Positions 1 through 64,000 of a stretch of 64,000 nt of DNA are shown here, piece by piece. The position numbers and the translations under genes are program-made. The first letter of the stretch is position 1. Each line of letters opens with the position of its first letter. Origin of the DNA: Prevotella melaninogenica (lineage in GTDB: Bacteria; Bacteroidota; Bacteroidia; Bacteroidales; Bacteroidaceae); the NCBI RefSeq assembly GCF_003609775.1, contig NZ_AP018050.1, forward strand, positions 1,178,001-1,242,000, read 5' to 3'. The notes below the pieces were generated by a model that saw nothing but the letters and a program-made list of their open reading frames with translations, made no database searches and was not told the origin of the DNA.

Positions 1-360
1 ATATCAGGTCTATTGATTATCATTCTCGAACGTACCCAAATGATTGGTATCTTAAAGGCACTTGGTTCACGTAATCGTCAGATACGTCATATCTTTCTTT
101 GGTTTGCTACCTTTATTATTGGTAGAGGTCTGCTTATTGGAAACCTCATAGGATTAGGCGTTATCTTCTTACAGAAGTGGACTGGACTTATAAAGCTCGA
201 CCCACAGACTTATTATGTAAGTACGGTGCCAGTAGAAGTAAACCTCCCCCTTATTATAGGTCTAAACATTGCTACAATGTTGGTATGTGTAGCTGTTCTG
301 ATTGCACCAAGCTATCTTATAAGTCGCATCCACCCAGCTAAGTCAATGCACTACGAGTAA
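1..360 (+). CDS. ABC transporter permease, FtsX/LolC-like, C-terminal fragment
   Basis: The reading frame is open from base 1, so this is the last 119 residues of a gene that begins outside the window. It carries the signature of the FtsX/MacB-like permease C-terminus: the cytoplasmic stretch ERTQMIGILKALG, which follows a membrane helix, then two hydrophobic segments (about residues 36-55 and 81-104) and the closing HPAKSMHYE. In the family this half-domain belongs to the permease of an ABC system that either extracts lipoproteins from the inner membrane (LolC/LolE) or exports peptides (MacB). The fragment cannot tell these apart. A LolC/E-type assignment is favoured because ERTQMIGILKALG resembles that group. 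Confident on the family, not on the substrate. Confidence 0.82.
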   Translation: MSGLLIIILERTQMIGILKALGSRNRQIRHIFLWFATFIIGRGLLIGNLIGLGVIFLQKWTGLIKLDPQTYYVSTVPVEVNLPLIIGLNIATMLVCVAVLIAPSYLISRIHPAKSMHYE

Positions 361-380
361 CAACATTTATTCCCTTCAGA

Positions 381-1100
381 ATGAAAACCATTAAAAGGAA
401 TCGAGTCGTTATCTATATTTCTGTTATTATAGAGATTATTTTAGTTGTACTTTGTGTCATTAAATATATCCCTGTATATAACATCTATATAGGAAAGCTG
501 CGGGCTAAGGATCTAATTGAAAGATTAGAAAATTATAAAAAACAGCACGGAGAATATCCAGAAACTTTGAAGCCTATAGGCTTTCCAAAGGCTGAAATAG
601 GTGAGTATGTGGAGTATAAAGGTACTTGTTATTATTATATAAGACACAGTGAATGTGACTTTGAATTGTTAATTCCTGATGGTTTAGACTCCCCTATTTA
701 CTATTCACTCGCCGAAAAATGGTTTAGTGTCAACAGGGGTGAAATTATCAAACAGCTTACAGAACCACTTTATAAAAAATATCTATTAGCAGAGTCTTCA
801 AATAAACTCACAACCTCAGTACGTAGCAACGTTACAAAAAGTGAGAAGGAAAACATTCCTTTCTTTAACTACACAACAGCAGACAGCATAATTTTTATTA
901 AGAAGTTTTATGACAAGAAACATATTGCTTCAAAGGGCTTTGCTTTAGTTGACGTTAAAACTAAAAGAATAAAGCCTATTGGAGCTTGGACTATATTTAC
1001 TTACAACGGAAAGAGTTATCAAGTTACTTATGACAAAGATTCATCTAAAGGACAAATTTTATCACGTCTTTACTTGCGGGTTACGTGCTGGGGCGAGTAA
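381..1100 (+). CDS. membrane-anchored protein with pseudopilin-like N-terminus, unknown function
   Basis: A 239-residue protein with one N-terminal membrane helix (about residues 10-30), then a polar region with LIERLENYKKQHGEYPETL (residues 46-64). The pattern LxxYKxxxGxYPxxL is typical of type II secretion pseudopilins of the GspG type just after their helix. There is no prepilin peptidase motif that I can see, so I do not call it a pilin. The rest is not recognised. It starts 20 bp after the permease gene and may be co-transcribed with it. Its last 71 bp overlap the next frame if that gene starts at 1030. Function is unknown; the likely place is the inner membrane facing the periplasm. Confidence 0.65.
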   Translation: MKTIKRNRVVIYISVIIEIILVVLCVIKYIPVYNIYIGKLRAKDLIERLENYKKQHGEYPETLKPIGFPKAEIGEYVEYKGTCYYYIRHSECDFELLIPDGLDSPIYYSLAEKWFSVNRGEIIKQLTEPLYKKYLLAESSNKLTTSVRSNVTKSEKENIPFFNYTTADSIIFIKKFYDKKHIASKGFALVDVKTKRIKPIGAWTIFTYNGKSYQVTYDKDSSKGQILSRLYLRVTCWGE

Positions 1101-1533
1101 ATTAGGTCTATTAACTATCTTATCTTTGATGGTATTTTCTTGTACGCATAGAAAGCCTATTGAAGTGAAGAAGCATAGAACTGATATTAGCTTTATTAAT
1201 AACCGAGATGTTCATTTTGATATCTTGTATGTGGCTTGCGATTCCTGTTTTCCTATTCACGATATTGGTTATCGTGTACGTGTAAAGTTATCCGCCAACG
1301 AGGATAGCCTTATAAGAACTATTAAGAAAGAACAATGGTTGCAACTTTTGCAGAATTCGGCAACTGATTATGCAGCCAATGCCTTGTTATATTCCCTTTA
1401 CAATCGTGATGCAATAGTTTTATTATACCATAGAGACATCGAAGATTGGAGGATGTCTATGAAGGAAGATGATATAAATTACTGGAAAGGTAATCTTCGA
1501 TTTTGTAAAGAAAATTACAAGGTTGAAAAATAA
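1030..1533 (+). CDS. putative lipoprotein, unknown function
   Basis: Open frame of 167 residues if read from the ATG at 1030; another ATG lies at 979. A hydrophobic stretch LGLLTILSLMVFSC ends in a Cys that could be a lipidation site (residue 38 from this start), followed by a polar acidic body with no motif I recognise. The start is uncertain: both ATGs lie inside the previous gene, and the N-terminal region before the hydrophobic stretch is longer than usual for a signal peptide. No ATG sits between the end of the upstream gene and the hydrophobic core. The pair may therefore be a true overlap or the scar of a frameshift. The stop codon at 1531-1533 lies inside the last unit of a 22-nt repeat array. 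Confidence 0.55.
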   Translation: MTKIHLKDKFYHVFTCGLRAGASKLGLLTILSLMVFSCTHRKPIEVKKHRTDISFINNRDVHFDILYVACDSCFPIHDIGYRVRVKLSANEDSLIRTIKKEQWLQLLQNSATDYAANALLYSLYNRDAIVLLYHRDIEDWRMSMKEDDINYWKGNLRFCKENYKVEK

Positions 1534-1678
1534 TTGAGGCTTAATTCGATTCGAATTAAGCCTTAATTGATGTTCAAAAGGGCGTTAATTGAAGCCTTAC
1601 TAACGCCCTTTAAGAGTCGAAGTAAGCACCTTTTCTTACACGAGTTTGTAATCATTTGATTTACTTTTAGTTACAAAG
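1525..1678 (-). repeat. family A 22-nt array, copy A1 (44-nt leader + five units)
   Basis: Read on the minus strand: a 44-nt leader (1678-1635) starting CTTTGTAACT, then five 22-nt units at 1613-1634, 1591-1612, 1569-1590, 1547-1568 and 1525-1546. Units begin AAAAGGTGCTTA, TAAAGGGCGTTAGT, AATTAACGCCC, AATTAAGGCTTA and AATTAAGCCTCA. The same leader and the same order of units occur at 17899-18052 and 26330-26483. Unit 5 overlaps the end of the preceding gene, and units 4 and 5 together form a hairpin (arms 1537-1548 and 1552-1563) that could end its transcript. Function unknown. Confidence 0.75.
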
Positions 1679-1808
1679 GTAATTGAAAATGCTATATTCT
1701 TATCGTTTTAAGGTATAATATAAGAAAAGTATGTAAACTTTTTTCTAATCCTTATTGTGGTATTTTTAGAGTGAAAATATTACTTATAAGTTTTATGTTG
1801 TTACTTAG

Positions 1809-1885
1809 CACGCATCGTGCTATTGGTAAGCACCAATTGTGTGAGAGCCTAACACCAATGGCGCGAATGCTAAACACTTTATAAA
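1809..1885. repeat. family B 22-nt palindrome array, copy B1
   Basis: Short palindromes of the form CAC-N5-GTG start at 1809, 1831 and 1853 with a degenerate fourth at 1875, exactly 22 nt apart. The linkers are 11 nt and end in TAAG or CTAA. Same layout as 9472-9548, 18227-18281 and 62489-62565. It lies 130 bp beyond family A copy A1, in the gap between a rightward and a leftward gene. Apart from A1 and B1, the 1534-1934 gap holds nothing else I can name. Confidence 0.75.
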
Positions 1886-1934
1886 ATACTACCGCAGTGG
1901 TGTCTTTTTAAGTCTTAATTCCTACAATAGACAT

Positions 1935-2360
1935 CTAAAGTTTATTGGGAGAAAACACCTCTCCTTCCAAGCCAACAATGGTATCAATTCTTATTTTTGT
2001 TCTATCTTTCATTATAATGATGCGTTCATTGGTTCGAATAGCCTTGACAACACCTGTAATTGTAAGGTATTGTCCACCATCCTTACGTCCGTCGGGTTGG
2101 AAGTAAGTAATTGTAATTGATGGTTCTTCTTCTAAACAAGTGGTAAGAATTGAAAGTTTTCTGTCCATCAATTGACGGTCGTCTTCCATCATCTCAATCT
2201 TTGAATTTGTTTGTCGGGCAGTCTCAGCAATTGCATCCCCATAACCAGTAAGAGCTGAAAAGGGGGCAAACTGTGCCGCCCGATTATAGAGACTCATCTG
2301 TGGATGTCGCTTTGAGACATGACGAGGAAGATGAATTATGTCGTCGTAATTATCTGTCAT
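1935..2360 (-). CDS. YolD-like protein
   Basis: A 141-residue soluble protein. The N-terminal part YNRAAQFAPFSALTGYGDAI (residues 26-45) and the following basic/acidic helix match the YolD-like family, small proteins usually encoded directly beside a Y-family translesion polymerase. The second half (EPSITITYFQPDGRKDGG) fits the beta-rich end of that family. It follows the polymerase gene with an ATGA overlap (2357-2360), so the two are translated from one message and probably act together in damage-tolerant DNA synthesis. Biochemical role of YolD proteins is not established. Confidence 0.82.
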   Translation of the reverse strand: MTDNYDDIIHLPRHVSKRHPQMSLYNRAAQFAPFSALTGYGDAIAETARQTNSKIEMMEDDRQLMDRKLSILTTCLEEEPSITITYFQPDGRKDGGQYLTITGVVKAIRTNERIIIMKDRTKIRIDTIVGLEGEVFSPNKL

Positions 2361-3877
2361 GCCTTATGTCCTCCTATCTGTTTGTTTCGTTCTCTTGCTG
2401 TCGAACCTTCATCAAAGTTCAAGCCACGAAGCATAGAGTTCTTACCAAATCGTTTTTTAATATTGATAATCGTTTCTTGTATCTTTCTTTCACGTGTCAA
2501 CTCGGCATCTTCAACCTGCTTTTCTCGCCTTATAGCTTCATAATCTGTAAACATATCAAGCTCAACAGGATTATGTGCCTTTTGCTTCATTTGCTCTTCA
2601 CTAATGACGTGATTAGTTGAGATACCCAATCTTCTGACTAATAATCTTTTATCAACAATCTCGTCATAAAGAGCAAGAACAGCCTTGGCTATTAGGCAAG
2701 TTGAAGACGTATATCGATGAAGATTGGCTGTTCCGTGTGAACTTTTTGGTACTTTTCGTCCATACCAGTCAACAGTAACAGGACCAGTATAGCTCTTTCC
2801 TGCAGGCGAAGTCAAACTTTCACGATCGTAGCTAACGTGTAAGACGAGTTGATCTGTAACGCAACGTTTCTCAACTAAGTCTAAGGCTATCGCATCAATC
2901 ATCTCCTGCACGACAACTCTTGTTTTACGAAAGCTGTATGGTTCTTGAAGAACTTGACCGCTACTCATTGAACTATGCTCTGGTCGATAAGCTTTAACCA
3001 TCTCCATTGTACATGGCTCCCAGCCCCAAGCATGGTCGATAAGCAACTCGGCATTTACTCCAAAGAGCTTATAAAGAAGTTCTTCTTGATGAATAGAGCA
3101 GCGTGCAATCTTGCCCATCGTGTCTATCCCATAGGAATATAGACGCTGCGCAATACCTCTTCCCACGCGCCAGAAGTCTGTAAGTGGGCGGTGATCCCAG
3201 AGTTTTTCACGATAACTTTGTTCATCTAATTCGGCTATACGCACTCCGTCTTTGTCAGCAGGAATATGCTTTGCAACGATATCCATAGCCACTTTACACA
3301 GATACATATTCGTACCAATGCCCGCAGTTGCTGTTATACCAGTCTCACGTAGTACGTCGCTTATCATCTTCCTTGCCAATTCATGACCTGTCATCCGATA
3401 GCTGGAAAGGTAAGCAGTAGCATCAATAAACACTTCGTCTATCGAATACACATGTATATCCTCTGGTGCTATATATCTCAAGTAAATATTGTATATCTTT
3501 GCACTATGCTTGATATAATGCGCCATGCGGGGAGGTGCTGTTAGATAGTCAACAGCCCAGTCAGGATGCTCTTCAAGTTCTTTTGCATTATATGATTTCC
3601 CCGTAAGTTCTTTTCCGGCTAAGATTCTACGCTCATCATTGACCTCTTTTAATCGTTGTATTACCTCAAATAAACGTGCTCGTCCTGGAATACCGTGTGC
3701 TTTCAACGAGGGTGATACTGCAAGGCAAATCGTCTTTTCAGTTCTTCCTTTATCTGCAACAACTAAGTTGGTTGTCATAGCATCAAGTCCACGCTCTACG
3801 CACTCCACACTGGCATAGAACGATTTAAGGTCTATGGCTATGTAAGTTCTGGTAGATGGTTTACTTGATGGAGACAT
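2357..3877 (-). CDS. Y-family translesion DNA polymerase (UmuC/DinB type)
   Basis: A 506-residue protein with the Y-family catalytic palm: first metal ligand in IDLKSFYASVE (D16) and the SIDE motif at residues 145-148 inside VYSIDEVFIDAT. The tract GIGTNMYLCKVAMDIVAKH is the usual basic region before the thumb helix-hairpin-helix. The C-terminal little-finger region runs to a charged tail. It is longer than E. coli Pol IV (351 residues) and closer to the UvrX/UmuC-like polymerases that pair with YolD. It leads a two-gene unit with the YolD-like gene. Expected role: error-prone bypass of DNA lesions. No LexA-type operator was recognised upstream. The start at 3877 puts the catalytic motif at the usual distance from the N-terminus. 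Confidence 0.9.
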   Translation of the reverse strand: MSPSSKPSTRTYIAIDLKSFYASVECVERGLDAMTTNLVVADKGRTEKTICLAVSPSLKAHGIPGRARLFEVIQRLKEVNDERRILAGKELTGKSYNAKELEEHPDWAVDYLTAPPRMAHYIKHSAKIYNIYLRYIAPEDIHVYSIDEVFIDATAYLSSYRMTGHELARKMISDVLRETGITATAGIGTNMYLCKVAMDIVAKHIPADKDGVRIAELDEQSYREKLWDHRPLTDFWRVGRGIAQRLYSYGIDTMGKIARCSIHQEELLYKLFGVNAELLIDHAWGWEPCTMEMVKAYRPEHSSMSSGQVLQEPYSFRKTRVVVQEMIDAIALDLVEKRCVTDQLVLHVSYDRESLTSPAGKSYTGPVTVDWYGRKVPKSSHGTANLHRYTSSTCLIAKAVLALYDEIVDKRLLVRRLGISTNHVISEEQMKQKAHNPVELDMFTDYEAIRREKQVEDAELTRERKIQETIINIKKRFGKNSMLRGLNFDEGSTARERNKQIGGHKA

Positions 3878-3941
3878 TTTGAGGAAAAAGTAGGTGTTTA
3901 AAAGTTTAATAAAATAGTATTGTAGGAATCAAAAGATGATT

Positions 3942-4031
3942 AAAGAGAGTTAGTGAAGTTAAGCACCAATCCTCTGTTACAGATAAATTAGCGTCTTACC
4001 TTACTTTACTAACTCTCTCTAAAATCCTTTT
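3942..4031 (-). terminator. long imperfect stem-loop downstream of the lipoprotein gene
   Basis: Arms 3945-3963 and 3995-4020 pair over about 18 bp with small bulges (AGAGAGTTAGT on one side, ACTAACTCTCT on the other) around a 31-nt loop. On the minus strand the stem follows the stop of the 132-residue lipoprotein gene and leads into a T-rich stretch, so it is probably that gene's terminator. The arm sequence resembles the stem at 7053-7135. Confidence 0.5.
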
Positions 4032-4040
4032 TTTCAGCTT

Positions 4041-4439
4041 TTAATAGTCTTTTTCAGTGTATTGTTCATCCAGCAACACCTTTGAAGGAGTCTTGCCTGA
4101 ACGATAAGTATATCTGAAATTGAAGCCAGCATCCTTATAACCTTTTGTACCAGCATCAGCCTTTAACGCATCATTTAAAGCTTTTCTTAACTCTGACTTC
4201 TTAGAAATAATAGCCTGTTCATTATCAGCATTTCCAACAAGTGAGTAATAGTAATGGATTGTACGAGTCGATGGTTCGAAGACCATACTGTCCATTCTTG
4301 TGTCATTTACTACGGGTGTAGGACACTTCTTCTCGGTATATTCTTTGCATTCCTGTGCTGCTCTGTCCTCCAGACTGTTACGACAAGCAGAAAGAGAAAG
4401 CAGCAGTACGCCTGCATAAAGTAAGTGTTTCATTCTCAT
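4041..4439 (-). CDS. small lipoprotein, unknown function
   Basis: A 132-residue protein with a clean lipoprotein signal: basic start MRMKH, hydrophobic core and LSAC with the lipid-accepting Cys at residue 19. The mature part starts with a charged helix containing ECKEYTEKKC and ends with a strand-rich region (FRYTYRSGKTPSKVLLDEQ). I do not recognise a family. It is a single gene with its own promoter (4517-4524) divergent from lepA and a stem-loop terminator behind it. Probably an envelope lipoprotein. Confidence 0.75.
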   Translation of the reverse strand: MRMKHLLYAGVLLLSLSACRNSLEDRAAQECKEYTEKKCPTPVVNDTRMDSMVFEPSTRTIHYYYSLVGNADNEQAIISKKSELRKALNDALKADAGTKGYKDAGFNFRYTYRSGKTPSKVLLDEQYTEKDY

Positions 4440-4516
4440 TCAAGTTAATATTAATTTGTAAGGGGCTTTATGTAAAGATAACACCTTTTATTTTCACCCT
4501 AACCATATATCTGTTG

Positions 4517-4524
4517 CAAAGATA
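4517..4524 (-). promoter_or_regulatory. Bacteroidetes -7 box of the lipoprotein gene
   Basis: TATCTTTG on the minus strand matches the TAnnTTTG consensus and lies 77 bp before the ATG at 4439. No good -33 box is seen at the standard distance. Confidence 0.55.
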
Positions 4525-4578
4525 AGAAAAAATAGGCAATTTCTTATTTTAAGGTTCTTAATTCTCAATATTTATAAC

Positions 4579-4586
4579 TATATTTG
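4579..4586 (+). promoter_or_regulatory. Bacteroidetes -7 box of lepA
   Basis: TATATTTG followed by C, a full match to TAnnTTTG. Transcription should start near 4592, about 19 nt before the ATG at 4611. This makes the TTG at 4584, which also opens the frame, part of the promoter and not a start codon. Confidence 0.65.
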
Positions 4587-4610
4587 CACTTTGAAAATAT
4601 AGACAAACGG

Positions 4611-6392
4611 ATGAATCATATAAGAAATTTCTGCATTATTGCCCATATTGATCATGGTAAGTCAACCTTGGCGGATCGTCTCCTTGAATATACTCAGACG
4701 ATAAAGATTACTGGTGGGCAGATGCTCGATGATATGGATTTGGAGCGTGAGCGTGGTATTACTATCAAGAGTCATGCTATCCAAATGGAGTACACATTGG
4801 ATAAGGAGAAATATGTCCTTAATCTTATTGATACTCCGGGACACGTAGACTTCTCTTATGAGGTGTCACGAAGCATTGCTGCATGTGAAGGAGCATTGCT
4901 GATCGTTGATGCAACACAGGGAGTACAGGCTCAGACGATTTCTAACCTCTATATGGCTATCGATCATAACTTGGAGATTATTCCTGTTATCAACAAGATT
5001 GACATGCCTAATGCTATGCCAGAAGAGGTTGAGGATGAGATTGTTGATCTTATTGGTTGTGACCCTGAAGATATTATTCGTGCCAGTGGAAAGACTGGTG
5101 AGGGCGTGCCAGACATTCTTGAAGCAATCATTAAGCGCATCCCTTCACCAACTGGTGATATCAAAGCTCCTTTGCAGGCACTTATCTTTGACTCTATTTT
5201 CAATTCCTTCCGTGGTATTATTACACTGTGTAAGATTGAGAATGGTGTCATTAGAAAGGGTGATAAAGTTAAGTTTGTACAGACAGGTATGGAATATGCT
5301 GCTGATGAAGTGGGCGTATTGAAGATGGATATGATGCCTACTCAACAGCTTTCAACGGGCGAAGTTGGATATATCATCTCAGGTATTAAGAATGCCACTG
5401 AGGTGAAAGTGGGTGATACTGTTACCCATATTGTTAATCCTTGTGAGAAAGCTATTGAAGGATTCCAGGAAGTTAAGCCTATGGTCTTTGCTGGCGTCTA
5501 CCCTGTTGATCCAAATGACTACGAAGGTTTGCGTACATCTTTGGAGAAACTGCAGTTGAATGATGCCTCATTAACCTTCCAGCCAGAGAGCTCTCAGGCT
5601 TTGGGCTTTGGTTTCCGTTGTGGCTTCTTAGGCCTGCTTCACATGGAGATTATACAGGAGCGTTTGGATCGTGAGTTCAATATGGATGTTATTACCACTG
5701 TTCCTAACGTAAGCTACATGGTATATGACAAGCAAGGAAACGAGAAAGAGGTTCATAACCCATCTGGTCTACCAGATCAGACAATGATTGATCATATTGA
5801 AGAACCATATATCAAGGCATCTATTATTACTTCCAGCGAGTTCATAGGTCCTATCATGACGCTTTGTCTTGATAAGCGAGGTGAACTTATTAGCCAGAAC
5901 TATGTGAGTGGAAATCGTTTGGAACTCCTCTTCATGATTCCGTTGGGTGAGATTGTGATAGACTTTTATGATAAGTTGAAGAGCATTTCAAAAGGATACG
6001 CTTCATTTGATTATCATATAGATTCGTACCGCCCTTCTAAGTTGGCAAAGCTTGATATTCTTTTGAATGGAGAGCCTGTTGATGCCCTTTCAGCACTGAC
6101 ACATGAGAGTAATGCTGTTGTGTTTGGACGAAGAATATGCGAGAAGCTAAAAGACTTAATTCCACGTCAGCAGTTTGATATCGCTATTCAGGCTGCTATC
6201 GGAGCAAAGATTATAGCAAGAGAGACCGTTAAGCAAGTACGTAAGGATGTTACTGCCAAGTGTTATGGTGGTGACATTAGCCGTAAGCGTAAACTTCTTG
6301 AGAAGCAGAAGAAGGGTAAGAAGCGTATGAAGCAGATTGGAAACGTACAGGTACCACAGAAGGCATTCCTTGCAGTATTGAAGTTAGATTAA
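4611..6392 (+). CDS. lepA: elongation factor 4 (LepA GTPase)
   Basis: A 593-residue translational GTPase, matching the usual LepA length. G1 is AHIDHGKST (residues 11-19), G3 is DTPGH, and G4 is NKID. The C-terminal LepA-specific domain ends with the basic [17 protein letters not shown] and the family ending [11 protein letters not shown]. LepA binds the ribosome and influences translocation and initiation-stage ribosome assembly. The start at 4611 is chosen because it gives the standard N-terminus [18 protein letters not shown] and lies just after a -7 box. A frame extension to 4584 would use a TTG inside that promoter. The Crp/Fnr gene follows after 28 bp and may be co-transcribed. Confidence 0.97.
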
Positions 6393-6420
6393 AATCAAAG
6401 GTATAAGAAAGGAAAGGAAA

Positions 6421-7020
6421 ATGAAAGATTTGGTAAACGATACAAGAGATATAGCGCGTGAATTGGCACGTAAATATAGTACGATGACTCATGACGAGTT
6501 GGATGTACTTGAAAGTATCCTCGTGCCAATGAAATTCGCTAAAGGACAGATGATTCTCAGTGAGGGTGAGGTCTGCAAGCACGTTTATTATATAGAAAGA
6601 GGTCTTATTCGCCAATTCTATTTCAAAAATGGTAAGCAGATTACAGAACACTTAGGAGAGGACAGAAGTATCTTTATGTGTATTGAAAGTCTTTTCCGTG
6701 AGGAGCCTACTAAACTACAAGTTGAGGCTTTAGAGCCAACATGGGTTTATGCTCTACCAAAACAGAAGTTAGAGCAGGTAGCACTTCATAATGTCAACAT
6801 TCAGATTCTCTATCGTAAGATATTGGAAGAGAGTCTTATCACTTCACAGGTTCACGCAGACCTTGTACGTTTTGAGACTGCACAAGCTCGTTATAAGAGA
6901 ATGTGTAAGCTAAGCCCACAGGTTATCTTGCGTGCACCACTGGTTTATATTGCCAGCTATCTGCAGATGACCCCAGAAACATTAAGCCGTGTTCGTTCAT
7001 CAACATTGCTTGATGATTAA
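6421..7020 (+). CDS. Crp/Fnr-family transcriptional regulator
   Basis: A 199-residue protein. Residues about 25-130 form the cyclic-nucleotide-binding-like beta roll (FAKGQMILSEGEVCKHVYYI, ERGLIRQFYF). The C-terminal part ends in a short helix-turn-helix, APLVYIASYLQMTPETLSR, in which the recognition helix is SRVRSS. The arginine and acidic residues that bind cAMP are not apparent, as is usual in Bacteroidetes members, so the ligand is unknown. There is no cysteine cluster for an Fnr-type iron-sulfur centre. It lies 28 bp behind lepA and is followed by a strong terminator. Confidence 0.88.
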   Translation: MKDLVNDTRDIARELARKYSTMTHDELDVLESILVPMKFAKGQMILSEGEVCKHVYYIERGLIRQFYFKNGKQITEHLGEDRSIFMCIESLFREEPTKLQVEALEPTWVYALPKQKLEQVALHNVNIQILYRKILEESLITSQVHADLVRFETAQARYKRMCKLSPQVILRAPLVYIASYLQMTPETLSRVRSSTLLDD

Positions 7021-7052
7021 TACGTTTTTATACTAATCAAGCGTTATAAGCA

Positions 7053-7140
7053 GTTAGAGGAGTTAAATAATCACCTACTATTCGTATTGAAAAGCGAATG
7101 ATAGAAGATGATGGTAATTATTTAACTCCTCTAACTTTTT
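7053..7140 (+). terminator. rho-independent terminator after the Crp/Fnr gene
   Basis: A 23-bp stem with one mismatch (arms 7053-7075 and 7113-7135) encloses a 37-nt loop with its own smaller hairpin (CTATTCG with CGAATGATAG). The outer stem is followed by a T run starting at 7136. The stem is longer than needed for termination and resembles the one at 3942-4031. Confidence 0.75.
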
Positions 7141-7213
7141 TCTTTTTATAAATCATGATAGAAGGGAGAATACATTAATTGGGACTCCCAGTAATCTATC
7201 TAACCACCCTATC

Positions 7214-9232
7214 CTACTTCCCTAACTCTCCCACATAGTGGATAATTCTCCCTTCACTTGTCACACCTTCAATTATAATATGATAGTTTGAACTATATTC
7301 TGATGGTAAAAGTAGACGGAAAGAGCTACCACGTAATGAAGGTAACCACACTGGAGTATGTGCGTTAGGAGTGTAACTTTGTGGAATTTGATAGCCTAAT
7401 GTTGTAAAAGTCTTCGTATTTGTTAGTGGTACAGAAGCTGCTTTGAAATCTCCTTTCTTTGTTGTTATTGAGATAACACCCATACCACCAATCGCTCCCC
7501 AGATAACTGTTGAGCCACCCTTAAAGACATCTACTCTCTCAACATCAGACATTTGAACGTTGTCTAAGTCGTAATCATCATTTAGAAATATTCCATCTAT
7601 GGCAATAGCGGCAGGTCTTTTTCCATCTACAGCCGTCCCCCCTCGCACATAGCATTTTCCCAATTCTACTCTAACACTTGGTACTCTGCGCAACAACTCA
7701 TGCAAACAAGTTGCGCCAATGCTTTCTATATCACGAAGTCCAAAGGAGAAGTCTGCGGTGCGCGCATAAGCATCAGAACGAGAAGAATAGGTAGGCTGAT
7801 GACTAAAAACGTTCACTTCTTCCATTTGTATACCACCTTTAGGAAGTGCCAATGTTGCATCTATACGTGTTGTATCATTTCCTATCCATTCAAACGGAGG
7901 GAGTTGGCCAGTATATGAGGGGAACTCCTCTTCGTCTAATAGCAGTTTTACCCATGATTTTCCAGCCTTTGTAAACGCATTAAGAACATATTGTGTGCCT
8001 TCTGGAAAATCTATACCTTCAAATGAAAAACGACCTTGTGCATCGGTTTTAGTGACAGCATAAAAACCTTTATCGGGTGAAATAAGATTTACTACACCTT
8101 CTTTTATGGGCTTATGACCAATCAATGTTTCAACTCGTCCTCGTATTACTGTCGATTTCTCAATACTAATCTTTCCCTTCTTACATTCCCCTTTAATTAC
8201 GTCGGCCATTCGATATCGATTCCAACTACAGCTATCGAGCAATCGTTCTGACTCATTATTGAAAAGAATCGATGCTGGTTGCTCTGGACGATCTGCTACA
8301 TCCATATCATATAATAAATGAGAAAGAATATTTGATTGTCCATCTAAAAGGTTTGTTCCACCATATTCTACACGTACAGATACGTCCATTGTTTCCCCCT
8401 CACGTAGATTATTAGCCTTGATAATACAAGGTACTTGACCGTCATTTGTCTTTTCTGTTTCTATCCATTTTACTGATATAGTACACAATTCTTTCTCTGG
8501 ATATATTAACTTCAGTTTTTCTTCAACTGTGTTTAAGTTGGCATCAAGAAGTTGGAAAGAGTAAATTCCACCTTGAGACAGACTATCATAACTCAGAATA
8601 ACATCTTTATCTTTGCTTATTTTTCCAAAGTATATAGGAACGGAACGACAGTGAATAAAGAGTCTATAATCGGTTTTAATACTATCAGAATAATTATCAA
8701 TACTTACTTTAATATTATTTCCTAATTTATTGATATACAACTTTAATTTAGTATTTCCTTTAATCGTATTTGTAGCCTTACTATATTTGCAAGGTAAGAG
8801 CTTTCCCTGCCCACCAATAAAGATACTTTTAAGACTTTCATAGCTACTGAGGTTCAACATATTCTTCGTATAGCTACGCAACAAATAACGTCCTTTTACT
8901 ACTCCCTCAGGGATGTCTATATGTCCAACAAAACCTTGATCGCTTCGTATCAAACGTACTCGCTTTACAACAAGATGTTCTGAATTAAGGAGTTCTACAT
9001 ATACGTAATGACTCATACTATCCGTCTGATGAACTACGGCATTCACTAAGAATACACGCAAATGGATTCGTTGTCCCGCCTGATAACTCTCTGCATCCGT
9101 AAATATGTATGTCTTTTCCTGTGGAAACAATTGTACTTGCCGAAGGATACGACTCAATAATACATTGTTTGTCTGCGCATACAATGATGTGTTAAAGCAT
9201 ATCAGTAATATAGTAAATATTAGTTTTCTCAT
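7214..9232 (-). CDS. secreted TonB-receptor plug-domain protein without a beta-barrel
   Basis: A 672-residue protein with a signal peptide ending SLYAQ (residue about 20). Residues about 25-350 are beta-rich and resemble the macroglobulin-like (MG2) repeats common in Bacteroidetes surface proteins. About 365-450 is a carboxypeptidase-regulatory-like domain (VIRGRVETLIGHKPIKEG). About 490-590 is a TonB plug (LHELLRRVPSVRVELG, YVRGG, AIAIDGIFLND, VERVDVFKGGS, GVISITTKKG). A full TonB receptor would need several hundred more residues for its barrel, but this one ends about 80 residues after the plug. The domain order is a recurring Bacteroidetes architecture; its function is not known to me. It is a single gene with its own promoter. 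Confidence 0.82.
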   Translation of the reverse strand: MRKLIFTILLICFNTSLYAQTNNVLLSRILRQVQLFPQEKTYIFTDAESYQAGQRIHLRVFLVNAVVHQTDSMSHYVYVELLNSEHLVVKRVRLIRSDQGFVGHIDIPEGVVKGRYLLRSYTKNMLNLSSYESLKSIFIGGQGKLLPCKYSKATNTIKGNTKLKLYINKLGNNIKVSIDNYSDSIKTDYRLFIHCRSVPIYFGKISKDKDVILSYDSLSQGGIYSFQLLDANLNTVEEKLKLIYPEKELCTISVKWIETEKTNDGQVPCIIKANNLREGETMDVSVRVEYGGTNLLDGQSNILSHLLYDMDVADRPEQPASILFNNESERLLDSCSWNRYRMADVIKGECKKGKISIEKSTVIRGRVETLIGHKPIKEGVVNLISPDKGFYAVTKTDAQGRFSFEGIDFPEGTQYVLNAFTKAGKSWVKLLLDEEEFPSYTGQLPPFEWIGNDTTRIDATLALPKGGIQMEEVNVFSHQPTYSSRSDAYARTADFSFGLRDIESIGATCLHELLRRVPSVRVELGKCYVRGGTAVDGKRPAAIAIDGIFLNDDYDLDNVQMSDVERVDVFKGGSTVIWGAIGGMGVISITTKKGDFKAASVPLTNTKTFTTLGYQIPQSYTPNAHTPVWLPSLRGSSFRLLLPSEYSSNYHIIIEGVTSEGRIIHYVGELGK

Positions 9233-9306
9233 AATAGATTGGCATCAGTAAATGAGTTCTATAACCGATTTTCAATAATGAAAATAAGCATCTGTAGAGT
9301 TATATG

Positions 9307-9314
9307 CAAACTTA
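9307..9314 (-). promoter_or_regulatory. -7 box of the plug-domain protein gene
   Basis: TAAGTTTG on the minus strand fits TAnnTTTG, followed by C, about 75 bp before the ATG at 9232. No convincing -33 element. Confidence 0.5.
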
Positions 9315-9471
9315 CACAAAATTCTTAAATAATATGGTCGTAAAATAGAAAAACCATACACTATTGTATAAAAAACTTTATATTTTATGTCTGTTTAGAG
9401 TATTATTCCTTTCTTTAATTCCCTAAACTGCTTACGTTTTAAGCCTATAATGCAATTGTAAATACCATCAG

Positions 9472-9548
9472 CACCATACGTGCGGAGCATCAGCACCAAT
9501 GGTGCGGAGTATCAACACGTCATGTGTTTGATTATAACACGTCAATAG
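9472..9548. repeat. family B 22-nt palindrome array, copy B2
   Basis: Palindromes CACCATACGTG, CACCAATGGTG and CACGTCATGTG start at 9472, 9494 and 9516, and a degenerate one at 9538, each 22 nt apart, with linkers CGGAGCATCAG and similar. Unlike B1 and B3 there is no family A array nearby. It lies between two divergent genes (the plug-domain gene and mutS2). Confidence 0.78.
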
Positions 9549-9761
9549 AGAATGGGAAGGTTGAACAGTTCTTGTCGTCATTATATAATAAAAAAGCTAC
9601 TGATAACTAATCTAACATGTGAGATGTTTTATCTGAGAAAAACACAGTCATTGAGTTTGCAAACTGTACTATTAGTGCTAATAATAGTCTATTGTGGTTT
9701 ATTAATCAACTTGGCTTCAAAGGTTCTTCATTTATACTATCCATATTACAGAAACATTTTG
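9549..9761. other. AT-rich intergenic DNA upstream of mutS2, no gene seen
   Basis: Contains a 70-codon open frame (9552-9764) with no family resemblance, which I do not call. The only supported element close by is the -7 box at 9762-9769. Confidence 0.5.
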
Positions 9762-9769
9762 TAAATTTG
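9762..9769 (+). promoter_or_regulatory. -7 box of mutS2
   Basis: TAAATTTG then C, matching TAnnTTTG, gives a leader of about 110 nt before the ATG at 9886. Confidence 0.5.
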
Positions 9770-9885
9770 CAGTTCAATAGGCTGCTTCATAATATTAGCA
9801 AATATGGATTGTTGATTTAGTAATTTTACAGAAAAAATAATACTGAAATAATAGCCTAAAAATAACACATAGTGAAGATTAAGAA

Positions 9886-12594
9886 ATGATATATCCCAAG
9901 AACTTTGAGCAAAAAATTGGTTTCACGGAGGTTCGTTCACTCCTGCGTGCACGCTGTCTTTCACCGTTAGGAAAGGAACAAATAGATGCAATGAACTTTT
10001 CTACTGATGTCACACAGGTGAATACTTGGATGGAAGAGATTAGAGAGTTTCGCAGAATACAAGAGGGACAAGACGACTTTCCTTTAGATAATTTCTTTGA
10101 TGTACGCGAAAGTGTGGCACGAATCCGCTTGGAAGGAACCCACATGGAGGTGGAAGAACTTTTTGATTTGAAGCGTTCATTAGAGATAATTATTGCTATT
10201 GTGAACTTTCTGAGCCGTGGAGAGGAGACTGAACAGGGCGAAATACGTCATTTCTATCCTGCTCTTTACAATCTTGCTGATGGTGTTGCAACCTTCCCTT
10301 TGCTTGTTCAGCGCATTTCGCAGATTATCGATAAATTCGGTAAGATGCGTGATAATGCCTCTCCTGAACTGCTTCAGATACGTCGTGAGTTGGCTCGCAT
10401 CGAGGGAAGTATCTCACGCACACTCTATGGTATCTTACGTGCTGCGCAGGGAGAAGGACTTGTTGAGAAGGATGTCACACCAACTTTGCGTGATGGTCGT
10501 CTGGTTATTCCTGTTGCACCGGGCTTAAAACGTAAGATTTCGGGTATTGTACATGATGAAAGTGCTACGGGTAGGACTGTCTATATAGAACCAACAGAGG
10601 TTGTTGAAGCTAACAATAAGATTCGTGAACTTGAGAATGAGGAGCGAAGAGAGATGATTCGTATTCTCACAGAGTTTGCTAAACAGGTACGTCCTAATGT
10701 ACGTGAGATACTCGACTCTTACAATCTTATGGCGGCTGTAGACTTTATTCGTGCAAAAGCTGAGCTTGCTCGACTCTTTAAGAGCTTTGAGCCACAGGTG
10801 GCAGAGAATCCTCATATTGACTGGATAAGAGCTATTCATCCTCTACTTCAATTATCATTAGAACGAAAGCATAACAATAAATTAAACTATTCATTATCTG
10901 GTGATAATAACGAAATAGATAAAGTTTCTAATGAGGTTGATAATACACAAGACTACGACACAATATTAGAAGAAGAGAACAATACACGCAATGTTCCTTC
11001 AAGTGTTGTTCCCCTCGATATTCAACTCACAAAAGACAAGCATCTGTTGATTATCTCTGGTCCGAATGCTGGTGGTAAATCGGTTTGTTTGAAAACTGTG
11101 GGTTTGCTTCAGTATATGCTTCAATGTGGTCTTTCAATTCCTGTTGGTGATCGCTCAACCACTGGTATCTTTACGGATATTATGATTGATATCGGTGATG
11201 AACAGAGTATTGAGAATGACCTTAGTACCTATTCTTCACACTTGATGAATATGAAGATGATGATGCGTCGTGCTTCTGATCGTACGCTTATCCTTATTGA
11301 CGAGTTCGGAACTGGTACGGAACCACAGATTGGTGGAGCAATAGCTGAGTCTGTTTTACGTCAGTTCTGGCAGAAACATGCTTGGGCTGTAATTACAACT
11401 CACTATCAAAATCTCAAGCATTTTGCGGAAGAACACCCTGGCACAGTCAATGGTGCGATGCTCTATGACCGCCATGAAATGCGCCCACTCTTTCAGTTAG
11501 CTATCGGTAGACCCGGTAGTTCGTTTGCTATTGAGATTGCTCGAAAGACGGGAATACCTGAGGACGTAATTCGTGACGCATCTGAAATTGTAGGTTCTGA
11601 TTATATTCAGAGTGACAAATACTTACAGGATATTGTTCGAGATAAACGTTATTGGGAGAACAAGCGTCAAACCATTCATAGTCATGAGAAGGAATTGGAG
11701 AAACGTATCAGTCAATATGAAAAAGATATTGCAGCGTTAGAACAAAGCCGTAAGGAGATTCTTAATCGTGCTAAGGCACAAGCTGAAGAGATTATTAAGG
11801 AGAGCAATCGTCGTATAGAAAACGCTATCCGAGAAATTAGAGAGAAGCAAGCTGAGAAGGAGGAGACCAAACGTATTCGTCAAGAATTGGCTGCTTATGA
11901 GGCAGGATTATTGGATGGAAATAAGAGTGATAAGCCTAAAACCTCGAATAAGAAGAAACTAAAAAGTAGTGGATTACTCTCTGATGACGATTTTCAGAAG
12001 AAGGTTGATAAGATTAAAAGTCGCAAGGAACGCCATGAACAGCATCTGAAAGAAAAAGCAAGTAAGCAGCAAGCTGCTGCTGAGGCATTGAAGAATGCCG
12101 TACGTAAACAGCAAGGAGGTGGGCTCGTTATGGCTGGTGATTCTGTACGTATAAAGGGTCTAACGTCTGTTGGTAAGGTGGAATCTATTGAAGGAAAGCA
12201 GGCAACTGTTATCTTTGGTGGTATGAGAACTAAGATGGCTATTAGTCGTTTGGAGCATGTTGATGCGGCAACTATTCAGTCAGAACAGAAGCAATTCCAA
12301 GCTTATAACTATAGTCGTGAGACTCGTGAAACCATTGATAAGCATCGTAACCAGTTCCGACAAGAGTTGGATGTACGTGGTATGAGGGCTGATGAAGCCT
12401 TAAATCAGGTGCAATACTTTATAGATGATGCTATCCTTGTTGGGGCAAGTCAGGTGCGTATTCTTCATGGTAAAGGCAATGGAATACTTCGTCAGCTCAT
12501 CCGACAGTATCTTGGCAGTGTTCCTAATGTTACAAACTATCGCGATGAACATGTACAGTTTGGCGGTGCAGGTATCACGGTTGTGGAACTATAA
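9886..12594 (+). CDS. mutS2: MutS2 (ATPase with C-terminal Smr nuclease domain)
   Basis: A 902-residue protein. The N-terminal clamp/lever part is followed by the MutS-like ATPase with Walker A GPNAGGKS (residues 392-399) and Walker B LILIDEFGTG (D472, E473). Then comes a long charged coiled coil (about 575-720), a KOW/SH3-like strand region (GDSVRIKGL), and the Smr domain from about 826 with LDVRGM and HGKGNG. There is no mismatch-recognition domain I, as expected for MutS2. The protein is longer than the usual 780-830 residues mainly because of a low-complexity, Asn/Asp/Glu-rich insertion at about residues 325-370 before the ATPase core. MutS2 is known for suppressing recombination and for rescuing collided ribosomes; which applies here is not visible. 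Confidence 0.95.
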   Translation: MIYPKNFEQKIGFTEVRSLLRARCLSPLGKEQIDAMNFSTDVTQVNTWMEEIREFRRIQEGQDDFPLDNFFDVRESVARIRLEGTHMEVEELFDLKRSLEIIIAIVNFLSRGEETEQGEIRHFYPALYNLADGVATFPLLVQRISQIIDKFGKMRDNASPELLQIRRELARIEGSISRTLYGILRAAQGEGLVEKDVTPTLRDGRLVIPVAPGLKRKISGIVHDESATGRTVYIEPTEVVEANNKIRELENEERREMIRILTEFAKQVRPNVREILDSYNLMAAVDFIRAKAELARLFKSFEPQVAENPHIDWIRAIHPLLQLSLERKHNNKLNYSLSGDNNEIDKVSNEVDNTQDYDTILEEENNTRNVPSSVVPLDIQLTKDKHLLIISGPNAGGKSVCLKTVGLLQYMLQCGLSIPVGDRSTTGIFTDIMIDIGDEQSIENDLSTYSSHLMNMKMMMRRASDRTLILIDEFGTGTEPQIGGAIAESVLRQFWQKHAWAVITTHYQNLKHFAEEHPGTVNGAMLYDRHEMRPLFQLAIGRPGSSFAIEIARKTGIPEDVIRDASEIVGSDYIQSDKYLQDIVRDKRYWENKRQTIHSHEKELEKRISQYEKDIAALEQSRKEILNRAKAQAEEIIKESNRRIENAIREIREKQAEKEETKRIRQELAAYEAGLLDGNKSDKPKTSNKKKLKSSGLLSDDDFQKKVDKIKSRKERHEQHLKEKASKQQAAAEALKNAVRKQQGGGLVMAGDSVRIKGLTSVGKVESIEGKQATVIFGGMRTKMAISRLEHVDAATIQSEQKQFQAYNYSRETRETIDKHRNQFRQELDVRGMRADEALNQVQYFIDDAILVGASQVRILHGKGNGILRQLIRQYLGSVPNVTNYRDEHVQFGGAGITVVEL

Positions 12595-12703
12595 GTTAGT
12601 TGACGAGTTTACAAGTAAACAAGTTTACGAGTTATTTCTTTTATTAGAAGACAGATAAAGAATATAGGCAATAAATTGAAAGAGCAAGCGTTAGAATATT
12701 AAT

Positions 12704-14797
12704 ATGAACTACCTAAGGCTTTTACATATACTTCGCAAACAGCGACAGAATCTTCTGTTAGCTGTTGGTGTCACGTTGATGCTGACGTCATGCGGTATAG
12801 ATAGAAATATTAAGAAAGGCGAAAAACACCTTTCCTTGGGCGAATATTATGACGCTGCGACCCAATTCAAAACAGCTTATCAGCGTACATCACCTAAGGA
12901 TAGACGCCAACGAGGAGAGTTGTCTTTGAAGATGGCTGAGTGCTATGAGCGTATTTCGTCTTCTCAACGAGCGATAGCAGCTTATAGAAATGCTATCCGT
13001 TATAAACTGGATAATGGTGAGACGCATAAGCGTTTGGCTGATAATCTAATGAAGGAAGGTAGTTATGCGGAGGCTGTTAAGGAGTATCGCATTGCGCTTG
13101 ATTCAATGCCTAACAATCAATTGATAGCTCAAGAGCTTCAGGCTGCATCAATAGCTGCAAGCGTAAAAGAGCGTGGTTCGAAGTATATTGTGAAGCGTAT
13201 GGACGTGTTTAACTCACGTCGACAAGATTATTCGCCAATGCTTTTCGGTGATAAATACGAACAGCTTTACTTTACTTCTACACGAAATGAAGCCAAAGGT
13301 GATGAAGTGAGTGGTATTACTGGTGCAAAGGCTGGTGACATCTTCCTTAGTGAAAAGGATGATAAAGGTAAATGGAGTACTCCAAAGGCTATTGAGTCTG
13401 CATTGAATACAGAGGCAGATGAGGGTACACCTGCTTTCTCTGTAGATGGTAGGGAGATGTATATTACACAATGCTTGACTGACCCCAGCAACCCTCGCTA
13501 TGCTCAAATATCAGTAAGCAATCGCTCTGATGCTGCTTGGGGAAAGGCTAATAAGTTGGAAATTAGTCGTGATACGCTATCGAGTTTTGCGCATCCTGCT
13601 GTTTCACCAGATGGTAATTGGCTTTATTTCACCAGTGATATGCCAGGCGGAAAAGGTGGTCTTGACATCTGGCGTGTACGTCTGACAGGGGGTACAACAG
13701 GAGGTGTTGAGAACCTTGGAGAACCAATCAATACTCCTGGAGACGAGGAATTTCCTACTTTCCGACCTAACGGTGACCTTTATTTCTCAAGTAATGGACA
13801 TGGTGGTTTGGGGGGGCTTGACATCTTTATAGCTAAAGTTGGTAGCGATCGTCGCTACCACTTGGAACATCCAGGATATCCTCTTAACTCACAAGGTGAC
13901 GACTTTGGTATGACTTTCGAGGGTATTCATAATCGTGGTTTTTTCTCTTCAAACCGTGGGGACGGACGAGGTTGGGATCATATCTATAGCTTTGAACTCC
14001 CTGAAATCATCCAGACTGTGAAGGGATGGGTCTATGAAATGGATGGTTATGAGTTGCCAGCTGCACAGATATTTATGGTTGGTGATGATGGAACCAACAA
14101 GAAGTTAGCCGTCAAAGGTGATGGTTCTTTCGAACAAGAGATACAACCTGGCGTTAATTATATCTTCCTTGCAACCTGTAACGGTTACTTAAATCATAAA
14201 GAAGAGATAAAGGTTGGTAATGTAGATGATTCTAAAATACATACCCTTCAGTTTGCTTTAGCAGGAATCAACGTACCTGTATTGATAGACAACATCTTCT
14301 ATGACTTTGATAAAGCGACACTTCGACCAGAATCAGAGAAGGCTTTGGATGCTCTTGTCAACCTACTCAAAGAGAATCCAAACGTAACAATAGAACTCTC
14401 AGCTCACACTGATTACCTTGGTTCTGCTGATTATAACAAACGTCTTTCACAACGACGTGCAGATGCCGTAGTGGCTTATCTCACTGCACATGGTATCGTT
14501 CGTGACCGCCTTACACCAGTTGGATATGGTAAAGAACGTCCTAAGAAGATTCGTAAGAAGGTCACAGAGAAATACTCTTGGCTGAAAGAAAACGATGTAC
14601 TCACTGAAGATTTCATTAAGAAACTTGATAAGGAGAAGCAAGAAACAGCCAATCAGTTGAACCGCCGTACTGAGTTTACAGTGCTTCGAACAACATACGG
14701 CATGTTTGATGAGAAGGGAAATCTTAAGCAACAGCCAAAACCAAAGAAGAAAGAAAGTCTTGATGATGATGGAATGATAATTATTGACATTCCCTAA
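12704..14797 (+). CDS. porE: PorE-like outer-membrane lipoprotein (TPR, PD40 propeller, CRD, OmpA)
   Basis: A 697-residue lipoprotein (LTSC, lipid Cys at 30). Domains in order: TPR helices (about 35-150, LGEYYDAATQFKTAYQ, YAEAVKEYRIAL), a WD40-like PD40 propeller (about 165-440, repeated SPDGNWLYFTSD, RPNGDLYFSSN), a carboxypeptidase-regulatory domain (about 445-520), and an OmpA peptidoglycan-binding domain (about 530-665, IFYDFDKATLRPES, ELSAHTDYLGSADYN, RRADAVVAYL). This order and length match PorE, which links the type IX secretion machinery to the peptidoglycan. Other OmpA/PD40 proteins of Bacteroidetes can look alike, so the PorE name is likely but not certain. The methyltransferase gene follows after 5 bp. 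Confidence 0.8.
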   Translation: MNYLRLLHILRKQRQNLLLAVGVTLMLTSCGIDRNIKKGEKHLSLGEYYDAATQFKTAYQRTSPKDRRQRGELSLKMAECYERISSSQRAIAAYRNAIRYKLDNGETHKRLADNLMKEGSYAEAVKEYRIALDSMPNNQLIAQELQAASIAASVKERGSKYIVKRMDVFNSRRQDYSPMLFGDKYEQLYFTSTRNEAKGDEVSGITGAKAGDIFLSEKDDKGKWSTPKAIESALNTEADEGTPAFSVDGREMYITQCLTDPSNPRYAQISVSNRSDAAWGKANKLEISRDTLSSFAHPAVSPDGNWLYFTSDMPGGKGGLDIWRVRLTGGTTGGVENLGEPINTPGDEEFPTFRPNGDLYFSSNGHGGLGGLDIFIAKVGSDRRYHLEHPGYPLNSQGDDFGMTFEGIHNRGFFSSNRGDGRGWDHIYSFELPEIIQTVKGWVYEMDGYELPAAQIFMVGDDGTNKKLAVKGDGSFEQEIQPGVNYIFLATCNGYLNHKEEIKVGNVDDSKIHTLQFALAGINVPVLIDNIFYDFDKATLRPESEKALDALVNLLKENPNVTIELSAHTDYLGSADYNKRLSQRRADAVVAYLTAHGIVRDRLTPVGYGKERPKKIRKKVTEKYSWLKENDVLTEDFIKKLDKEKQETANQLNRRTEFTVLRTTYGMFDEKGNLKQQPKPKKKESLDDDGMIIIDIP

Positions 14798-14802
14798 AGT
14801 AT

Positions 14803-16206
14803 ATGACAAAAGATAATAGCCAGCAATATCAGGCAGCACAATCTTCTTGTTCTTTTAATTCAGATGGGCAAGAAGTAAGGGGTATAGAAGAAGTTGAAAA
14901 AAGACTTCCTCATGCCTTCACAGATTATACTCGTAGTCTTTTTGGTGATAGCCTTTATCATACATTCCTAAAAGGGTTGGACGAAATAGCACCTGTGAGT
15001 ATTCGTCTAAATCCCTTTAAGTTGGCAGAAGGCACTCATAAAGTTAATCCAGAGTTGAATCCTCAGCCTATTCCTTGGTGCAAGGATGGCTATTGGTTGG
15101 AAACAAGACCTAACTTTACGTTTGACCCACTACTCCATGCTGGAGTTTATTATGTGCAGGAAGCATCATCTATGTTTCTATCTCATGTTTTACAACACTT
15201 GGTAAAACAGCCTGTTATGGCACTCGATCTCTGTGCTGCTCCAGGCGGTAAAACAACTTGCGCACGTGCATCCTTACCTGCAGGATCCTTTCTTTTCTCT
15301 AACGAACCGATAGGAAAACGAGCACAAATATTGGCAGAGAATGTACAAAAGTTTGGTCATGATGATGTCGTTGTTACAAACAACTACCCTCGTGATTATA
15401 AAAAGTCAAAGCTTGGTTTTGATGTTATCATTGCCGATGTTCCTTGCTCTGGTGAAGGAATGTTCCGTAAAGACCCACAGTCAATAGAGGAATGGAGCCC
15501 ACAGAATGTTGAGAATTGTTGGCAACTTCAGCGTAGTATTATTGCTGATATATGGGACAACTTAAAGCCAGGAGGTATTCTCATTTATTCTACTTGTACC
15601 TTTAATGCACATGAAGATGAAGAGAATATTGCATGGATTCTCAACGAATATGATGCAGAACTTCTCTCTGTACCTACAGAAGAGGCATGGAATATAACAG
15701 GATCACTCATTGATAACCCACTTAATGACGGTCGGGATTTCCCAGTCTACCGATTCCTTCCTGGTAAGACACGTGGTGAAGGAATCTTTATGGCTATCAT
15801 TCGTAAGCGTGGAGAGAATGATGCGCTTAATAGTAAGACAACTATTGATATTGATAAAGCTATCGCCGAAGGTCGTAAACGTCTTCGCATTCTCTCGTAT
15901 GGAGTAAAAGAAGGAATACAAAAAGGGAAGACAATTATTCCTGACCATACGTTGGCACTCTCCTTTTCTACTGATAAATCGGCTTATTCTACTGTAGAAG
16001 TTGATTACCAAACAGCTATTGCTTACCTTCGTCATGAGGCTATCGTACTGACTTCAGAAGCTCCACGTGGTATCGTACTGCTTACTTATAAAGGGTTTCT
16101 GATAGGCTTTGCAAAGAACCTCGGAAACCGTGCAAACAATCTTTATCCACAGGAATGGCGCATAAAGAGTACACATATACCAGACGAGCCTTTGGTTCTT
16201 TTATAA
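14803..16206 (+). CDS. RsmF-like RNA cytosine-C5 methyltransferase
   Basis: A 467-residue NOL1/NOP2/Sun-family enzyme. SAM-binding motif I is [11 protein letters not shown] (about residues 142-152). Motif IV is [14 protein letters not shown] (about 212-225), and motif VI with the catalytic Cys is [12 protein letters not shown] (about 263-274). The GMFRKDP extension and the C-terminal RNA-binding region (about 340-467, ending in VLL) are typical of RsmF/YebU, which makes m5C1407 in 16S rRNA. The N-terminal 25 residues are polar and Ser/Gln-rich, so an internal ATG could be the real start, but none lies before the conserved [15 protein letters not shown]. It follows the PorE-like gene closely. 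Confidence 0.88.
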
Positions 16207-16276
16207 TATAAATGTAGACAAGAAAAATCCAGAAAACAATATATTCCTACAATATCTTAGAAATAAACGGACAATT

Positions 16277-17071
16277 ATGCAACAATATTTAAACCTCCTC
16301 AACCGCATCCTCACAGAAGGAACACAGAAAGGTGATAGAACCGGAACTGGAACTTTATCTATTTTTGGACATCAGATGCGCTTTGACTTGCGCGATGGTT
16401 TTCCACTATTGACAACTAAGAAGCTTCATTTGAAGAGTATTATTTATGAATTACTATGGTTCTTACGTGGTGATACGAATGTGCGTTACCTACAAGAGCA
16501 TGGTGTAAGGATTTGGAATGAGTGGGCTGATGAGAATGGTGAACTTGGTCCAGTCTATGGGCATCAGTGGCGTTCATGGCCTGATTACAAGGGTGGTACT
16601 ATTGATCAAATTAAGAATGTCGTGGATATGATTAAGCACAATCCAGACTCACGTCGTATGATGGTTACTGCATGGAACCCAGCAGAGGTGGATGATATGG
16701 CTCTCCCACCCTGCCACTGTCTTTTCCAATTCTATGTTGCAGAAGGTAGACTATCGCTCCAACTCTATCAGCGTTCAGCTGACAGCTTCCTCGGTGTACC
16801 TTTTAACATTGCGTCATACGCTCTCCTTTTGCAAATGATTGCACAGGTTACAGGACTCGAAGCAGGTGAATTTATTCATACTACAGGTGATACACATCTC
16901 TATTTAAATCATCTTGAGCAGGCTAAACTCCAACTTACTCGTGAACCACGTACACTGCCAAAAATGAAGATTAACCCAGATGTAAAGGATATCTTTGACT
17001 TTAAGTTTGAAGACTTTGAACTTACTGATTACGATCCCTTGCCACATATTCCAGGAGTAGTTGCAGTGTAA
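16277..17071 (+). CDS. thyA: thymidylate synthase
   Basis: A 264-residue ThyA, the same length as the E. coli enzyme. It shows [18 protein letters not shown] at the N-terminus and the nucleophile C146 in [12 protein letters not shown]. The following [19 protein letters not shown] holds the dUMP/folate-binding residues, and [12 protein letters not shown] completes the active site. It converts dUMP plus methylene-tetrahydrofolate to dTMP and dihydrofolate. The dihydrofolate is recycled by the product of folA, 172 bp downstream; the two are separated by a long inverted repeat. Confidence 0.98.
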
Positions 17072-17236
17072 AAAAGCCTCCCCCAACCCCTCTGAAAGGA
17101 GGGGAGTGCAAATAGGGAGTAGCTATTCTCTTAATTTTGTAGTAAAGTATATTAGTCAAGAACTTTAAATCCTTCACCAAATTGATTGCTAAATCAGTAC
17201 TCCCCTCCTTTGGAGGGATTGGGGGAGGTCAAAAAA
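17071..17236. repeat. GC-rich long inverted repeat between thyA and folA
   Basis: Arms 17071-17107 and 17199-17236 match over about 37 bp with a few differences (CCTCCCCCAACCCCT on one side, AGGGATTGGGGGAGG on the other). Each arm also folds on itself (CCCCTC with GAGGGG). The GC-rich arms stand out from the AT-rich surroundings. The left arm begins in the thyA stop codon and the right arm ends 7 nt before the folA ATG. A decayed copy of one arm lies at about 17735-17770, beyond folA. It looks like a small non-coding repeat of the REP/MITE kind, placed where it could fold in the thyA-folA message. Confidence 0.7.
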
Positions 17237-17243
17237 CACCATT

Positions 17244-17729
17244 ATGGAAATAAATATCATTGCTGCAGTAGCAGCCAATCGTGCCATTGGTTATCAGAAT
17301 GATATGGTCTATTTCATTAGAGAAGACCTTAAGCGTTTTAAGCAACTAACAACAGGACATACTGTTATCATGGGGCGTAAGACCTTCCATTCATTACCGA
17401 AAGGTGCACTGCCTAATCGTAGAAACATTGTACTCAGTAGAACGGAAACAGACTTCCCTAACTGCGATGTCTACTCTTCGCTTGAAGAAGCTCTTAAACA
17501 TATAGGGACAGAGGAAAAGGCTTTTATCATTGGTGGGGCAAGTCTTTATAAAGAGGCGCTTACTATTGCAGACCATCTCTACCTCACAGAGATAGCTGCT
17601 ACTCCTCCACAAGCAGATGTTTTCTTCCCAGAATATAATGATGGTACGTGGGTTGTAGAATCATGTGAGGAACGTCCTGCTACTGATGATAATCCTGCAT
17701 ACGCATTTGTAAACTATGTAAGGAAATAA
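17244..17729 (+). CDS. folA: dihydrofolate reductase
   Basis: A 161-residue DHFR with the N-terminal strand INIIAAVAANRAIGYQNDM, the catalytic-acid helix FIREDLKRFK, the NADPH-binding HTVIMGRKTFHSLP, the NRRNIVLSR strand, and FIIGGASLYKEAL for the second cofactor contact. The acidic active-site residue is E28 in YFIREDLKRF. It reduces dihydrofolate to tetrahydrofolate, completing the cycle used by thyA just upstream. Start at 17244 gives the normal N-terminus. Confidence 0.97.
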   Translation: MEINIIAAVAANRAIGYQNDMVYFIREDLKRFKQLTTGHTVIMGRKTFHSLPKGALPNRRNIVLSRTETDFPNCDVYSSLEEALKHIGTEEKAFIIGGASLYKEALTIADHLYLTEIAATPPQADVFFPEYNDGTWVVESCEERPATDDNPAYAFVNYVRK

Positions 17730-17820
17730 TCTTTACCCCAAACTCCTGTTCTCCAGAGAGGAGAATAACAAGAATTGAGTTATATAGTAGTATAACTAAA
17801 TATACAAGATAATTCATTTT

Positions 17821-17848
17821 AAAAGCTCCTAACTATAGGAGCTTCTTG
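17821..17848 (+). terminator. hairpin downstream of folA
   Basis: AAGCTCCTA (17823-17831) pairs perfectly with TAGGAGCTT (17836-17844) around a 4-nt loop. The following CTTGTATAAT is only weakly T-rich, so it may be a weak terminator for the thyA-folA message. Confidence 0.5.
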
Positions 17849-17898
17849 TATAATAGTATGTTTCCACTTTACTATTTGTCAGATATTTTCCACAGTTT

Positions 17899-18052
17899 CA
17901 ATTCTAATACATGCTCTTTTAGCTTTTAAAAGATGCTTAATTGGCTTTCAAAAGATGCCCTTTTGAATGCTAACTAACGCCCTTTTGAACCCTTACTAAG
18001 CACCTTTTAAAATGCAAGTTTATAACTATTTGTACTGCTGTGAGTTACAAAC
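17899..18052 (-). repeat. family A 22-nt array, copy A2 (44-nt leader + five units)
   Basis: Minus-strand leader 18052-18009 starts GTTTGTAACT. Units are at 17987-18008, 17965-17986, 17943-17964, 17921-17942 and 17899-17920. They begin AAAAGGTGCTTAGT, AAAAGGGCGTTAGT, AAAAGGGCATCTTTTG, AATTAAGCATCTTTT and AAAAGAGCATG. Each unit is closest to the unit of the same rank in copy A3 at 26330-26483, not to its neighbours, so the whole 154-bp block was copied as one piece. Confidence 0.8.
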
Positions 18053-18226
18053 GCATAAGAAAGAGGTGTTTTTTGATAAATAAACACTCACAACTTCGTT
18101 ACTTTTGTAAAGTCTTTTCGTTTGCATATAGTTGTTTAAAAGTACTTTTCTGACTCTCTACTGCTTTCTTTTAAATGGTAATATTCAATGTGTTTGGTAT
18201 TAAAGAACATGAGTACTTACCATCAA

Positions 18227-18281
18227 CACCACATGTGTTAAGCATCAGCACAATATGTGTTTGGCAAAAACACGTAAGTGA
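18227..18281. repeat. family B 22-nt palindrome array, copy B3
   Basis: CACCACATGTG, CACAATATGTG and CACGTAAGTG start at 18227, 18249 and 18271, exactly 22 nt apart. It lies 174 bp beyond copy A2, in the same relative order as A1 and B1. With A2 and the folA and tamL terminators, it accounts for the 17730-18397 gap. The rest is AT-rich with nothing else I can name. Confidence 0.72.
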
Positions 18282-18331
18282 GAATTGATGTTAGATCATA
18301 TTATAGTTATAGTCTTAGAGAATAATAAGAC

Positions 18332-18381
18332 ACAAATAAAACTATTCAGCCCCGCTAATCGAATTAACGGGGCTGAATAGT
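18332..18381 (-). terminator. rho-independent terminator of tamB-tamL
   Basis: A perfect 14-bp stem (18341-18354 with 18368-18381, core CAGCCCCG/CGGGGCTG) is followed on the minus strand by TTTTATTTG. It sits 17 bp after the tamL stop. Confidence 0.85.
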
Positions 18382-18397
18382 TGAAAATCATACAAGA

Positions 18398-20821
18398 TTA
18401 GAATGGCAAACCAATTGCCAAGTGGAAGGCTTGTGCATCCTTAAATTTAGATATGTTATAGAAGCCTGTTTTACCCGTTTCATAAGGTACGTGTAATCCA
18501 AGTCCCCAATCAAGACGAATCATAAAATAGCCAATATCGTAGCGTAGACCAACTCCCGTACCGAGTGCCATTTCATTTAATACATTCTTTATCTTGAAAT
18601 GTCCTTCTGGTCGACCATCGTCGTAGTGCATTGTCCAAACATTACCAGCATCGAGGAAAACTGCTCCGTAGAGTGAACCCATAAGGTGAGGACGATATTC
18701 AAGATTGAATTGCAGTTTAATATCACCTGTTTGCTCTACGTATGAACGTCGACGCTGCGTTGAGCGATAACGTCCTGGACCTATTTGTCGGGCATTAAAC
18801 GCACGGATACTATTAGCTCCACCCACATAGAATTGTTCAGTATAAGGTGCAAAACGACTATTACCATAAGCCCATAGCGTACCCAAATTGACGTGGGCAG
18901 CAATACCACTCTTCTCTCCTATGCTCCATACTTTTGTAAGATTGGCATCAACTTTGAAAAATTGTGCGTATGGATTTTTGAAAAGTTTCTTTTCTTTTTC
19001 ACTCCAACGTCTGCCGAACGCCGCATAGCCTGCAGATAAGATATTAGATGCTTCACTAACAGTTACCCATGCCTTAATAGGACTCTTATAATGAGCTGGA
19101 CTCATAAAGGTATATTGGAACATCATCTTTGGTATGAACTGGTCTGCCAATGATACTTCAAGATATGGAACACTATCTATCAATTCAAGATAACGGTCGG
19201 TCACGTTATGCATATACTCATAAGTCAATGTCAACGGAGAGAACGAATAACTATTACGTTCGTTTGGTTGCCATTGGTATGTTAACTCGCCAGATACAAC
19301 GTGGCGTTTGAAATACTTAGAACGATTCAATACATCTACAGAAGCTTTAAGCGTAGTTGATGGTGTCGTATAATAAGTGCGTGGACCCTTTGGAATATAA
19401 ACAAGTCCCTTCTCTGCAGCTTCAGCACTCTTTCTCTCTTCTCGTTCCCAACGCTTTCGTGGTGGTGTAATGAAAGGATTAACAAGACGTGGGAACTGTA
19501 GACTTGCTTCAGCACCATACTCGTAGTTATTCAATCCAAGTCGATCATTACCATTATCATCAGTACTTGCAGACCATTCGTAAGAGCCATGTACGCGCAA
19601 GTTAAGTTTCTCACCGCCACGAAATGCATTACGCTTCGTTAGACCAATGATGCCTTCTGGACCATATCTTCCACTGGTCTTTCCCTTACCATAAGCCTCA
19701 ATATAAAAATCATAAGGCTTATCAAAGACACAATTAATTGTCATGTCCAAGACATTACACGTATCGGTAGTGTCACGAGGAGTGAATGTGAAGTTTGTAG
19801 CAGCGAATAGTCCACTACTGTTCAATTGCTGCTGGCTCTTTTCAAACAATTCATTATTGTAAACAGTACCAGGCCATATCTTCAAGTCATTAGCTATTGC
19901 ACGTAGACGAAGCGGCATGTGCGAACCATTATAATTTACAATAACATCACGAAAACGCCGTTGCTGAGTAAGAGAATCAATAAACTGACGCTGTAAATTG
20001 ATATTAATTGTTCCAATAGTCCACTTCCTCAAAGCTTTTTCACTTACTGAATCAGCCATTTGCAAACGAATAGATGCTAAACCATAAGCCTTCGTTGTAT
20101 CAGCAAGATAGCTTGCATCGTTATTCTGATAATAATAGTAACCATTATTACGGAAAAGCTCTGTTATTCGCTTACGTTCTTGCTCAAGTGTTGCTACATC
20201 AAAAGCATCACCCTTGCGAATAATAGCTTTATCCAGATTCTTTCGTATCAAACTATCTGCTGAAGGCGGAAAGTTAGTATATTGTACGCTATCAAGCAGC
20301 CATAAACGTCCCATATCAACAGCATACTGTAAGCGCATCTTCTTTGGATTACTCTGTGCAAGCTTCTCGTAGCTTATCTTTCCATTGAAATAACCGCGCT
20401 TACGTAAGAGATTCTCACCCACCGTTACACGTAAGTCTGGTGTTGTTGAACTCATCAATACTGGTGAAGAACCAAACGCGCGTACTAACCAACGACTGAA
20501 TGCTGTTGTGTCTTGTGAAAAAGCATTCCATATCCATAAACCGACAGGGAAAGGAGAACGTACACTGGGACTACCCAACCAAGCAGCGTTAGGCTTAGTT
20601 GCAAGTACTAAGTCTAATTCTTCTTTCACATCATTAAAATGCTGATTTGATTGGTAATTACTGTATTTTGTTGATTCCATACCTGTATATAAGTATTCAC
20701 CATCAGGGATGGCTGAAGTCGTACTACAGGCTGCAAGCATGAATAAGAATGCCATAAAAACGAATAGTTTTATGACTCTTTTTTTACTTACTGAACTTAT
20801 ATGATTATTATTTCTTTTCAT
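18398..20821 (-). CDS. tamL: TamL, lipoprotein BamA/TamA-family outer-membrane protein
   Basis: An 807-residue Omp85-family protein. It starts with a lipoprotein signal ending LAAC (Cys at about 32), then POTRA-like repeats (about 70-430, NLLRKRGYFNGKISYE, LFRNNGYYYYQ), and a C-terminal 16-strand-type barrel. The barrel has the surface-antigen signatures FYVGGANSIRAFNARQIGPG and AVFLDAGNVW and ends in a terminal aromatic-type strand, HLAIGLPF. Lipidated TamA relatives are the Bacteroidetes form, TamL. With TamB encoded just upstream (14-bp overlap, 20808-20821) it forms the translocation and assembly module, which helps insert outer-membrane proteins and moves phospholipids. The gene pair ends in a strong terminator. 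Confidence 0.9.
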   Translation of the reverse strand: MKRNNNHISSVSKKRVIKLFVFMAFLFMLAACSTTSAIPDGEYLYTGMESTKYSNYQSNQHFNDVKEELDLVLATKPNAAWLGSPSVRSPFPVGLWIWNAFSQDTTAFSRWLVRAFGSSPVLMSSTTPDLRVTVGENLLRKRGYFNGKISYEKLAQSNPKKMRLQYAVDMGRLWLLDSVQYTNFPPSADSLIRKNLDKAIIRKGDAFDVATLEQERKRITELFRNNGYYYYQNNDASYLADTTKAYGLASIRLQMADSVSEKALRKWTIGTININLQRQFIDSLTQQRRFRDVIVNYNGSHMPLRLRAIANDLKIWPGTVYNNELFEKSQQQLNSSGLFAATNFTFTPRDTTDTCNVLDMTINCVFDKPYDFYIEAYGKGKTSGRYGPEGIIGLTKRNAFRGGEKLNLRVHGSYEWSASTDDNGNDRLGLNNYEYGAEASLQFPRLVNPFITPPRKRWEREERKSAEAAEKGLVYIPKGPRTYYTTPSTTLKASVDVLNRSKYFKRHVVSGELTYQWQPNERNSYSFSPLTLTYEYMHNVTDRYLELIDSVPYLEVSLADQFIPKMMFQYTFMSPAHYKSPIKAWVTVSEASNILSAGYAAFGRRWSEKEKKLFKNPYAQFFKVDANLTKVWSIGEKSGIAAHVNLGTLWAYGNSRFAPYTEQFYVGGANSIRAFNARQIGPGRYRSTQRRRSYVEQTGDIKLQFNLEYRPHLMGSLYGAVFLDAGNVWTMHYDDGRPEGHFKIKNVLNEMALGTGVGLRYDIGYFMIRLDWGLGLHVPYETGKTGFYNISKFKDAQAFHLAIGLPF

Positions 20822-23800
20822 TTACAAAGTTGATTAATGTGTCGCGTTTAGGCTTCTCTGTCTGTGGCTTTACCACAGAATTATCCTCTTTGAATCGGAA
20901 AATATCCTTGAAATGGCGTAACTTACGGCGCCACATGAAGCCAGCTCCAAACTCACTCAAGTTACCTTCCAACCAATCGTATGCCTCACGCTCATAATAG
21001 AGTTTCAAATACTTTGTTTCTTTCTGATTAAGACGATACTCAAGTGAGAAATTATCGAAGTAAGCACCATTATCTTCAGAGAACTGTGAGCCTGTAGATA
21101 CTCGTCCACCCATGATAATACGTAGGCGATTATTCCACAAACGTTTTGAGAACTTGAAGGTATAGTCTGTGTGTAAGTTACCATTCACATCGGCAGCACT
21201 TTCCATGTTGGCTGTTAAGTCGAGCCCCATTGAGTTGAGTGCCTTACCCGTAATAGAGTTAACCTGTGTCTGTAGGAAGCCTGCTAATGCACCACTCATA
21301 GCTGTATTGGCGCTTGCTGAGTTATCGCCATCAAAGTACATACCCGATGCCAACATCGTAACTGCAAGTTTTGAACGTTCCTCAACACTCTTGATATTAA
21401 GAATATTCTGCATCTCTTGATCATCTGGAGCGGTGATGATAAACTCAACTCCAGGTTTAGGGAATTGCTTGCTAAGACTTACACCACATTCAAAATCAAC
21501 GATTCTACTTTCCCCAGAACCACTGGATACACTTGTTCTTACTTCTTCTGTTGCAGTAATTTTCAGTGTAGGCTTCATTGGATCACCTGTAAACTCAAGA
21601 TAACTTCCGTCTTTAATATTGAAAGTGCGGAGTGGAATAACTGGCAAAGAGTATTTCATCTTACCATCACTCAACGTATATCTACCACGAACCTGCACTC
21701 CATTTGTTGGGTCATAGTTAAGAAGTAGATTGCCACCACCAACGAAGTCGACATAATTAGACTGGTCAGCATTCAACGCACAGAAGACATGTGCTTGCTC
21801 ATCAATATCTACACTAAGAGCCATTGTAAAGCCCATAATATCTGGACGTTTAATAACATCAATTGTAGAATCATTGAAGTTAGTAAACTGAACAAGGTCT
21901 TTTAATTCATCATCCGTAGTAAGTGTACCATCACGTACCACGTATGTAACATCTGTACTACCTAAAACGTCAAGTTTACCAGTTAACTGTAAATTGCTTA
22001 AAAGTCCATTTATTCGTCCTGAAAAGTCAACAAAAGCCTTTCCATAAACTTCTGAACGAGGATTTTTCTTCGCATCAATAATTTGGAAGTTCTTAGCTCT
22101 CATTTGCGCATCAAGCTTCATCTTGTCCAGATCTGAGAAGTCTAAGTATCCTGATATGTCAAGTGGTGAACCATTACTTGCAAATAGCTCAAAGTTCTCA
22201 AACTGAATATGGCTATTGCGTATTTGAACAGGATCATCAGCGAAGCGCATCTTTATACCGTATGGAACACTCACCAAGTAAGACGAATCAAGATAAACTT
22301 CACCATTGATATCCAACTTCTTCAGCGGACCTTTTACCGTTAACGTACCTTCTCCTACTCCATCGAGTCCTACAATTTGGTCAGGAACAAAGCCATTGAC
22401 GTAATTCAGTGGGAAACGATTCATCTCTAAAGTAGCATCAAGTTCTCCAGCCCCTTCACTGTTATAGGTTCCTGAAAGTACACCGACTTCCTTTCCGTTT
22501 TGTGTTATGATACCATCCACATAGTGAGAACCGTCCCCCTTAGGCATATAAACAAACTGTGTACCCACATCACCCATTGGACTATTCTCATAAACAAGCT
22601 TCTTAATAGTCATATCACTTGATATGGTGAGTTCTTTATCAGTCTGAACAAGGTGGTAGTCACCATCCAACATACCTGACAACTTCGGTGCAAATGGTAA
22701 GACTTTAAGCAAATTACCCAACTCAAAATGGTTCATTGATAGTGTTACATTCTGCAAAGATGTTGAATCAGTGTCTACTGTTGAAACGAGCATACCTGTT
22801 CCATCAGCAGCCTCCAAGCGAAGATTAGCAGATAGACGACGGTCATGACCAATATAGATATAATTGGAGTCGTTAACTGTAAATGACTTATAACCTAAGA
22901 TTGACTGAGGAGAAATGATTGAAAGTTGTATTCCCCTACCCTTCATAGCTGCCTGCATAGCCAAATCAAAGCCAGTCTTTCCCTTATTATCAAGGATAGT
23001 TGCATGTGTCTGCAAGCCATGTTCATAGAGTGCACCTTGCAAGTATCCATGATAAGGATAGGCGTTCTTAGGATTATTTCTTACAGATAGTGTATAGTTC
23101 AACTGGCCATCAATACTGGTAAGGTCAGCTCTGATACTATCTAAATGAATATCATTATATACCAAAGAGTCAATATTTATCCGTCCATCAAGTCCCTTTG
23201 TAGGAGATGATGTTAGATTTATATCAGCCTGACTAAAGGCATAACCATCTTGTGCTAACAAGTTAGAGAATAAGTTGTCACGTCCACTTCGAAGAGTAAA
23301 ATGTCCCATAGGCAACTGACGAAGTATTGCAGCCTGATCAATACGTCGATTAGTCAATTGCTCACGAACAGCCTTATAAATTCTCTTTCCACTTTCTGTC
23401 AATTGATTAACACTACTGTTAAACGCTGTATTGAGACGGAAATCTCCACCATTCAAAACAGCATGAACAGTATCACGACGACTCATAAGATCGATGTTTA
23501 CATCTCCGGGAGCGTAGGTGCGGTCTTTATCGGTAACACGAAGGTCTCCTATCAAACCACGAACATTCATGTCGTCTTTACCAGACATAGCAAACGAGGT
23601 ATTAGCTGAGAAGCTACTTGACATAGCCTTGTCAACAACTCCCAACTGATAAAGGTCTACACGTGGGAATACTCCATTTATTGAGCCTTCAATTTGTTCA
23701 CCACGCATGGTTGCATCAAGGTTAAAATTACCTTCTGCTAATGGTACACGCTCTCCCTTACGCTGTTCACTTAGTAATAGATTTCCTACATTTCCGCTTA

Positions 23801-25964
23801 CAGCATAGTACTTCTTCATATCAGAGCGGAGCGTAATATCAGCATCTGCAGAGGTTATATAATGCTTATCTATAAATCCAAATGCATGTAAATTAGCTTC
23901 AGATAGATTTCCTTTTACGTGAGTTTCAAGACTATTAGCGCCTACATCAGCCCGCACATTAAAGTTTCCAGCTGCAAGAAGTTGACTCTTCTTTCCTCCC
24001 TCTTTCAAAAGACGGAACGAACGAAGTGGACCACTAACATGATGATTGTCCTTCATATCCGAACGTACATCAACATCAGCCCATGTAGAGACAACATATC
24101 TCTGATCCATAACTCCCATAGCATGTAAGTCAACACGACGTAGCCAACCACGAAGATGACCATCTACAAGTTTAGCGTTTACTCTGCCTTTATAGGTGAA
24201 GTCGCCACCTAACATACGATTTGTACTCTTCACGTGAGCAGACAGTTGCTCTCCTTGCTTTGATATATCACCATTCAAGCCATCCAATACATAGTTGCCA
24301 TATTTGAAACTACGAATACTAAGACTTAGATTTGTTGATGATTTCGGACTTAAGATATCAGTTCCACGACCTTGTGTCTTTATACTTCCCGAGAAGGCTG
24401 ACAATCCCATATTAGGTAAGAAACGCTGAACTGGAAAAGCAGTAGCATCTGCTATAAGACGATAAAGTTCTGTAGCAGTATTGTAAGCACCATTCAAACG
24501 AATTCGACCACCACCTTGTGTCAACTGTATATTACCCGTATAAAGCGTTTTACGTACATGAATATCTCCGTTTATACCTACTCCACGTGGGAATGATATT
24601 GTCTTACGCACATCGTGTGGCAGTAGCTTGGATACAAAACTAAGATTATTGGCTATTCCTTTTAGTTTTAAGTCACTACGAAGATGACCAGCACCAGACA
24701 TCATGTCAGCAATCCAACCTGTTCCTGTAAGGTCAAAGTAACCCGGCATAGCCAAACGCAGCTGTTTGAATGCAGCTGAACGAAGATTTCCTTCCAGTTG
24801 TCCTTTTACGATAATTCGTTGATTAGGAATAGCTTGATAGATATTTTTTGGAACAGAAGTTAAGAATGGACGTAAGTCTTCCAGTCGTAAAAATCCATCT
24901 AATTGAGTAGATATCTGTCCAGGATTCTTATCTGCAAAAGCATTCATATCCATCATAAAACGTCCTGAAAGCTCAGTATTAGGTAGTCGGAAATACATAT
25001 CAGGAAGATTGATACTTGTAGAATCCATAGAGAATGGTCCACGGAAATCCTTTACTATCAGTCCACTTTTTTCATTCATATTGGCAGTACGAACACGCAA
25101 ACGAATTTTAGGAGCAGCATATAGGAATGAATCTATACCCAAATTAATATCCTGCATGTTTATATGCGCTGCATCAAAGCCTGAACTTGCATGTCGCACA
25201 TAATTTTGGTCATAACTAAATTCACCGCCTTGCCAGTCTACGTTGGCAACCTTGTATATGTTATCATGTAGCAAAAGTTCAGTTCCCGTAGCCATTGCTC
25301 TCTTGAAGTTAGCACGAACGCTCATTGTATCTCCAGGCATGTGAAGACGAAAATCTGTTTTTGTAAGATTAAGTTTATCGATATTGATACGCCAAAGTGG
25401 TTTCTGTTTATTAGGATCATCGGGTACGGTATCGCCCAATGCAATATCTATCCATCCGCCTTCAATATCTGCTTTGTTTACACGAATAGAATCGCCAACA
25501 AGATTAACCGCATGGCTAACAATATGCAAACGTTGCAAATCACCACGAACACGAAGGTCACCGATAAAGTTAACCGTATTTGCTTTTAGTTTTGTAAATG
25601 TCAGCTCATTTACTTCTACCCTACTTTTAAGCAATGGCAATAAGTCTACATTTGCCACTAAACGATGTACGTCTGCCACCGTATCTTTCTTATTAGGAAT
25701 AGAATCATTCGGACGAAGCATCTTCAGACCATCCAACTGAAGATCTAATGGAAAAGAAAGATTGACCCGTTCGATACTTACTTCCATTCCTGTTTTATCA
25801 GAAACATAGGCAGCCACACGTTTTACAGCCCAATTTTGAACGGGTGGACAATATAGTAAAGCAACAAGGATAAGAAACAGAATGACTGGTGTTGCAACAA
25901 TAGCAATCAGCCATTTCAAGCTCCTTTTCATGTTCATTATGTTAGTCATTGACAGCTTTCTCAA
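20808..25964 (-). CDS. tamB: TamB-like translocation/assembly protein (DUF490)
   Basis: A 1718-residue protein with one N-terminal membrane anchor (LKWLIAIVATPVILFLILV) and an AsmA-like start (VKRVAAYVSDKTGMEVSIERV). A very long repetitive beta-taco region follows, and the conserved DUF490 C-terminus from about 1290 to 1650 has GEVYLDSSYLVSVPYGIKM, LTGKLDVLGSTDVTYVVRDG and VQVRGRYTLSDGKMKYSLP. It spans the periplasm from the inner membrane to TamL. Several ATGs open the frame (residues 1, 6, 10 and 12); residue 12 (25931) just before KRSLKW is also a reasonable start. A TTACTTTG box on the minus strand at 26020-26027 could be the promoter, though its second base departs from the consensus. 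Confidence 0.93.
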   Translation of the reverse strand: MRKLSMTNIMNMKRSLKWLIAIVATPVILFLILVALLYCPPVQNWAVKRVAAYVSDKTGMEVSIERVNLSFPLDLQLDGLKMLRPNDSIPNKKDTVADVHRLVANVDLLPLLKSRVEVNELTFTKLKANTVNFIGDLRVRGDLQRLHIVSHAVNLVGDSIRVNKADIEGGWIDIALGDTVPDDPNKQKPLWRINIDKLNLTKTDFRLHMPGDTMSVRANFKRAMATGTELLLHDNIYKVANVDWQGGEFSYDQNYVRHASSGFDAAHINMQDINLGIDSFLYAAPKIRLRVRTANMNEKSGLIVKDFRGPFSMDSTSINLPDMYFRLPNTELSGRFMMDMNAFADKNPGQISTQLDGFLRLEDLRPFLTSVPKNIYQAIPNQRIIVKGQLEGNLRSAAFKQLRLAMPGYFDLTGTGWIADMMSGAGHLRSDLKLKGIANNLSFVSKLLPHDVRKTISFPRGVGINGDIHVRKTLYTGNIQLTQGGGRIRLNGAYNTATELYRLIADATAFPVQRFLPNMGLSAFSGSIKTQGRGTDILSPKSSTNLSLSIRSFKYGNYVLDGLNGDISKQGEQLSAHVKSTNRMLGGDFTYKGRVNAKLVDGHLRGWLRRVDLHAMGVMDQRYVVSTWADVDVRSDMKDNHHVSGPLRSFRLLKEGGKKSQLLAAGNFNVRADVGANSLETHVKGNLSEANLHAFGFIDKHYITSADADITLRSDMKKYYAVSGNVGNLLLSEQRKGERVPLAEGNFNLDATMRGEQIEGSINGVFPRVDLYQLGVVDKAMSSSFSANTSFAMSGKDDMNVRGLIGDLRVTDKDRTYAPGDVNIDLMSRRDTVHAVLNGGDFRLNTAFNSSVNQLTESGKRIYKAVREQLTNRRIDQAAILRQLPMGHFTLRSGRDNLFSNLLAQDGYAFSQADINLTSSPTKGLDGRINIDSLVYNDIHLDSIRADLTSIDGQLNYTLSVRNNPKNAYPYHGYLQGALYEHGLQTHATILDNKGKTGFDLAMQAAMKGRGIQLSIISPQSILGYKSFTVNDSNYIYIGHDRRLSANLRLEAADGTGMLVSTVDTDSTSLQNVTLSMNHFELGNLLKVLPFAPKLSGMLDGDYHLVQTDKELTISSDMTIKKLVYENSPMGDVGTQFVYMPKGDGSHYVDGIITQNGKEVGVLSGTYNSEGAGELDATLEMNRFPLNYVNGFVPDQIVGLDGVGEGTLTVKGPLKKLDINGEVYLDSSYLVSVPYGIKMRFADDPVQIRNSHIQFENFELFASNGSPLDISGYLDFSDLDKMKLDAQMRAKNFQIIDAKKNPRSEVYGKAFVDFSGRINGLLSNLQLTGKLDVLGSTDVTYVVRDGTLTTDDELKDLVQFTNFNDSTIDVIKRPDIMGFTMALSVDIDEQAHVFCALNADQSNYVDFVGGGNLLLNYDPTNGVQVRGRYTLSDGKMKYSLPVIPLRTFNIKDGSYLEFTGDPMKPTLKITATEEVRTSVSSGSGESRIVDFECGVSLSKQFPKPGVEFIITAPDDQEMQNILNIKSVEERSKLAVTMLASGMYFDGDNSASANTAMSGALAGFLQTQVNSITGKALNSMGLDLTANMESAADVNGNLHTDYTFKFSKRLWNNRLRIIMGGRVSTGSQFSEDNGAYFDNFSLEYRLNQKETKYLKLYYEREAYDWLEGNLSEFGAGFMWRRKLRHFKDIFRFKEDNSVVKPQTEKPKRDTLINFVNEKK

Positions 25965-26329
25965 AATATATCCTTACCTGGGTAGGATTAATACGTTAGT
26001 AAACTTAAATAATTAACTGCAAAGTAACACAAAAAAAATGGAATAGAAGAGTTTAGTAAGGTAAAAAAGCAAAAAGAGAATGGGATAAAATAAGGTTCTC
26101 CTGTTTATTGTCTAATCGCCTTTCGTATCGCTTTAATAGAAAAACGGAAATTAGATATAAAACCAACACATAGCCAATATTGTTAACTAATTATTTTCCC
26201 TATATCTTCCTATACTAAAAATCGATTCATTATTATACCCCAAAAGTACAGATGAAGGGATGATATAATATTTACAAAATGCTATGATAAACACATATAA
26301 ATAATGATAAAAATACTGCTAAAAAGAAA
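25965..26329. other. AT-rich intergenic DNA upstream of tamB
   Basis: Holds the possible tamB promoter at 26020-26027 (minus strand). No open frame, RNA fold or repeat that I can support. The region leads straight into family A copy A3. Confidence 0.45.
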
Positions 26330-26483
26330 GTCTGCAACCAACAGTAAATCAACTGGTTATCAATATGTATTTTAAAAGGTGCTTAGTTAGACTTCAAAAG
26401 GGCGTTAGTAACATGCTTAAAGGGCATCTTTTGCAAGTCAATTGGGCGTCTTTAAGAAGCTAAAAGAGCGTATGTTATTTTTG
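26330..26483 (+). repeat. family A 22-nt array, copy A3 (44-nt leader + five units)
   Basis: Leader 26330-26373 starts GTCTGCAACC. Units are at 26374, 26396, 26418, 26440 and 26462, each exactly 22 nt, beginning AAAAGGTGCTTAGT, AAAAGGGCGTTAGT, TAAAGGGCATCTTTTG, AATTGGGCGTCTTT and AAAAGAGCGTATG. It is on the opposite strand to A1 and A2 and has no family B array near it. It lies between tamB and the YigZ-family gene: it is behind the YigZ stop and upstream of tamB. Confidence 0.8.
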
Positions 26484-26586
26484 AAGAGTACGAAAATAGT
26501 TTACAATAACAATAAGTGATTGACTTTTTAAGCCTTAGGCTAATTAGACTAATAAGGCTAATTTGCCGAATATCCCAAAGAGGTAC

Positions 26587-27180
26587 TTACTCAAAAGATA
26601 ACTTCTTCAGTCGAGTACGCAGTTCTTCTGCCTGCCCTTTTCTGATAAAAAGGACAACCTCGCAGGTATTGTCAAATACTTGATTAACAATGCGAGGATT
26701 CATTTCTTTAATAATTCGCATAACATCGTTCATCATCGGATAAGTAAATGTATATTTTACTTCCTCCTCTATGAATTTTTCTTCAATCTCGCTATTTGCT
26801 AAAGCATCTGCAGCAGCTTCACGATAAGCCACAATCAAGCCACCAGTACCAAGATTGATACCTCCATAATAACGAATAACACAAATAAGTGTATTTGTTA
26901 ATCCATAACTGTCAATTTGTCCAAGTATAGGCTTACCTGCTGTAGAAGATGGTTCTCCATCATCATTTGTACGAAATTCTGTTCCATCAAAGCCTACTCT
27001 ATAGGCATAACAACAATGACGTGCATCATAATACTTCTTTCGATATTCTTTTACAATCTCTAATGCTTCTTCAACAGAGTCAACATGATGCGCAAAAGCG
27101 AGGAACTTACTCCGCTTTTCAGAGTAATATCCCTCGCTAATCGCTTTCTCTTTTATTGTCTTATATTTATCGCTATCCAT
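26587..27180 (-). CDS. YigZ/IMPACT-family protein
   Basis: A 197-residue protein with the IMPACT N-domain signature RSKFLAFAHHVDS, then DARHCCYAYRVG, NDDGEPSSTAGKPILGQI and VIRYYGGINLGTGGLIVAY, followed by the smaller C-terminal DUF1949-type domain (TFTYPMMNDVMRIIKE). The family has no settled enzymatic role in bacteria. It is the last gene of the serC-serA-DUF1015 unit, 20 bp behind DUF1015, but no known link to serine is implied. Confidence 0.92.
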   Translation of the reverse strand: MDSDKYKTIKEKAISEGYYSEKRSKFLAFAHHVDSVEEALEIVKEYRKKYYDARHCCYAYRVGFDGTEFRTNDDGEPSSTAGKPILGQIDSYGLTNTLICVIRYYGGINLGTGGLIVAYREAAADALANSEIEEKFIEEEVKYTFTYPMMNDVMRIIKEMNPRIVNQVFDNTCEVVLFIRKGQAEELRTRLKKLSFE

Positions 27181-27200
27181 TCAATAGTTTTAATCTTGTA

Positions 27201-28448
27201 TTAATCCAGTTTATGGATGACAAGACCAGAACGAAGTTTTGGCTCAAACCATGTTGCCTTAGGTGGCATAATCTTACCACTATCAGCAATGTCCATTATC
27301 TGCTGCATAGATACAGGATAGAGTGCCAATGCCCAACGCATTTCACCACTATCGACACGACGCTTCAGCTCTCCAAGACCACGCAGACCACCAACGAAGT
27401 CTATACGTTTGTCTGAACGGAGATCCTTAATGCCCATCAGTTCGTCCAAAATCAGTCGACTTGAGATGTCAACATCAAGAACACCAATAGGGTCATTATC
27501 ATCGTATGTGCCAGGTTTCGCTACTAAGCTATACCAGTTTCCGTCGAGATACATTGAGAACTCATGCAACTTTGCAGGACGATATTCGTTCTGACCTTTC
27601 AATTCAACAGTGAAGTTCTTCTCCAAAGCTTTTAAGAACTCTGCAACTTCCATGCCATTTAAGTCTTTGATAACACGATTATAGTCAAGAATGGTCAATT
27701 GACTTGCTTGGAAGCATACTGCCATGAAGTAGTTATACTCTTCATCACCCTTGTGATTTGGATTATTCTTAGCTTTCTCAGCACCTACCAAAGCTGCAGC
27801 TGCAGAACGATGGTGTCCGTCTGCAATATAAAGACTTGGCATCTTCTTAAACTCCTCTGTTATAGTCTTGATGTCAGCTTCATCAGTGATTACCCAGAAC
27901 TGATGTCTGAAACCATCATCAGGTGCGACAAAGTCATATTCAGGCTTTGTTGCAGCATAACGTGCCAACAAGCTATCAAGAACTTGATTGTCAGGATAAG
28001 CAAAGAATACAGGCTCAACATTGGCATTACAAATGCGAACATGTTTCATGCGGTCCTCTTCCTTATCTCTACGTGTCAATTCATGCTTCTTAATATTGCC
28101 AGTCAGATAATCGTCAACATACGCTCCAACAACAAGACCATATTGAGTCTTGCCATTCATTGTTTGTGCGTAGATATAATAATGTTCCTTATCGTCTTGG
28201 ACTAACCAGCCTTCATCTTGAAATTTCTGGAATTGTTCAACAGCACTATTATAAGCTCTTGGATCATATTCACTTGTGCCAACCTCAAAGTTTATTTCTG
28301 GTTTGATGATATGATATAAACTCTTCTCGTTGTCACCAGCTTCAGCGCGTGCTTCTTCTGAATCCAAAACATCGTATGGACGACTGGCAACAGATTCAAC
28401 TAAGTCTTTTGGAGGGCGAATACCTTTAAAAGGTTTGATTACTGCCAT
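27201..28448 (-). CDS. DUF1015-family protein, possible serine-metabolism enzyme
   Basis: A 415-residue DUF1015 protein. It starts VIKPFKGIRPPKDLVESVASRPYDV and carries the family motif LYIADGHHRSAAA at about residues 206-218. This DGHHR motif resembles the DGHHR-type motif of ParB/sulfiredoxin-like nucleotide-binding folds, found in the serine kinases SerK and SbnI. The gene sits between serA and a YigZ gene in a serine-biosynthesis operon, and the window has no serB. Inference only: it could act on phosphoserine or serine. Family assignment is solid; function is not established. Confidence 0.9.
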   Translation of the reverse strand: MAVIKPFKGIRPPKDLVESVASRPYDVLDSEEARAEAGDNEKSLYHIIKPEINFEVGTSEYDPRAYNSAVEQFQKFQDEGWLVQDDKEHYYIYAQTMNGKTQYGLVVGAYVDDYLTGNIKKHELTRRDKEEDRMKHVRICNANVEPVFFAYPDNQVLDSLLARYAATKPEYDFVAPDDGFRHQFWVITDEADIKTITEEFKKMPSLYIADGHHRSAAAALVGAEKAKNNPNHKGDEEYNYFMAVCFQASQLTILDYNRVIKDLNGMEVAEFLKALEKNFTVELKGQNEYRPAKLHEFSMYLDGNWYSLVAKPGTYDDNDPIGVLDVDISSRLILDELMGIKDLRSDKRIDFVGGLRGLGELKRRVDSGEMRWALALYPVSMQQIMDIADSGKIMPPKATWFEPKLRSGLVIHKLD

Positions 28449-28537
28449 AGTGTTATTTTTTAGAAATTAATAAAAGGATTGAAAGCCACAATCTTACTTA
28501 GTAGATTAAGGCAATCAACCCTTTATTTATTGAAAAG

Positions 28538-29455
28538 TTATTTGTTTACTTGGAATGTTGTATCACCTGTAGCAAAGAATGCATTAATTTGTTTTGCTGC
28601 TGCGATACCAGCTTTATTATTGGCTTCAGCCGTCTGAGCACCCATCTTCTTAGGTGTAGAGAAGTAGCGACCTTCAAACTTCTTGAACTCAGCATCAGCG
28701 TCAGGCATAATATCAGTCACAAACTTCAAGTCTTCACGCTCAGCCATCAACTTCAGAAGTTCCTCCTCATTAATAACTTCCTTGCGGGCTGTATTAACGA
28801 GAATACCCTTCTTTGGGAGAAGGTTAACTAAACGATAATCAATACTCTTAACGGTCTGTGGAGTTGCAGGGATATGGAGTGAAATAACATCACAAACTTG
28901 GAATAATTCATCCTGTGTCTTACAAGCATGAACACCCGCTGCTTCAATAGCCTCTGCTGGGCAGAATGCATCGTATGCGTACACTTCCATACCAAAGCCT
29001 TTGGCGATACGAGCTACATTACGACCAACATTACCGAAAGCAAGAATACCAATTTTCTTGTCCATCAATTCGGTGCCTGCCTTGCCATTATAGAAATTAC
29101 GTATAGCATATACCAACAAACCAAATACAAGTTCAGCAACTGCATTAGAGTTCTGACCTGGAGTGTTTTCTACAACAACATTTTTCTCCTTGGCATAGGC
29201 TGTGTCAATAGAGTCATAACCAGCACCTGCACGAACAACTATCTTCAACTGTTTAGCTGCGTCAAGTACTTCTGGTGTAACTTTATCAGAGCGTACAATC
29301 ATTGCATCAGCATCTTTTACTGCTTCAAGCAATTCAGCTTTCTCTGTATATTTTTCAAGTAGAACAACCTCATGTCCTGCATTCTTAAGTTCTGTTGTAA
29401 TACCTTGCACTGCAGATGGTGCAAATGGTTTTTCAGTTGCAATTAAAACTTTCAT
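28538..29455 (-). CDS. serA: D-3-phosphoglycerate dehydrogenase, short Bacteroides type
   Basis: A 305-residue 2-hydroxyacid dehydrogenase with no C-terminal ACT domain. The NAD site is GILAFGNVGRNVARIAKGF (about 136-154), with D162 ending the strand YAYD. The catalytic Arg is R224 in NTARKEVINEEEL. Where most relatives have the catalytic His (TPHIGA), this one reads TPKKMGAQTAEA (K269/K270). That Lys substitution is a feature I associate with the Bacteroides/Entamoeba group of this enzyme. The ATG at 29455 is chosen over an in-frame one at 29506 because it gives the normal MKVLIATEKPFA start and the extra 17 residues are not homologous. It oxidises 3-phosphoglycerate, the first step to serine. 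It lies between serC and the DUF1015 gene. Confidence 0.94.
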   Translation of the reverse strand: MKVLIATEKPFAPSAVQGITTELKNAGHEVVLLEKYTEKAELLEAVKDADAMIVRSDKVTPEVLDAAKQLKIVVRAGAGYDSIDTAYAKEKNVVVENTPGQNSNAVAELVFGLLVYAIRNFYNGKAGTELMDKKIGILAFGNVGRNVARIAKGFGMEVYAYDAFCPAEAIEAAGVHACKTQDELFQVCDVISLHIPATPQTVKSIDYRLVNLLPKKGILVNTARKEVINEEELLKLMAEREDLKFVTDIMPDADAEFKKFEGRYFSTPKKMGAQTAEANNKAGIAAAKQINAFFATGDTTFQVNK

Positions 29456-29545
29456 AGCCTTAATGTTTTGGTTAGATATAGTAAAGTTATCGTTTAGACT
29501 CAGCAAATGGTAAGTTTACCACTGCTAAGTCTAATGATAATAAAT

Positions 29546-30616
29546 TTAGTGCTTTGCTTCGAATTCCTTCATTGTTTCTACAAGTGCCTTGCAGCCTTCA
29601 ACTGTCATTGCGTTGTAGCAGCTCGCACGGAAACCACCAACATCACGGTGCCCCTTGATACCTACCATACCTTTTTCTGTAGCAAACTTAAAGAACTCAT
29701 CCTGAAGTTCAGCATACTCATCGTTGAGAACGAAGCAGATATTCATGTAAGAACGATCTTCCTCACACTTAACTGTACCACGGAACAACTTATTGCGATC
29801 AATTTCACCATATACAATATCAGCGCGTTCCTTAGCAAGTTTCTCCATTGCTTCTACACCACCATTAGCCTTAATCCAACGGAGATTCTCCATAGCTGTA
29901 TAGATTGGCACTACAGGAGGAGTGTTAAACATAGAACCCTTCTTGATATGTGTACGATAATCCAACATTGTTGGAATTTCGCGCTGTACACGACCAAGGA
30001 CTTCATCCTTAATAATGATAAATGTCACACCTGCCATAGAAAGATTCTTCTGAGCACCACCATAGATACAATCGTACTTAGAAACATCAACTGGGCGGCT
30101 GAATATATCTGAAGACATATCACCAATCATACGTACTGGTACGTCCAAATCTTTGTGATACTCTGTACCATAAATTGTGTTATTGGTGGTAATGTGTAGG
30201 TAATCCAAATCTGTAGGAACGTCGAAGTTCTTAGGGAGATATGTATAGTTTTCATCTGCTGATGAAGCCACTTCAACAACTTCTCCGAACATCTTAGCTT
30301 CCTTCATTGCCTTCTTTGCCCAAACACCAGTATTCAAATAACCAGCTTTCTTTATCAAGAAGTTGAAAGGAATCATGCAGAACTCAAGTGATGCACCACC
30401 ACCCAAGAAAAGCACTGAATAGCCTTCAGGGACATTTAACACTTCCTTTACTAAAGCCATTGCTTCATCCATTACTGGCTGAAAATCCTTTGAACGATGG
30501 CTGATTTCTGCAATAGAGAGACCAATTCCATTAAAATCTAAAATAGCACTTGCTGTTTTCTCGATTACTTCGCGTGGAAGGATACATGGACCTGCACCAA
30601 AATTGTACTTTTTCAT
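29546..30616 (-). CDS. serC: phosphoserine aminotransferase
   Basis: A 356-residue class V aminotransferase. It begins [14 protein letters not shown] and has the phosphate-contacting [16 protein letters not shown] and the PLP-Schiff-base lysine K190 in [14 protein letters not shown]. The [14 protein letters not shown] tail binds the substrate. It converts 3-phosphohydroxypyruvate plus glutamate to phosphoserine. It is the first gene of the serC-serA-DUF1015-yigZ unit; the serA ATG lies 90 bp downstream of its stop. Confidence 0.97.
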
Positions 30617-30699
30617 CTGATTGTTTAGTTTAAGTTTGACTTATGTTTTGTAGTTATTATCAGTATTAAATATTCTAATAGGTTTTATAGTATACGATG

Positions 30700-30707
30700 C
30701 GAAGATA
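30700..30707 (-). promoter_or_regulatory. possible -7 box of the serC operon
   Basis: TATCTTCG on the minus strand differs from TAnnTTTG by one base, and is followed by C. It lies 84 bp before the serC ATG. Moderate support only. Confidence 0.4.
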
Positions 30708-30791
30708 CACTTTTATTTTTATACTTCCAAATAAAATATCAGTTTTTTTTATCAACTAAAATTAGGTGTTTTATACATGTGGGCGTGCACG

Positions 30792-30830
30792 ATAAAGAAA
30801 AAGGTGACACATTGTAAAATGTGTCACCTT
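30792..30830 (-). terminator. rho-independent terminator overlapping the helicase stop codon
   Basis: AAGGTGACACATT pairs with AATGTGTCACCTT (13-bp perfect stem, arms 30801-30813 and 30818-30830, 4-nt loop), followed on the minus strand by TTTTTCTTTATC. The helicase stop codon (30824-30826) lies inside the upstream arm. Confidence 0.88.
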
Positions 30831-32137
30831 ACCTCTTCCACAACGGTACGAATACCCTTTATTTTTTCACCTTTAGTCAATGAAATTATTTCTTTTATCT
30901 TTGTGCGTAAAATCGCTACATAAGTAAAACGATCCTTTACATCTATCTTTCCAATCTCAGAAGAATTTAATCCTCCTTTTTTACAAAGAAAGCCAACAAT
31001 ATCCATTTTTGAAATTTTATCTTTCTTTCCTTTACCTATATATATAGTAGCCATACGTGGCTGAGCTGGTTTAGGTAAAGATGCTGGAATCTGATATTCT
31101 TCATGCTCATTGGTAACATACTCTGGCAAATGTTCTTCTGGACCAAGAATGAAGAAGGTTCGTCCTTCTTTATCCCAACGTGCTGTACGCCCTACTCTAT
31201 GCACGTAGCTATCTTCAGTTTCAGGGAAATGATAATGTATGATATTATCAACATCAGGAATATCCAATCCACGTGAAGCTAAGTCTGTACTAACAAGTAT
31301 TGGTGCAGATCCATTAGAGAAACGATAAAGGGCAGCTTCACGTTCACGCTGCTCTAAACCACCATGGAACCAACTAACGGTAAAACCATTCTCTTTTAAG
31401 AATAAGGCTGTACGTTCAACAGAGTCACGATAATTCAAGAAAACAATACTACTCTTGTCACCCAAAGAAAGTAAGAGTCTTTTCAGCACTTCAAGCTTAT
31501 CTTTTTCAGGACTTGTAACGGTATAAAGACGAATACGATCAGGAATATTCTCTTCATCTGTACGATAATCCAAATGAACAGTTCTACCCATCGAAACAAA
31601 ATTCGGAATTGTCTCAGACTCTGTTGCTGAGAGAAGAATTCGTCTTTCGATCTTAGGCAATTTACAGAGAATACTCATCATCTCATCTTGGAACCCAAAC
31701 TCAAGACACTTATCAAACTCATCAATCACAAGCCATTTAATTGTTTCTGCATTGATGTTTGACTTGTCAAGATGGTCATTTAAACGTCCTGGGGTTGCGA
31801 AGACTATCTGAGGTTTTACATCTCTCAATACACGATGTTCTTCCATCGTCGGACGTCCACCATATAAAGGCATAGAACGCAAGCCGCTACCCATATCTTT
31901 AAGTACGTTAGCAGACTGTAATGCTAACTCGCGTCCTGGAACTAAAACAACAGCTTGCAACTCATCAGATGAAGCATCTAACCGCTGAATTAATGGCAGA
32001 AGATAGGCATAAGTCTTACCAGAACCTGTTGGAGACATTACTACAACATCTTTACCCGTATGCAACACTGCATCAGCCGTAGCCTCCTGCATTGCATTGA
32101 GTGTGATGCCAAGTTTACCAATAATATCGTTGTTCAT
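30824..32137 (-). CDS. DEAD-box RNA helicase (DbpA-like), DEFD variant
   Basis: A 437-residue helicase. It has the Q motif region LGITLNAMQEATADAV, Walker A SPTGSGKT (about residues 35-42), VLVPGRELALQ, ATPGRLNDHL and motif III SATES. Further motifs are VSTDLASRGLDIPDVDNIIH and the motif VI HRVGRTAR. Motif II reads VIDEFDKCLEF, so the usual DEAD is DEFD (139-142). The last 75 residues (ATIYIGKGKKDKISKMDIVG onward) resemble the DbpA-type RNA-binding domain, which targets 23S rRNA. It starts 2 bp after the TPR gene at 32140-33345 and ends in a strong terminator. The rRNA role is inferred from the C-terminal domain. Confidence 0.92.
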   Translation of the reverse strand: MNNDIIGKLGITLNAMQEATADAVLHTGKDVVVMSPTGSGKTYAYLLPLIQRLDASSDELQAVVLVPGRELALQSANVLKDMGSGLRSMPLYGGRPTMEEHRVLRDVKPQIVFATPGRLNDHLDKSNINAETIKWLVIDEFDKCLEFGFQDEMMSILCKLPKIERRILLSATESETIPNFVSMGRTVHLDYRTDEENIPDRIRLYTVTSPEKDKLEVLKRLLLSLGDKSSIVFLNYRDSVERTALFLKENGFTVSWFHGGLEQREREAALYRFSNGSAPILVSTDLASRGLDIPDVDNIIHYHFPETEDSYVHRVGRTARWDKEGRTFFILGPEEHLPEYVTNEHEEYQIPASLPKPAQPRMATIYIGKGKKDKISKMDIVGFLCKKGGLNSSEIGKIDVKDRFTYVAILRTKIKEIISLTKGEKIKGIRTVVEEVR

Positions 32138-32139
32138 CT

Positions 32140-33345
32140 TTATTTTTCCTTTCTCAACTTATCAATTTCATCAAATTCCTTACCCATATTCAAATTAAGG
32201 TAAATTGTATACAAAGGGGCTAACCATTTACTCTTTGCTGTTGGAGCAAGCTCTCTGTATTTCTCCATATAGGGTTTAGAACGTTGATATAATGTTATTA
32301 TCTTTTCTTTATTTGCACGATACTTCTGCCTATCCTTGTTTAATTCTATCGCCTGATTGAAATATGCAAGTCCTATGTTATAATAAGCATCTGCATAAGA
32401 GTCATTATCTTTTATCAACTGCTTACAAACTTCAATACACTCATTATATCTTCCGAGGTTAAGCAGTGCTGTACTCTTAGCAAATCTAAACAAAAGACTT
32501 GTAGAGTCAGCTTTCAATGCACGGTCTGTTATTTCTAATGCCTTCTGATGCTCTCCAATCTTGGCATAATATTCAACCAATCGTGGAAAGAAGAAAGCAA
32601 AGTTCGGATATTGTTCAAAACCTGCTTGCAATGACTTTACATACATAGCTGTATCCTTCTTAACCAAATATGCTTCAGCTTCATACTGCCTTACAAAGTT
32701 AAGCATTGAGGTATCACGTTCCGCTTGGTCTTTAAAACGCATAATCTTATCAGCATCGCCCAACTTATAACCACAAAACATCGCCCAATAAGCTGCGTGT
32801 GGAATAAGAGCATCACGCTGCATATAATCATAACTTTCAAAGAGAGGATAATTTGCAGATAACAAATAATCTGTGTAATAATCAAAAGCCGTCTTATAGT
32901 CTTTCTTATGGACAAAATATGAGCCTCCATTAAAAAGATTAGGACGGATTGAATTTAAGAAAGCTGCATGTTTTGCTCTATACTTAGCACGTACCCTTCC
33001 TTTTGCATCTGGCTGAGCATCAAGAGAATCAAAACGTGACATAACATCATACAGCTTTCTTGTTACAGAAAAGAGAGCCGCCGTGTCATACTTTTGTTTC
33101 AAATATAATTTTTCGTTTCCCTGCTCATATTGCTTTGTTAAAGCATCACAGAGAAGAAGCCAGATTTTGCTATTCTTCTTAGATGCAGAATCAACAAGCA
33201 AGCCACGAAGTGTGTTTTCTGCTTTTGTGAGTTCTTTTCCCGACTTTATCTGATCGCGCACAGTCTGGAGTTGCTTCTTCTGAGCAACACCAGTAAGCGG
33301 GAAGAGCAGACAGATGTATATTAAAAATAATTTTATAGACTTCAC
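32140..33345 (-). CDS. periplasmic TPR-repeat protein, paralogue 1
   Basis: A 401-residue protein with a signal peptide (MKSIKLFLIYICLLFPLTGVAQ). It is built of TPR-like helices, clearest at about residues 230-330 (YPNFAFFFPRLVEYYAKIG, HQKALEITDRALKADS, YADAYYNIGLAYFNQAIEL). It shares with the next two genes a signature around residues 105-125 (DAQPDAKGRVRAKYRAKH, matching PNRKGKVNPKFEEEN and PNAKGKVKPKYTGIAD) and a similar length, so the three are tandem paralogues. The gene upstream overlaps it by 4 bp, and the helicase is 2 bp downstream. Function not known. Confidence 0.85.
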   Translation of the reverse strand: MKSIKLFLIYICLLFPLTGVAQKKQLQTVRDQIKSGKELTKAENTLRGLLVDSASKKNSKIWLLLCDALTKQYEQGNEKLYLKQKYDTAALFSVTRKLYDVMSRFDSLDAQPDAKGRVRAKYRAKHAAFLNSIRPNLFNGGSYFVHKKDYKTAFDYYTDYLLSANYPLFESYDYMQRDALIPHAAYWAMFCGYKLGDADKIMRFKDQAERDTSMLNFVRQYEAEAYLVKKDTAMYVKSLQAGFEQYPNFAFFFPRLVEYYAKIGEHQKALEITDRALKADSTSLLFRFAKSTALLNLGRYNECIEVCKQLIKDNDSYADAYYNIGLAYFNQAIELNKDRQKYRANKEKIITLYQRSKPYMEKYRELAPTAKSKWLAPLYTIYLNLNMGKEFDEIDKLRKEK

Positions 33346-34457
33346 TTTTTAAAATTTGTTACAAGAGGTTCAAGTTCTTCAGCCTTAATTTTGTCGTTTA
33401 ATATAGTATAATCCAAATAGAGAGGGCCAACCCAGTCTACTCGATTTCTACGGGGGTCTTTTGCTCTCACACGTTCAAGATAAGTACGTGCTTCTGCAAA
33501 ATATTTCATATACTCATTATCTGACACTTCTTCCTTCTTCTTTCTTCGTTCAGCTACATCCTCACGTGCAGCCAATCCAATAGTATTCAGACATACACCA
33601 ATATTGTAGGCAACAGGAATACTGCTTGGATCTATTTCGTCAGCTTGCTTGTAAGCATCTATTGCTTCTTCCCAACGTTCAGCATGCATAGCAATTTCAC
33701 CTTTAAGAATCCATGGCACTGCTGAGTTTGTGTTCTCCTCAAGAATTCTATCAATAAAGTCTTCAATATTAAACTTACGTGTAGGATTTTGATAGAACTT
33801 CATTATCCATGAAAAATACTTCTCATTTGTAGGATCTGTGCGATAAAGTCGTTGTATTACAGAAAGGTAACGCAAGGAGTCCTCCTCTGTCACCATCTTA
33901 CTATTCATGCACTGAGCTTTAATTTCTGCTGCTGCCTGTGCTGTTTCATCGTATTGCATAGCAATGTCAGCATATTCATCAGCTTTTTCCAAGTTACGTG
34001 CTTTTAAATAATAATAAGCAATGTAATAAGCAGCAACACCAGACTCGTCAATATTATCCTTTACCAATGGAGATTTACGAGCTTTTAGATATAATTTTAA
34101 GGCATCAAGTCCTTCATTTCTCGTATAACTTCCTTTGCTGAAATATTTACCAGCATCTATCAACATTGGGTGCAGAACTGCAAGACGATTCTTATTTTCC
34201 TCCTCAAACTTAGGATTAACTTTTCCCTTTCGATTAGGCATTCTGTCAAATTCATCACTTTTCAATGAATATTCCACACCATCAACAACAGCATTGAAAA
34301 TGGCTACAGAATCCCTATTCGAACGTTTCTCTACACGGGAGAAAGCATCTTTTGCAAGGCGGTTATAAGACTCTGCCTGCTGATAGGCTTCTTGTGCCTC
34401 TGCGATATTCCAACTTGTAACAATAGAAATAATCAGTATGAGTACTTTTTTCATCAA
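33342..34457 (-). CDS. periplasmic TPR-repeat protein, paralogue 2
   Basis: A 371-residue protein with a signal peptide (MMKKVLILIISIVTSWNIAEA). It has the shared PNRKGKVNPKF signature near residue 80 and TPR helices (WILKGEIAMHAERWEEAIDAYKQADEI, PVAYNIGVCLNTIG, about 245-300), ending DYTILNDKIKAEELEPL. It lies between the other two paralogues, overlapping the next gene by 4 bp and following an inter-gene hairpin at 34480-34521. Function not known. Confidence 0.85.
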   Translation of the reverse strand: MMKKVLILIISIVTSWNIAEAQEAYQQAESYNRLAKDAFSRVEKRSNRDSVAIFNAVVDGVEYSLKSDEFDRMPNRKGKVNPKFEEENKNRLAVLHPMLIDAGKYFSKGSYTRNEGLDALKLYLKARKSPLVKDNIDESGVAAYYIAYYYLKARNLEKADEYADIAMQYDETAQAAAEIKAQCMNSKMVTEEDSLRYLSVIQRLYRTDPTNEKYFSWIMKFYQNPTRKFNIEDFIDRILEENTNSAVPWILKGEIAMHAERWEEAIDAYKQADEIDPSSIPVAYNIGVCLNTIGLAAREDVAERRKKKEEVSDNEYMKYFAEARTYLERVRAKDPRRNRVDWVGPLYLDYTILNDKIKAEELEPLVTNFKK

Positions 34458-34479
34458 CTATAATTTAGTAACACAAAAT

Positions 34480-34521
34480 CCCCTCTTATATGACTTAACT
34501 TAATAATTCATATAAGAGGGG
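34480..34521 (-). terminator. hairpin between two TPR genes, weak terminator or attenuator
   Basis: CCCCTCTTATATGA (34480-34493) pairs perfectly with TCATATAAGAGGGG (34508-34521). On the minus strand it is followed by ATTTTGTG, so termination would be partial. It may reduce expression of the downstream genes relative to the first TPR gene. Confidence 0.55.
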
Positions 34522-34536
34522 AATATTAAAGTCGAC

Positions 34537-35799
34537 TTACTGCTGAACACCAGCAATAGCTGCAGCCTCCAATGTTTCAGGAGCCTGAGCACCCTTTACA
34601 AAGTAGTAGCAACCATAAAGTGGGTATGCCCATGAGCTTTTCTGCTCTTTCATTACATCAAGGTTCTTAGCAGCCTCAAGATATGTAATAGCCTTGTTGT
34701 AAACTTCGTTAAACTGAGCACGTGCAGCTGGTGACAATACACCCTTCACAGATGCTACACGGTCCTGTGCCTTATAGAACCAGCACTGACCAATAGATGC
34801 ATTGATAGCAATCTTTGCATTATCATCCTTTACCAATTCCAATGCCTTAGAAAGGTAATCAGCAGCCTTCTCATATTCCTTCTTCTGGCTTGCGAACTGA
34901 CCGAGCATTACCAACGCACCATAGCTATTAGGATTCTTTGCAAGAGCAGCGTTTACGATTTCCTCTGCCTTGTTCTGCATACCAAGTGAGCTATAGATTG
35001 ATGTCAAAGTTGTCAATACAGCATCATTCTCTGGATCCTGAGCATAAATAGCAGCAAGTTTGTCTGCGTAAGCAACAGAGTCCTGACGATTTGTAAGCTG
35101 TGCACCCATGATAGCCAACTGCAACTGCTTTGCATCCTTACCACGGTCCTTGCTCTTTACTGCGTATTCAGCATATTTCTCAGCTTTCTTATAGTCCTTA
35201 TTCTGATAAGCATAATAGGTTGCGAAGTAAGCAATCTCATTCAAGTTATCATCCTTAGACTTATCAAACTTTGAGAACATTGGATCATCAGCAGAGTCTA
35301 CGTAGCGAGCAAGATACTTATAAGCATTTGCATCATCCTTAGCACCCTGATAGAAGATACCACCATTGATAAGCTGAGCACGGAGTGGATAGAGCTCATC
35401 AGCAATACCTGTATACTTAGGCTTAACCTTACCCTTTGCGTTAGGCATATTGTCATACTTAACAATCTCCTCAGCAGCATCGAAAGCCTGACCTACAGCC
35501 TCGTAGAGACCTTTCTCGTCAACAGGCTTGTTGCCTTCCTTACCCATCTGCTGATTGGTTTGGTTCTCAAGCTGAACACCCTGCTCTGCACTTACCTTCT
35601 TCATAGCAAGTTGATAGAGCTTGTCATAAGCCTTTGCCTTCTCAGCATTGTCTGTAAGCTGTCCAATGTTAGCCTTTACGAGCTCTGCAGCTTCTGCATA
35701 GCTCTGTGCTTTAAGAATTGCCTTTAGTGGCTCGCTGTCACCAGCGAATGCAGCAGATGTACTGAGTAACATCAATGCTGCGAACATTAACTTCTTCAT
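34537..35799 (-). CDS. periplasmic TPR-repeat protein, paralogue 3
   Basis: A 420-residue protein with a signal peptide (MKKLMFAALMLLSTSAAFA). The shared PNAKGKVKPKYTG lies around residues 118-130. TPR-like helices are frequent (DYKKAEKYAEYAVKSKDRG, AEEIVNAALAKNPNSYGALVMLGQFA, YEKAADYLSKALEL). It is the promoter-proximal member of the three-paralogue unit; a strong internal hairpin separates it from the next two. Function not known, but an abundant cell-envelope protein is plausible. Confidence 0.87.
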   Translation of the reverse strand: MKKLMFAALMLLSTSAAFAGDSEPLKAILKAQSYAEAAELVKANIGQLTDNAEKAKAYDKLYQLAMKKVSAEQGVQLENQTNQQMGKEGNKPVDEKGLYEAVGQAFDAAEEIVKYDNMPNAKGKVKPKYTGIADELYPLRAQLINGGIFYQGAKDDANAYKYLARYVDSADDPMFSKFDKSKDDNLNEIAYFATYYAYQNKDYKKAEKYAEYAVKSKDRGKDAKQLQLAIMGAQLTNRQDSVAYADKLAAIYAQDPENDAVLTTLTSIYSSLGMQNKAEEIVNAALAKNPNSYGALVMLGQFASQKKEYEKAADYLSKALELVKDDNAKIAINASIGQCWFYKAQDRVASVKGVLSPAARAQFNEVYNKAITYLEAAKNLDVMKEQKSSWAYPLYGCYYFVKGAQAPETLEAAAIAGVQQ

Positions 35800-35821
35800 A
35801 TTAGTGATCTTTATTAAAAGG

Positions 35822-35905
35822 TTTATAATTCTATGTTAATTCAGAATTTATAATTCTATGTTAATTCAGAATTCAGAATTCATAATTCATAATTCATAAT
35901 TATGA
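35822..35905. repeat. AT-rich direct repeats in the TPR/gyrA gap
   Basis: Two copies of a 25-nt unit (TTTATAATTCTATG...) at 35822-35846 and 35847-35871 are followed by four partial copies of ATAATTC-type words. The pattern resembles simple repeat accumulation in AT-rich DNA. Part of it may hold the TPR operon promoter; no consensus box was found. Confidence 0.6.
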
Positions 35906-35952
35906 TTACCGATGATTATAAGAGCTTTGAGACAAGCAACTTGTCAACTAAT

Positions 35953-35984
35953 CAACTCGTTCACTCGTCAACTCGTTCACTCGA
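35953..35984. repeat. 16-nt tandem repeat overlapping the gyrA stop codon
   Basis: CAACTCGTTCACTCGT and CAACTCGTTCACTCGA are adjacent. The gyrA stop codon (35977-35979) lies within the second copy, so the 3' end of gyrA is made from the repeat. Similar words (GTTGACGAGTTTAC, ACAAGTTTACGAGTT) occur after mutS2 at about 12600-12635. Confidence 0.6.
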
Positions 35985-38556
35985 AATCAACTGGTGTTAC
36001 CTCAGTGTTATCTACTGATGATGCCTTACCCTCGATATTCTCAGTGTTGTTTGGAAGTTCTTCGTTGTTTTCTTCCTCAACCTCTGACTCCATCTCAGAA
36101 CTCATCACCTTACATACAGATGCGATGACATCGTTCTTCTTTGCGAGGTTAATAAGGCGTACACCCTGTGTTGCACGACCCATAACGCGGCACTCAGCAA
36201 CTGACATGCGGATAACAATACCACTCTTGTTGATAATCATCAAGTCGTTATCATCAGTAACGTTCTTGATAGCAACAAGTTTACCGGTCTTCTCCGTAAT
36301 ATTCAGTGTCTTAACACCCTTACCGCCACGATTAGTCAATCGGTAGTCTTCTACCTGTGAACGCTTACCATAGCCCTCCTCTGACACAACCATAACGGTC
36401 TCTTTGACTGGGTCATTTACAACAATCATGCCAACAACCTCGTCCTGTCCGTCATCATCTAATCGCATACCACGTACACCAGTAGAAACACGGCCCATTG
36501 TACGGATATTTGCCTCATCGAAGCGGCAAGCACGACCATTGCGATCAGCAATGATAAGTTCGTTATGACCATTTGTCAAGCGAACATCTACTACCTCATC
36601 ACCTTCGTTGATATTAATAGCAATCACACCATTGGTACGAGGGCGTGAGTAAGCACGGAGAGAAGTCTTCTTAACGATACCCTGCTTTGTTGCAAATACT
36701 ACATAGTGAGAATCGAGGAAGTCATCATCGTCCAAGCCCTGAATACGCAAGAATGCGTTAACAGAATCGCCCGGCTCAAGTGAGAGCATATTCTGGATAG
36801 CACGTCCCTTTGAGTTCTTATCACCCTCAGGGATGTCATAACACTTCATCCAGTAGCAGCGTCCCTTACGAGTAAAGAACAGCATTGTCTGGTGCATTGT
36901 TGCTGGATAAATATATTCGGTGAAGTCCTTCTCACGAGTACGAGCACCCTTTGAGCCTACACCACCACGCGCCTGCTCCTTAAAGTCTGCAAGCGGTGTG
37001 CGCTTGATATAACCAAGGTGGCTGATAGTAATAACAACAGGGTCATTAGGATAGAAATCCTCAGCATTAAACTCATGCTCATCAGGGATAATCTCTGTAC
37101 GACGAACATCGCCATACTTCTCCTTCACCTCCTGCAACTCTTCCTTCATTACCTCCTTGCAACGCTCAGGATTATTAAGAATCTCCTGCAAGTCCTTGAT
37201 GGTTTGCATCAATTCCTCAAACTCCTGATGCAACTGATCAAGACGAAGACCAGTCAGCTGTGACAAACGCATATCAACGATTGCCTTTGACTGAAGCTCA
37301 TCGAAATCAAAACGCTTCTCGAGGTTCTTCTGAGCCTCAGAAGGTGTCTTGCTGGCACGAATAATACGGACAACCTCATCAATATTGTCACAAGCCTTAA
37401 TCAATGCCTCCAAGATATGTGCGCGTTCTTGTGCCTTCTTAAGGTCAAACTGAGCACGACGGATAGTTACATCATGACGATGCTCAACGAAGTACTTAAT
37501 GCACTCACGAAGACTCAACAAACGTGGACGACCAGCAACTAACGCGATACAGTTTACAGAGAAAGAACTCTGCAAGGCTGTCATCTTAAAGAGCTTATTC
37601 AGAATGACGTTTGCATTCGCATCACGCTTCACGTCAACAACGATACGCATACCCTGACGGCCCGTCTCGTCATTTACGTTAGAGATACCTTCAAGCTTGC
37701 CTTCCTTCACGAGGTCAGCAATATATTCTATAAGTTGCTGCTTATTAACTCCGTAAGGAATCTCCGTCACAACAATCTTATCGTGGCTCTCATCGCTCTC
37801 AATCTCAGCCTTAGCACGCATTACGACACGACCACGACCAGTCTCATAGGCATCTTTAACACCTTGAAGACCATAAATATAAGCACCCGTTGGGAAGTCT
37901 GGAGCAGGAATAAACTCCATCAAACCATCAGTAGATATCTCTGGATTATCAATATAAGCACAACATCCATCGATAACCTCACTAAGGTTATGCGTAGGGA
38001 TATTTGTTGCCATACCCACAGCAATACCATTACCACCATTTACAAGCAGGTTAGGAATCTTTGTAGGCATCACAGCTGGTTCGCGCAACGTATCGTCGAA
38101 GTTGTTGACCATGTCAACCGTATCCTTCTCGATATCGTCCATAACGTGCTCACCCATCTTTGAGAGGCGGCACTCAGTATAACGCATCGCAGCAGCAGAG
38201 TCACCATCGACAGAACCAAAGTTACCCTGTCCATCAACCAACTTGTAGCGCATATTCCAGTCCTGTCCCATACGCACAAGCGCACCGTAAACAGAAGAGT
38301 CACCATGTGGGTGATACTTACCAAGTACCTCACCGACAACGCGGGCGCACTTCTTGTAAGGCTGGTTGCTAAAGTTACCGATACCGCGCATACCGAAGAG
38401 AATACGGCGGTGAACAGGCTTAAAACCGTCACGAACATCAGGGAGGGCACGTGCCACAATCACCGACATTGAGTAGTCGATGTAGGAGCTTTTCATCTCC
38501 TCCTCGATGTTGATCTTAATAATTCTGTCCTGATCAATTGTCTGATTTTCGTCCAT
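35977..38556 (-). CDS. gyrA: DNA gyrase subunit A
   Basis: An 859-residue type IIA topoisomerase subunit. The winged-helix region has the catalytic tyrosine Y126 in AAAMRYTECRL. The quinolone region reads YHPHGDSSVYGALVRM, so the position equal to E. coli Asp87 is Gly91, while Ser83 is Ser87. The C-terminal beta-pinwheel has six or so repeats, including the conserved ARGGVGSKGAR (GyrA box-like). The last 40 residues are acidic and low complexity. It works with GyrB to introduce negative supercoils. An IS30 element lies about 90 bp upstream of the -7 box, and a tandem repeat overlaps the stop codon. Confidence 0.98.
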   Translation of the reverse strand: MDENQTIDQDRIIKINIEEEMKSSYIDYSMSVIVARALPDVRDGFKPVHRRILFGMRGIGNFSNQPYKKCARVVGEVLGKYHPHGDSSVYGALVRMGQDWNMRYKLVDGQGNFGSVDGDSAAAMRYTECRLSKMGEHVMDDIEKDTVDMVNNFDDTLREPAVMPTKIPNLLVNGGNGIAVGMATNIPTHNLSEVIDGCCAYIDNPEISTDGLMEFIPAPDFPTGAYIYGLQGVKDAYETGRGRVVMRAKAEIESDESHDKIVVTEIPYGVNKQQLIEYIADLVKEGKLEGISNVNDETGRQGMRIVVDVKRDANANVILNKLFKMTALQSSFSVNCIALVAGRPRLLSLRECIKYFVEHRHDVTIRRAQFDLKKAQERAHILEALIKACDNIDEVVRIIRASKTPSEAQKNLEKRFDFDELQSKAIVDMRLSQLTGLRLDQLHQEFEELMQTIKDLQEILNNPERCKEVMKEELQEVKEKYGDVRRTEIIPDEHEFNAEDFYPNDPVVITISHLGYIKRTPLADFKEQARGGVGSKGARTREKDFTEYIYPATMHQTMLFFTRKGRCYWMKCYDIPEGDKNSKGRAIQNMLSLEPGDSVNAFLRIQGLDDDDFLDSHYVVFATKQGIVKKTSLRAYSRPRTNGVIAININEGDEVVDVRLTNGHNELIIADRNGRACRFDEANIRTMGRVSTGVRGMRLDDDGQDEVVGMIVVNDPVKETVMVVSEEGYGKRSQVEDYRLTNRGGKGVKTLNITEKTGKLVAIKNVTDDNDLMIINKSGIVIRMSVAECRVMGRATQGVRLINLAKKNDVIASVCKVMSSEMESEVEEENNEELPNNTENIEGKASSVDNTEVTPVDFE

Positions 38557-38675
38557 TATATATTTTTTCTGTTATAAATTTCTATCACTTTAACGAAGCT
38601 CATCTCCATAAGGCTAAAATTGCCCACAATAGCCTTTATTTCCTTTCTGAGCCGTTTTCGTACTTTTTCAAGGTG

Positions 38676-38683
38676 TAAAGATA
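38676..38683 (-). promoter_or_regulatory. possible -7 box of gyrA
   Basis: TATCTTTA on the minus strand differs from TAnnTTTG in the last base. It predicts a leader of about 110 nt, which contains a small hairpin (AAGGCTA/TAGCCTT, 38610-38636). Confidence 0.4.
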
Positions 38684-38779
38684 CGAACATTTTTTGATAC
38701 CACAAAGGGCTTATAACGAAAAAATGTTATCAGGACATATTATTTCAAGAGCTCGCAGAGTCAACCAGCAAGTGCAAAA

Positions 38780-39718
38780 TTACAAAACGTGTTTAAAGAA
38801 CTCGCACTTTGGATTAGAAAAGTTTAATTTTTCTCTTGGTCTTTCGTTCAATTTCTTTTGTATGGACATAATTCTCTTGTCCGTATATTTATCAAACGAA
38901 TCCTTTTTAGGTATATACTGCCTGATTAATTTGTTTGTATTCTCAACAGTTCCCTTTTGCCATGAACAATATGGGTCAGCGAAGTACACGGGCACTCCTA
39001 AGTATTTTGTGATGTCCTTATGTGCTGCAAATTCAGGTCCGTTATCTGTTGTAATTGTCTTCAGGCTGTCTTTGTATGGCAGCAGTAGTTTCCTAACCAC
39101 CTTTACCAGAGGCTTTGACATTTTTCCAAATGGCAGTTTCTGCATAAACAACATATTGGTGGATTTCTCCACTATTGTGAGTATGGCGTGCTGGGCAGGA
39201 TCGACGATCAAGTCCATCTCAAAATCTCCGAATCTCTTCCCGTCAACTTCCTTACTTCTTTCATGGATACTCACCCTGTCCTTTATTGGAAGATGTCCGC
39301 CTTGGGGACGATGCCTGTATTTCATCTTATGCCTTGTGTGCTCTGCAAGCTTCCCTGTTGTGTCATTGTGGATAATGTTATAGATGGACTGGTGGGAGAC
39401 CTCTATACTCTCATTTATGCGCAGATACCCTGATATTTGTCTTGGAGACCACTGGTCGTTGATAATATATTCTTTAATTCTCCAAACTAATTCGTCGGAG
39501 AGTTTGGCGTTAGTTACCGTGCTCTTTCTGCGCTGCATAGCCATATCATGCGCCTTCGTCCAGATATACTTTCCCGAAGGCGTACTGTTGCGTTTGATTT
39601 CACGTGAGAGTGTTGACTGACTAATACCGACGATCTCGGCAATTTCTTTTCTCGCTGTTTTCTTTTGGAGTAAGGCAAAAATTTGCGACCTTTGCTCCGA
39701 GATTAATTGATGATACAT
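38780..39718 (-). CDS. IS30-family transposase
   Basis: A 312-residue transposase. The N-terminal helix-turn-helix (KKTARKEIAEIVGISQSTLSREIKRNSTPSG) is followed by a second DNA-binding region (QWSPRQISGYLRIN) and the catalytic DDE core. The core residues lie in FGDFEMDLIV (first Asp), TTDNGPEFAAH (second Asp) and WQKGTVENTNKLIRQY (Glu). The frame is intact, so it could be active. The ATG at 39718 is preferred over one at 39862, because a -7 box (39727-39734) lies just before it and the extra upstream residues are basic and unlike the family. The stop lies 10 bp inside the left terminal repeat. Confidence 0.92.
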   Translation of the reverse strand: MYHQLISEQRSQIFALLQKKTARKEIAEIVGISQSTLSREIKRNSTPSGKYIWTKAHDMAMQRRKSTVTNAKLSDELVWRIKEYIINDQWSPRQISGYLRINESIEVSHQSIYNIIHNDTTGKLAEHTRHKMKYRHRPQGGHLPIKDRVSIHERSKEVDGKRFGDFEMDLIVDPAQHAILTIVEKSTNMLFMQKLPFGKMSKPLVKVVRKLLLPYKDSLKTITTDNGPEFAAHKDITKYLGVPVYFADPYCSWQKGTVENTNKLIRQYIPKKDSFDKYTDKRIMSIQKKLNERPREKLNFSNPKCEFFKHVL

Positions 39719-39726
39719 TTGCAATA

Positions 39727-39734
39727 CAAAGTTA
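39727..39734 (-). promoter_or_regulatory. -7 box of the transposase gene
   Basis: TAACTTTG on the minus strand fits TAnnTTTG, 9 bp before the ATG at 39718. This supports the shorter start, and an almost leaderless message. Confidence 0.6.
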
Positions 39735-39745
39735 GTTAATCTTTG

Positions 39746-39767
39746 GGAGACTTCGGTCTCCTTTTTT
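39746..39767 (+). terminator. UUCG-tetraloop terminator inside the IS30 element
   Basis: GGAGAC-TTCG-GTCTCC is a 6-bp stem with a stable UUCG-type loop, then TTTTTT. It would end rightward transcripts, i.e. those running against the transposase. It sits 12 bp upstream of the transposase -7 box, so on read-in transcripts from the right it would also fold ahead of the transposase start. Confidence 0.7.
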
Positions 39768-39793
39768 ATTTGTATTGCTGGTTGTTTCTTTTT

Positions 39794-39857
39794 CCTCTCC
39801 GAGAGATGCAGACAACCTCTCGCTACGCGTCGAGAACGTCTGCATCTCTCGGAGAGG
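39794..39857. repeat. 20-bp perfect inverted repeat near the IS right end
   Basis: CCTCTCCGAGAGATGCAGAC (39794-39813) and its exact reverse complement (39838-39857) enclose 24 nt that can pair further (CTCTCG/CGAGA). It is not followed by a T run on either strand. It may be an IS-internal recognition element or a read-in barrier, or an older hairpin behind the TonB-receptor gene. Confidence 0.65.
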
Positions 39858-39896
39858 GACACTCTTTTATTGCACTTCGTTTTGGAACTTGCAGCT

Positions 39897-42653
39897 TTAT
39901 TTCTTTTTTGGATTTACGTTAAATCTCCATGACAAGGACAACAGTACATATCGGGGAATACTATTATTCCATGTTTCCGTCCTACCCTGTGCGTCCATTA
40001 TATATTGAGTATTAGAGAGCTGGCGAAGCATATCAAAGCCTTGCAACGTTACTAAAAGTCGCTTGTCAATAAAACTGCGGCTTAGCTGTGCATTCCATAT
40101 CCAATCAGTAGTATTTATCTCTGAGAGCTGATAACCACGACGAGCAAACATGGTCAGGTCGGTGGTTAACTGCAGTTTCCATGGCAAAGTTACCTGCATA
40201 TTCATACCTATATCATAATCTCCAGCATGAATATTACTAAATCCCTCACGTTTGCTTTTAATCAGATAGTATGTACCTCCGCTATGAAACGTGAACTCAT
40301 AGTTATCATTTGGACGATAATTAAGTTTCAAGACATTACCTATCTTCCAATTATTAACGATGCTCCACGAACTTTGCGCAGCTCCTTGCACCATCGCCAT
40401 ATCAACGCTATGATTATATTTGAAGGATGCTTGATTATCAAGCGTCAATTTCCGCGCTTTATCCAACGCACGTATATATTCTATTCTTAAATCGTATCGC
40501 CTGTTACCATTCACGCTGACGGGCTGAATGGTTGAAACACCCGTTTGTTTATCAAAGACAAGGCTATAAGCCACGGCATTATCCGTCTGATGATAACCCA
40601 TGTTGATGCTTAGCTTGTTATTCTCCTTTCCATTAAATGTTTTGTTAGCTTCTATGTCATAATAATGAATATTGCGCAGTTGCGAATTGCCTAATATGAC
40701 ATTCATCGGATTTCTATCATCACGATAATCAATCATCGTTGTTAGGTCGGGAAAATTAGAATGCATCTTTGCATTTATCTCCCATGTTTCACTTCTCAGC
40801 CCTATAGTAGGTTCAAAGAACACGCCATGTCGAGACACATCGTGCCGACCCATACGATGATAATAAAGTTTGGCATGCGCTATCTGGATAGGCAGTTCAA
40901 CAGACACCTCACATTTTAGGAATTTACTACGCAGATTTCTATAACCGAAGTTAAAGCGATGACTGTTTTGATACTGCGTAAAGTGATAACTGTTGTCCCT
41001 ATCAAGGACAGTAGACAAGATGCTTAGGGAAGAAGGTAATTTGTCGAACAGACTGCTGTCCCGTCCAGAAATTTTGTCGAGACGATAGAGCGGATTATCC
41101 GTTTTGACGTAAGAATAGGCGTAATTATAGCCTGGCTGCAGGGATATATTCCTGAAACCCCAATTATAACTGGTACCTGCTGTCAGATTGAGATTCTGAT
41201 TAAGGCAGTCTGTGTATTGATTACGATAGTCACGGGGCTGACCATGCTGCAGATACTCCAAATCCTGCAAGGAGAAGGTTTTTTGCGTATTACGGTTATA
41301 TGTAATTCCGAAGTCCCACCTAATCATATCAGCTATGAGGCTTATTCCATTGCTATTTTTTAAATTAAAATCTATATTCTTCGATTCAAGGCTATTTGCC
41401 GACAACATACGGTTAAGCAACGATTGATTGTCAGACGTCTCGATATTGCTGTTGTTCAGGTCATGGCTATGGGCATAGGAAAGGGAAAGATTATTAATCG
41501 TATAATATTTGTCTTTTTGAATATATAAACCACTACCCGCTGCCCAACTGTCAGAACTTCCTAACGACTTGTACCTGCTATGCTGATATGCGTCTCCACC
41601 ATACAAGAAAGTCTGTTTAGAGGAGAGAGACTCGTTGTCTGTGTTTGTATGATTCCACAGACTATTTAGTTCAAACCAAGAAAAGTCATTCCCTAAAAAG
41701 CGTATATATTGAGCACCGACGCTTTTATTCGTCTGTAATCCACTCCCTACATCTTGTGGGCTCCACTCGCCATTAAGTGCTGCCCGCTGGTTGTTGTTAA
41801 GATTGTTGTTGTTAGCAAATATCCCGACACGTTCTTTGTCGGAGAATCTTACGGCTAAACCACGTAGCTTGTATCTGTTTTTCGAGCCCGCACCTGCCTC
41901 AATGTTACCCATATAGCCGATGGCATACTCCTTCTTCAGCCTTACGTCCATCACATAGCTCTTGTCGCCCATATTACGTCCTGCCACCACCGAAGCCGCC
42001 CCCGACTTGTTGAAAACCTTGATTTTATTGACTGTATAGGCTGGCAGATTCTCCAGTGCCAACTTAGGATTCCCGCTGAAAAACTCCCGTCCGTTGACTA
42101 AAAGACTTTGGATATACTTACCATTCACGAATATCAGCCCCTCTTTGGTCAGCCGTGCGCCTGGCAATCTGCTGATTAGTGCGTCCAGCATGCTGCCCTC
42201 TGCAAGATTAAAGGCGTCGGCATTGTAGACAATCGTATCGCCCGCAAAAACCATTTTGACCTTTGTAGCCTTTACGGTCACTTCTGCCAATTCGTGCGCC
42301 TTTGCCAATCGTATTGACTTTACAAATACAGAAAACTCTCGCTTACTCCTCAACACAAAGCGCATATAGCCGTCCTCATAACCCTCAGCACTTGCCCGCA
42401 CGATATAATTCCCAACCTTCGTCAAATTTGTAAACTGATAGAAGCCCGCATATTCTCCAGCCTCTGCAGGTGCGGCTATCAAGCTATCTATAACAACACT
42501 GTCTGAGGTCATCAGGTAAACCTTGGCACTTGGCACTCCAGCTCCCGTCATGTTATCAAGCACTCGGCCTTGAACAGGGATTGTGTCATCGTTTGCCTGT
42601 ACATTACTGCAGCAAAATAACAATATTAACAACAAAAGTAGTCCGTTTCTCAT
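39897..42653 (-). CDS. TonB-dependent receptor with N-terminal carboxypeptidase-like domain
   Basis: A 918-residue outer-membrane protein. Signal peptide MRNGLLLLLILLFCCSNVQA, then a carboxypeptidase-regulatory-like domain (VQGRVLDNMTGAGVPSAKVYL, residues about 26-110). A plug (about 130-260, AGDTIVYNADAFNLAEGSMLDALISRLPGARL, IFVNGKYIQSLLVNGREFFSG) precedes a large beta-barrel ending RYVLLSLSWRFNVNPKKK. It lacks a clear TonB box near the N-terminus. The ATG at 42653 is preferred over one at 42794 because it gives a normal signal peptide and follows a -7 box. The architecture fits Bacteroidetes receptors with outer_membrane_b-brl_3-type barrels; the substrate is unknown. No SusD partner is present nearby. 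Confidence 0.88.
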   Translation of the reverse strand: MRNGLLLLLILLFCCSNVQANDDTIPVQGRVLDNMTGAGVPSAKVYLMTSDSVVIDSLIAAPAEAGEYAGFYQFTNLTKVGNYIVRASAEGYEDGYMRFVLRSKREFSVFVKSIRLAKAHELAEVTVKATKVKMVFAGDTIVYNADAFNLAEGSMLDALISRLPGARLTKEGLIFVNGKYIQSLLVNGREFFSGNPKLALENLPAYTVNKIKVFNKSGAASVVAGRNMGDKSYVMDVRLKKEYAIGYMGNIEAGAGSKNRYKLRGLAVRFSDKERVGIFANNNNLNNNQRAALNGEWSPQDVGSGLQTNKSVGAQYIRFLGNDFSWFELNSLWNHTNTDNESLSSKQTFLYGGDAYQHSRYKSLGSSDSWAAGSGLYIQKDKYYTINNLSLSYAHSHDLNNSNIETSDNQSLLNRMLSANSLESKNIDFNLKNSNGISLIADMIRWDFGITYNRNTQKTFSLQDLEYLQHGQPRDYRNQYTDCLNQNLNLTAGTSYNWGFRNISLQPGYNYAYSYVKTDNPLYRLDKISGRDSSLFDKLPSSLSILSTVLDRDNSYHFTQYQNSHRFNFGYRNLRSKFLKCEVSVELPIQIAHAKLYYHRMGRHDVSRHGVFFEPTIGLRSETWEINAKMHSNFPDLTTMIDYRDDRNPMNVILGNSQLRNIHYYDIEANKTFNGKENNKLSINMGYHQTDNAVAYSLVFDKQTGVSTIQPVSVNGNRRYDLRIEYIRALDKARKLTLDNQASFKYNHSVDMAMVQGAAQSSWSIVNNWKIGNVLKLNYRPNDNYEFTFHSGGTYYLIKSKREGFSNIHAGDYDIGMNMQVTLPWKLQLTTDLTMFARRGYQLSEINTTDWIWNAQLSRSFIDKRLLVTLQGFDMLRQLSNTQYIMDAQGRTETWNNSIPRYVLLSLSWRFNVNPKKK

Positions 42654-42705
42654 AAGATAGTCTGGCGTAGATGGTCGGTGATATATAGATTGCCCAATTT
42701 GATTA

Positions 42706-42713
42706 CAAAGATA
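42706..42713 (-). promoter_or_regulatory. -7 box of the TonB-dependent receptor gene
   Basis: TATCTTTG on the minus strand fits TAnnTTTG, about 55 bp before the ATG at 42653, and supports that start over the one at 42794. Confidence 0.6.
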
Positions 42714-42852
42714 AATAATATCTTTCTGAAAAACAAGAATATGGGCATTTAAAACATACATACTATTGCAACTTGCACCATAAATCCCTGTCAATGACCT
42801 CCTTACCTCTGCATAACCTTCCGTTCAAAGCTCCAAACCCCTGAATAGATTG

Positions 42853-43027
42853 CAATCACAAATCACAACAATCACAAATCATATTAAGGTTTTTCCGTAT
42901 TTACTGATATCAATGAAAGACATTATATATTATTATTTATTAATAAGGTATTATATTATATGGGACTTTATTATTCTTGTATTGAAATTCCTTATTATGA
43001 TTTTGTGATTTGTGATTTTTGTGATTG
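42853..43027. repeat. palindromic non-coding element 1 (CACAAATCA arms)
   Basis: Left arm 42853-42889 is a run of CAATCACAAAT-type words ending TTAAGG; the right arm 42990-43027 is its near reverse complement (CCTTATTATGATTTTG then GTGATTTGTG words). Between them lies an AT-rich semi-palindrome (about 42920-42960). Same design as element 2 at 43230-43459. Confidence 0.65.
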
Positions 43028-43229
43028 TCTTCGCCCCCCTTAGTACCTGTAAAGGTACAAAATATAATCAAAAATGCAAAATCTCAAACGTGTGAAAAAA
43101 TATTATTCACAAGCTAACACGCTGTACTTATGGAGATTATAAATAATTGATAAGTGACAACAGCCTGACAATTACAAGATGATTATCCCCTTTGAAAACT
43201 AAATAACACAAAACATATTGCCCTCAAAA

Positions 43230-43459
43230 ATTACAAAATTACAATTACAAATTACATTAAGGTTGGTCGGGGTATCTGCTCAGCAGCTAAGAGGATAAAG
43301 TTTTATTATAATATATAATATATATTATATATTATAATAAAGTTTATAATATTACTAATTATTATATTTATCATTCTAAAACTATCAGTTTTTACCCCCT
43401 ATACAAGAAAAGAAAACCCTGATGGGCCTTAATGTAATTTGTAATTGTAATTTTGTAAT
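43230..43459. repeat. palindromic non-coding element 2 (33-bp perfect arms)
   Basis: Arms 43230-43262 and 43427-43459 are perfect reverse complements over 33 bp (ATTACAAAATTACAATTACA ... ending TTAAGG). Between them, 43302-43341 is a perfect 40-bp AT palindrome. A 76-codon open frame starts in the right arm, but I do not call it a gene. The element looks like a MITE-type or hairpin-forming repeat unit. With element 1 it fills most of the 42654-43895 gap. Confidence 0.75.
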
Positions 43460-43781
43460 CGAGGGAGAGAATCTCCAAGATGCTCTACTATCAAGAATCA
43501 ATCTGTTCGATAATAAAACAAAATATGTTTACGATTTGGATAAAAAATATTTTAAGCCTATCTTTTCACCCGACAAAGCATATCTAAACATATTACGGAT
43601 ATGCCCTTTAGTAAGCTTAGAAAGGGCTTATACGCATAAAGAAAACAAATGATAGCAATAGTGTGCCAAGCGTTGGTGAACAATTGCTCACAACGACTAT
43701 AACACACTTATGTACAACAGTTTACAAGCAATAAAACACTTTTTAACACGCCCTTTTCTTGCAATCTTCAAAATAAATAGT

Positions 43782-43789
43782 TACCTTTG
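43782..43789 (+). promoter_or_regulatory. -7 box before a tiny open frame
   Basis: TACCTTTG then T fits TAnnTTTG. Transcription would start at about 43795, leaving almost no leader before the ATG at 43800. Confidence 0.45.
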
Positions 43790-43799
43790 TATGGTCAAT

Positions 43800-43913
43800 A
43801 TGAAAGACCGCGGAAGAAATGAAAAACAACACAAACCGTCATCAGCTGTGAAGCTAAAAAGACACATCATCAGCAGTGAAGTTTTTAAACATAAATCAGC
43901 TGTGAAACTCTAA
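43800..43913 (+). CDS. possible 37-residue basic peptide made of tandem repeats
   Basis: A short frame of 37 residues opening after a -7 box. Its second half derives from a DNA repeat of 28/26 nt (43839-43912; units share ATCAGCTGTGAAG or ATCAGCAGTGAAG) and reads SSAVKLKRH, ISSEVFKH, KSAVKL. It has 10 or more Lys/Arg residues. It may be a real small gene or just transcribed repeat; nothing else supports it. It is convergent with the secreted-protein gene at 43896-44408 and overlaps its stop by 18 bp. Confidence 0.25.
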   Translation: MKDRGRNEKQHKPSSAVKLKRHIISSEVFKHKSAVKL

Positions 43914-44408
43914 GACATACATATCTGCCCACACTGTTATGTCAGCAATCACAGAACTGCCCTCACGCTGAAATCGAAGGATATTGCTCGCTGGCTTGAC
44001 TTGCTGCAGCTGATAGCCATGCGACTGAAGCCCAGACAGCAAAGCACGATAATACCCCTTGTCCCAAAAGACGATTTGCAACGCTCCTCCCCTATCGTCA
44101 ATGACAGCAAGGCTTGAATTGTCCTTCTTGGCAAAGAGTCTATAAAAAGGCTGTTTTGATTGGTCAAAATCCGTGTTAGGACCGACATGCCAACCCCATA
44201 GCTGACGAGAGTCATCAACCACCAATTCTGCAGGTATCTGCCTAAGCCCATACTTACTGAAAAGATAAGGTGCAACAGCCCGTTTCCCTTTCTGCACCTG
44301 ATATTGAAGTAATTCGAGCACAGGCAATGGAAGTAAAGGCAGAATCCCCTGCGCAGATGTGCACAGAGGAATCAGTATGAGGATAAGTTGAAAGATTATT
44401 CGCTTCAT
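43896..44408 (-). CDS. secreted protein, unknown function
   Basis: A 170-residue protein with a signal peptide (MKRIIFQLILILIPLCTSAQ) and a mature part with alternating helices and strands (YLFSKYGLRQIPAELV, LQIVFWDKGYYRALLSGLQSHGYQLQQ). No family recognised. Its start overlaps the nadE stop by 4 bp (44405-44408), so it is the last gene of the Smr-nadE unit. Possibly a periplasmic protein. Confidence 0.75.
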   Translation of the reverse strand: MKRIIFQLILILIPLCTSAQGILPLLPLPVLELLQYQVQKGKRAVAPYLFSKYGLRQIPAELVVDDSRQLWGWHVGPNTDFDQSKQPFYRLFAKKDNSSLAVIDDRGGALQIVFWDKGYYRALLSGLQSHGYQLQQVKPASNILRFQREGSSVIADITVWADMYVLEFHS

Positions 44409-46372
44409 GACAGTCCTTCCAACTCATTGAGCCAGTTGGTTGACATCGCATCTGATGGCATTCGCCAGTCGCCACGTGGTGAAAGGCTCACACTGCCCAC
44501 CTTTGGTCCGTCTGGCAAGCATGAACGCTTGAATTGCTGTGAGAAGAATCTACGGAAGAAAATGCGCATCCAATGAAGAATGACGCTATTTGGATAAACT
44601 CCACGGAAGGCATTCTGCGCCATCCAATAGATTTTTGAAGGGCGGAAACCACAACGAAGAACGTAATAAAGGAAGAAGTCGTGAAGCTCGTAAGGGCCAA
44701 CGAGGTCTTCTGTCTTCTGAGCAATATCTCCCTGTGCATCAGCAGGCTTCAACTCTGGTGAGATAGGTGTTTCCACGATGTCGGTCAATATCTGACGTAC
44801 GTTCTCATCCTTAGTCGTATCGGCAGCATAGCGCACAAGATATTGTGTCAGCGTCTTTGGAACACCCGCATTCACGGCGTACATGCTCATGTGGTCGCCA
44901 TTATAGGTACACCATCCCAAGGCAAGTTCGCTGAGGTCACCAGTACCGATGACAAGTCCGTTCATCTGATTGCTGAGGTCCATCAAAATCTGCGTACGTT
45001 CACGTGCTTGTGCATTCTCATAAGTAGAATCATGTACCTCTGGGTCATGACCAATATCCTTAAAATGCTGTAGAACTGAGGCTTTAATATCAATCTCGCG
45101 AATAGTTATACCGAGATTCTCCATCAGTGCCATAGCATTCTTATAGGTTCGGCCCGATGTTCCGAATCCCGGCATAGTAACACCGACGATGCCTTTACGG
45201 TCAAGCCCAAGTTTGTCAAAGGTTTTGACAACAACAAGGAGGGCAAGCGTGGAATCAAGTCCACCACTGATGCCGATAATGGCTGATTTACAATCAGTAT
45301 GTACTAATCTCTTTGCCAATCCGCTGACCTGAATGTTATAAATTTCATCGCAGGCATCCTGCATATTCTCTGACTTAGGAATGAAAGGATGCTGGTCGAA
45401 CTCTCGTGTCAGTGTAAACTCACGAGGATTGAGTGGAGGCTGACAATCAACATGTAAGGCGAGTTCGCCAATCTGCCCAGTGATACCCGCTAATCCTGAA
45501 GCAACAGGACGTTGTGCGTTGACAAAGGTGCTATTGGTACGGCGTTCGCCACGTAAATTTTCAATATCAATTTCAGAAATAACTAACTGTGGGTCAAGCT
45601 GGAAACGCTCTGATTGCTTTACAAGTGAGCCATTCTCAAAAATCAGCGCATTGCCACCAAAGGCAACATCTTGCGTACTCTCACCGAAACCGCTACTGCT
45701 ATAAACATATCCGCTAATGGTACGAGCACTCTGCTGAGCAAGGAGCGACTTTAAGTAAGCGTGCTTTCCGATGAGTTCATCACTCGTTGAAAGATTGAAG
45801 ATAATCTCAGCACCTGCCAAGGCAAGATGATTGCTTGGAGGCGTTGGAGCCCATACATCCTCACAGATTTCAATAGCAAAGGTTGCACCCTCTGACGTGC
45901 GGAAAATCTGTAACTCTGGTGTTACGAGAATATTATTACCAGCAAAGAGAATATGCTGCGGGCGAAGGTCTTGTGAAGACGCAAACCATCGTTTCTCATA
46001 AAATTCGCTGTAATTAGGTAAGAAAGTCTTAGCCACAATTCCTAAGAGTTTTCCTTGCTGGATAACCAGTGCACAGTTAAGAAGTAGCGCACCCACAGCA
46101 ACTGGCGCACCGACAATGACTGTTATATCCAACTGACGAGTAAATTCGAGTAATTCAATGACGGCTTGCTCAGTATCATCAAGAAGAAGCTGTTGCTGGA
46201 AAAGGTCCTGACAAGTATAACCCGTCATCGAAAGCTCTGGGAAGACAATAATCTCTACGCCCTGCCCGTCGGCAACAGTAATCTGCTTCTCTGTTTCTAT
46301 AAGGTTGAACTTTGTATCTGCAACCTTCACTGCAGGAATGGCTGCAGCAACCTTTATAAGTCCGTGTTTCAT
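44405..46372 (-). CDS. nadE: NAD synthetase, glutamine-hydrolysing
   Basis: A 655-residue two-domain enzyme. The N-terminal nitrilase-type glutaminase has EFSELSM-like EIIVFPELSMTGYTC (Glu), the Lys in the FLPNYSEFYEKRWF region, and the catalytic Cys at about 169 in EICEDVWAPTPPSNH. The C-terminal synthetase has the PP-loop SGGLDSTLALL (about 368) and GTGDLSELALGW. It converts deamido-NAD, glutamine and ATP to NAD. It is 14 bp behind the Smr/DUF2027 gene. Confidence 0.97.
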   Translation of the reverse strand: MKHGLIKVAAAIPAVKVADTKFNLIETEKQITVADGQGVEIIVFPELSMTGYTCQDLFQQQLLLDDTEQAVIELLEFTRQLDITVIVGAPVAVGALLLNCALVIQQGKLLGIVAKTFLPNYSEFYEKRWFASSQDLRPQHILFAGNNILVTPELQIFRTSEGATFAIEICEDVWAPTPPSNHLALAGAEIIFNLSTSDELIGKHAYLKSLLAQQSARTISGYVYSSSGFGESTQDVAFGGNALIFENGSLVKQSERFQLDPQLVISEIDIENLRGERRTNSTFVNAQRPVASGLAGITGQIGELALHVDCQPPLNPREFTLTREFDQHPFIPKSENMQDACDEIYNIQVSGLAKRLVHTDCKSAIIGISGGLDSTLALLVVVKTFDKLGLDRKGIVGVTMPGFGTSGRTYKNAMALMENLGITIREIDIKASVLQHFKDIGHDPEVHDSTYENAQARERTQILMDLSNQMNGLVIGTGDLSELALGWCTYNGDHMSMYAVNAGVPKTLTQYLVRYAADTTKDENVRQILTDIVETPISPELKPADAQGDIAQKTEDLVGPYELHDFFLYYVLRCGFRPSKIYWMAQNAFRGVYPNSVILHWMRIFFRRFFSQQFKRSCLPDGPKVGSVSLSPRGDWRMPSDAMSTNWLNELEGLS

Positions 46373-46386
46373 ATAAAACGCAAAAT

Positions 46387-47607
46387 TTATTTAATTGTTA
46401 CCTGAGTAGCTCCATAGCCGTATTCACGGAAAGAAGCATCTTGATAAGAATAATGCTTGTATTTATAATTAAGTTCGTGGATGATAGCATGGCGCAATAC
46501 GCCTTCGCCCTTTCCATGAATAAAGATGAGTTTCTTACCATGATGAGCCTTATATTGCTCAAGTGTACGACGGAAGGTATCTAACTGATATTCAAGGATA
46601 TCGGCTGCATTCATACCTACTGTTGTCTCAAGAAGTTCATCAGCATGAAGGTCTATAATAATTTTATCATCGCTGAGAATCTGCTTTGCTGGCTTCTTAC
46701 GCTCAAATTTATAACGCTTGGCAAGTTCGTCCGTCTTCTTGTCAATCTCTTCTTCTGACAGACGGCTTGGAGAGGAATAGCCCACCTTCAACTTCTCTGT
46801 GGCTTCGTCCTCACCTTTCCTTGTTAAAGGTTCAAACATCGGATGTTGAACCATTTTATCCTTCTCTATCAACGTATATATCAACGCTAACTGCTCGAAG
46901 AAGTCGCTTTCGTGAAAAGTATTGAGCTTATAGAATTTTACGGCATCAATCTTCACCTGAATGTCACAAGTTGGCTTGAGCGCAAAGGGCTTATCCTTCT
47001 TATAGCTGTGAAGTTGAACACATCCCTGCAACATATCGTTGAGGTCGGCAAGCGTAAAATCCTCTATCAACAACTTCATATTTGGCTCTAATTCTCCAAC
47101 AGCCTTCAGCATCCACTTATCCTCCTGCTTTAAGGCGTAGGAGAAGTGAATGTAATAATTAGAGTCATTAACAAGATAAGACTTAAAGTGTGTCGTCGTC
47201 AGATTCTTTATATCTGTTGGTGTAAAAGCCAAATAGACAGACAATTCATCACCACCCACACGTTCTCTTACTGGAGCTTCAAAGTTAACGGAAGGGTCAT
47301 CATTGGGTTCAACATCTACGCTAACATCACGCCAATTTCCCCCTATTTCCTCTTCTTCTACCCCTGAAGCTGTCAATCGTTGCTTAATACTACGATTGTC
47401 CTCGCCTTTCTCCATTTTGCGTTGCTGCTGATCAATACGCAGCTTCGCACGGTCGGTAGCGGCATCCTCTACAACAACAACCTCGCTGGCTACTGTTGGA
47501 ATCTGAAAACCATCTTCATCTTCGACCAAAACGATTTTACCTTTGAATCCAGCGATGACACCACCGCCTGTAGAACTCAAAAATCTAACTTTATCTCCTA
47601 TTTTCAT
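46387..47607 (-). CDS. DUF2027/Smr-domain protein
   Basis: A 406-residue protein. The N-terminus has a small KOW/SH3-like strand region (MKIGDKVRFLSSTGGGVIAGFKGKIVLVEDEDG). The middle is the DUF2027-type domain (about 110-250, LSVYLAFTPTDIKNLTTTHFKSYLV). The C-terminal Smr domain (about 315-406) has IDLHADEL and FIHGKGEGVLR. It is the second Smr protein in the window, beside MutS2. Smr domains bind or cut nucleic acids; a role in translation-coupled RNA turnover is plausible but not shown. It leads the unit Smr-nadE-secreted protein. Confidence 0.88.
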   Translation of the reverse strand: MKIGDKVRFLSSTGGGVIAGFKGKIVLVEDEDGFQIPTVASEVVVVEDAATDRAKLRIDQQQRKMEKGEDNRSIKQRLTASGVEEEEIGGNWRDVSVDVEPNDDPSVNFEAPVRERVGGDELSVYLAFTPTDIKNLTTTHFKSYLVNDSNYYIHFSYALKQEDKWMLKAVGELEPNMKLLIEDFTLADLNDMLQGCVQLHSYKKDKPFALKPTCDIQVKIDAVKFYKLNTFHESDFFEQLALIYTLIEKDKMVQHPMFEPLTRKGEDEATEKLKVGYSSPSRLSEEEIDKKTDELAKRYKFERKKPAKQILSDDKIIIDLHADELLETTVGMNAADILEYQLDTFRRTLEQYKAHHGKKLIFIHGKGEGVLRHAIIHELNYKYKHYSYQDASFREYGYGATQVTIK

Positions 47608-47728
47608 TTTTTCTTCTTAATGTTTATAAAGAATGCAACCAATATCTTATAATTAGCTGCATTTCCCCCTCTTTTAAATGCCAAATCTATAAATAAAATT
47701 TATAAATCCTCACGCTGAGGGAAAAATA

Positions 47729-49000
47729 CTATGGTATCAATAATGAAGAGTCTCCATAGCTTAGGAAGCGGAAATCATGACTGAGGGCATAATCATAAAC
47801 CTTACGCCAATCGCCCTTTAAGAAAGCACTCACCAAAAGCAAGAGCGTTGATTGAGGCTGATGGAAATTGGTTACGAGTGCCTTGACTATCTTGTAAGTA
47901 TAACCTGGAGCAATAATAATCTGTGTACTTGAATGTAACACATTTAATCCGTCTTTATCCAAATAAGCAAGTAAATGACGAATAGAATCCTCTGCTGTTA
48001 TTACCTTACCATCAACTTCTACCAGTCCTTCTGCATTATGTGGCAAGTCGTATGGCTCCCATTGATTGACATGAAGGTCCTTCTCTATTGTGTCTGGAGA
48101 TAACACTAACTTTACCCCCATATAATAAAGGCTCTCTAATGTTCTCACACTTGTCGTTCCTACAGCAACTGCTTGACAGCCATGCTTTAGTAGTTTCTCC
48201 AAGGTCTGACGACGAACAACAACAAACTCTGTGTGCATGCTATGCCCCTCAATCTCCTGACTCTTCACAGGCTTGAAGGTTCCTGCACCTACATGAAGCG
48301 TAAGTTCCTCACGATCAACACCATGCTCATCCAAAGCTTTCAGTACTTTATCGGTAAAGTGAAGCCCAGCTGTAGGTGCTGCCACTGAGCCCTTAATCTT
48401 TGAATATACTGTTTGATAAGTTTCCTTATCACTTTCCTCTGTCGCACGGTTAAGATACGGAGGAATTGGCAATTCACCTACGACTTCAAGAATTTCAGCA
48501 AATGAAATGTTTGAATTATCCCACTCAAATTGAATCCAATGATTCGTTCCACCAGCTTGCTCCTGCACCTTGCTGCGGTCCATTGTCACTGTGAGCGTCA
48601 GTTTCTGACCTTTGATTTCAAATGCACGTTTTAATGCACCTTCCTTCCACTTCTTAAGATTGCCAACCATACAAAGCCACGCACACTCATGATTTGTTTG
48701 AAACATCAACTCATAATCTGTTGGTTGTGCTGGTTCCATGAGGAAGACTTCAATAAGTGCTCCAGTTTCCTTACGGAAGTGCATACGTGCTTGAATAACT
48801 TTCGTGTTATTGAAAACCATCAACGCTCCCTTAGGCAAATATTCAGGAAGATTATAAAAAATGTCCTCCGATACCTCACCATGCTTATAAAGCAAAAGCT
48901 TGCTATGGTCGCGCTCTGTCAACGGAAACTTGGCGATGCACTCATCAGGGAGTGGATAGTTGTAATCAGAAATGCTAATATGTTTTGTATCTTCAGACAT
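47729..49000 (-). CDS. queA: S-adenosylmethionine:tRNA ribosyltransferase-isomerase
   Basis: A 423-residue QueA. Signatures are SDYNYPLPDECIAKFPLTERDHSKLLLY at the N-terminus and MVFNNTKVIQARMHF. Next come GSVAAPTAGLHFTDKVL (residues about 208-225), LHVGAGTFKPV and VGTTSVRTLESLY. It ends in the family-conserved LVTNFHQPQSTLLLLVSAFL. It transfers the ribosyl part of SAM to preQ1 at tRNA position 34 in queuosine synthesis. It is longer than E. coli QueA (356), as is usual in Bacteroidetes. It follows the PAP2 gene by 9 bp, and a short weak hairpin lies behind it (47707-47719). Confidence 0.97.
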   Translation of the reverse strand: MSEDTKHISISDYNYPLPDECIAKFPLTERDHSKLLLYKHGEVSEDIFYNLPEYLPKGALMVFNNTKVIQARMHFRKETGALIEVFLMEPAQPTDYELMFQTNHECAWLCMVGNLKKWKEGALKRAFEIKGQKLTLTVTMDRSKVQEQAGGTNHWIQFEWDNSNISFAEILEVVGELPIPPYLNRATEESDKETYQTVYSKIKGSVAAPTAGLHFTDKVLKALDEHGVDREELTLHVGAGTFKPVKSQEIEGHSMHTEFVVVRRQTLEKLLKHGCQAVAVGTTSVRTLESLYYMGVKLVLSPDTIEKDLHVNQWEPYDLPHNAEGLVEVDGKVITAEDSIRHLLAYLDKDGLNVLHSSTQIIIAPGYTYKIVKALVTNFHQPQSTLLLLVSAFLKGDWRKVYDYALSHDFRFLSYGDSSLLIP

Positions 49001-49009
49001 AACTTTATT

Positions 49010-49705
49010 TTATATGGATAAAACGGCCCGAAAAGCCGCATAAATAAATGACAAGATAAGTACACAAATAACAACGTCTATATCTGCGAAACTATAGCCT
49101 GTTCGCGTATATTTTGTTGAAATATAATGTAATTTGTCGCTAAACCGAATATAAATGCGAAGGTATAAAAAATAAATGAAAACAGCGACACTTGAGCCAA
49201 ATATCATTCCTACAAGTACATCAGAAGGATAATGAACGCCAAGATAAGGACGTGTTAGTGATACTATAATGCTCCACGTTATCATCAAGATAGAAAAGAT
49301 GCGGTCACGTACCAATAAACAGAAGAATACAGCAACCACAAAGGCATTGGCAGTATGAGAAGAGAAGAAACTATAACCGCTGGCAGTATAGTGATTTACT
49401 GCCATAACTATCCCTTGTAAATCAGAATTGTTAAGAGGACGTGGTCGGGCTACAAATGGCTTGACAACACCAAGATTTAAACCATTAACGATAAGAAGCC
49501 CCAACGCCACCGTTCCAATAACAAGCATTATCTTTTGCCAATTCTCATTATTCTTTATAACCAGATAAAGCAAAGACGCATAAAGAGGAATCCATGTAAG
49601 AGCATTGGTCACCGTAAGAACAAAATAATCAATAAAAAGGTTATCGCCTCCATTGAAAGCGAGTAAAATTGATTTATCAAGTTCTCTTAATACATCTAAA
49701 TTCAT
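49010..49705 (-). CDS. PAP2-family membrane phosphatase
   Basis: A 231-residue protein with about six membrane helices. The three PAP2 phosphatase motifs are present: KPFVARPRP, SFFSSHTAN (the PSGH-type motif) and SLTRPYLGVHYPSDVLVG with the catalytic His and Asp. This type includes lipid-A and undecaprenyl-pyrophosphate phosphatases; the substrate cannot be read here. It is 40 bp downstream of the fused batD-batE gene and 9 bp before queA, so it can be part of the same long transcript. Confidence 0.88.
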   Translation of the reverse strand: MNLDVLRELDKSILLAFNGGDNLFIDYFVLTVTNALTWIPLYASLLYLVIKNNENWQKIMLVIGTVALGLLIVNGLNLGVVKPFVARPRPLNNSDLQGIVMAVNHYTASGYSFFSSHTANAFVVAVFFCLLVRDRIFSILMITWSIIVSLTRPYLGVHYPSDVLVGMIFGSSVAVFIYFLYLRIYIRFSDKLHYISTKYTRTGYSFADIDVVICVLILSFIYAAFRAVLSI

Positions 49706-49744
49706 TGTTTGGATTCTATAAGAAACTCTCTGTCAAGTTGTCGT

Positions 49745-52300
49745 TTATATAGCTTCAACATTATCAGCCTTTATCCAGCCTTGACGACCATCACTTAACT
49801 TTATTTCAGTCCATTGGCTCATACTGTTATCAGTAATTCTAACTTTAGATCCTTCATGGAGGATGAAGGCTTCAGCAGACTTCTGATCAGGAGTCTTTCT
49901 AACAACTGCCGAAGGAGTCATGATAATACCATGAGATTCGGAATCCAACAAATAGACTTGCTGTATTGCGAAAAATGTATTAATAATAAAAAAGAGGAAG
50001 AAGAGAGGTAATACCATCTTCGATAATTTCCTGAGAAACTCAATCTCAACAAACAGATAGGCAACAAGTGCTAAAAGTGAAATAAAAAGACAAATAAGAC
50101 TAAGGATAGCCCACTTGTCAACACTCATGAAATTAACTAATGCCTTATACCATGTGACAAAAAACATCTCTGGCTCTGGAGTCAGATTATCAATTGTCTT
50201 TGATTGTGCCAACTGAAGGTTAAAACGAATATCTTCATCGCTTGGAGCAAGGCGTTGAGCACGCTCATAAGAAAGTACTGCATGTGGGATGTTATCAAGG
50301 CGATAGTAGCTATTGCCAAGATTATAATATAAGGCTGCAGATTCGCCCTGCTTTAATAGTTTCTCATAACCTTTAACTGCTTGCATGTAATTTCCTTTTT
50401 GATATAGCTTGTCGACATCAGCCTTTGTTTGTGCTGACAACTGCAAAGAGAAAATAGACATACAGATGACAAAGAAGAAGAAGAAATTAAATGTCTTCTT
50501 GCTTGATGGCTTTAATTTCTTAACCGCTTCTTCCATATCAGCTATTGCTTTCATTGCTGCATCAAGTGTTCGTTTCATATTACCTTTCTCATCTCCAGGA
50601 GCATAACGCTCATATTCACATTCATCAATAGCAGCAATGTAGTTATCAATCACATCGAATGGTACATTGATTTTACTAAACTGATCATTAATATTATCAC
50701 GTGATAATAACTCAATAGGAAGGTTGAGCTTATCACTCGCATAACCCCATAATGTCTTCAAAACCTCATCATAAAAATCAAGATTCTTATTCTTCAACAT
50801 TAAGAGTTCTGCTGCATGCAAACGACTGGATGCGATACGATTAGCATTCTTTCCACGTTTAAGTACCATATCCACACGATGCGCAAAGCGATCACGATAG
50901 TAGAATGATAATGCACCCCCTACTCCCAATAGTAAAAGAAGAATTATATAGTATGTCACAGAACCAAAGAAGAAGTTGCCAACTTTATCAAGAGAACTCT
51001 CTCCAATTTTCAATGGTAAGATATCTTCATTTGGTAAATCAACAGAAAGAATATCTTTTGAAGAGCTGTCACCTCTTGATACTTTTAACTCCATCGGTTC
51101 TGTCTGCAGCGTTACGTATTTCTTCTGCGCTAAATCATAGTAGCAGAACTTTACAGGAGGAATAGCAACAAGTCCTTCCTGATGAGGAATAACGACCTGA
51201 TCATAAACCATGTTACCCTCTGCACCCTTTGTTGTCAACTGGGTCTTATCGGTTATCTTTACATCGTATGCTTCAAATCCCTTAGGAATCTGAATGATTG
51301 GTTTTTTAATTAGTTTCAAGTTTCCTGCTCCACTTACAACAACACGAATCGTAATAGGATTACCAGACTTTACCTCTTTCTTATTTAATTGTGCTGAAAG
51401 GTTGAAATGACCTACACCACCAGAGAAATCTGCAGGACGACTTGGCAATGGTAAAACCTTGACTGCTAATCCTGGTGCTACAATATCTTTTTTAAAGCTT
51501 GTACTACCACCATCAATACCAAAGGCTTCAAATGGATTGAAACTATTAGATTCTTGAATAACACCATGGAAAGTCAATGACGGAACCTGCAATGTTCCTG
51601 TCATTTGTGGATACATTACATACTGACTCCAAGTAACGCAATTATATAAACGTTTTCCGATTCGTTCCTTGTGGAAAGTCTTCTGTTGTGGTAAGTCTAC
51701 TTCTTGTACATGAAAACCAACCAAATCAGGCATTTTACCAATAAGTTGGCGCAAGTTCTTTGTTGTATAAACTTTATATGTAAGTAATACTGGCTCTTGC
51801 TCGTAGACAGTAGTCTTATTTGCATTTACTTTAATGAATAAATCGTTAGCAGTTATCTTAGCAGCAGCTGCACGAGAATCTGTGCGGGATTCATAGTGCC
51901 CACCACTTGTTGTACCATGAGAACCTGTAGTAGCAACAATTTTTACGGGTGTAGATGCAAGTTCCTGATCATTCACAAATATATGTGCAGGACCTATACT
52001 AACATTTCCCTTCTTTGTAGCTATGAAAACGTATGTAAATGATACAGAAGAAGAACTACTTGCATGTCCATCAATAAATTGATAATTTGATTGAGAAGAA
52101 GTTGCAGGGCCAAACACTTTCTCAAGTCCACTTGATAACTTTCCCAATTGAAATCTACGAACATCTTGAGTGTATACGACGTATTCAACCTGAAACTCCT
52201 CGCCTACTGTCACTTGTTTAGGTGCAGCCACCCGAACGCGTTGTGCTTGTAAAAGACAAACACTCATGAGGGACAGAAATAAAATTATATATCGTTTCAT
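49745..52300 (-). CDS. batD: BatD-BatE fusion protein (aerotolerance)
   Basis: An 851-residue protein that reads as two known Bat proteins joined. Residues about 1-600 are BatD: signal peptide (MKRYIILFLSLMSVCLLQA), beta-rich domains with the conserved GEEFQVEYVVYTQDV, a membrane helix (about 448-466, YYIILLLLLGVGGALSFYY), and a cytoplasmic helical domain. From about 601, SKKTFNFFFFFVICMSIFS ends in QLSAQ: this is an intact BatE signal peptide missing only its initial Met. Then follow a TPR region (VDKLYQKGNYMQAVKGYEKL), two membrane helices (DKWAILSLICLFISLLALVAY and the next), and an SH3-like C-terminus. The ATG at 52300 gives the signal peptide; one at 52327 overlaps batC. Confidence 0.88.
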   Translation of the reverse strand: MKRYIILFLSLMSVCLLQAQRVRVAAPKQVTVGEEFQVEYVVYTQDVRRFQLGKLSSGLEKVFGPATSSQSNYQFIDGHASSSSSVSFTYVFIATKKGNVSIGPAHIFVNDQELASTPVKIVATTGSHGTTSGGHYESRTDSRAAAAKITANDLFIKVNANKTTVYEQEPVLLTYKVYTTKNLRQLIGKMPDLVGFHVQEVDLPQQKTFHKERIGKRLYNCVTWSQYVMYPQMTGTLQVPSLTFHGVIQESNSFNPFEAFGIDGGSTSFKKDIVAPGLAVKVLPLPSRPADFSGGVGHFNLSAQLNKKEVKSGNPITIRVVVSGAGNLKLIKKPIIQIPKGFEAYDVKITDKTQLTTKGAEGNMVYDQVVIPHQEGLVAIPPVKFCYYDLAQKKYVTLQTEPMELKVSRGDSSSKDILSVDLPNEDILPLKIGESSLDKVGNFFFGSVTYYIILLLLLGVGGALSFYYRDRFAHRVDMVLKRGKNANRIASSRLHAAELLMLKNKNLDFYDEVLKTLWGYASDKLNLPIELLSRDNINDQFSKINVPFDVIDNYIAAIDECEYERYAPGDEKGNMKRTLDAAMKAIADMEEAVKKLKPSSKKTFNFFFFFVICMSIFSLQLSAQTKADVDKLYQKGNYMQAVKGYEKLLKQGESAALYYNLGNSYYRLDNIPHAVLSYERAQRLAPSDEDIRFNLQLAQSKTIDNLTPEPEMFFVTWYKALVNFMSVDKWAILSLICLFISLLALVAYLFVEIEFLRKLSKMVLPLFFLFFIINTFFAIQQVYLLDSESHGIIMTPSAVVRKTPDQKSAEAFILHEGSKVRITDNSMSQWTEIKLSDGRQGWIKADNVEAI

Positions 52301-52310
52301 ATTTTCAATA

Positions 52311-53000
52311 TTACCAGTTTTTATCAAGTTTTTTATCAGAAGGTTGGCGCATTACTCTTGACAAACGTTCTTGAGTTTCCTTCTCCTGTTGTTTAACAGC
52401 ATTAAGAAGTTGCTCAGCATTGTCTTTGCTCATACCTTGATTATTTTTTTGTTGTTTATTCTTCTGAGTATTGTTCTTTTGATTCTGATTTTGGGATTGA
52501 TTTTTTTTCTTATTTTTATCCTTATCAGACTTATTCTTATCATTATTAGATGACTGCTGATTTTGTTGCTGCTGTTTCTGCTTACGCTTACACAACTCTA
52601 AGTTATATCGAGCATTCTTATGGTTAGGATTACTACGCAAAGCACTTTTATAAGCTTCTATAGCTTTTGCATAATCTTGATCATCTTGAAAAATAGTACC
52701 TAAATTATTATAACTACTTGACAGACGAACAGGGTCTTTCTCTAACTTCGCAGCATTATCATAAAACTTTTTTGCTTCCTCATTCTTCTTCTGTGCTTGT
52801 AGGCTTCTACCCAAATTATAATTTGCAATAGCATTATTACCATCTTTGTCAACTGCCTTACGATAAAGAATTTCCGATTGAGCATAATTCTTTGAAGAGA
52901 AAAGCCTATTTCCCTCTCTTATGAGTTGATTTGACGTTTGAGCATTTACTCCAACGAACATCAACAACAGACATATTATGATATAAAGTCGTTTTACCAT
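52311..53000 (-). CDS. batC: BatC TPR protein
   Basis: A 229-residue protein. Signal peptide MVKRLYIIICLLLMFVGVNAQ, then TPRs (residues about 22-140, YAQSEILYRKAVDKDGNNAIANYNL, YAKAIEAYKSALRSNPNHKNARYNL). A long Lys/Asn/Gln-rich tail (about 145-195, run of NQKNNTQKNKQQKNNQ) is of low complexity. BatC in Bacteroides is the TPR partner in the BatA-E complex. The ATG at 53000 is preferred over 53039, which would overlap batB by 35 bp and lacks a signal peptide. Confidence 0.88.
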   Translation of the reverse strand: MVKRLYIIICLLLMFVGVNAQTSNQLIREGNRLFSSKNYAQSEILYRKAVDKDGNNAIANYNLGRSLQAQKKNEEAKKFYDNAAKLEKDPVRLSSSYNNLGTIFQDDQDYAKAIEAYKSALRSNPNHKNARYNLELCKRKQKQQQQNQQSSNNDKNKSDKDKNKKKNQSQNQNQKNNTQKNKQQKNNQGMSKDNAEQLLNAVKQQEKETQERLSRVMRQPSDKKLDKNW

Positions 53001-53004
53001 ACCT

Positions 53005-54000
53005 TTAACAACGTCTTTTTCTTTCAAGTAATAAGACATCTACAATCAGTAGAATTACGACAAGCAACGCCAATGCTTGAAATTGCTCATCAAAGTCGCT
53101 ATAAACAACATTGTTAATTTTGCCTTTCTGCAGTTTATTAAGTTCTCTACTCAACACAACATCAGCCGTACTGCTATTAGTAACATGCAGATAAACTCCA
53201 TGTCCAGCAGTTGCTATCTGTTTACACATTTCTTCGTTAAGGCAAGTCTTCACAACTTCTCCATTAGACTTTTTCAATTCACTGCCGTCAGGCATAGGAA
53301 TTGTACCACCTTCTTTAGAGCCAACACCTAAAATAAAGACTTTAATACCCTTACTTTGTGCCTGCTTTGCCATTTCCTCTGCTCCACCTTCGTTATCTTC
53401 ACCATCAGTTATTAAGATAATTGCCTTTCCTACCTTAGAATTTGGTGTAAAGCTATTCATTGATAGCTGAAGGGCTTTACCAATATCTGTTCCCTGTGTT
53501 CCGATTAATGAAGGATTAATATTATCCAAAAACATCTTGGCTGAAACATAATCACTTGTTATTGGAAGTTGAACAAAAGCATCACCCGCAAAGACAATCA
53601 GTCCTATCTTGTCTTCACTAAACTTATTCATTAAATTCTCAACCAACAACTTACTCTTTTCTAAACGTGAAGGCGCAACATCCTCTGCAAGCATTGAATT
53701 GCTAATATCGAGTGCTATAATTGTCTCTATACCTTCTCTCTCTTTATTTGTAGCTATCTTACTACCTACCTGTGGACGAGCCACAATCAGTATAAGAAGT
53801 AACAACACCAATTCTACTAAAACAAATTTTATCCAACCTCTCTTCTGACTTATCATAGGAGAAAGTTGGTGTATAAGTGCAGGATTCCCAAACTTTTCCA
53901 TTCGTTGCTTGCGCTTACGAACAGAGTATAAGTAGATGATTACTGATAAAGGTATCAGTAATAACAACCACAAATATATGGGACTATCAAATCTAAACAT
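53005..54000 (-). CDS. batB: BatB, membrane protein with von Willebrand A domain
   Basis: A 331-residue protein: two N-terminal membrane helices (about 10-25 and 58-74), VWA domain (about 90-285) with a complete MIDAS (DISNS, D98-S102) and TDGED, and a C-terminal helix (FQALALLVVILLIVDVLLL). The family assembles with BatA in the inner membrane with the VWA domain in the periplasm and binds a partner through the metal. Bat proteins are linked to aerotolerance in Bacteroides. Confidence 0.93.
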   Translation of the reverse strand: MFRFDSPIYLWLLLLIPLSVIIYLYSVRKRKQRMEKFGNPALIHQLSPMISQKRGWIKFVLVELVLLLLILIVARPQVGSKIATNKEREGIETIIALDISNSMLAEDVAPSRLEKSKLLVENLMNKFSEDKIGLIVFAGDAFVQLPITSDYVSAKMFLDNINPSLIGTQGTDIGKALQLSMNSFTPNSKVGKAIILITDGEDNEGGAEEMAKQAQSKGIKVFILGVGSKEGGTIPMPDGSELKKSNGEVVKTCLNEEMCKQIATAGHGVYLHVTNSSTADVVLSRELNKLQKGKINNVVYSDFDEQFQALALLVVILLIVDVLLLERKRRC

Positions 54001-54057
54001 TCTTCAACTAATCTTGTTAAACGAGCAAATATCTTCAGTAACAGCTGAGCAAAAGCT

Positions 54058-55014
54058 TTATGGCAATCGTCTAAAAACGGTCCAACGAAGCATTAACTCC
54101 AAACAGAAGAGTAATAAGGCCAACCAAGCAAAAGGCATATAAGCCTCATGTAGATGGTCGTATGACTTGATACTCATCTTTGTTTTCTCAAGTTTATCAA
54201 TATCTCGATAAATCTTTGATAATTCAGCTTGACTCTGTGCTCTATAAAATTCACCATTCGTTAACACAGCAATATCTTGCAATGTCTTATAATCAATGGC
54301 ACCTATATCTTCTCCTGTCTCTCTTCCCAAACCTATAGTATAAACTCTGATACCAAACTTCTTTGCTATGGTAGCAGCTGTCATTGGAGAAATAGAACCA
54401 ACATTATTACTACCATCGGTTAACAGAATAACAACCTTACTCTTAGCTTTAGAATCTTTCAAGCGACTAACAGAGTTAGCTAATCCCATACCGATAGCAG
54501 TACCATCTTGCATCAATCCACTTGTAACCAAATCTGTACGAACATTATGAAGAAGATTCAACAACGCTGCATGATCAAGGGTCATTGGACACTGTGTAAA
54601 GGCTTCACCTGCGAATATGGTAAGTCCAATGTTATCACTTGGACGACTACTGATAAATTCAGACGCAACCTCCTTTGCAACTTCCATACGATTAGGGAAA
54701 ACATCCTCTGTCAACATACTTGCTGAAATATCCATTGTCAGCATGATGTCAATACCCTCAGTATCTTTATTATCCCAAGCATTATAAGTTTGTGGACGTG
54801 CCAAAACAATGACTACTAATGCGTAAACTATACAACGCAAAGCCATAGGGAGATGAATCATTTTCACCTTCCAATTTCTGGGAGCATGTTGATAAGCGAA
54901 TGTATCGCTCATCCTCATGGTTGGTTCTTTACCTTTACCGCGAAGGAAATACCACAATATATATGGTATCAACAAAAGCAGTAAAAGGAAATATGCACTA
55001 TTGGCAAATTCCAT
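54058..55014 (-). CDS. batA: BatA, membrane protein with von Willebrand A domain
   Basis: A 318-residue relative of BatB: membrane helices at about 8-24 and 58-72 and near the C-terminus, VWA domain (about 88-280) with MIDAS DISAS (D95-S99) and TDGSNN. The LARPQ motif in both BatA and BatB marks the second helix end. It is the first of the two VWA genes; batB follows after 57 bp. Confidence 0.93.
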   Translation of the reverse strand: MEFANSAYFLLLLLLIPYILWYFLRGKGKEPTMRMSDTFAYQHAPRNWKVKMIHLPMALRCIVYALVVIVLARPQTYNAWDNKDTEGIDIMLTMDISASMLTEDVFPNRMEVAKEVASEFISSRPSDNIGLTIFAGEAFTQCPMTLDHAALLNLLHNVRTDLVTSGLMQDGTAIGMGLANSVSRLKDSKAKSKVVILLTDGSNNVGSISPMTAATIAKKFGIRVYTIGLGRETGEDIGAIDYKTLQDIAVLTNGEFYRAQSQAELSKIYRDIDKLEKTKMSIKSYDHLHEAYMPFAWLALLLFCLELMLRWTVFRRLP

Positions 55015-55033
55015 TTCTATAATTCTATTTATA

Positions 55034-56068
55034 TTACATCAAAAGCGCATAGGCTTCAGACGCAGCGTAAAGAAGTAAAGCTACAGACGTCACTATAAGT
55101 AATCCGATAATTATCTTTAATGTCTTATGTGAACGAGTATCTTTTATTTCCTCTTTTGATTCTTCAATAACCTCTATTGGCTCTTCAACCTTTGTGCTAT
55201 CTATAAAGCGAGTAATACTATCAAGATAATAATCCATGTCATTCGCATCAGTTGAATATTTAGCGAATTTTACAAGGTCAGCTGTATTAAATACTACTCT
55301 TAATTCAGAAACATCACATACATCATTAATGCTTTCTAATATCTCGTGAGAGATCATTTCCAATGCATTGATATTGAAACGCTGTGAGATATATTTTCTT
55401 AGTACATTTGTCACATCTGTATAATAGGCTTTCTGCTCTTTATATGACATCTTGTTAGCAGCTATTTCAGAAAGGTCATGCTTTGCCTGTTCATAGAATG
55501 AAAGCACGCGAGTCTTCTTTGGCGTCCAACCATGTTTCTTACGGTGGAGAGTTTTATAAAGATAGAAAGCAATACAGACAAGTATAAGTGCAAGTACAAT
55601 TACTGAAATTACAGGAACCCATTCCCCCCATGAGAAAGGGACCTTTTGAATATCATCTGGTGGCATCGGAGTACTTTTCACAGTATCAACAGGAACAGCC
55701 TGGACATCCAGAGCAACATTACCTGTCATCTTAGTTTCACCACCAATAATAACATTCTGCGCAGGAAGAGTGTAACGTTTTGCATCCCAAGCAGTTATGG
55801 TATATATACGTCTAATTCTTATCTTGCCATTTGCATCAGCTGTGTCAGACCGAGCACTAAGTACTTCTACATCTGGAACTATCTCTTTTTTATTATTAAA
55901 TTCAGGAAAAGAAATCTTCGTCCCTTTAGGTGCATATACAGTAATGAAATAGTGTGAACGCCCACCTATCAATATCTTGGTAGAATCCACACTTGCCGTT
56001 ACCTGTACTTGTGCATGGCTTACAACTGCCAGGATAAGCAATATAAATATAACAATATATTTTCTCAT
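55034..56068 (-). CDS. Bat-operon membrane protein, BatD-like N-domain
   Basis: A 344-residue protein: signal peptide (MRKYIVIFILLILAVVSHAQ), a beta-rich domain (about 22-135, VTASVDSTKILIGGRSHYFITVYAPKG), a membrane helix (about 150-170), a cytoplasmic helical region (YEQAKHDLSEIAANKM, YYTDVTNVLRKYISQRFNINALEM) and a second C-terminal helix. The layout resembles the protein between DUF58 and batA in other Bacteroides-type Bat operons (DUF4381-type), which may assist complex assembly. It overlaps DUF58 by 4 bp and precedes batA by 19 bp. Confidence 0.82.
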   Translation of the reverse strand: MRKYIVIFILLILAVVSHAQVQVTASVDSTKILIGGRSHYFITVYAPKGTKISFPEFNNKKEIVPDVEVLSARSDTADANGKIRIRRIYTITAWDAKRYTLPAQNVIIGGETKMTGNVALDVQAVPVDTVKSTPMPPDDIQKVPFSWGEWVPVISVIVLALILVCIAFYLYKTLHRKKHGWTPKKTRVLSFYEQAKHDLSEIAANKMSYKEQKAYYTDVTNVLRKYISQRFNINALEMISHEILESINDVCDVSELRVVFNTADLVKFAKYSTDANDMDYYLDSITRFIDSTKVEEPIEVIEESKEEIKDTRSHKTLKIIIGLLIVTSVALLLYAASEAYALLM

Positions 56069-56937
56069 CGGTTCCTCTTTGAAAACAACGTCATCAACAT
56101 CTTTACATAGTCGTCATCCGTTGCTATAGCCACACTATCTACATGACTCTGACTTAGCATTTCATGTAGACGCATTTCGCGCTCCTCCCAATATTTATTA
56201 TGTACTTTACGCAAACGAGCATCATGTGTATCAATATACATTTCATGCCCAGTCTCAGCATCTACAACCTTCATTAAACCAACATCAGGCATTTCTTTTG
56301 CTCGAGGATCATAAACTTGAATTGCAACAACATCGTGCTTTTTATTAGCTATTCGTAGTTCTTGACTAAAATCCTTACGAGTATAGAAATCACTGATTAT
56401 GAAGGCTGTGCATCGACGCTTCATTACCTTATTAAGGTATTCAAGACTTACGCCAACTTCTGTCCTTTTGCTATTCGGAGTAAAAGTAAGCATCTCTCGA
56501 ATAAGATAGAGAATATGCTTACGTCCTTTCTTTGGTGCAATATACTTCTCTATATGGTCTGAGAAAAATATAACGCCTATCTTGTCATTATTTTGAATGG
56601 CAGAGAAAGCCAATGTTGCAGCTATCTCTGTTGCACATTCTCGTTTTAACTGACCAGAAGTACCAAAATCAAGAGATCCACTAACATCAATAAGCAACAT
56701 CACTGTCAATTCACGTTCCTCTTCAAAGACCTTCACATAAGGGCGATGAAAGCGACCAGTTACATTCCAATCTATATCTCTAACATCATCACCATACTGA
56801 TACTCTCTGACCTCTGAAAAAACCATACCACGACCCTTGAAGGCAGAGTGATACTGCCCAGCAAAGATATTTTGGCTCAGTCCTAAGGTCTTAATTTCTA
56901 TCTTACGGACTTTCTTTAGTAATTCAGTAGTATCCAT
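56065..56937 (-). CDS. DUF58 protein, Bat-operon VWA-like partner
   Basis: A 290-residue DUF58 protein with GQYHSAFKGRGMVFSEVREYQYGDDVRDIDWNVTGR as N-terminal signature (motif REYQYGDDVRDIDWN) and a VWA-like region with DVSGSLDFG. DUF58 proteins sit with MoxR ATPases and VWA proteins throughout bacteria and probably form their substrate-recognition part. It starts 50 bp after moxR and runs into the next gene by ATGA overlap. Confidence 0.92.
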   Translation of the reverse strand: MDTTELLKKVRKIEIKTLGLSQNIFAGQYHSAFKGRGMVFSEVREYQYGDDVRDIDWNVTGRFHRPYVKVFEEERELTVMLLIDVSGSLDFGTSGQLKRECATEIAATLAFSAIQNNDKIGVIFFSDHIEKYIAPKKGRKHILYLIREMLTFTPNSKRTEVGVSLEYLNKVMKRRCTAFIISDFYTRKDFSQELRIANKKHDVVAIQVYDPRAKEMPDVGLMKVVDAETGHEMYIDTHDARLRKVHNKYWEEREMRLHEMLSQSHVDSVAIATDDDYVKMLMTLFSKRNR

Positions 56938-56987
56938 AGAAAATGATAATAATGCTTCTTAAACTCTTCTAAGAATATAATTGAAGA

Positions 56988-57983
56988 TTAAGGCACCTGA
57001 ACTTTATTGATAATCTCGCTGATAATCTTCTCTGTTGTAAGGTCAGTTGCTTCTGCTTCGTATGATAAGCCAATTCTATGACGAAGTACGTCATGTGCAA
57101 CTGCACGAACATCTTCAGGAACAACATAACCGCGATGTTTAATAAAGGCGTATGCACGACTTGCCTTAGCAAGATTGATACTTGCACGTGGACTACCACC
57201 AAAAGTTATCATTTGCTTCAATTCTGGTAATTGATAACGCTCTGGATAGCGCGTAGCAAAAACAATATCAGCAATATATTGCAGGATTTTATCATCAATA
57301 TATACATCCTTAACAACGCGACGTGCTTCAAGAATTTCATTAGCACTAATAACAGGATGTACAACTGGCATGGTTTCTTGAAGATTCTCACGAATAACAA
57401 GTTTCTCTTCCTCTAAGGTTGGATAATCAATAACAACCTTCAGCATAAAACGGTCAACCTGTGCCTCGGGAAGCATATAAGTACCCTCCTGCTCTATTGG
57501 GTTCTGAGTAGCCAATACGAGGAATGGATCTGGGAGTGTAAACGTTGAATCACCAATTGTCACTTGATGTTCCTGCATAGCTTCCAACAATGCACTCTGA
57601 ACCTTTGCTGGAGCACGGTTAATTTCATCTGCAAGTACAAAATTAGCAAATACAGGACCTTTCTTTACATGAAACGCTTCATCCTTCTGCGAATAAATCT
57701 GTGTACCAATAACATCAGCTGGCAAAAGATCAGGAGTAAACTGAATACGACTATAACGAGCATCAACAAGCTGTGATAGAGTCTTTATAGCAAGGGTTTT
57801 TGCCAACCCAGGCACACCCTCAAGTAGAATATGACCATCACTGAGCAATGAAATAAGTAATGAGTCTATTAGGTGTCTTTGACCAACGATAACCTGATTC
57901 ATACCTGTTGTAAGGTTGGTAACAAAAGAACTCTGTCTTTCTATCCGCTCGTTCAACTCTCTAATATCAATAGATTCTGCCAT
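56988..57983 (-). CDS. moxR: MoxR-family AAA+ ATPase
   Basis: A 331-residue AAA+ ATPase: Walker A GVPGLAKT (residues 56-63), Walker B LADEINRAP (D119, E120), sensor 1 in ATQNPIEQEGTY, and a C-terminal lid with RASINLAKASRAYAF. MoxR proteins act as chaperone-like motors for their VWA partners. It is the first gene of the Bat unit, behind a good -7 box. Confidence 0.95.
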   Translation of the reverse strand: MAESIDIRELNERIERQSSFVTNLTTGMNQVIVGQRHLIDSLLISLLSDGHILLEGVPGLAKTLAIKTLSQLVDARYSRIQFTPDLLPADVIGTQIYSQKDEAFHVKKGPVFANFVLADEINRAPAKVQSALLEAMQEHQVTIGDSTFTLPDPFLVLATQNPIEQEGTYMLPEAQVDRFMLKVVIDYPTLEEEKLVIRENLQETMPVVHPVISANEILEARRVVKDVYIDDKILQYIADIVFATRYPERYQLPELKQMITFGGSPRASINLAKASRAYAFIKHRGYVVPEDVRAVAHDVLRHRIGLSYEAEATDLTTEKIISEIINKVQVP

Positions 57984-58031
57984 TATCTTATGAATTATTA
58001 TTGTACTATTATATTCTTATTCTATTAGTCG

Positions 58032-58039
58032 CAAAAGTA
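58032..58039 (-). promoter_or_regulatory. -7 box of the moxR-bat operon
   Basis: TACTTTTG then C on the minus strand fits TAnnTTTG, 49 bp before the moxR ATG at 57983. Everything from moxR to queA lies leftward with short gaps, so this could drive the whole cluster. Confidence 0.6.
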
Positions 58040-58085
58040 CAACATAAATGCGGATGAAGCGAAGAATAGTGTCTAAATTATATTA

Positions 58086-58119
58086 AAAAAGTCCTTAAAA
58101 CTAATTTTAAGGACTTTTT
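58086..58119 (-). terminator. bidirectional-type terminator after the HU-LysM gene
   Basis: AAAAAGTCCTTAAAA pairs perfectly with TTTTAAGGACTTTTT (15 bp, 4-nt loop). The minus strand continues into TTAATA. It ends the gene at 58172-59548 ahead of the moxR promoter and would also work rightward. Confidence 0.85.
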
Positions 58120-58171
58120 CTACATAATTACACTTGTATAAAACAAATGTAGCTTTGTTATATTTAAATAC

Positions 58172-59548
58172 TTACTTTCTATACTCTGGTCTTAATTCAA
58201 CCTTTGGAACTTTCATTGTGTCACCTGCTTGCATTGTCTTACGACCATTAAGAACCTGGAAATATCCAACCATGTCGGCACCAAGTGTCTTTCGACTGTA
58301 TTTCTCCATCGTCTCACCTTTCTTTAGCACAACAATGCGGTCAATGCCTATAATATTATAAGCACCATAACGGATACGAGGATCACTATTTAAAGCCATA
58401 AAAGAATCAACTTTAGCCGTTTCTTTCTTTTTAGGTGCTTTATGAACTTTTGTTGCTGTAGTATCTGCAGAAACCGTCTTTGTTCCAAGGGAAGTATGGT
58501 TATCAGAATTATTCACTTGCTCAGCGACTTCTTTTGTATTCTTCCGTGAGTTTGAGCTACCCATTCGTGCCCAAAGAAAAATACCAAGGCATATTATAAT
58601 AATAAATGCAATTAACGCAACCTTCTTCAACAAACCATTTTCAGAACCTTCTACATCATTATTTTCATCTTCAGAAATATTTGTAGACTCTGAAGTCTTT
58701 GACAATTCTATTTTCTCTATATTCTCTTCGCGTAAAGGTTCTTCTTGCTTCTCTAAAACATTTGATACGGCTTGCACTGGCTTAACATCGACTTCTATAG
58801 TATCCTCTTCTACCTTTGTATCAGCCTTTACATCAGTAACTGTTTCAACTTCTGATTCAACCGTTGGTTCAACCTTTGACTCAGTTTCTACAATAACCTT
58901 TTCTACTTCCTTATTATACTCTTCGAGAACAGAAGTTTTTTCTTCTGTTTCTAATATTTCTTCTACATTTGAAGAAGGCTCTTCGATTACATCGATAGGC
59001 AAGCTATTTTCAATAAGACTATCATCAACGTCGACAGCAGATGCTTTTGCCGAACTATTCTCAATTACGTCTTCTTTAGTAACTTCTACCTCTATTTTCT
59101 CTTCCTTGACAACAGTAGTTTTCTCTTGGTCTAAAGTTTTTTCAGGAGTAAAATCATTGACAATTTCTGACTTAACTTCATCAGAACTTTCCTCAACAGG
59201 AACACGCTCTAACTCCTCTGTATCAACACCATCATTGATTACAACAGTTTCAAATTGTGAGAAAGGTTTATTTACAAGTTCCTTCATCACAGCATCTGGA
59301 GTAAAACTTATCTTGTCATGTCCTTCAATAAGCACACGTTCACCCGTATTAACATTAACACTCTCACGAGGTTTTACAGATTGAACCTTAAAAGTACCAA
59401 GTCCCTTAATTTTTACTTGATTACCATTTTTAAGTTCAGAACTTACTATATCAAAAAAGGCATCAACAAAAGCTGCCGCTTCTGCTGCTGACAGATTATA
59501 CTGTTTAGCTAATGCACTTATTATCTGTTGTATTGCAGTCTTAGCCAT
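58172..59548 (-). CDS. HU-domain protein with membrane helix and LysM-like C-terminus
   Basis: A 458-residue protein with an unusual composition. Residues 1-95 are an HU/IHF fold (AIQQIISALAKQYNLSAAEAAAFVDAF, VKIKGLGTFKVQSVKPRESVN). Residues about 100-305 are very acidic and low-complexity, rich in Glu/Val/Ser. A single membrane helix lies at about 307-327 (KKVALIAFIIIICLGIFLWA). The C-terminus (about 395-458) reads IDRIVVLKKGETMEKYSRK, then GYFQVLNGRKTMQAGDTMKVP, matching the LysM pattern for binding peptidoglycan. If the helix crosses the inner membrane with the HU part inside, it would link nucleoid DNA to the cell wall. It overlaps the HU gene before it by 8 bp. Confidence 0.85.
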   Translation of the reverse strand: MAKTAIQQIISALAKQYNLSAAEAAAFVDAFFDIVSSELKNGNQVKIKGLGTFKVQSVKPRESVNVNTGERVLIEGHDKISFTPDAVMKELVNKPFSQFETVVINDGVDTEELERVPVEESSDEVKSEIVNDFTPEKTLDQEKTTVVKEEKIEVEVTKEDVIENSSAKASAVDVDDSLIENSLPIDVIEEPSSNVEEILETEEKTSVLEEYNKEVEKVIVETESKVEPTVESEVETVTDVKADTKVEEDTIEVDVKPVQAVSNVLEKQEEPLREENIEKIELSKTSESTNISEDENNDVEGSENGLLKKVALIAFIIIICLGIFLWARMGSSNSRKNTKEVAEQVNNSDNHTSLGTKTVSADTTATKVHKAPKKKETAKVDSFMALNSDPRIRYGAYNIIGIDRIVVLKKGETMEKYSRKTLGADMVGYFQVLNGRKTMQAGDTMKVPKVELRPEYRK

Positions 59549-59834
59549 TTTCCTGTCCTCCCTTTCTTACATGTCCTTTTATTGTTGCAGCAGGCTTGAA
59601 ATTAAGAACCAACTTTGGAGGAACCAGCATACGCAAACCTGTTGAAGGATTAACCATCACACGTTCCAAACGTTTTTTAACCTCAAACGTTCCAAAACCA
59701 ACAACTGGTACAGGGTCACCCGTTTCAAAGGATTTCCCCATCAAGTCTACAACAGTCTTCACCATCTTTTGGCTTTCATCCTGCGTGTATCCAGTTTTTG
59801 CTGCTAATGCTGCAATGAATTCTTTATTATTCAT
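59541..59834 (-). CDS. HU/IHF-family DNA-binding protein
   Basis: A 97-residue HU-like protein: FIAALAAKTGYTQDESQKMVKTVVDLMG, VPVVGFGTFEVKKRLERVMVNPSTG and VPPKLVLNFKPAATIK, the standard two-helix and beta-arm layout. The arm sequence RVMVNPSTGLRMLVPPKLVL has the conserved Pro. It begins 100 bp after rimO and runs into the HU-LysM gene. Confidence 0.93.
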   Translation of the reverse strand: MNNKEFIAALAAKTGYTQDESQKMVKTVVDLMGKSFETGDPVPVVGFGTFEVKKRLERVMVNPSTGLRMLVPPKLVLNFKPAATIKGHVRKGGQENG

Positions 59835-59934
59835 TCTGTTTTCTCCCTTTATTCAAAAATTCAGAACCTATAATCGAATTAATTCAAGTTAAGATTCTCA
59901 AAATCAATATATTGAACTATGAACTTATGGATTA

Positions 59935-61236
59935 TCATTTTACAACCTCACCAAAAAGGTCAAACTCATCAGAGTCTGTTATGCGAACATCATAGAACTT
60001 ACCTACACGTAAAGGATTATCTGTCGATGAAATCAAAACTTCTGGATCTACCTCTGGTGAACAGAACTCTGTGCGCCCAACATAGTATTCTCCTTCCTTA
60101 CGGTCAATAATAACCTTAAAGGTTTTACCTACCTTCTCTGCTTCCAGTTCTTCTGATATTCCTTGCTGAATAGCCATTAGTTCATCAAGACGAGCCTGTT
60201 TTACATCCTCTGGAACATTGTCTTTGTAATGTTTGGCACTGTACGTTCCTTCTTCCTCCGAATAAGAGAATGCACCCATACGTTCAAAGCGAGCTTCAGT
60301 AACAAACTCTTTTAATTCTTCAAAGTCTTCATCAGTCTCACCTGGGAAACCAACAAGAAGTGTGGTACGAAGATGAATACCAGGAACGCGACGACGTATC
60401 TCTGCTATTAGGTCAAGCGTCTCTTGCTTACTCACATGTCGACGCATACGATCAAGCATGTGATCAGAAATATGCTGAAAGGCAATGTCTAAATATTTAC
60501 AGACGTTTGGTTTTTCTGCGATTACATCGAGAAGATCAAGTGGGAACTGATTAGGATAAGCATAATGAAGGCGAATCCATTCTACTCCCTCTATATCGGC
60601 CATTCGTGATATAAGTTCAGTAATATGATGTTTACCATCAAGATCTACACCATAGTAAGTCAATTCTTGCTCAATAATCTGAAACTCCTTCACACCTTGA
60701 ACAACAAGTCCTCTTACCTCATCCAAAACATCCTCGACAGGACGTGAACGATGACGACCTGTAATCAAGGGAATAGCACAATAAGCACAATGACGATCAC
60801 AACCTTCAGCAATCTTTACATAGGCATAATGACGTGGCGTCGTTAGGTGACGAACACCGTTACATGCAGGAACATCAGCCTTACCAAGTTCTTTCAGTAA
60901 TTCTTTATAATTAAACTTACCATAGAATTTATCTACCTCTGGAAGTTCTGCTTCAAGTTCGTCTTTGTATCGTTGTGACAGACAGCCCATTACATAGAGC
61001 TTATTAAGCTGTCCATTCTTCTTTCTATTGATAAATTCAAGAATCGTATTGATACTTTCTTCCTTTGCAGCTTCGATGAATCCGCATGTATTGATAACAG
61101 CAATCTCACCTTGTGGACGTTTTGCATCATGTGTACAATGAAAGCCGTTTCCTTCAAATTGCTTCATGATTAGCTCTGAATCTACAAGATTCTTTGAGCA
61201 GCCCATGGTTACAATATCTATCTGATTTTTCTTCAT
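59935..61236 (-). CDS. rimO: ribosomal protein S12 methylthiotransferase
   Basis: A 433-residue radical SAM methylthiotransferase. Auxiliary cluster cysteines are C13 (MGCSKN), C51 (INTCGF) and C85 (MGCLSQR). The radical SAM motif is C146, C150, C153 (EGCDRHCAYC). It ends in the TRAM domain (VGKTFKVIIDRKEGEYYVGR). It adds a methylthio group to Asp88 of S12. RimO is distinguished from MiaB by the N-terminal MGCSKNLVDSE. It follows ftsY by about 110 bp. Confidence 0.96.
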   Translation of the reverse strand: MKKNQIDIVTMGCSKNLVDSELIMKQFEGNGFHCTHDAKRPQGEIAVINTCGFIEAAKEESINTILEFINRKKNGQLNKLYVMGCLSQRYKDELEAELPEVDKFYGKFNYKELLKELGKADVPACNGVRHLTTPRHYAYVKIAEGCDRHCAYCAIPLITGRHRSRPVEDVLDEVRGLVVQGVKEFQIIEQELTYYGVDLDGKHHITELISRMADIEGVEWIRLHYAYPNQFPLDLLDVIAEKPNVCKYLDIAFQHISDHMLDRMRRHVSKQETLDLIAEIRRRVPGIHLRTTLLVGFPGETDEDFEELKEFVTEARFERMGAFSYSEEEGTYSAKHYKDNVPEDVKQARLDELMAIQQGISEELEAEKVGKTFKVIIDRKEGEYYVGRTEFCSPEVDPEVLISSTDNPLRVGKFYDVRITDSDEFDLFGEVVK

Positions 61237-61260
61237 TCGTTCTTTGTTTAGTGATAAGCG

Positions 61261-61347
61261 TTGAATGTTGGATGTTGATGAATTGCATAAATGGATGTAA
61301 TATCACTTCATCAACACCCAACACCCAACATTCAACACCCAACACCC
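61261..61347. repeat. imperfect inverted repeat between ftsY and rimO
   Basis: Left arm TTGAATGTTGGATGTTGATGAA-type (61261 on, 22 nt) and a right arm beginning TTCATCAACA (61287 on) that has an added run of CAACACCC words up to 61347. It may terminate ftsY transcripts or be simple repeat growth. Confidence 0.5.
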
Positions 61348-62297
61348 TATTTAAATAGGCTATCAACAAACTGCACCTTATCAAAGAGTTGCAGGTCTTC
61401 CATGCCTTCGCCTAATCCAATATATTTAACAGGGACCTTCAACTGGTCGCTGATACCTATCACAACTCCACCCTTTGCTGTTCCATCGAGTTTCGTAATG
61501 GCAAGTGAAGTAATCTGTGTTACAGCTGCAAACTGACGAGCCTGCTCAAAGGCATTCTGTCCAGTACTTCCATCAAGTACAAGCAGTACTTCGTGTGGAG
61601 CCTCAGGAACAACCTTCTTCATGACATCCTTAATCTTCTTCAACTCGTTCATCAAGCCTACTTTATTGTGCAAACGACCTGCCGTGTCAATAATCACTAC
61701 ATCCGCACCATTTGCTTTAGCACTTTGCAGGGTATCAAAAGCAACACTTGCAGGGTCAGCTCCCATCTGCTGTTTCACGACAGGAACACCAACACGGTCG
61801 CCCCATATCTGAATCTGCTCAACAGCAGCAGCGCGGAAGGTGTCAGCTGCTCCGAGATAAACTTTCTTTCCAGCTTGCTTAAACTGCCAAGCAAGTTTAC
61901 CTATGGTTGTAGTCTTACCTACACCATTTACTCCGACAACAAGTATAACGTATGGGTGTGTACCTTCTGGTAACGTCCATTCCCCATTATCTCCAGTATT
62001 ATTTTCAGTGAGCAATGCAGTTATCTCACTTTTAAGAATACTATTAAGCTCGCTTGTTGAAACATACTTATCGCGGGCAACGCGTTCTTCAATGCGTCGG
62101 ATAATCTTAATAGTTGTATCTACACCTACATCAGACGTTACAAGAATCTCTTCAAGGTCGTCTAAGACCTCATCATCTACTTTTGACTTTCCTGCCACTG
62201 CACGTGTCAGTTTTGAGAAAACATTTTCTTTTGTTTTCTCAAGTCCTTTGTCAAGTGTTTCTTTCTTCTTCTTACCGAATAAACCGAATAATCCCAT
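61347..62297 (-). CDS. ftsY: signal recognition particle receptor FtsY
   Basis: A 316-residue FtsY: short N-terminus MGLFGLFGKKKKET (no long acidic A domain), N-domain helices (LEEILVTSDVGVDTTIKIIRR), then the G domain with GVNGVGKTTTIGKLAWQ (G122-T130), DTFRAAAVEQ, DTAGRLHNK, TKLDGTAKGG. It docks the SRP-ribosome complex to the membrane by GTP hydrolysis with Ffh. Own promoter with both -33 and -7 boxes. Confidence 0.97.
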   Translation of the reverse strand: MGLFGLFGKKKKETLDKGLEKTKENVFSKLTRAVAGKSKVDDEVLDDLEEILVTSDVGVDTTIKIIRRIEERVARDKYVSTSELNSILKSEITALLTENNTGDNGEWTLPEGTHPYVILVVGVNGVGKTTTIGKLAWQFKQAGKKVYLGAADTFRAAAVEQIQIWGDRVGVPVVKQQMGADPASVAFDTLQSAKANGADVVIIDTAGRLHNKVGLMNELKKIKDVMKKVVPEAPHEVLLVLDGSTGQNAFEQARQFAAVTQITSLAITKLDGTAKGGVVIGISDQLKVPVKYIGLGEGMEDLQLFDKVQFVDSLFK

Positions 62298-62316
62298 ATA
62301 ATTAGCTAATTTGATG

Positions 62317-62348
62317 CAAAGATAATAAAAAGTTGACGAAAAAGCAAA
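62317..62348 (-). promoter_or_regulatory. full Bacteroidetes promoter of ftsY
   Basis: On the minus strand TTTG (-33, 62345-62348) is separated by 20 nt from TATCTTTG (-7, 62317-62324), the standard TTTG-N19/20-TAnnTTTG layout. The leader before the ATG at 62297 is only about 15 nt. Confidence 0.75.
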
Positions 62349-62488
62349 TTTGCTTTACATCACAATGAAAATTAGTATTATCCAAGAAATATTTACGCTA
62401 TAATTTACGTGTTTAAGCCTAAGTGTATTCTTTTTTATGATAAGATTGAATAATAGAGTTTGTTTTTAATAGGAATAATATAACTCAT

Positions 62489-62565
62489 CACATATCGTGT
62501 TAAGCCTCCGCACCAGTCGTGCTAAGGCTTCGCACCAATGGTGCGGAGCCTTAACAACATGCTTT
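62489..62565. repeat. family B 22-nt palindrome array, copy B4
   Basis: CACATATCGTG, CACCAGTCGTG and CACCAATGGTG start at 62489, 62511 and 62533; a weak fourth (CAACATG) starts at 62555. Spacing is exactly 22 nt, and linkers TTAAGCCTCCG, CTAAGGCTTCG and CGGAGCCTTAA alternate as partial complements, so the whole array can fold on itself. It lies between the ftsY promoter and the MFS gene end. Confidence 0.8.
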
Positions 62566-62823
62566 ATAATACTAAGAAAAACTATATTTGTTTGTGATTA
62601 GGAGTGTCATTTACTATTAAAACCGGGTTATAGTAGTATAACATCAATCGAAATATTAGTTTTATCAGATTAGAGTAAACGCAAGTAAGCATTCCTTATA
62701 CGCTAAGAAATACTTACTTACAACGTTACTAACAAGTTTATGAAAACTTAGTAAGTATCTTTAATTAAATTAATATATAAAGTACTAATATTCAAATATG
62801 TATCAATAAATAATTAAAGTAAA
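62566..62823. other. AT-rich intergenic DNA, no gene seen
   Basis: Contains several GTAAGTATTT-like words but no periodic array or open frame I can support. The MFS gene ends at its right edge. Confidence 0.4.
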
Positions 62824-63999
62824 TTATCGATGCTTATGCTTTACGTACCAACTATGAATAAAGGTATCATACAAAATCAGTGAGACTGCTAAAATTCCAA
62901 GTCCAATCCATAAGATGAGAGGTAATTCAAGATTAAATACTCCGTATGAAAGGACTAATCCTACACCAATTCCAGTTTCCCATGCAAGTAAAAACGTACT
63001 CTGGCTGGTTCCACGCTGACAATGGTCTGACATCTTAATGAAGAAGAGTAAGAAACGACTACCAATCAGTCCTACTCCTAAACCAATAAGAATTGGTACA
63101 ACATAGCTAACGCTTTCCTGATTTCGAGTAATCATTAGTAGAATTGCAATACCAATGACTATCATTCCTGTTGTGGCTTCACTGCGAAGGTCGGCATCTG
63201 CAAAGACAAATCTTTCAGCAAGAATTGCAATAATAAAACCCACCATTAACATTCCATAAAAGCGTGGAGAGTGTTCTATGCTTAATAAGATACCAACGAC
63301 TGTAGTGATAAGAACTACATTAACAAATAACCAATGACTACCTTTCAATAGAAAACGATCGCAAGAAAAGCGAGAGAAATCCTCGCTTGGCATACGAAAC
63401 GGAAATCTTATTAAGTTGACAAACACAAAGGATACAGCCAAACAAATACAAGACAAGAGAAGTACTGAAGCAAAATTCATAGTCTGATATACCATGAGTC
63501 CTGCTAAAGGACCAAGTGAAAGCGCAAAACGACCAAACCATGTTGCAGCATGATTTGCCTCTGTTCTATGTACTGCTTCTACTGTATCGATAATCAGTGT
63601 ACTTAGAAGAACAAGTTGTGAAAGTCCGTAGAAAGCTCCTTGTATAAAGCGAAGTCCAATGAGTATCGTATAATCAAAAGAGTTATAAGGAAGATTACTT
63701 AAATAATAAAGTACACCTGTAACTCCTAATAACAATAGTGTTGAAAGATTAAATACATTTTTGCGACGATAGCGTTGAACAAGATAGCCAGATAAACTAC
63801 CAAAGAGGTATATTCCTATAAAGAAAACACCCATTACCAAAGCTATTTGTAACATAGAATATCCCCTTACTTCCATACGTAAAGGTATGGTAGCAATAAG
63901 CATATAAGACGACATAACTAACAAGAGATTAGCCATTGCCAACAACCAAAAATGCTTATTCCACAAACGAACGTGAACAGGTATGTTTTGAGTATCCAT
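62824..63999 (-). CDS. MFS transporter
   Basis: A 391-residue membrane protein with about 12 helices, beginning MDTQNIPVHVRLWNKHFWLLAMANLLLVMSS. The loop 2-3 MFS motif resembles GSLSGYLVQRYRRKNVF (residues about 68-84), and GLRFIQGAFYGLS is the fourth-helix signature. A second MFS-like motif is missing, as is common in drug-efflux-type members. The substrate is unknown. The ATG at 63999 is the last possible codon in the window; an upstream start cannot be excluded. Confidence 0.85.
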   Translation of the reverse strand: MDTQNIPVHVRLWNKHFWLLAMANLLLVMSSYMLIATIPLRMEVRGYSMLQIALVMGVFFIGIYLFGSLSGYLVQRYRRKNVFNLSTLLLLGVTGVLYYLSNLPYNSFDYTILIGLRFIQGAFYGLSQLVLLSTLIIDTVEAVHRTEANHAATWFGRFALSLGPLAGLMVYQTMNFASVLLLSCICLAVSFVFVNLIRFPFRMPSEDFSRFSCDRFLLKGSHWLFVNVVLITTVVGILLSIEHSPRFYGMLMVGFIIAILAERFVFADADLRSEATTGMIVIGIAILLMITRNQESVSYVVPILIGLGVGLIGSRFLLFFIKMSDHCQRGTSQSTFLLAWETGIGVGLVLSYGVFNLELPLILWIGLGILAVSLILYDTFIHSWYVKHKHR

Positions 64000-64000
64000 A

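Follow-up and report, generated by a model that had tools for sequence, protein, structure and literature searches.

A leader and five tandem units in three blocks

The window, a 64,000-nt stretch of the Prevotella melaninogenica contig NZ_AP018050.1, carries at 26330..26483 on the plus strand a 154-bp block built of units of one fixed length, which raises the question of what kind of element the block belongs to and why its units are kept. Direct reading bore out to the base the layout given in the initial annotation: a 44-nt leader at 26330..26373, placed also by alignment of the conserved core, and an array of five exact 22-nt units at 26374..26483, with unit starts at 26374, 26396, 26418, 26440 and 26462 (both features on the plus strand). 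The two further minus-strand blocks, at 17899..18052 and 1525..1678, are present, and unit 1 (AAAAGGTGCTTA) and unit 2 (AAAGGGCGTTAGT) match their earlier description. Across the family, the leader forms an imperfect inverted repeat, TTTGTAACT..GTTACAAA. The window contains no Rfam match at gathering score. A CRISPR array was considered and rejected, as the units are contiguous, divergent and in the same order in the aligned copies, and are not identical repeats with unique spacers.

A larger repeat with the block at its core

The initial annotation had proposed a genome-wide search for further copies, with chance as the alternative. Chance is excluded: the unit-2 word AAAGGGCGTTAGT has 122 exact occurrences in the 3.09-Mb host genome, split evenly at 61 per strand, whereas the reversed control occurs once. 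When the 154-bp block was used in BLAST, each of the 40 candidates scored, among 171 found at first look, matched at E <= 1.1e-29. After duplicate loci were merged, 103 distinct copies, the window copies included, were analyzed with their flanks. Ungapped alignment of these 103 copies revealed a conserved core from about -137 to +112 around AAAGGGCGTTAGT, and all-against-all BLAST located sharp outer ends near -303 and +283. A left end was called in 28 copies (two of these belong to another, GC-rich repeat with a single partner), a right end in 23, and both ends in 19. The full-length copy measures about 587 bp and is bounded by terminal inverted repeats (TIRs) of about 20 bp, which read GGTTCTTCCGTTAAATGC.. 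at both ends in inverted order, with an additional inverted copy of the end sequence about 35 bp inward from the left end. The TIR pattern was found at 63 sites, compared with 4 for its reversed control. The element has no transposase gene, and just 3 of 103 copies have an ORF of at least 80 aa across the centre. The 154-bp block is simply the most conserved portion of this larger element.

Five units of 22 nt stand in fixed order in the copies aligned, the number being read from the alignment and not counted copy by copy. Copy L072 carries the unit-2 word twice, and one copy with the motif in a different register (e29) was excluded from the unit statistics, leaving 102 copies. BLAST did not detect arms in 73 of the 103 copies, about ten of which show worn arms by eye; in the remaining armless copies the core ends sharply, with a motif resembling a direct repeat, about GAAAnATnnTTACAAAA. 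These core-only copies may be the same element minus its ends. A GC-rich repeat (CAGCCCCACCCCCAACTCCTCCCCC..) lies next to some copies (L091 and L095, near locus position 1200).

Target duplications, empty sites and a related transposon

The repeat is almost certainly a MITE. Its flanking 8-mers agree at 7 or more of 8 positions in 11 of 28 copies, compared with 10 of 2000 random placements, the copies used being the 28 of 39 TIR-found loci that scored at least 430. Perfect 8-bp duplications flank L005, L006, L011, L016, L021 and L073. At L021, which adjoins a gene that we take to be mnmG, the joined flanks are contiguous, with a single ACTTTTCT, in G146, G132, G379, G003 and G310. In G348 the same flanks lie 588 bp apart, separated by a MITE 90% identical to the host copy with ACTTTTCT on both sides, and G124 matches one flank only. 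Thus, among seven related genomes, the site is empty in five, filled in one and undecidable in one. At the L005 site, the G310 match runs through the junction without a break (251-660, 84%), while the other genomes match on one side or on both sides at different places, G124 giving no match.

The sister genome G348 contains six matches to one ISL3 transposase, four with an open frame and two with a stop, which NCBIfam names ISL3 family transposase. Two copies of this autonomous IS are identical over 1307 bp, with the ends GGTTCTTCCGTTAAATGGATAGAT and GGCTCTTCCGTTAAATGCGTAGA, and 8-bp duplications flank three of the three copies with exactly locatable ends once the boundary is moved one base inward. 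The MITE ends share 17-24 bp with the 1307-bp IS, and the L014 MITE copy has 48 bp at 92% in common with its left end. We found no ISL3 element with MITE-type ends in the host genome, which has six PF01610 matches, those that can be bounded having other ends. The plain reading of these sequence comparisons is that a transposase of the ISL3 family, for which that of G348 is an example, would mobilise the MITE in trans. The inverted ends, the 8-bp duplications, the exact empty site and the autonomous ISL3 element with like ends all support the earlier suggestion of a non-autonomous mobile repeat.

Two other sources were considered and discarded. IS1595, a candidate parent by its 8-bp target duplications and GG ends, has no PF12762 match in the host genome. 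Host ISL3 elements were examined as the source of the array at L114 and L115, which at first resembled a transposase followed by an array; these are different ISL3 elements that have landed within or next to MITE copies. The nested elements span 1896-3217 in L114 and 2621-3918 in L115, with the ends GGTTCTTCAGGAATTTGG / GGTTCATCCGACATTTCG, and the 8-bp TAAAATAT is common to both MITE halves in L115.

Copies in the window

An nhmmer model built from 23 full-length copies places the whole surviving element around the first block at 26094..26507 (plus strand; model positions 1-415 of 588, E=6.9e-81). A worn left TIR lies at 26094..26115 (plus strand; ggttctcctgtttattg.. compared with GGTTCTTCCGTTAAATG.., model position 1 falling at 26094), and the right arm and right end are absent. 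Since the match is limited to model positions 1-415, the 26330 copy is an old MITE whose left end is worn and whose right arm is missing. The second copy, at 17862..18073 (minus strand; model 217-432), is core-only, with its units at 17899-18008. The third lies at 1564..1772 (minus strand; model 144-352), with units extending to 1525. All three window copies (26094, 17862 and 1564) have same-site copies in G146, the genome of a sister species. Together with the alignment of copies, this supports the initial view that the block was copied as a whole and that its period is old. In P. jejuni and six other species (L190-L196), the 26330 locus has matches only to the right of 26587, except for short element matches in L191. 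Arrays of this family, here called A, are absent from about 60 kb of the host, from 26.5 kb to 64 kb of the window and on to about 86 kb; the corresponding stretch of G146 holds one A copy only, a MITE absent from the host genome.

Distribution and age of the copies

The full element matches 20 of 398 same-genus genomes, host genome included, at E <= 0.001. We also counted a 13-base word, one mismatch allowed, over 18 genomes. This yielded 176-219 words in G146, G132, G348 and G310 and 78 in G124; the other 13 genomes have at most 13 words each, many no more than the 0-3 per strand of the control.

Within 464 kb of the host genome, 30 copies were placed, of which 24 have a same-site copy in G146. 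The other six comprise one absent from G146 (a full-length MITE), one not colinear, one matched on one side and three unplaced. In the reverse view, the 43 G146 copies divide into 24 shared, 8 absent from the host, 2 one-sided and 9 unplaced, and seven of the eight absent copies are at least 437 bp long, the eighth being 274 bp. From these sequence comparisons, the copies appear to form two age classes, younger full-length MITEs and older copies that mostly lack ends. Comparison with the more distant G310 covered 200 kb of each genome, some placements being rough. Two of 10 host copies are absent from G310 and none is shared; two of four G310 copies are absent from the host and again none is shared, the others being not colinear or unplaceable. 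With 0 of 4 placeable copies at a shared site, A sites are not anciently fixed, which implies that the core-only class too was mobile or turned over on a longer scale.

The units diverge less than neighbouring intergenic DNA

We compared the units with their surroundings in 24 host-G146 pairs of copies. Units 1-4 are identical at 0.887 of aligned positions (1866 of 2104 bases, 8 unaligned), compared with 0.779 for the 5' half of the core (67 unaligned), 0.849 for outside intergenic DNA (273 unaligned) and 0.902 for coding DNA (29 unaligned). In unaligned bases per kb, the values are 3.8 for the units, 24.5 for the core 5' half, 39.8 for intergenic and 1.6 for coding DNA. Relative to nearby intergenic DNA, the units of these pairs hold about seven-fold fewer gap bases. 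In paired tests the units differ from the core 5' half (p=1e-6, 24 pairs) and from intergenic DNA (p=0.003, 22 pairs), and compare with coding DNA at p=0.62 (23 pairs); for the two of the 24 pairs that lacked gene calls, the outside DNA was treated as coding. Removal of the worst pair, which has a 117-base intergenic gap, left 23 of 24 pairs, with a gap difference of p=3e-12 and a substitution difference of p=1.5e-6.

Copy detection leans on the units and is thereby biased towards conservation. However, a core-only copy recognised in G146 and eroded in the host would score as absent, and the placeable copies include only one of this kind. Among copies located through their TIRs, the core is only modestly better conserved than the arms: 0.891 compared with 0.855 for the left arm (26 of 39 TIR-found loci, p=0.002), and 0.888 compared with 0.860 for the right arm (18 loci, p=0.04). 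Taken together, we consider it likely that the units are under selection.

The foremost alternative is a purely selfish MITE, whose array would serve transposition or copying only and whose conservation would reflect recent common origin or conversion between copies. Genuine MITE anatomy and insertion polymorphism speak for this, as do the turnover of sites relative to G310 and the modest size of the core excess in end-found copies. However, fixed orthologous copies keep their units while their own 5' half decays, at the 0.887 and 0.779 given above, and most such copies have no recognisable ends and are hence expected to be dead. We regard a selfish array as rather unlikely. The slower change of the units relative to their surroundings suggests that the array still has a function at gene ends.

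Placement at gene ends and spacing of the copies

Genes were called as ORFs of at least 90 aa picked by length (at least 80 aa for the mixed set below) and not with a gene finder. By these calls, 13 of the 21 core-only host copies lie between convergent genes, 8 between codirectional genes and none between divergent genes, compared with 14, 47 and 19, respectively, of 80 element-free gaps of at least 150 bp. The G146 core-only copies (31 of 32 fell in a scored gap) comprise 16 convergent, 14 codirectional and 1 divergent, compared with 27, 66 and 33 such gaps. The convergent excess has p=1e-4 in the host and 0.001 in G146, and the divergent deficit p=0.01 and 0.003. Against gaps of at least 300 bp, the convergent excess has p=0.003 and 0.04. 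As the host and G146 share most sites, these placement tests are not independent. A larger mixed set of 101 copies contained 34 convergent, 51 codirectional and 16 divergent.

The smallest spacing between copies is 6.3 kb in the host and also in G146 (P <= 0.0002 compared with random intergenic sites). Genome-wide, none of 97 word spacings falls below 3 kb, where 11.4 are expected under a uniform null; 100 of the 122 word sites were used, and merging one tandem pair left 99 sites and 97 spacings. Evidence for evenness beyond this minimum differs between the two genomes, the CV being 0.83 in the host (null P=0.33) and 0.62 in G146 (P=0.007). The minimum spacing may come from function or from recombinational loss of close copies. 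The host and G146 differ by an inversion of about 24 kb between the opposed copies L105 and L106 (G000 C2:904 kb and 927 kb), and each breakpoint has an A copy at it or close by.

RNA structure and DNA bending

A transcribed array might act as RNA, as a terminator or 3'-end stabiliser of the flanking genes. Placement at gene ends and between convergent pairs would fit such a device, and so would the predicted folding energy, which for both strands is lower than in shuffled sequence (mean z -3.1 and -2.35; 60 of 102 copies). Perfect hairpins of 12-17 bp, built from exactly reverse-complementary units, are present in 9 of 102 copies; in 93 of the 102, the longest perfect inverted repeat within the array is 4-9 bp. 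The hairpin arrays are window 1525-1678, L080, L082-L086, L092 and L103, and look as if a unit had been copied backwards in register. In the third window block (1525-1678), units 3-5 are partly inverted words that give hairpins, and a 12-bp hairpin from these inverted units, followed by a T-rich tail, lies at 1537..1563 on the minus strand. This is the sole match of the terminator scan within the three window arrays, and alone it is not significant, since the region gave 1 match compared with 2.4 in shuffles.

Against an RNA-level device, the scan returned no terminator score at the 26330 and 17899 arrays, and the codirectional copies have no orientation bias (25 compared with 26, of 101 scored). 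Covariation was assessed for seven stems, whose paired fraction is hardly above that of partner-shuffled controls (best 0.868 compared with 0.863), with few compensatory changes and with P=0.02-0.04 for the strongest pairing signals. RNAalifold on the ungapped copies predicted a single short stem for one strand and no stem for the opposite strand. Conserved RNA structure is thus unsupported by covariation, and we hold an RNA-level role to be unlikely. Intrinsically bent DNA, with A-tracts phased every 11 bp, is very improbable: units 3 and 4 do have the form A4-N7-T4-N7 and the A-tract is often kept through substitutions (AAAA to AATT, TTTT to AATT), but the second tract is missing from unit 2 (0 of 102), and a wedge-model calculation lends bending no support, placing the arrays below dinucleotide shuffles (z about -1) with a curvature of 24 degrees compared with 42 in flanking DNA. 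What is left, we infer, is a DNA-level site in which pitch and order matter.

A probably selected array carried by a MITE

The best explanation overall, to which we give a probability of roughly 55%, is a MITE core in which selection maintains the array, probably because a protein binds it at the ends of genes. The block would be the internal core of a non-autonomous element whose full form is a MITE of about 587 bp with ISL3-type ends. Judging from the genome comparisons, an ISL3-family transposase, for example the intact one of G348, would move the MITE in trans, and after intergenic insertion the arms would decay, with the five 22-nt units being held in register by purifying selection. The array would then present phased sites to a single abundant chromosome-binding protein, at the 3' ends of genes and often where two genes converge. 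The array of binding sites suggested in the initial annotation would fit both the selection on the units and their 22-nt pitch; at that pitch, close to two turns of B-DNA, each unit might present the same face. There might be one array per several kb, working much like the BIME/RIB repeats of enterobacteria. Taken by itself, the assignment of the array as a protein-binding site at gene ends is tentative. The first candidate for the binder would be a gyrase- or HU-like wrapper, although gyrase or HU in particular is a distinctly unlikely choice. The excess of predicted folds over shuffles on both strands counts against the selected MITE core, as a pure DNA model does not need it.

A second family of 22-nt arrays

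A second family, B, has palindromic 22-nt units (GCACCAATGGTGCGGAGGCTTA-like) and lies in the window at 9466-9518, 62494-62551, about 18180-18290 and about 1790-1890. Two of these arrays adjoin the A copies at 17899 and 1525. By a strict pattern, there are 21 B arrays in 344 kb of the host and 34 in 540 kb of G146. Among arrays selected at a pitch of 22 or 44, give or take 1-2, 80 of 83 steps are exactly 22 and 3 exactly 44; none is 21 or 23. Convergent genes flank 9 of the 21 host arrays and 17 of the 34 in G146, and divergent genes 2 and 2. Nearly all placeable host B arrays (19 of 20) are shared with G146. Their identity is 0.898, compared with 0.861 in nearby intergenic DNA (p=0.017), and their gaps are higher, 56 compared with 20 per kb. 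No clear minimum spacing was found for B arrays (P=0.14 in the host, 0.03 in G146). Both host sites that match G310 A arrays (L311 near 63-339, L314 near 14316-14581) hold B-type GCAC/GTGC words, which may be coincidence.

In the host, 1 of 23 A copies has a B array within 1 kb, and in G146 2 of 43, compared with 23% of random gaps, under a null that includes gaps holding B arrays (p=0.018 and 0.0015); as the pattern missed the B array beside 1525-1678, 2 of 23 is the fairer host count. A and B arrays alike are often at gene ends and are retained at orthologous positions, and they are seldom close to one another. We raise as a doubtful conjecture that the A and B arrays, with one 22-bp pitch and unlike sequences, are a selected chromosomal device, spread via borrowed transposon ends, on which a single chromosome protein of the wrapping or filament-forming kind could land.

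Relation to known elements and significance

BOX elements of Streptococcus pneumoniae are modular repeats with a repeated middle unit, like the Prevotella element. The two differ in unit length, host and ends, and are set apart by description and not by sequence. The ends GG(T/C)TCTTCCGTTAAATG and the 8-bp duplications match the G348 element of the ISL3 family; unlike an ISL3-family IS, the Prevotella element is a MITE without a transposase gene, with about 17-48 bp of end sequence in common. Among the papers listed in searches of the open-licence PMC literature, we found no report of the Prevotella element.

The initial annotation went too far in recognising no known element of this form, as BrickBuilt of Porphyromonas gingivalis is described as a MITE with a 23-nt minisatellite (PMC4596501). 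The published description gives BrickBuilt 1 to 22.8 units per copy, 19 copies, IS5-type ends GAGACCTTTGCA (GAGACC..), target duplications that differ in length, and filled and empty sites between strains; it also refers to 22-nt repeats that had been noted before in P. gingivalis W83, their exact locations not being given (PMC4596501). Like BrickBuilt as described there, the Prevotella element is an intergenic MITE from the same bacterial order, has a tandem minisatellite of 22-23-nt units between a leader and a tail, and matches an IS at its ends and not in its interior (PMC4596501). Unlike it, the Prevotella element has 22-nt units, five in the aligned copies, with 122 exact unit-2 words, ISL3-type ends GGTTCTTCCGTTAAATGC, 8-bp duplications and evidence of unit selection; this distinction rests on the description and not on unit sequence (PMC4596501). 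BrickBuilt is the closest published element that we found, with the same architecture and other units, ends and parent.

By proposed way of working, the nearest would be the BIME, REP and RIB repeats of enterobacteria, for which binding of gyrase or IHF has been reported (PMC2817692). As far as their description goes, they resemble the Prevotella element in being high-copy intergenic mosaic repeats at gene ends (13 of 21 of our core copies convergent, 0 of 21 divergent), whereas the Prevotella units are not REP palindromes and have ISL3-type ends in place of a REP-associated tyrosine transposase (PMC2817692).

These results connect a very abundant, unexplained Prevotella repeat with a named transposon family, of which a sister genome carries intact transposase copies. 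They also present an unusual case in which the cargo of a MITE is apparently selected copy by copy. Should the arrays prove to be binding sites, chromosome organisation in Bacteroidales could be approached through sites defined by their sequence, beginning with the simple question of whether one protein binds the A and B arrays alike.
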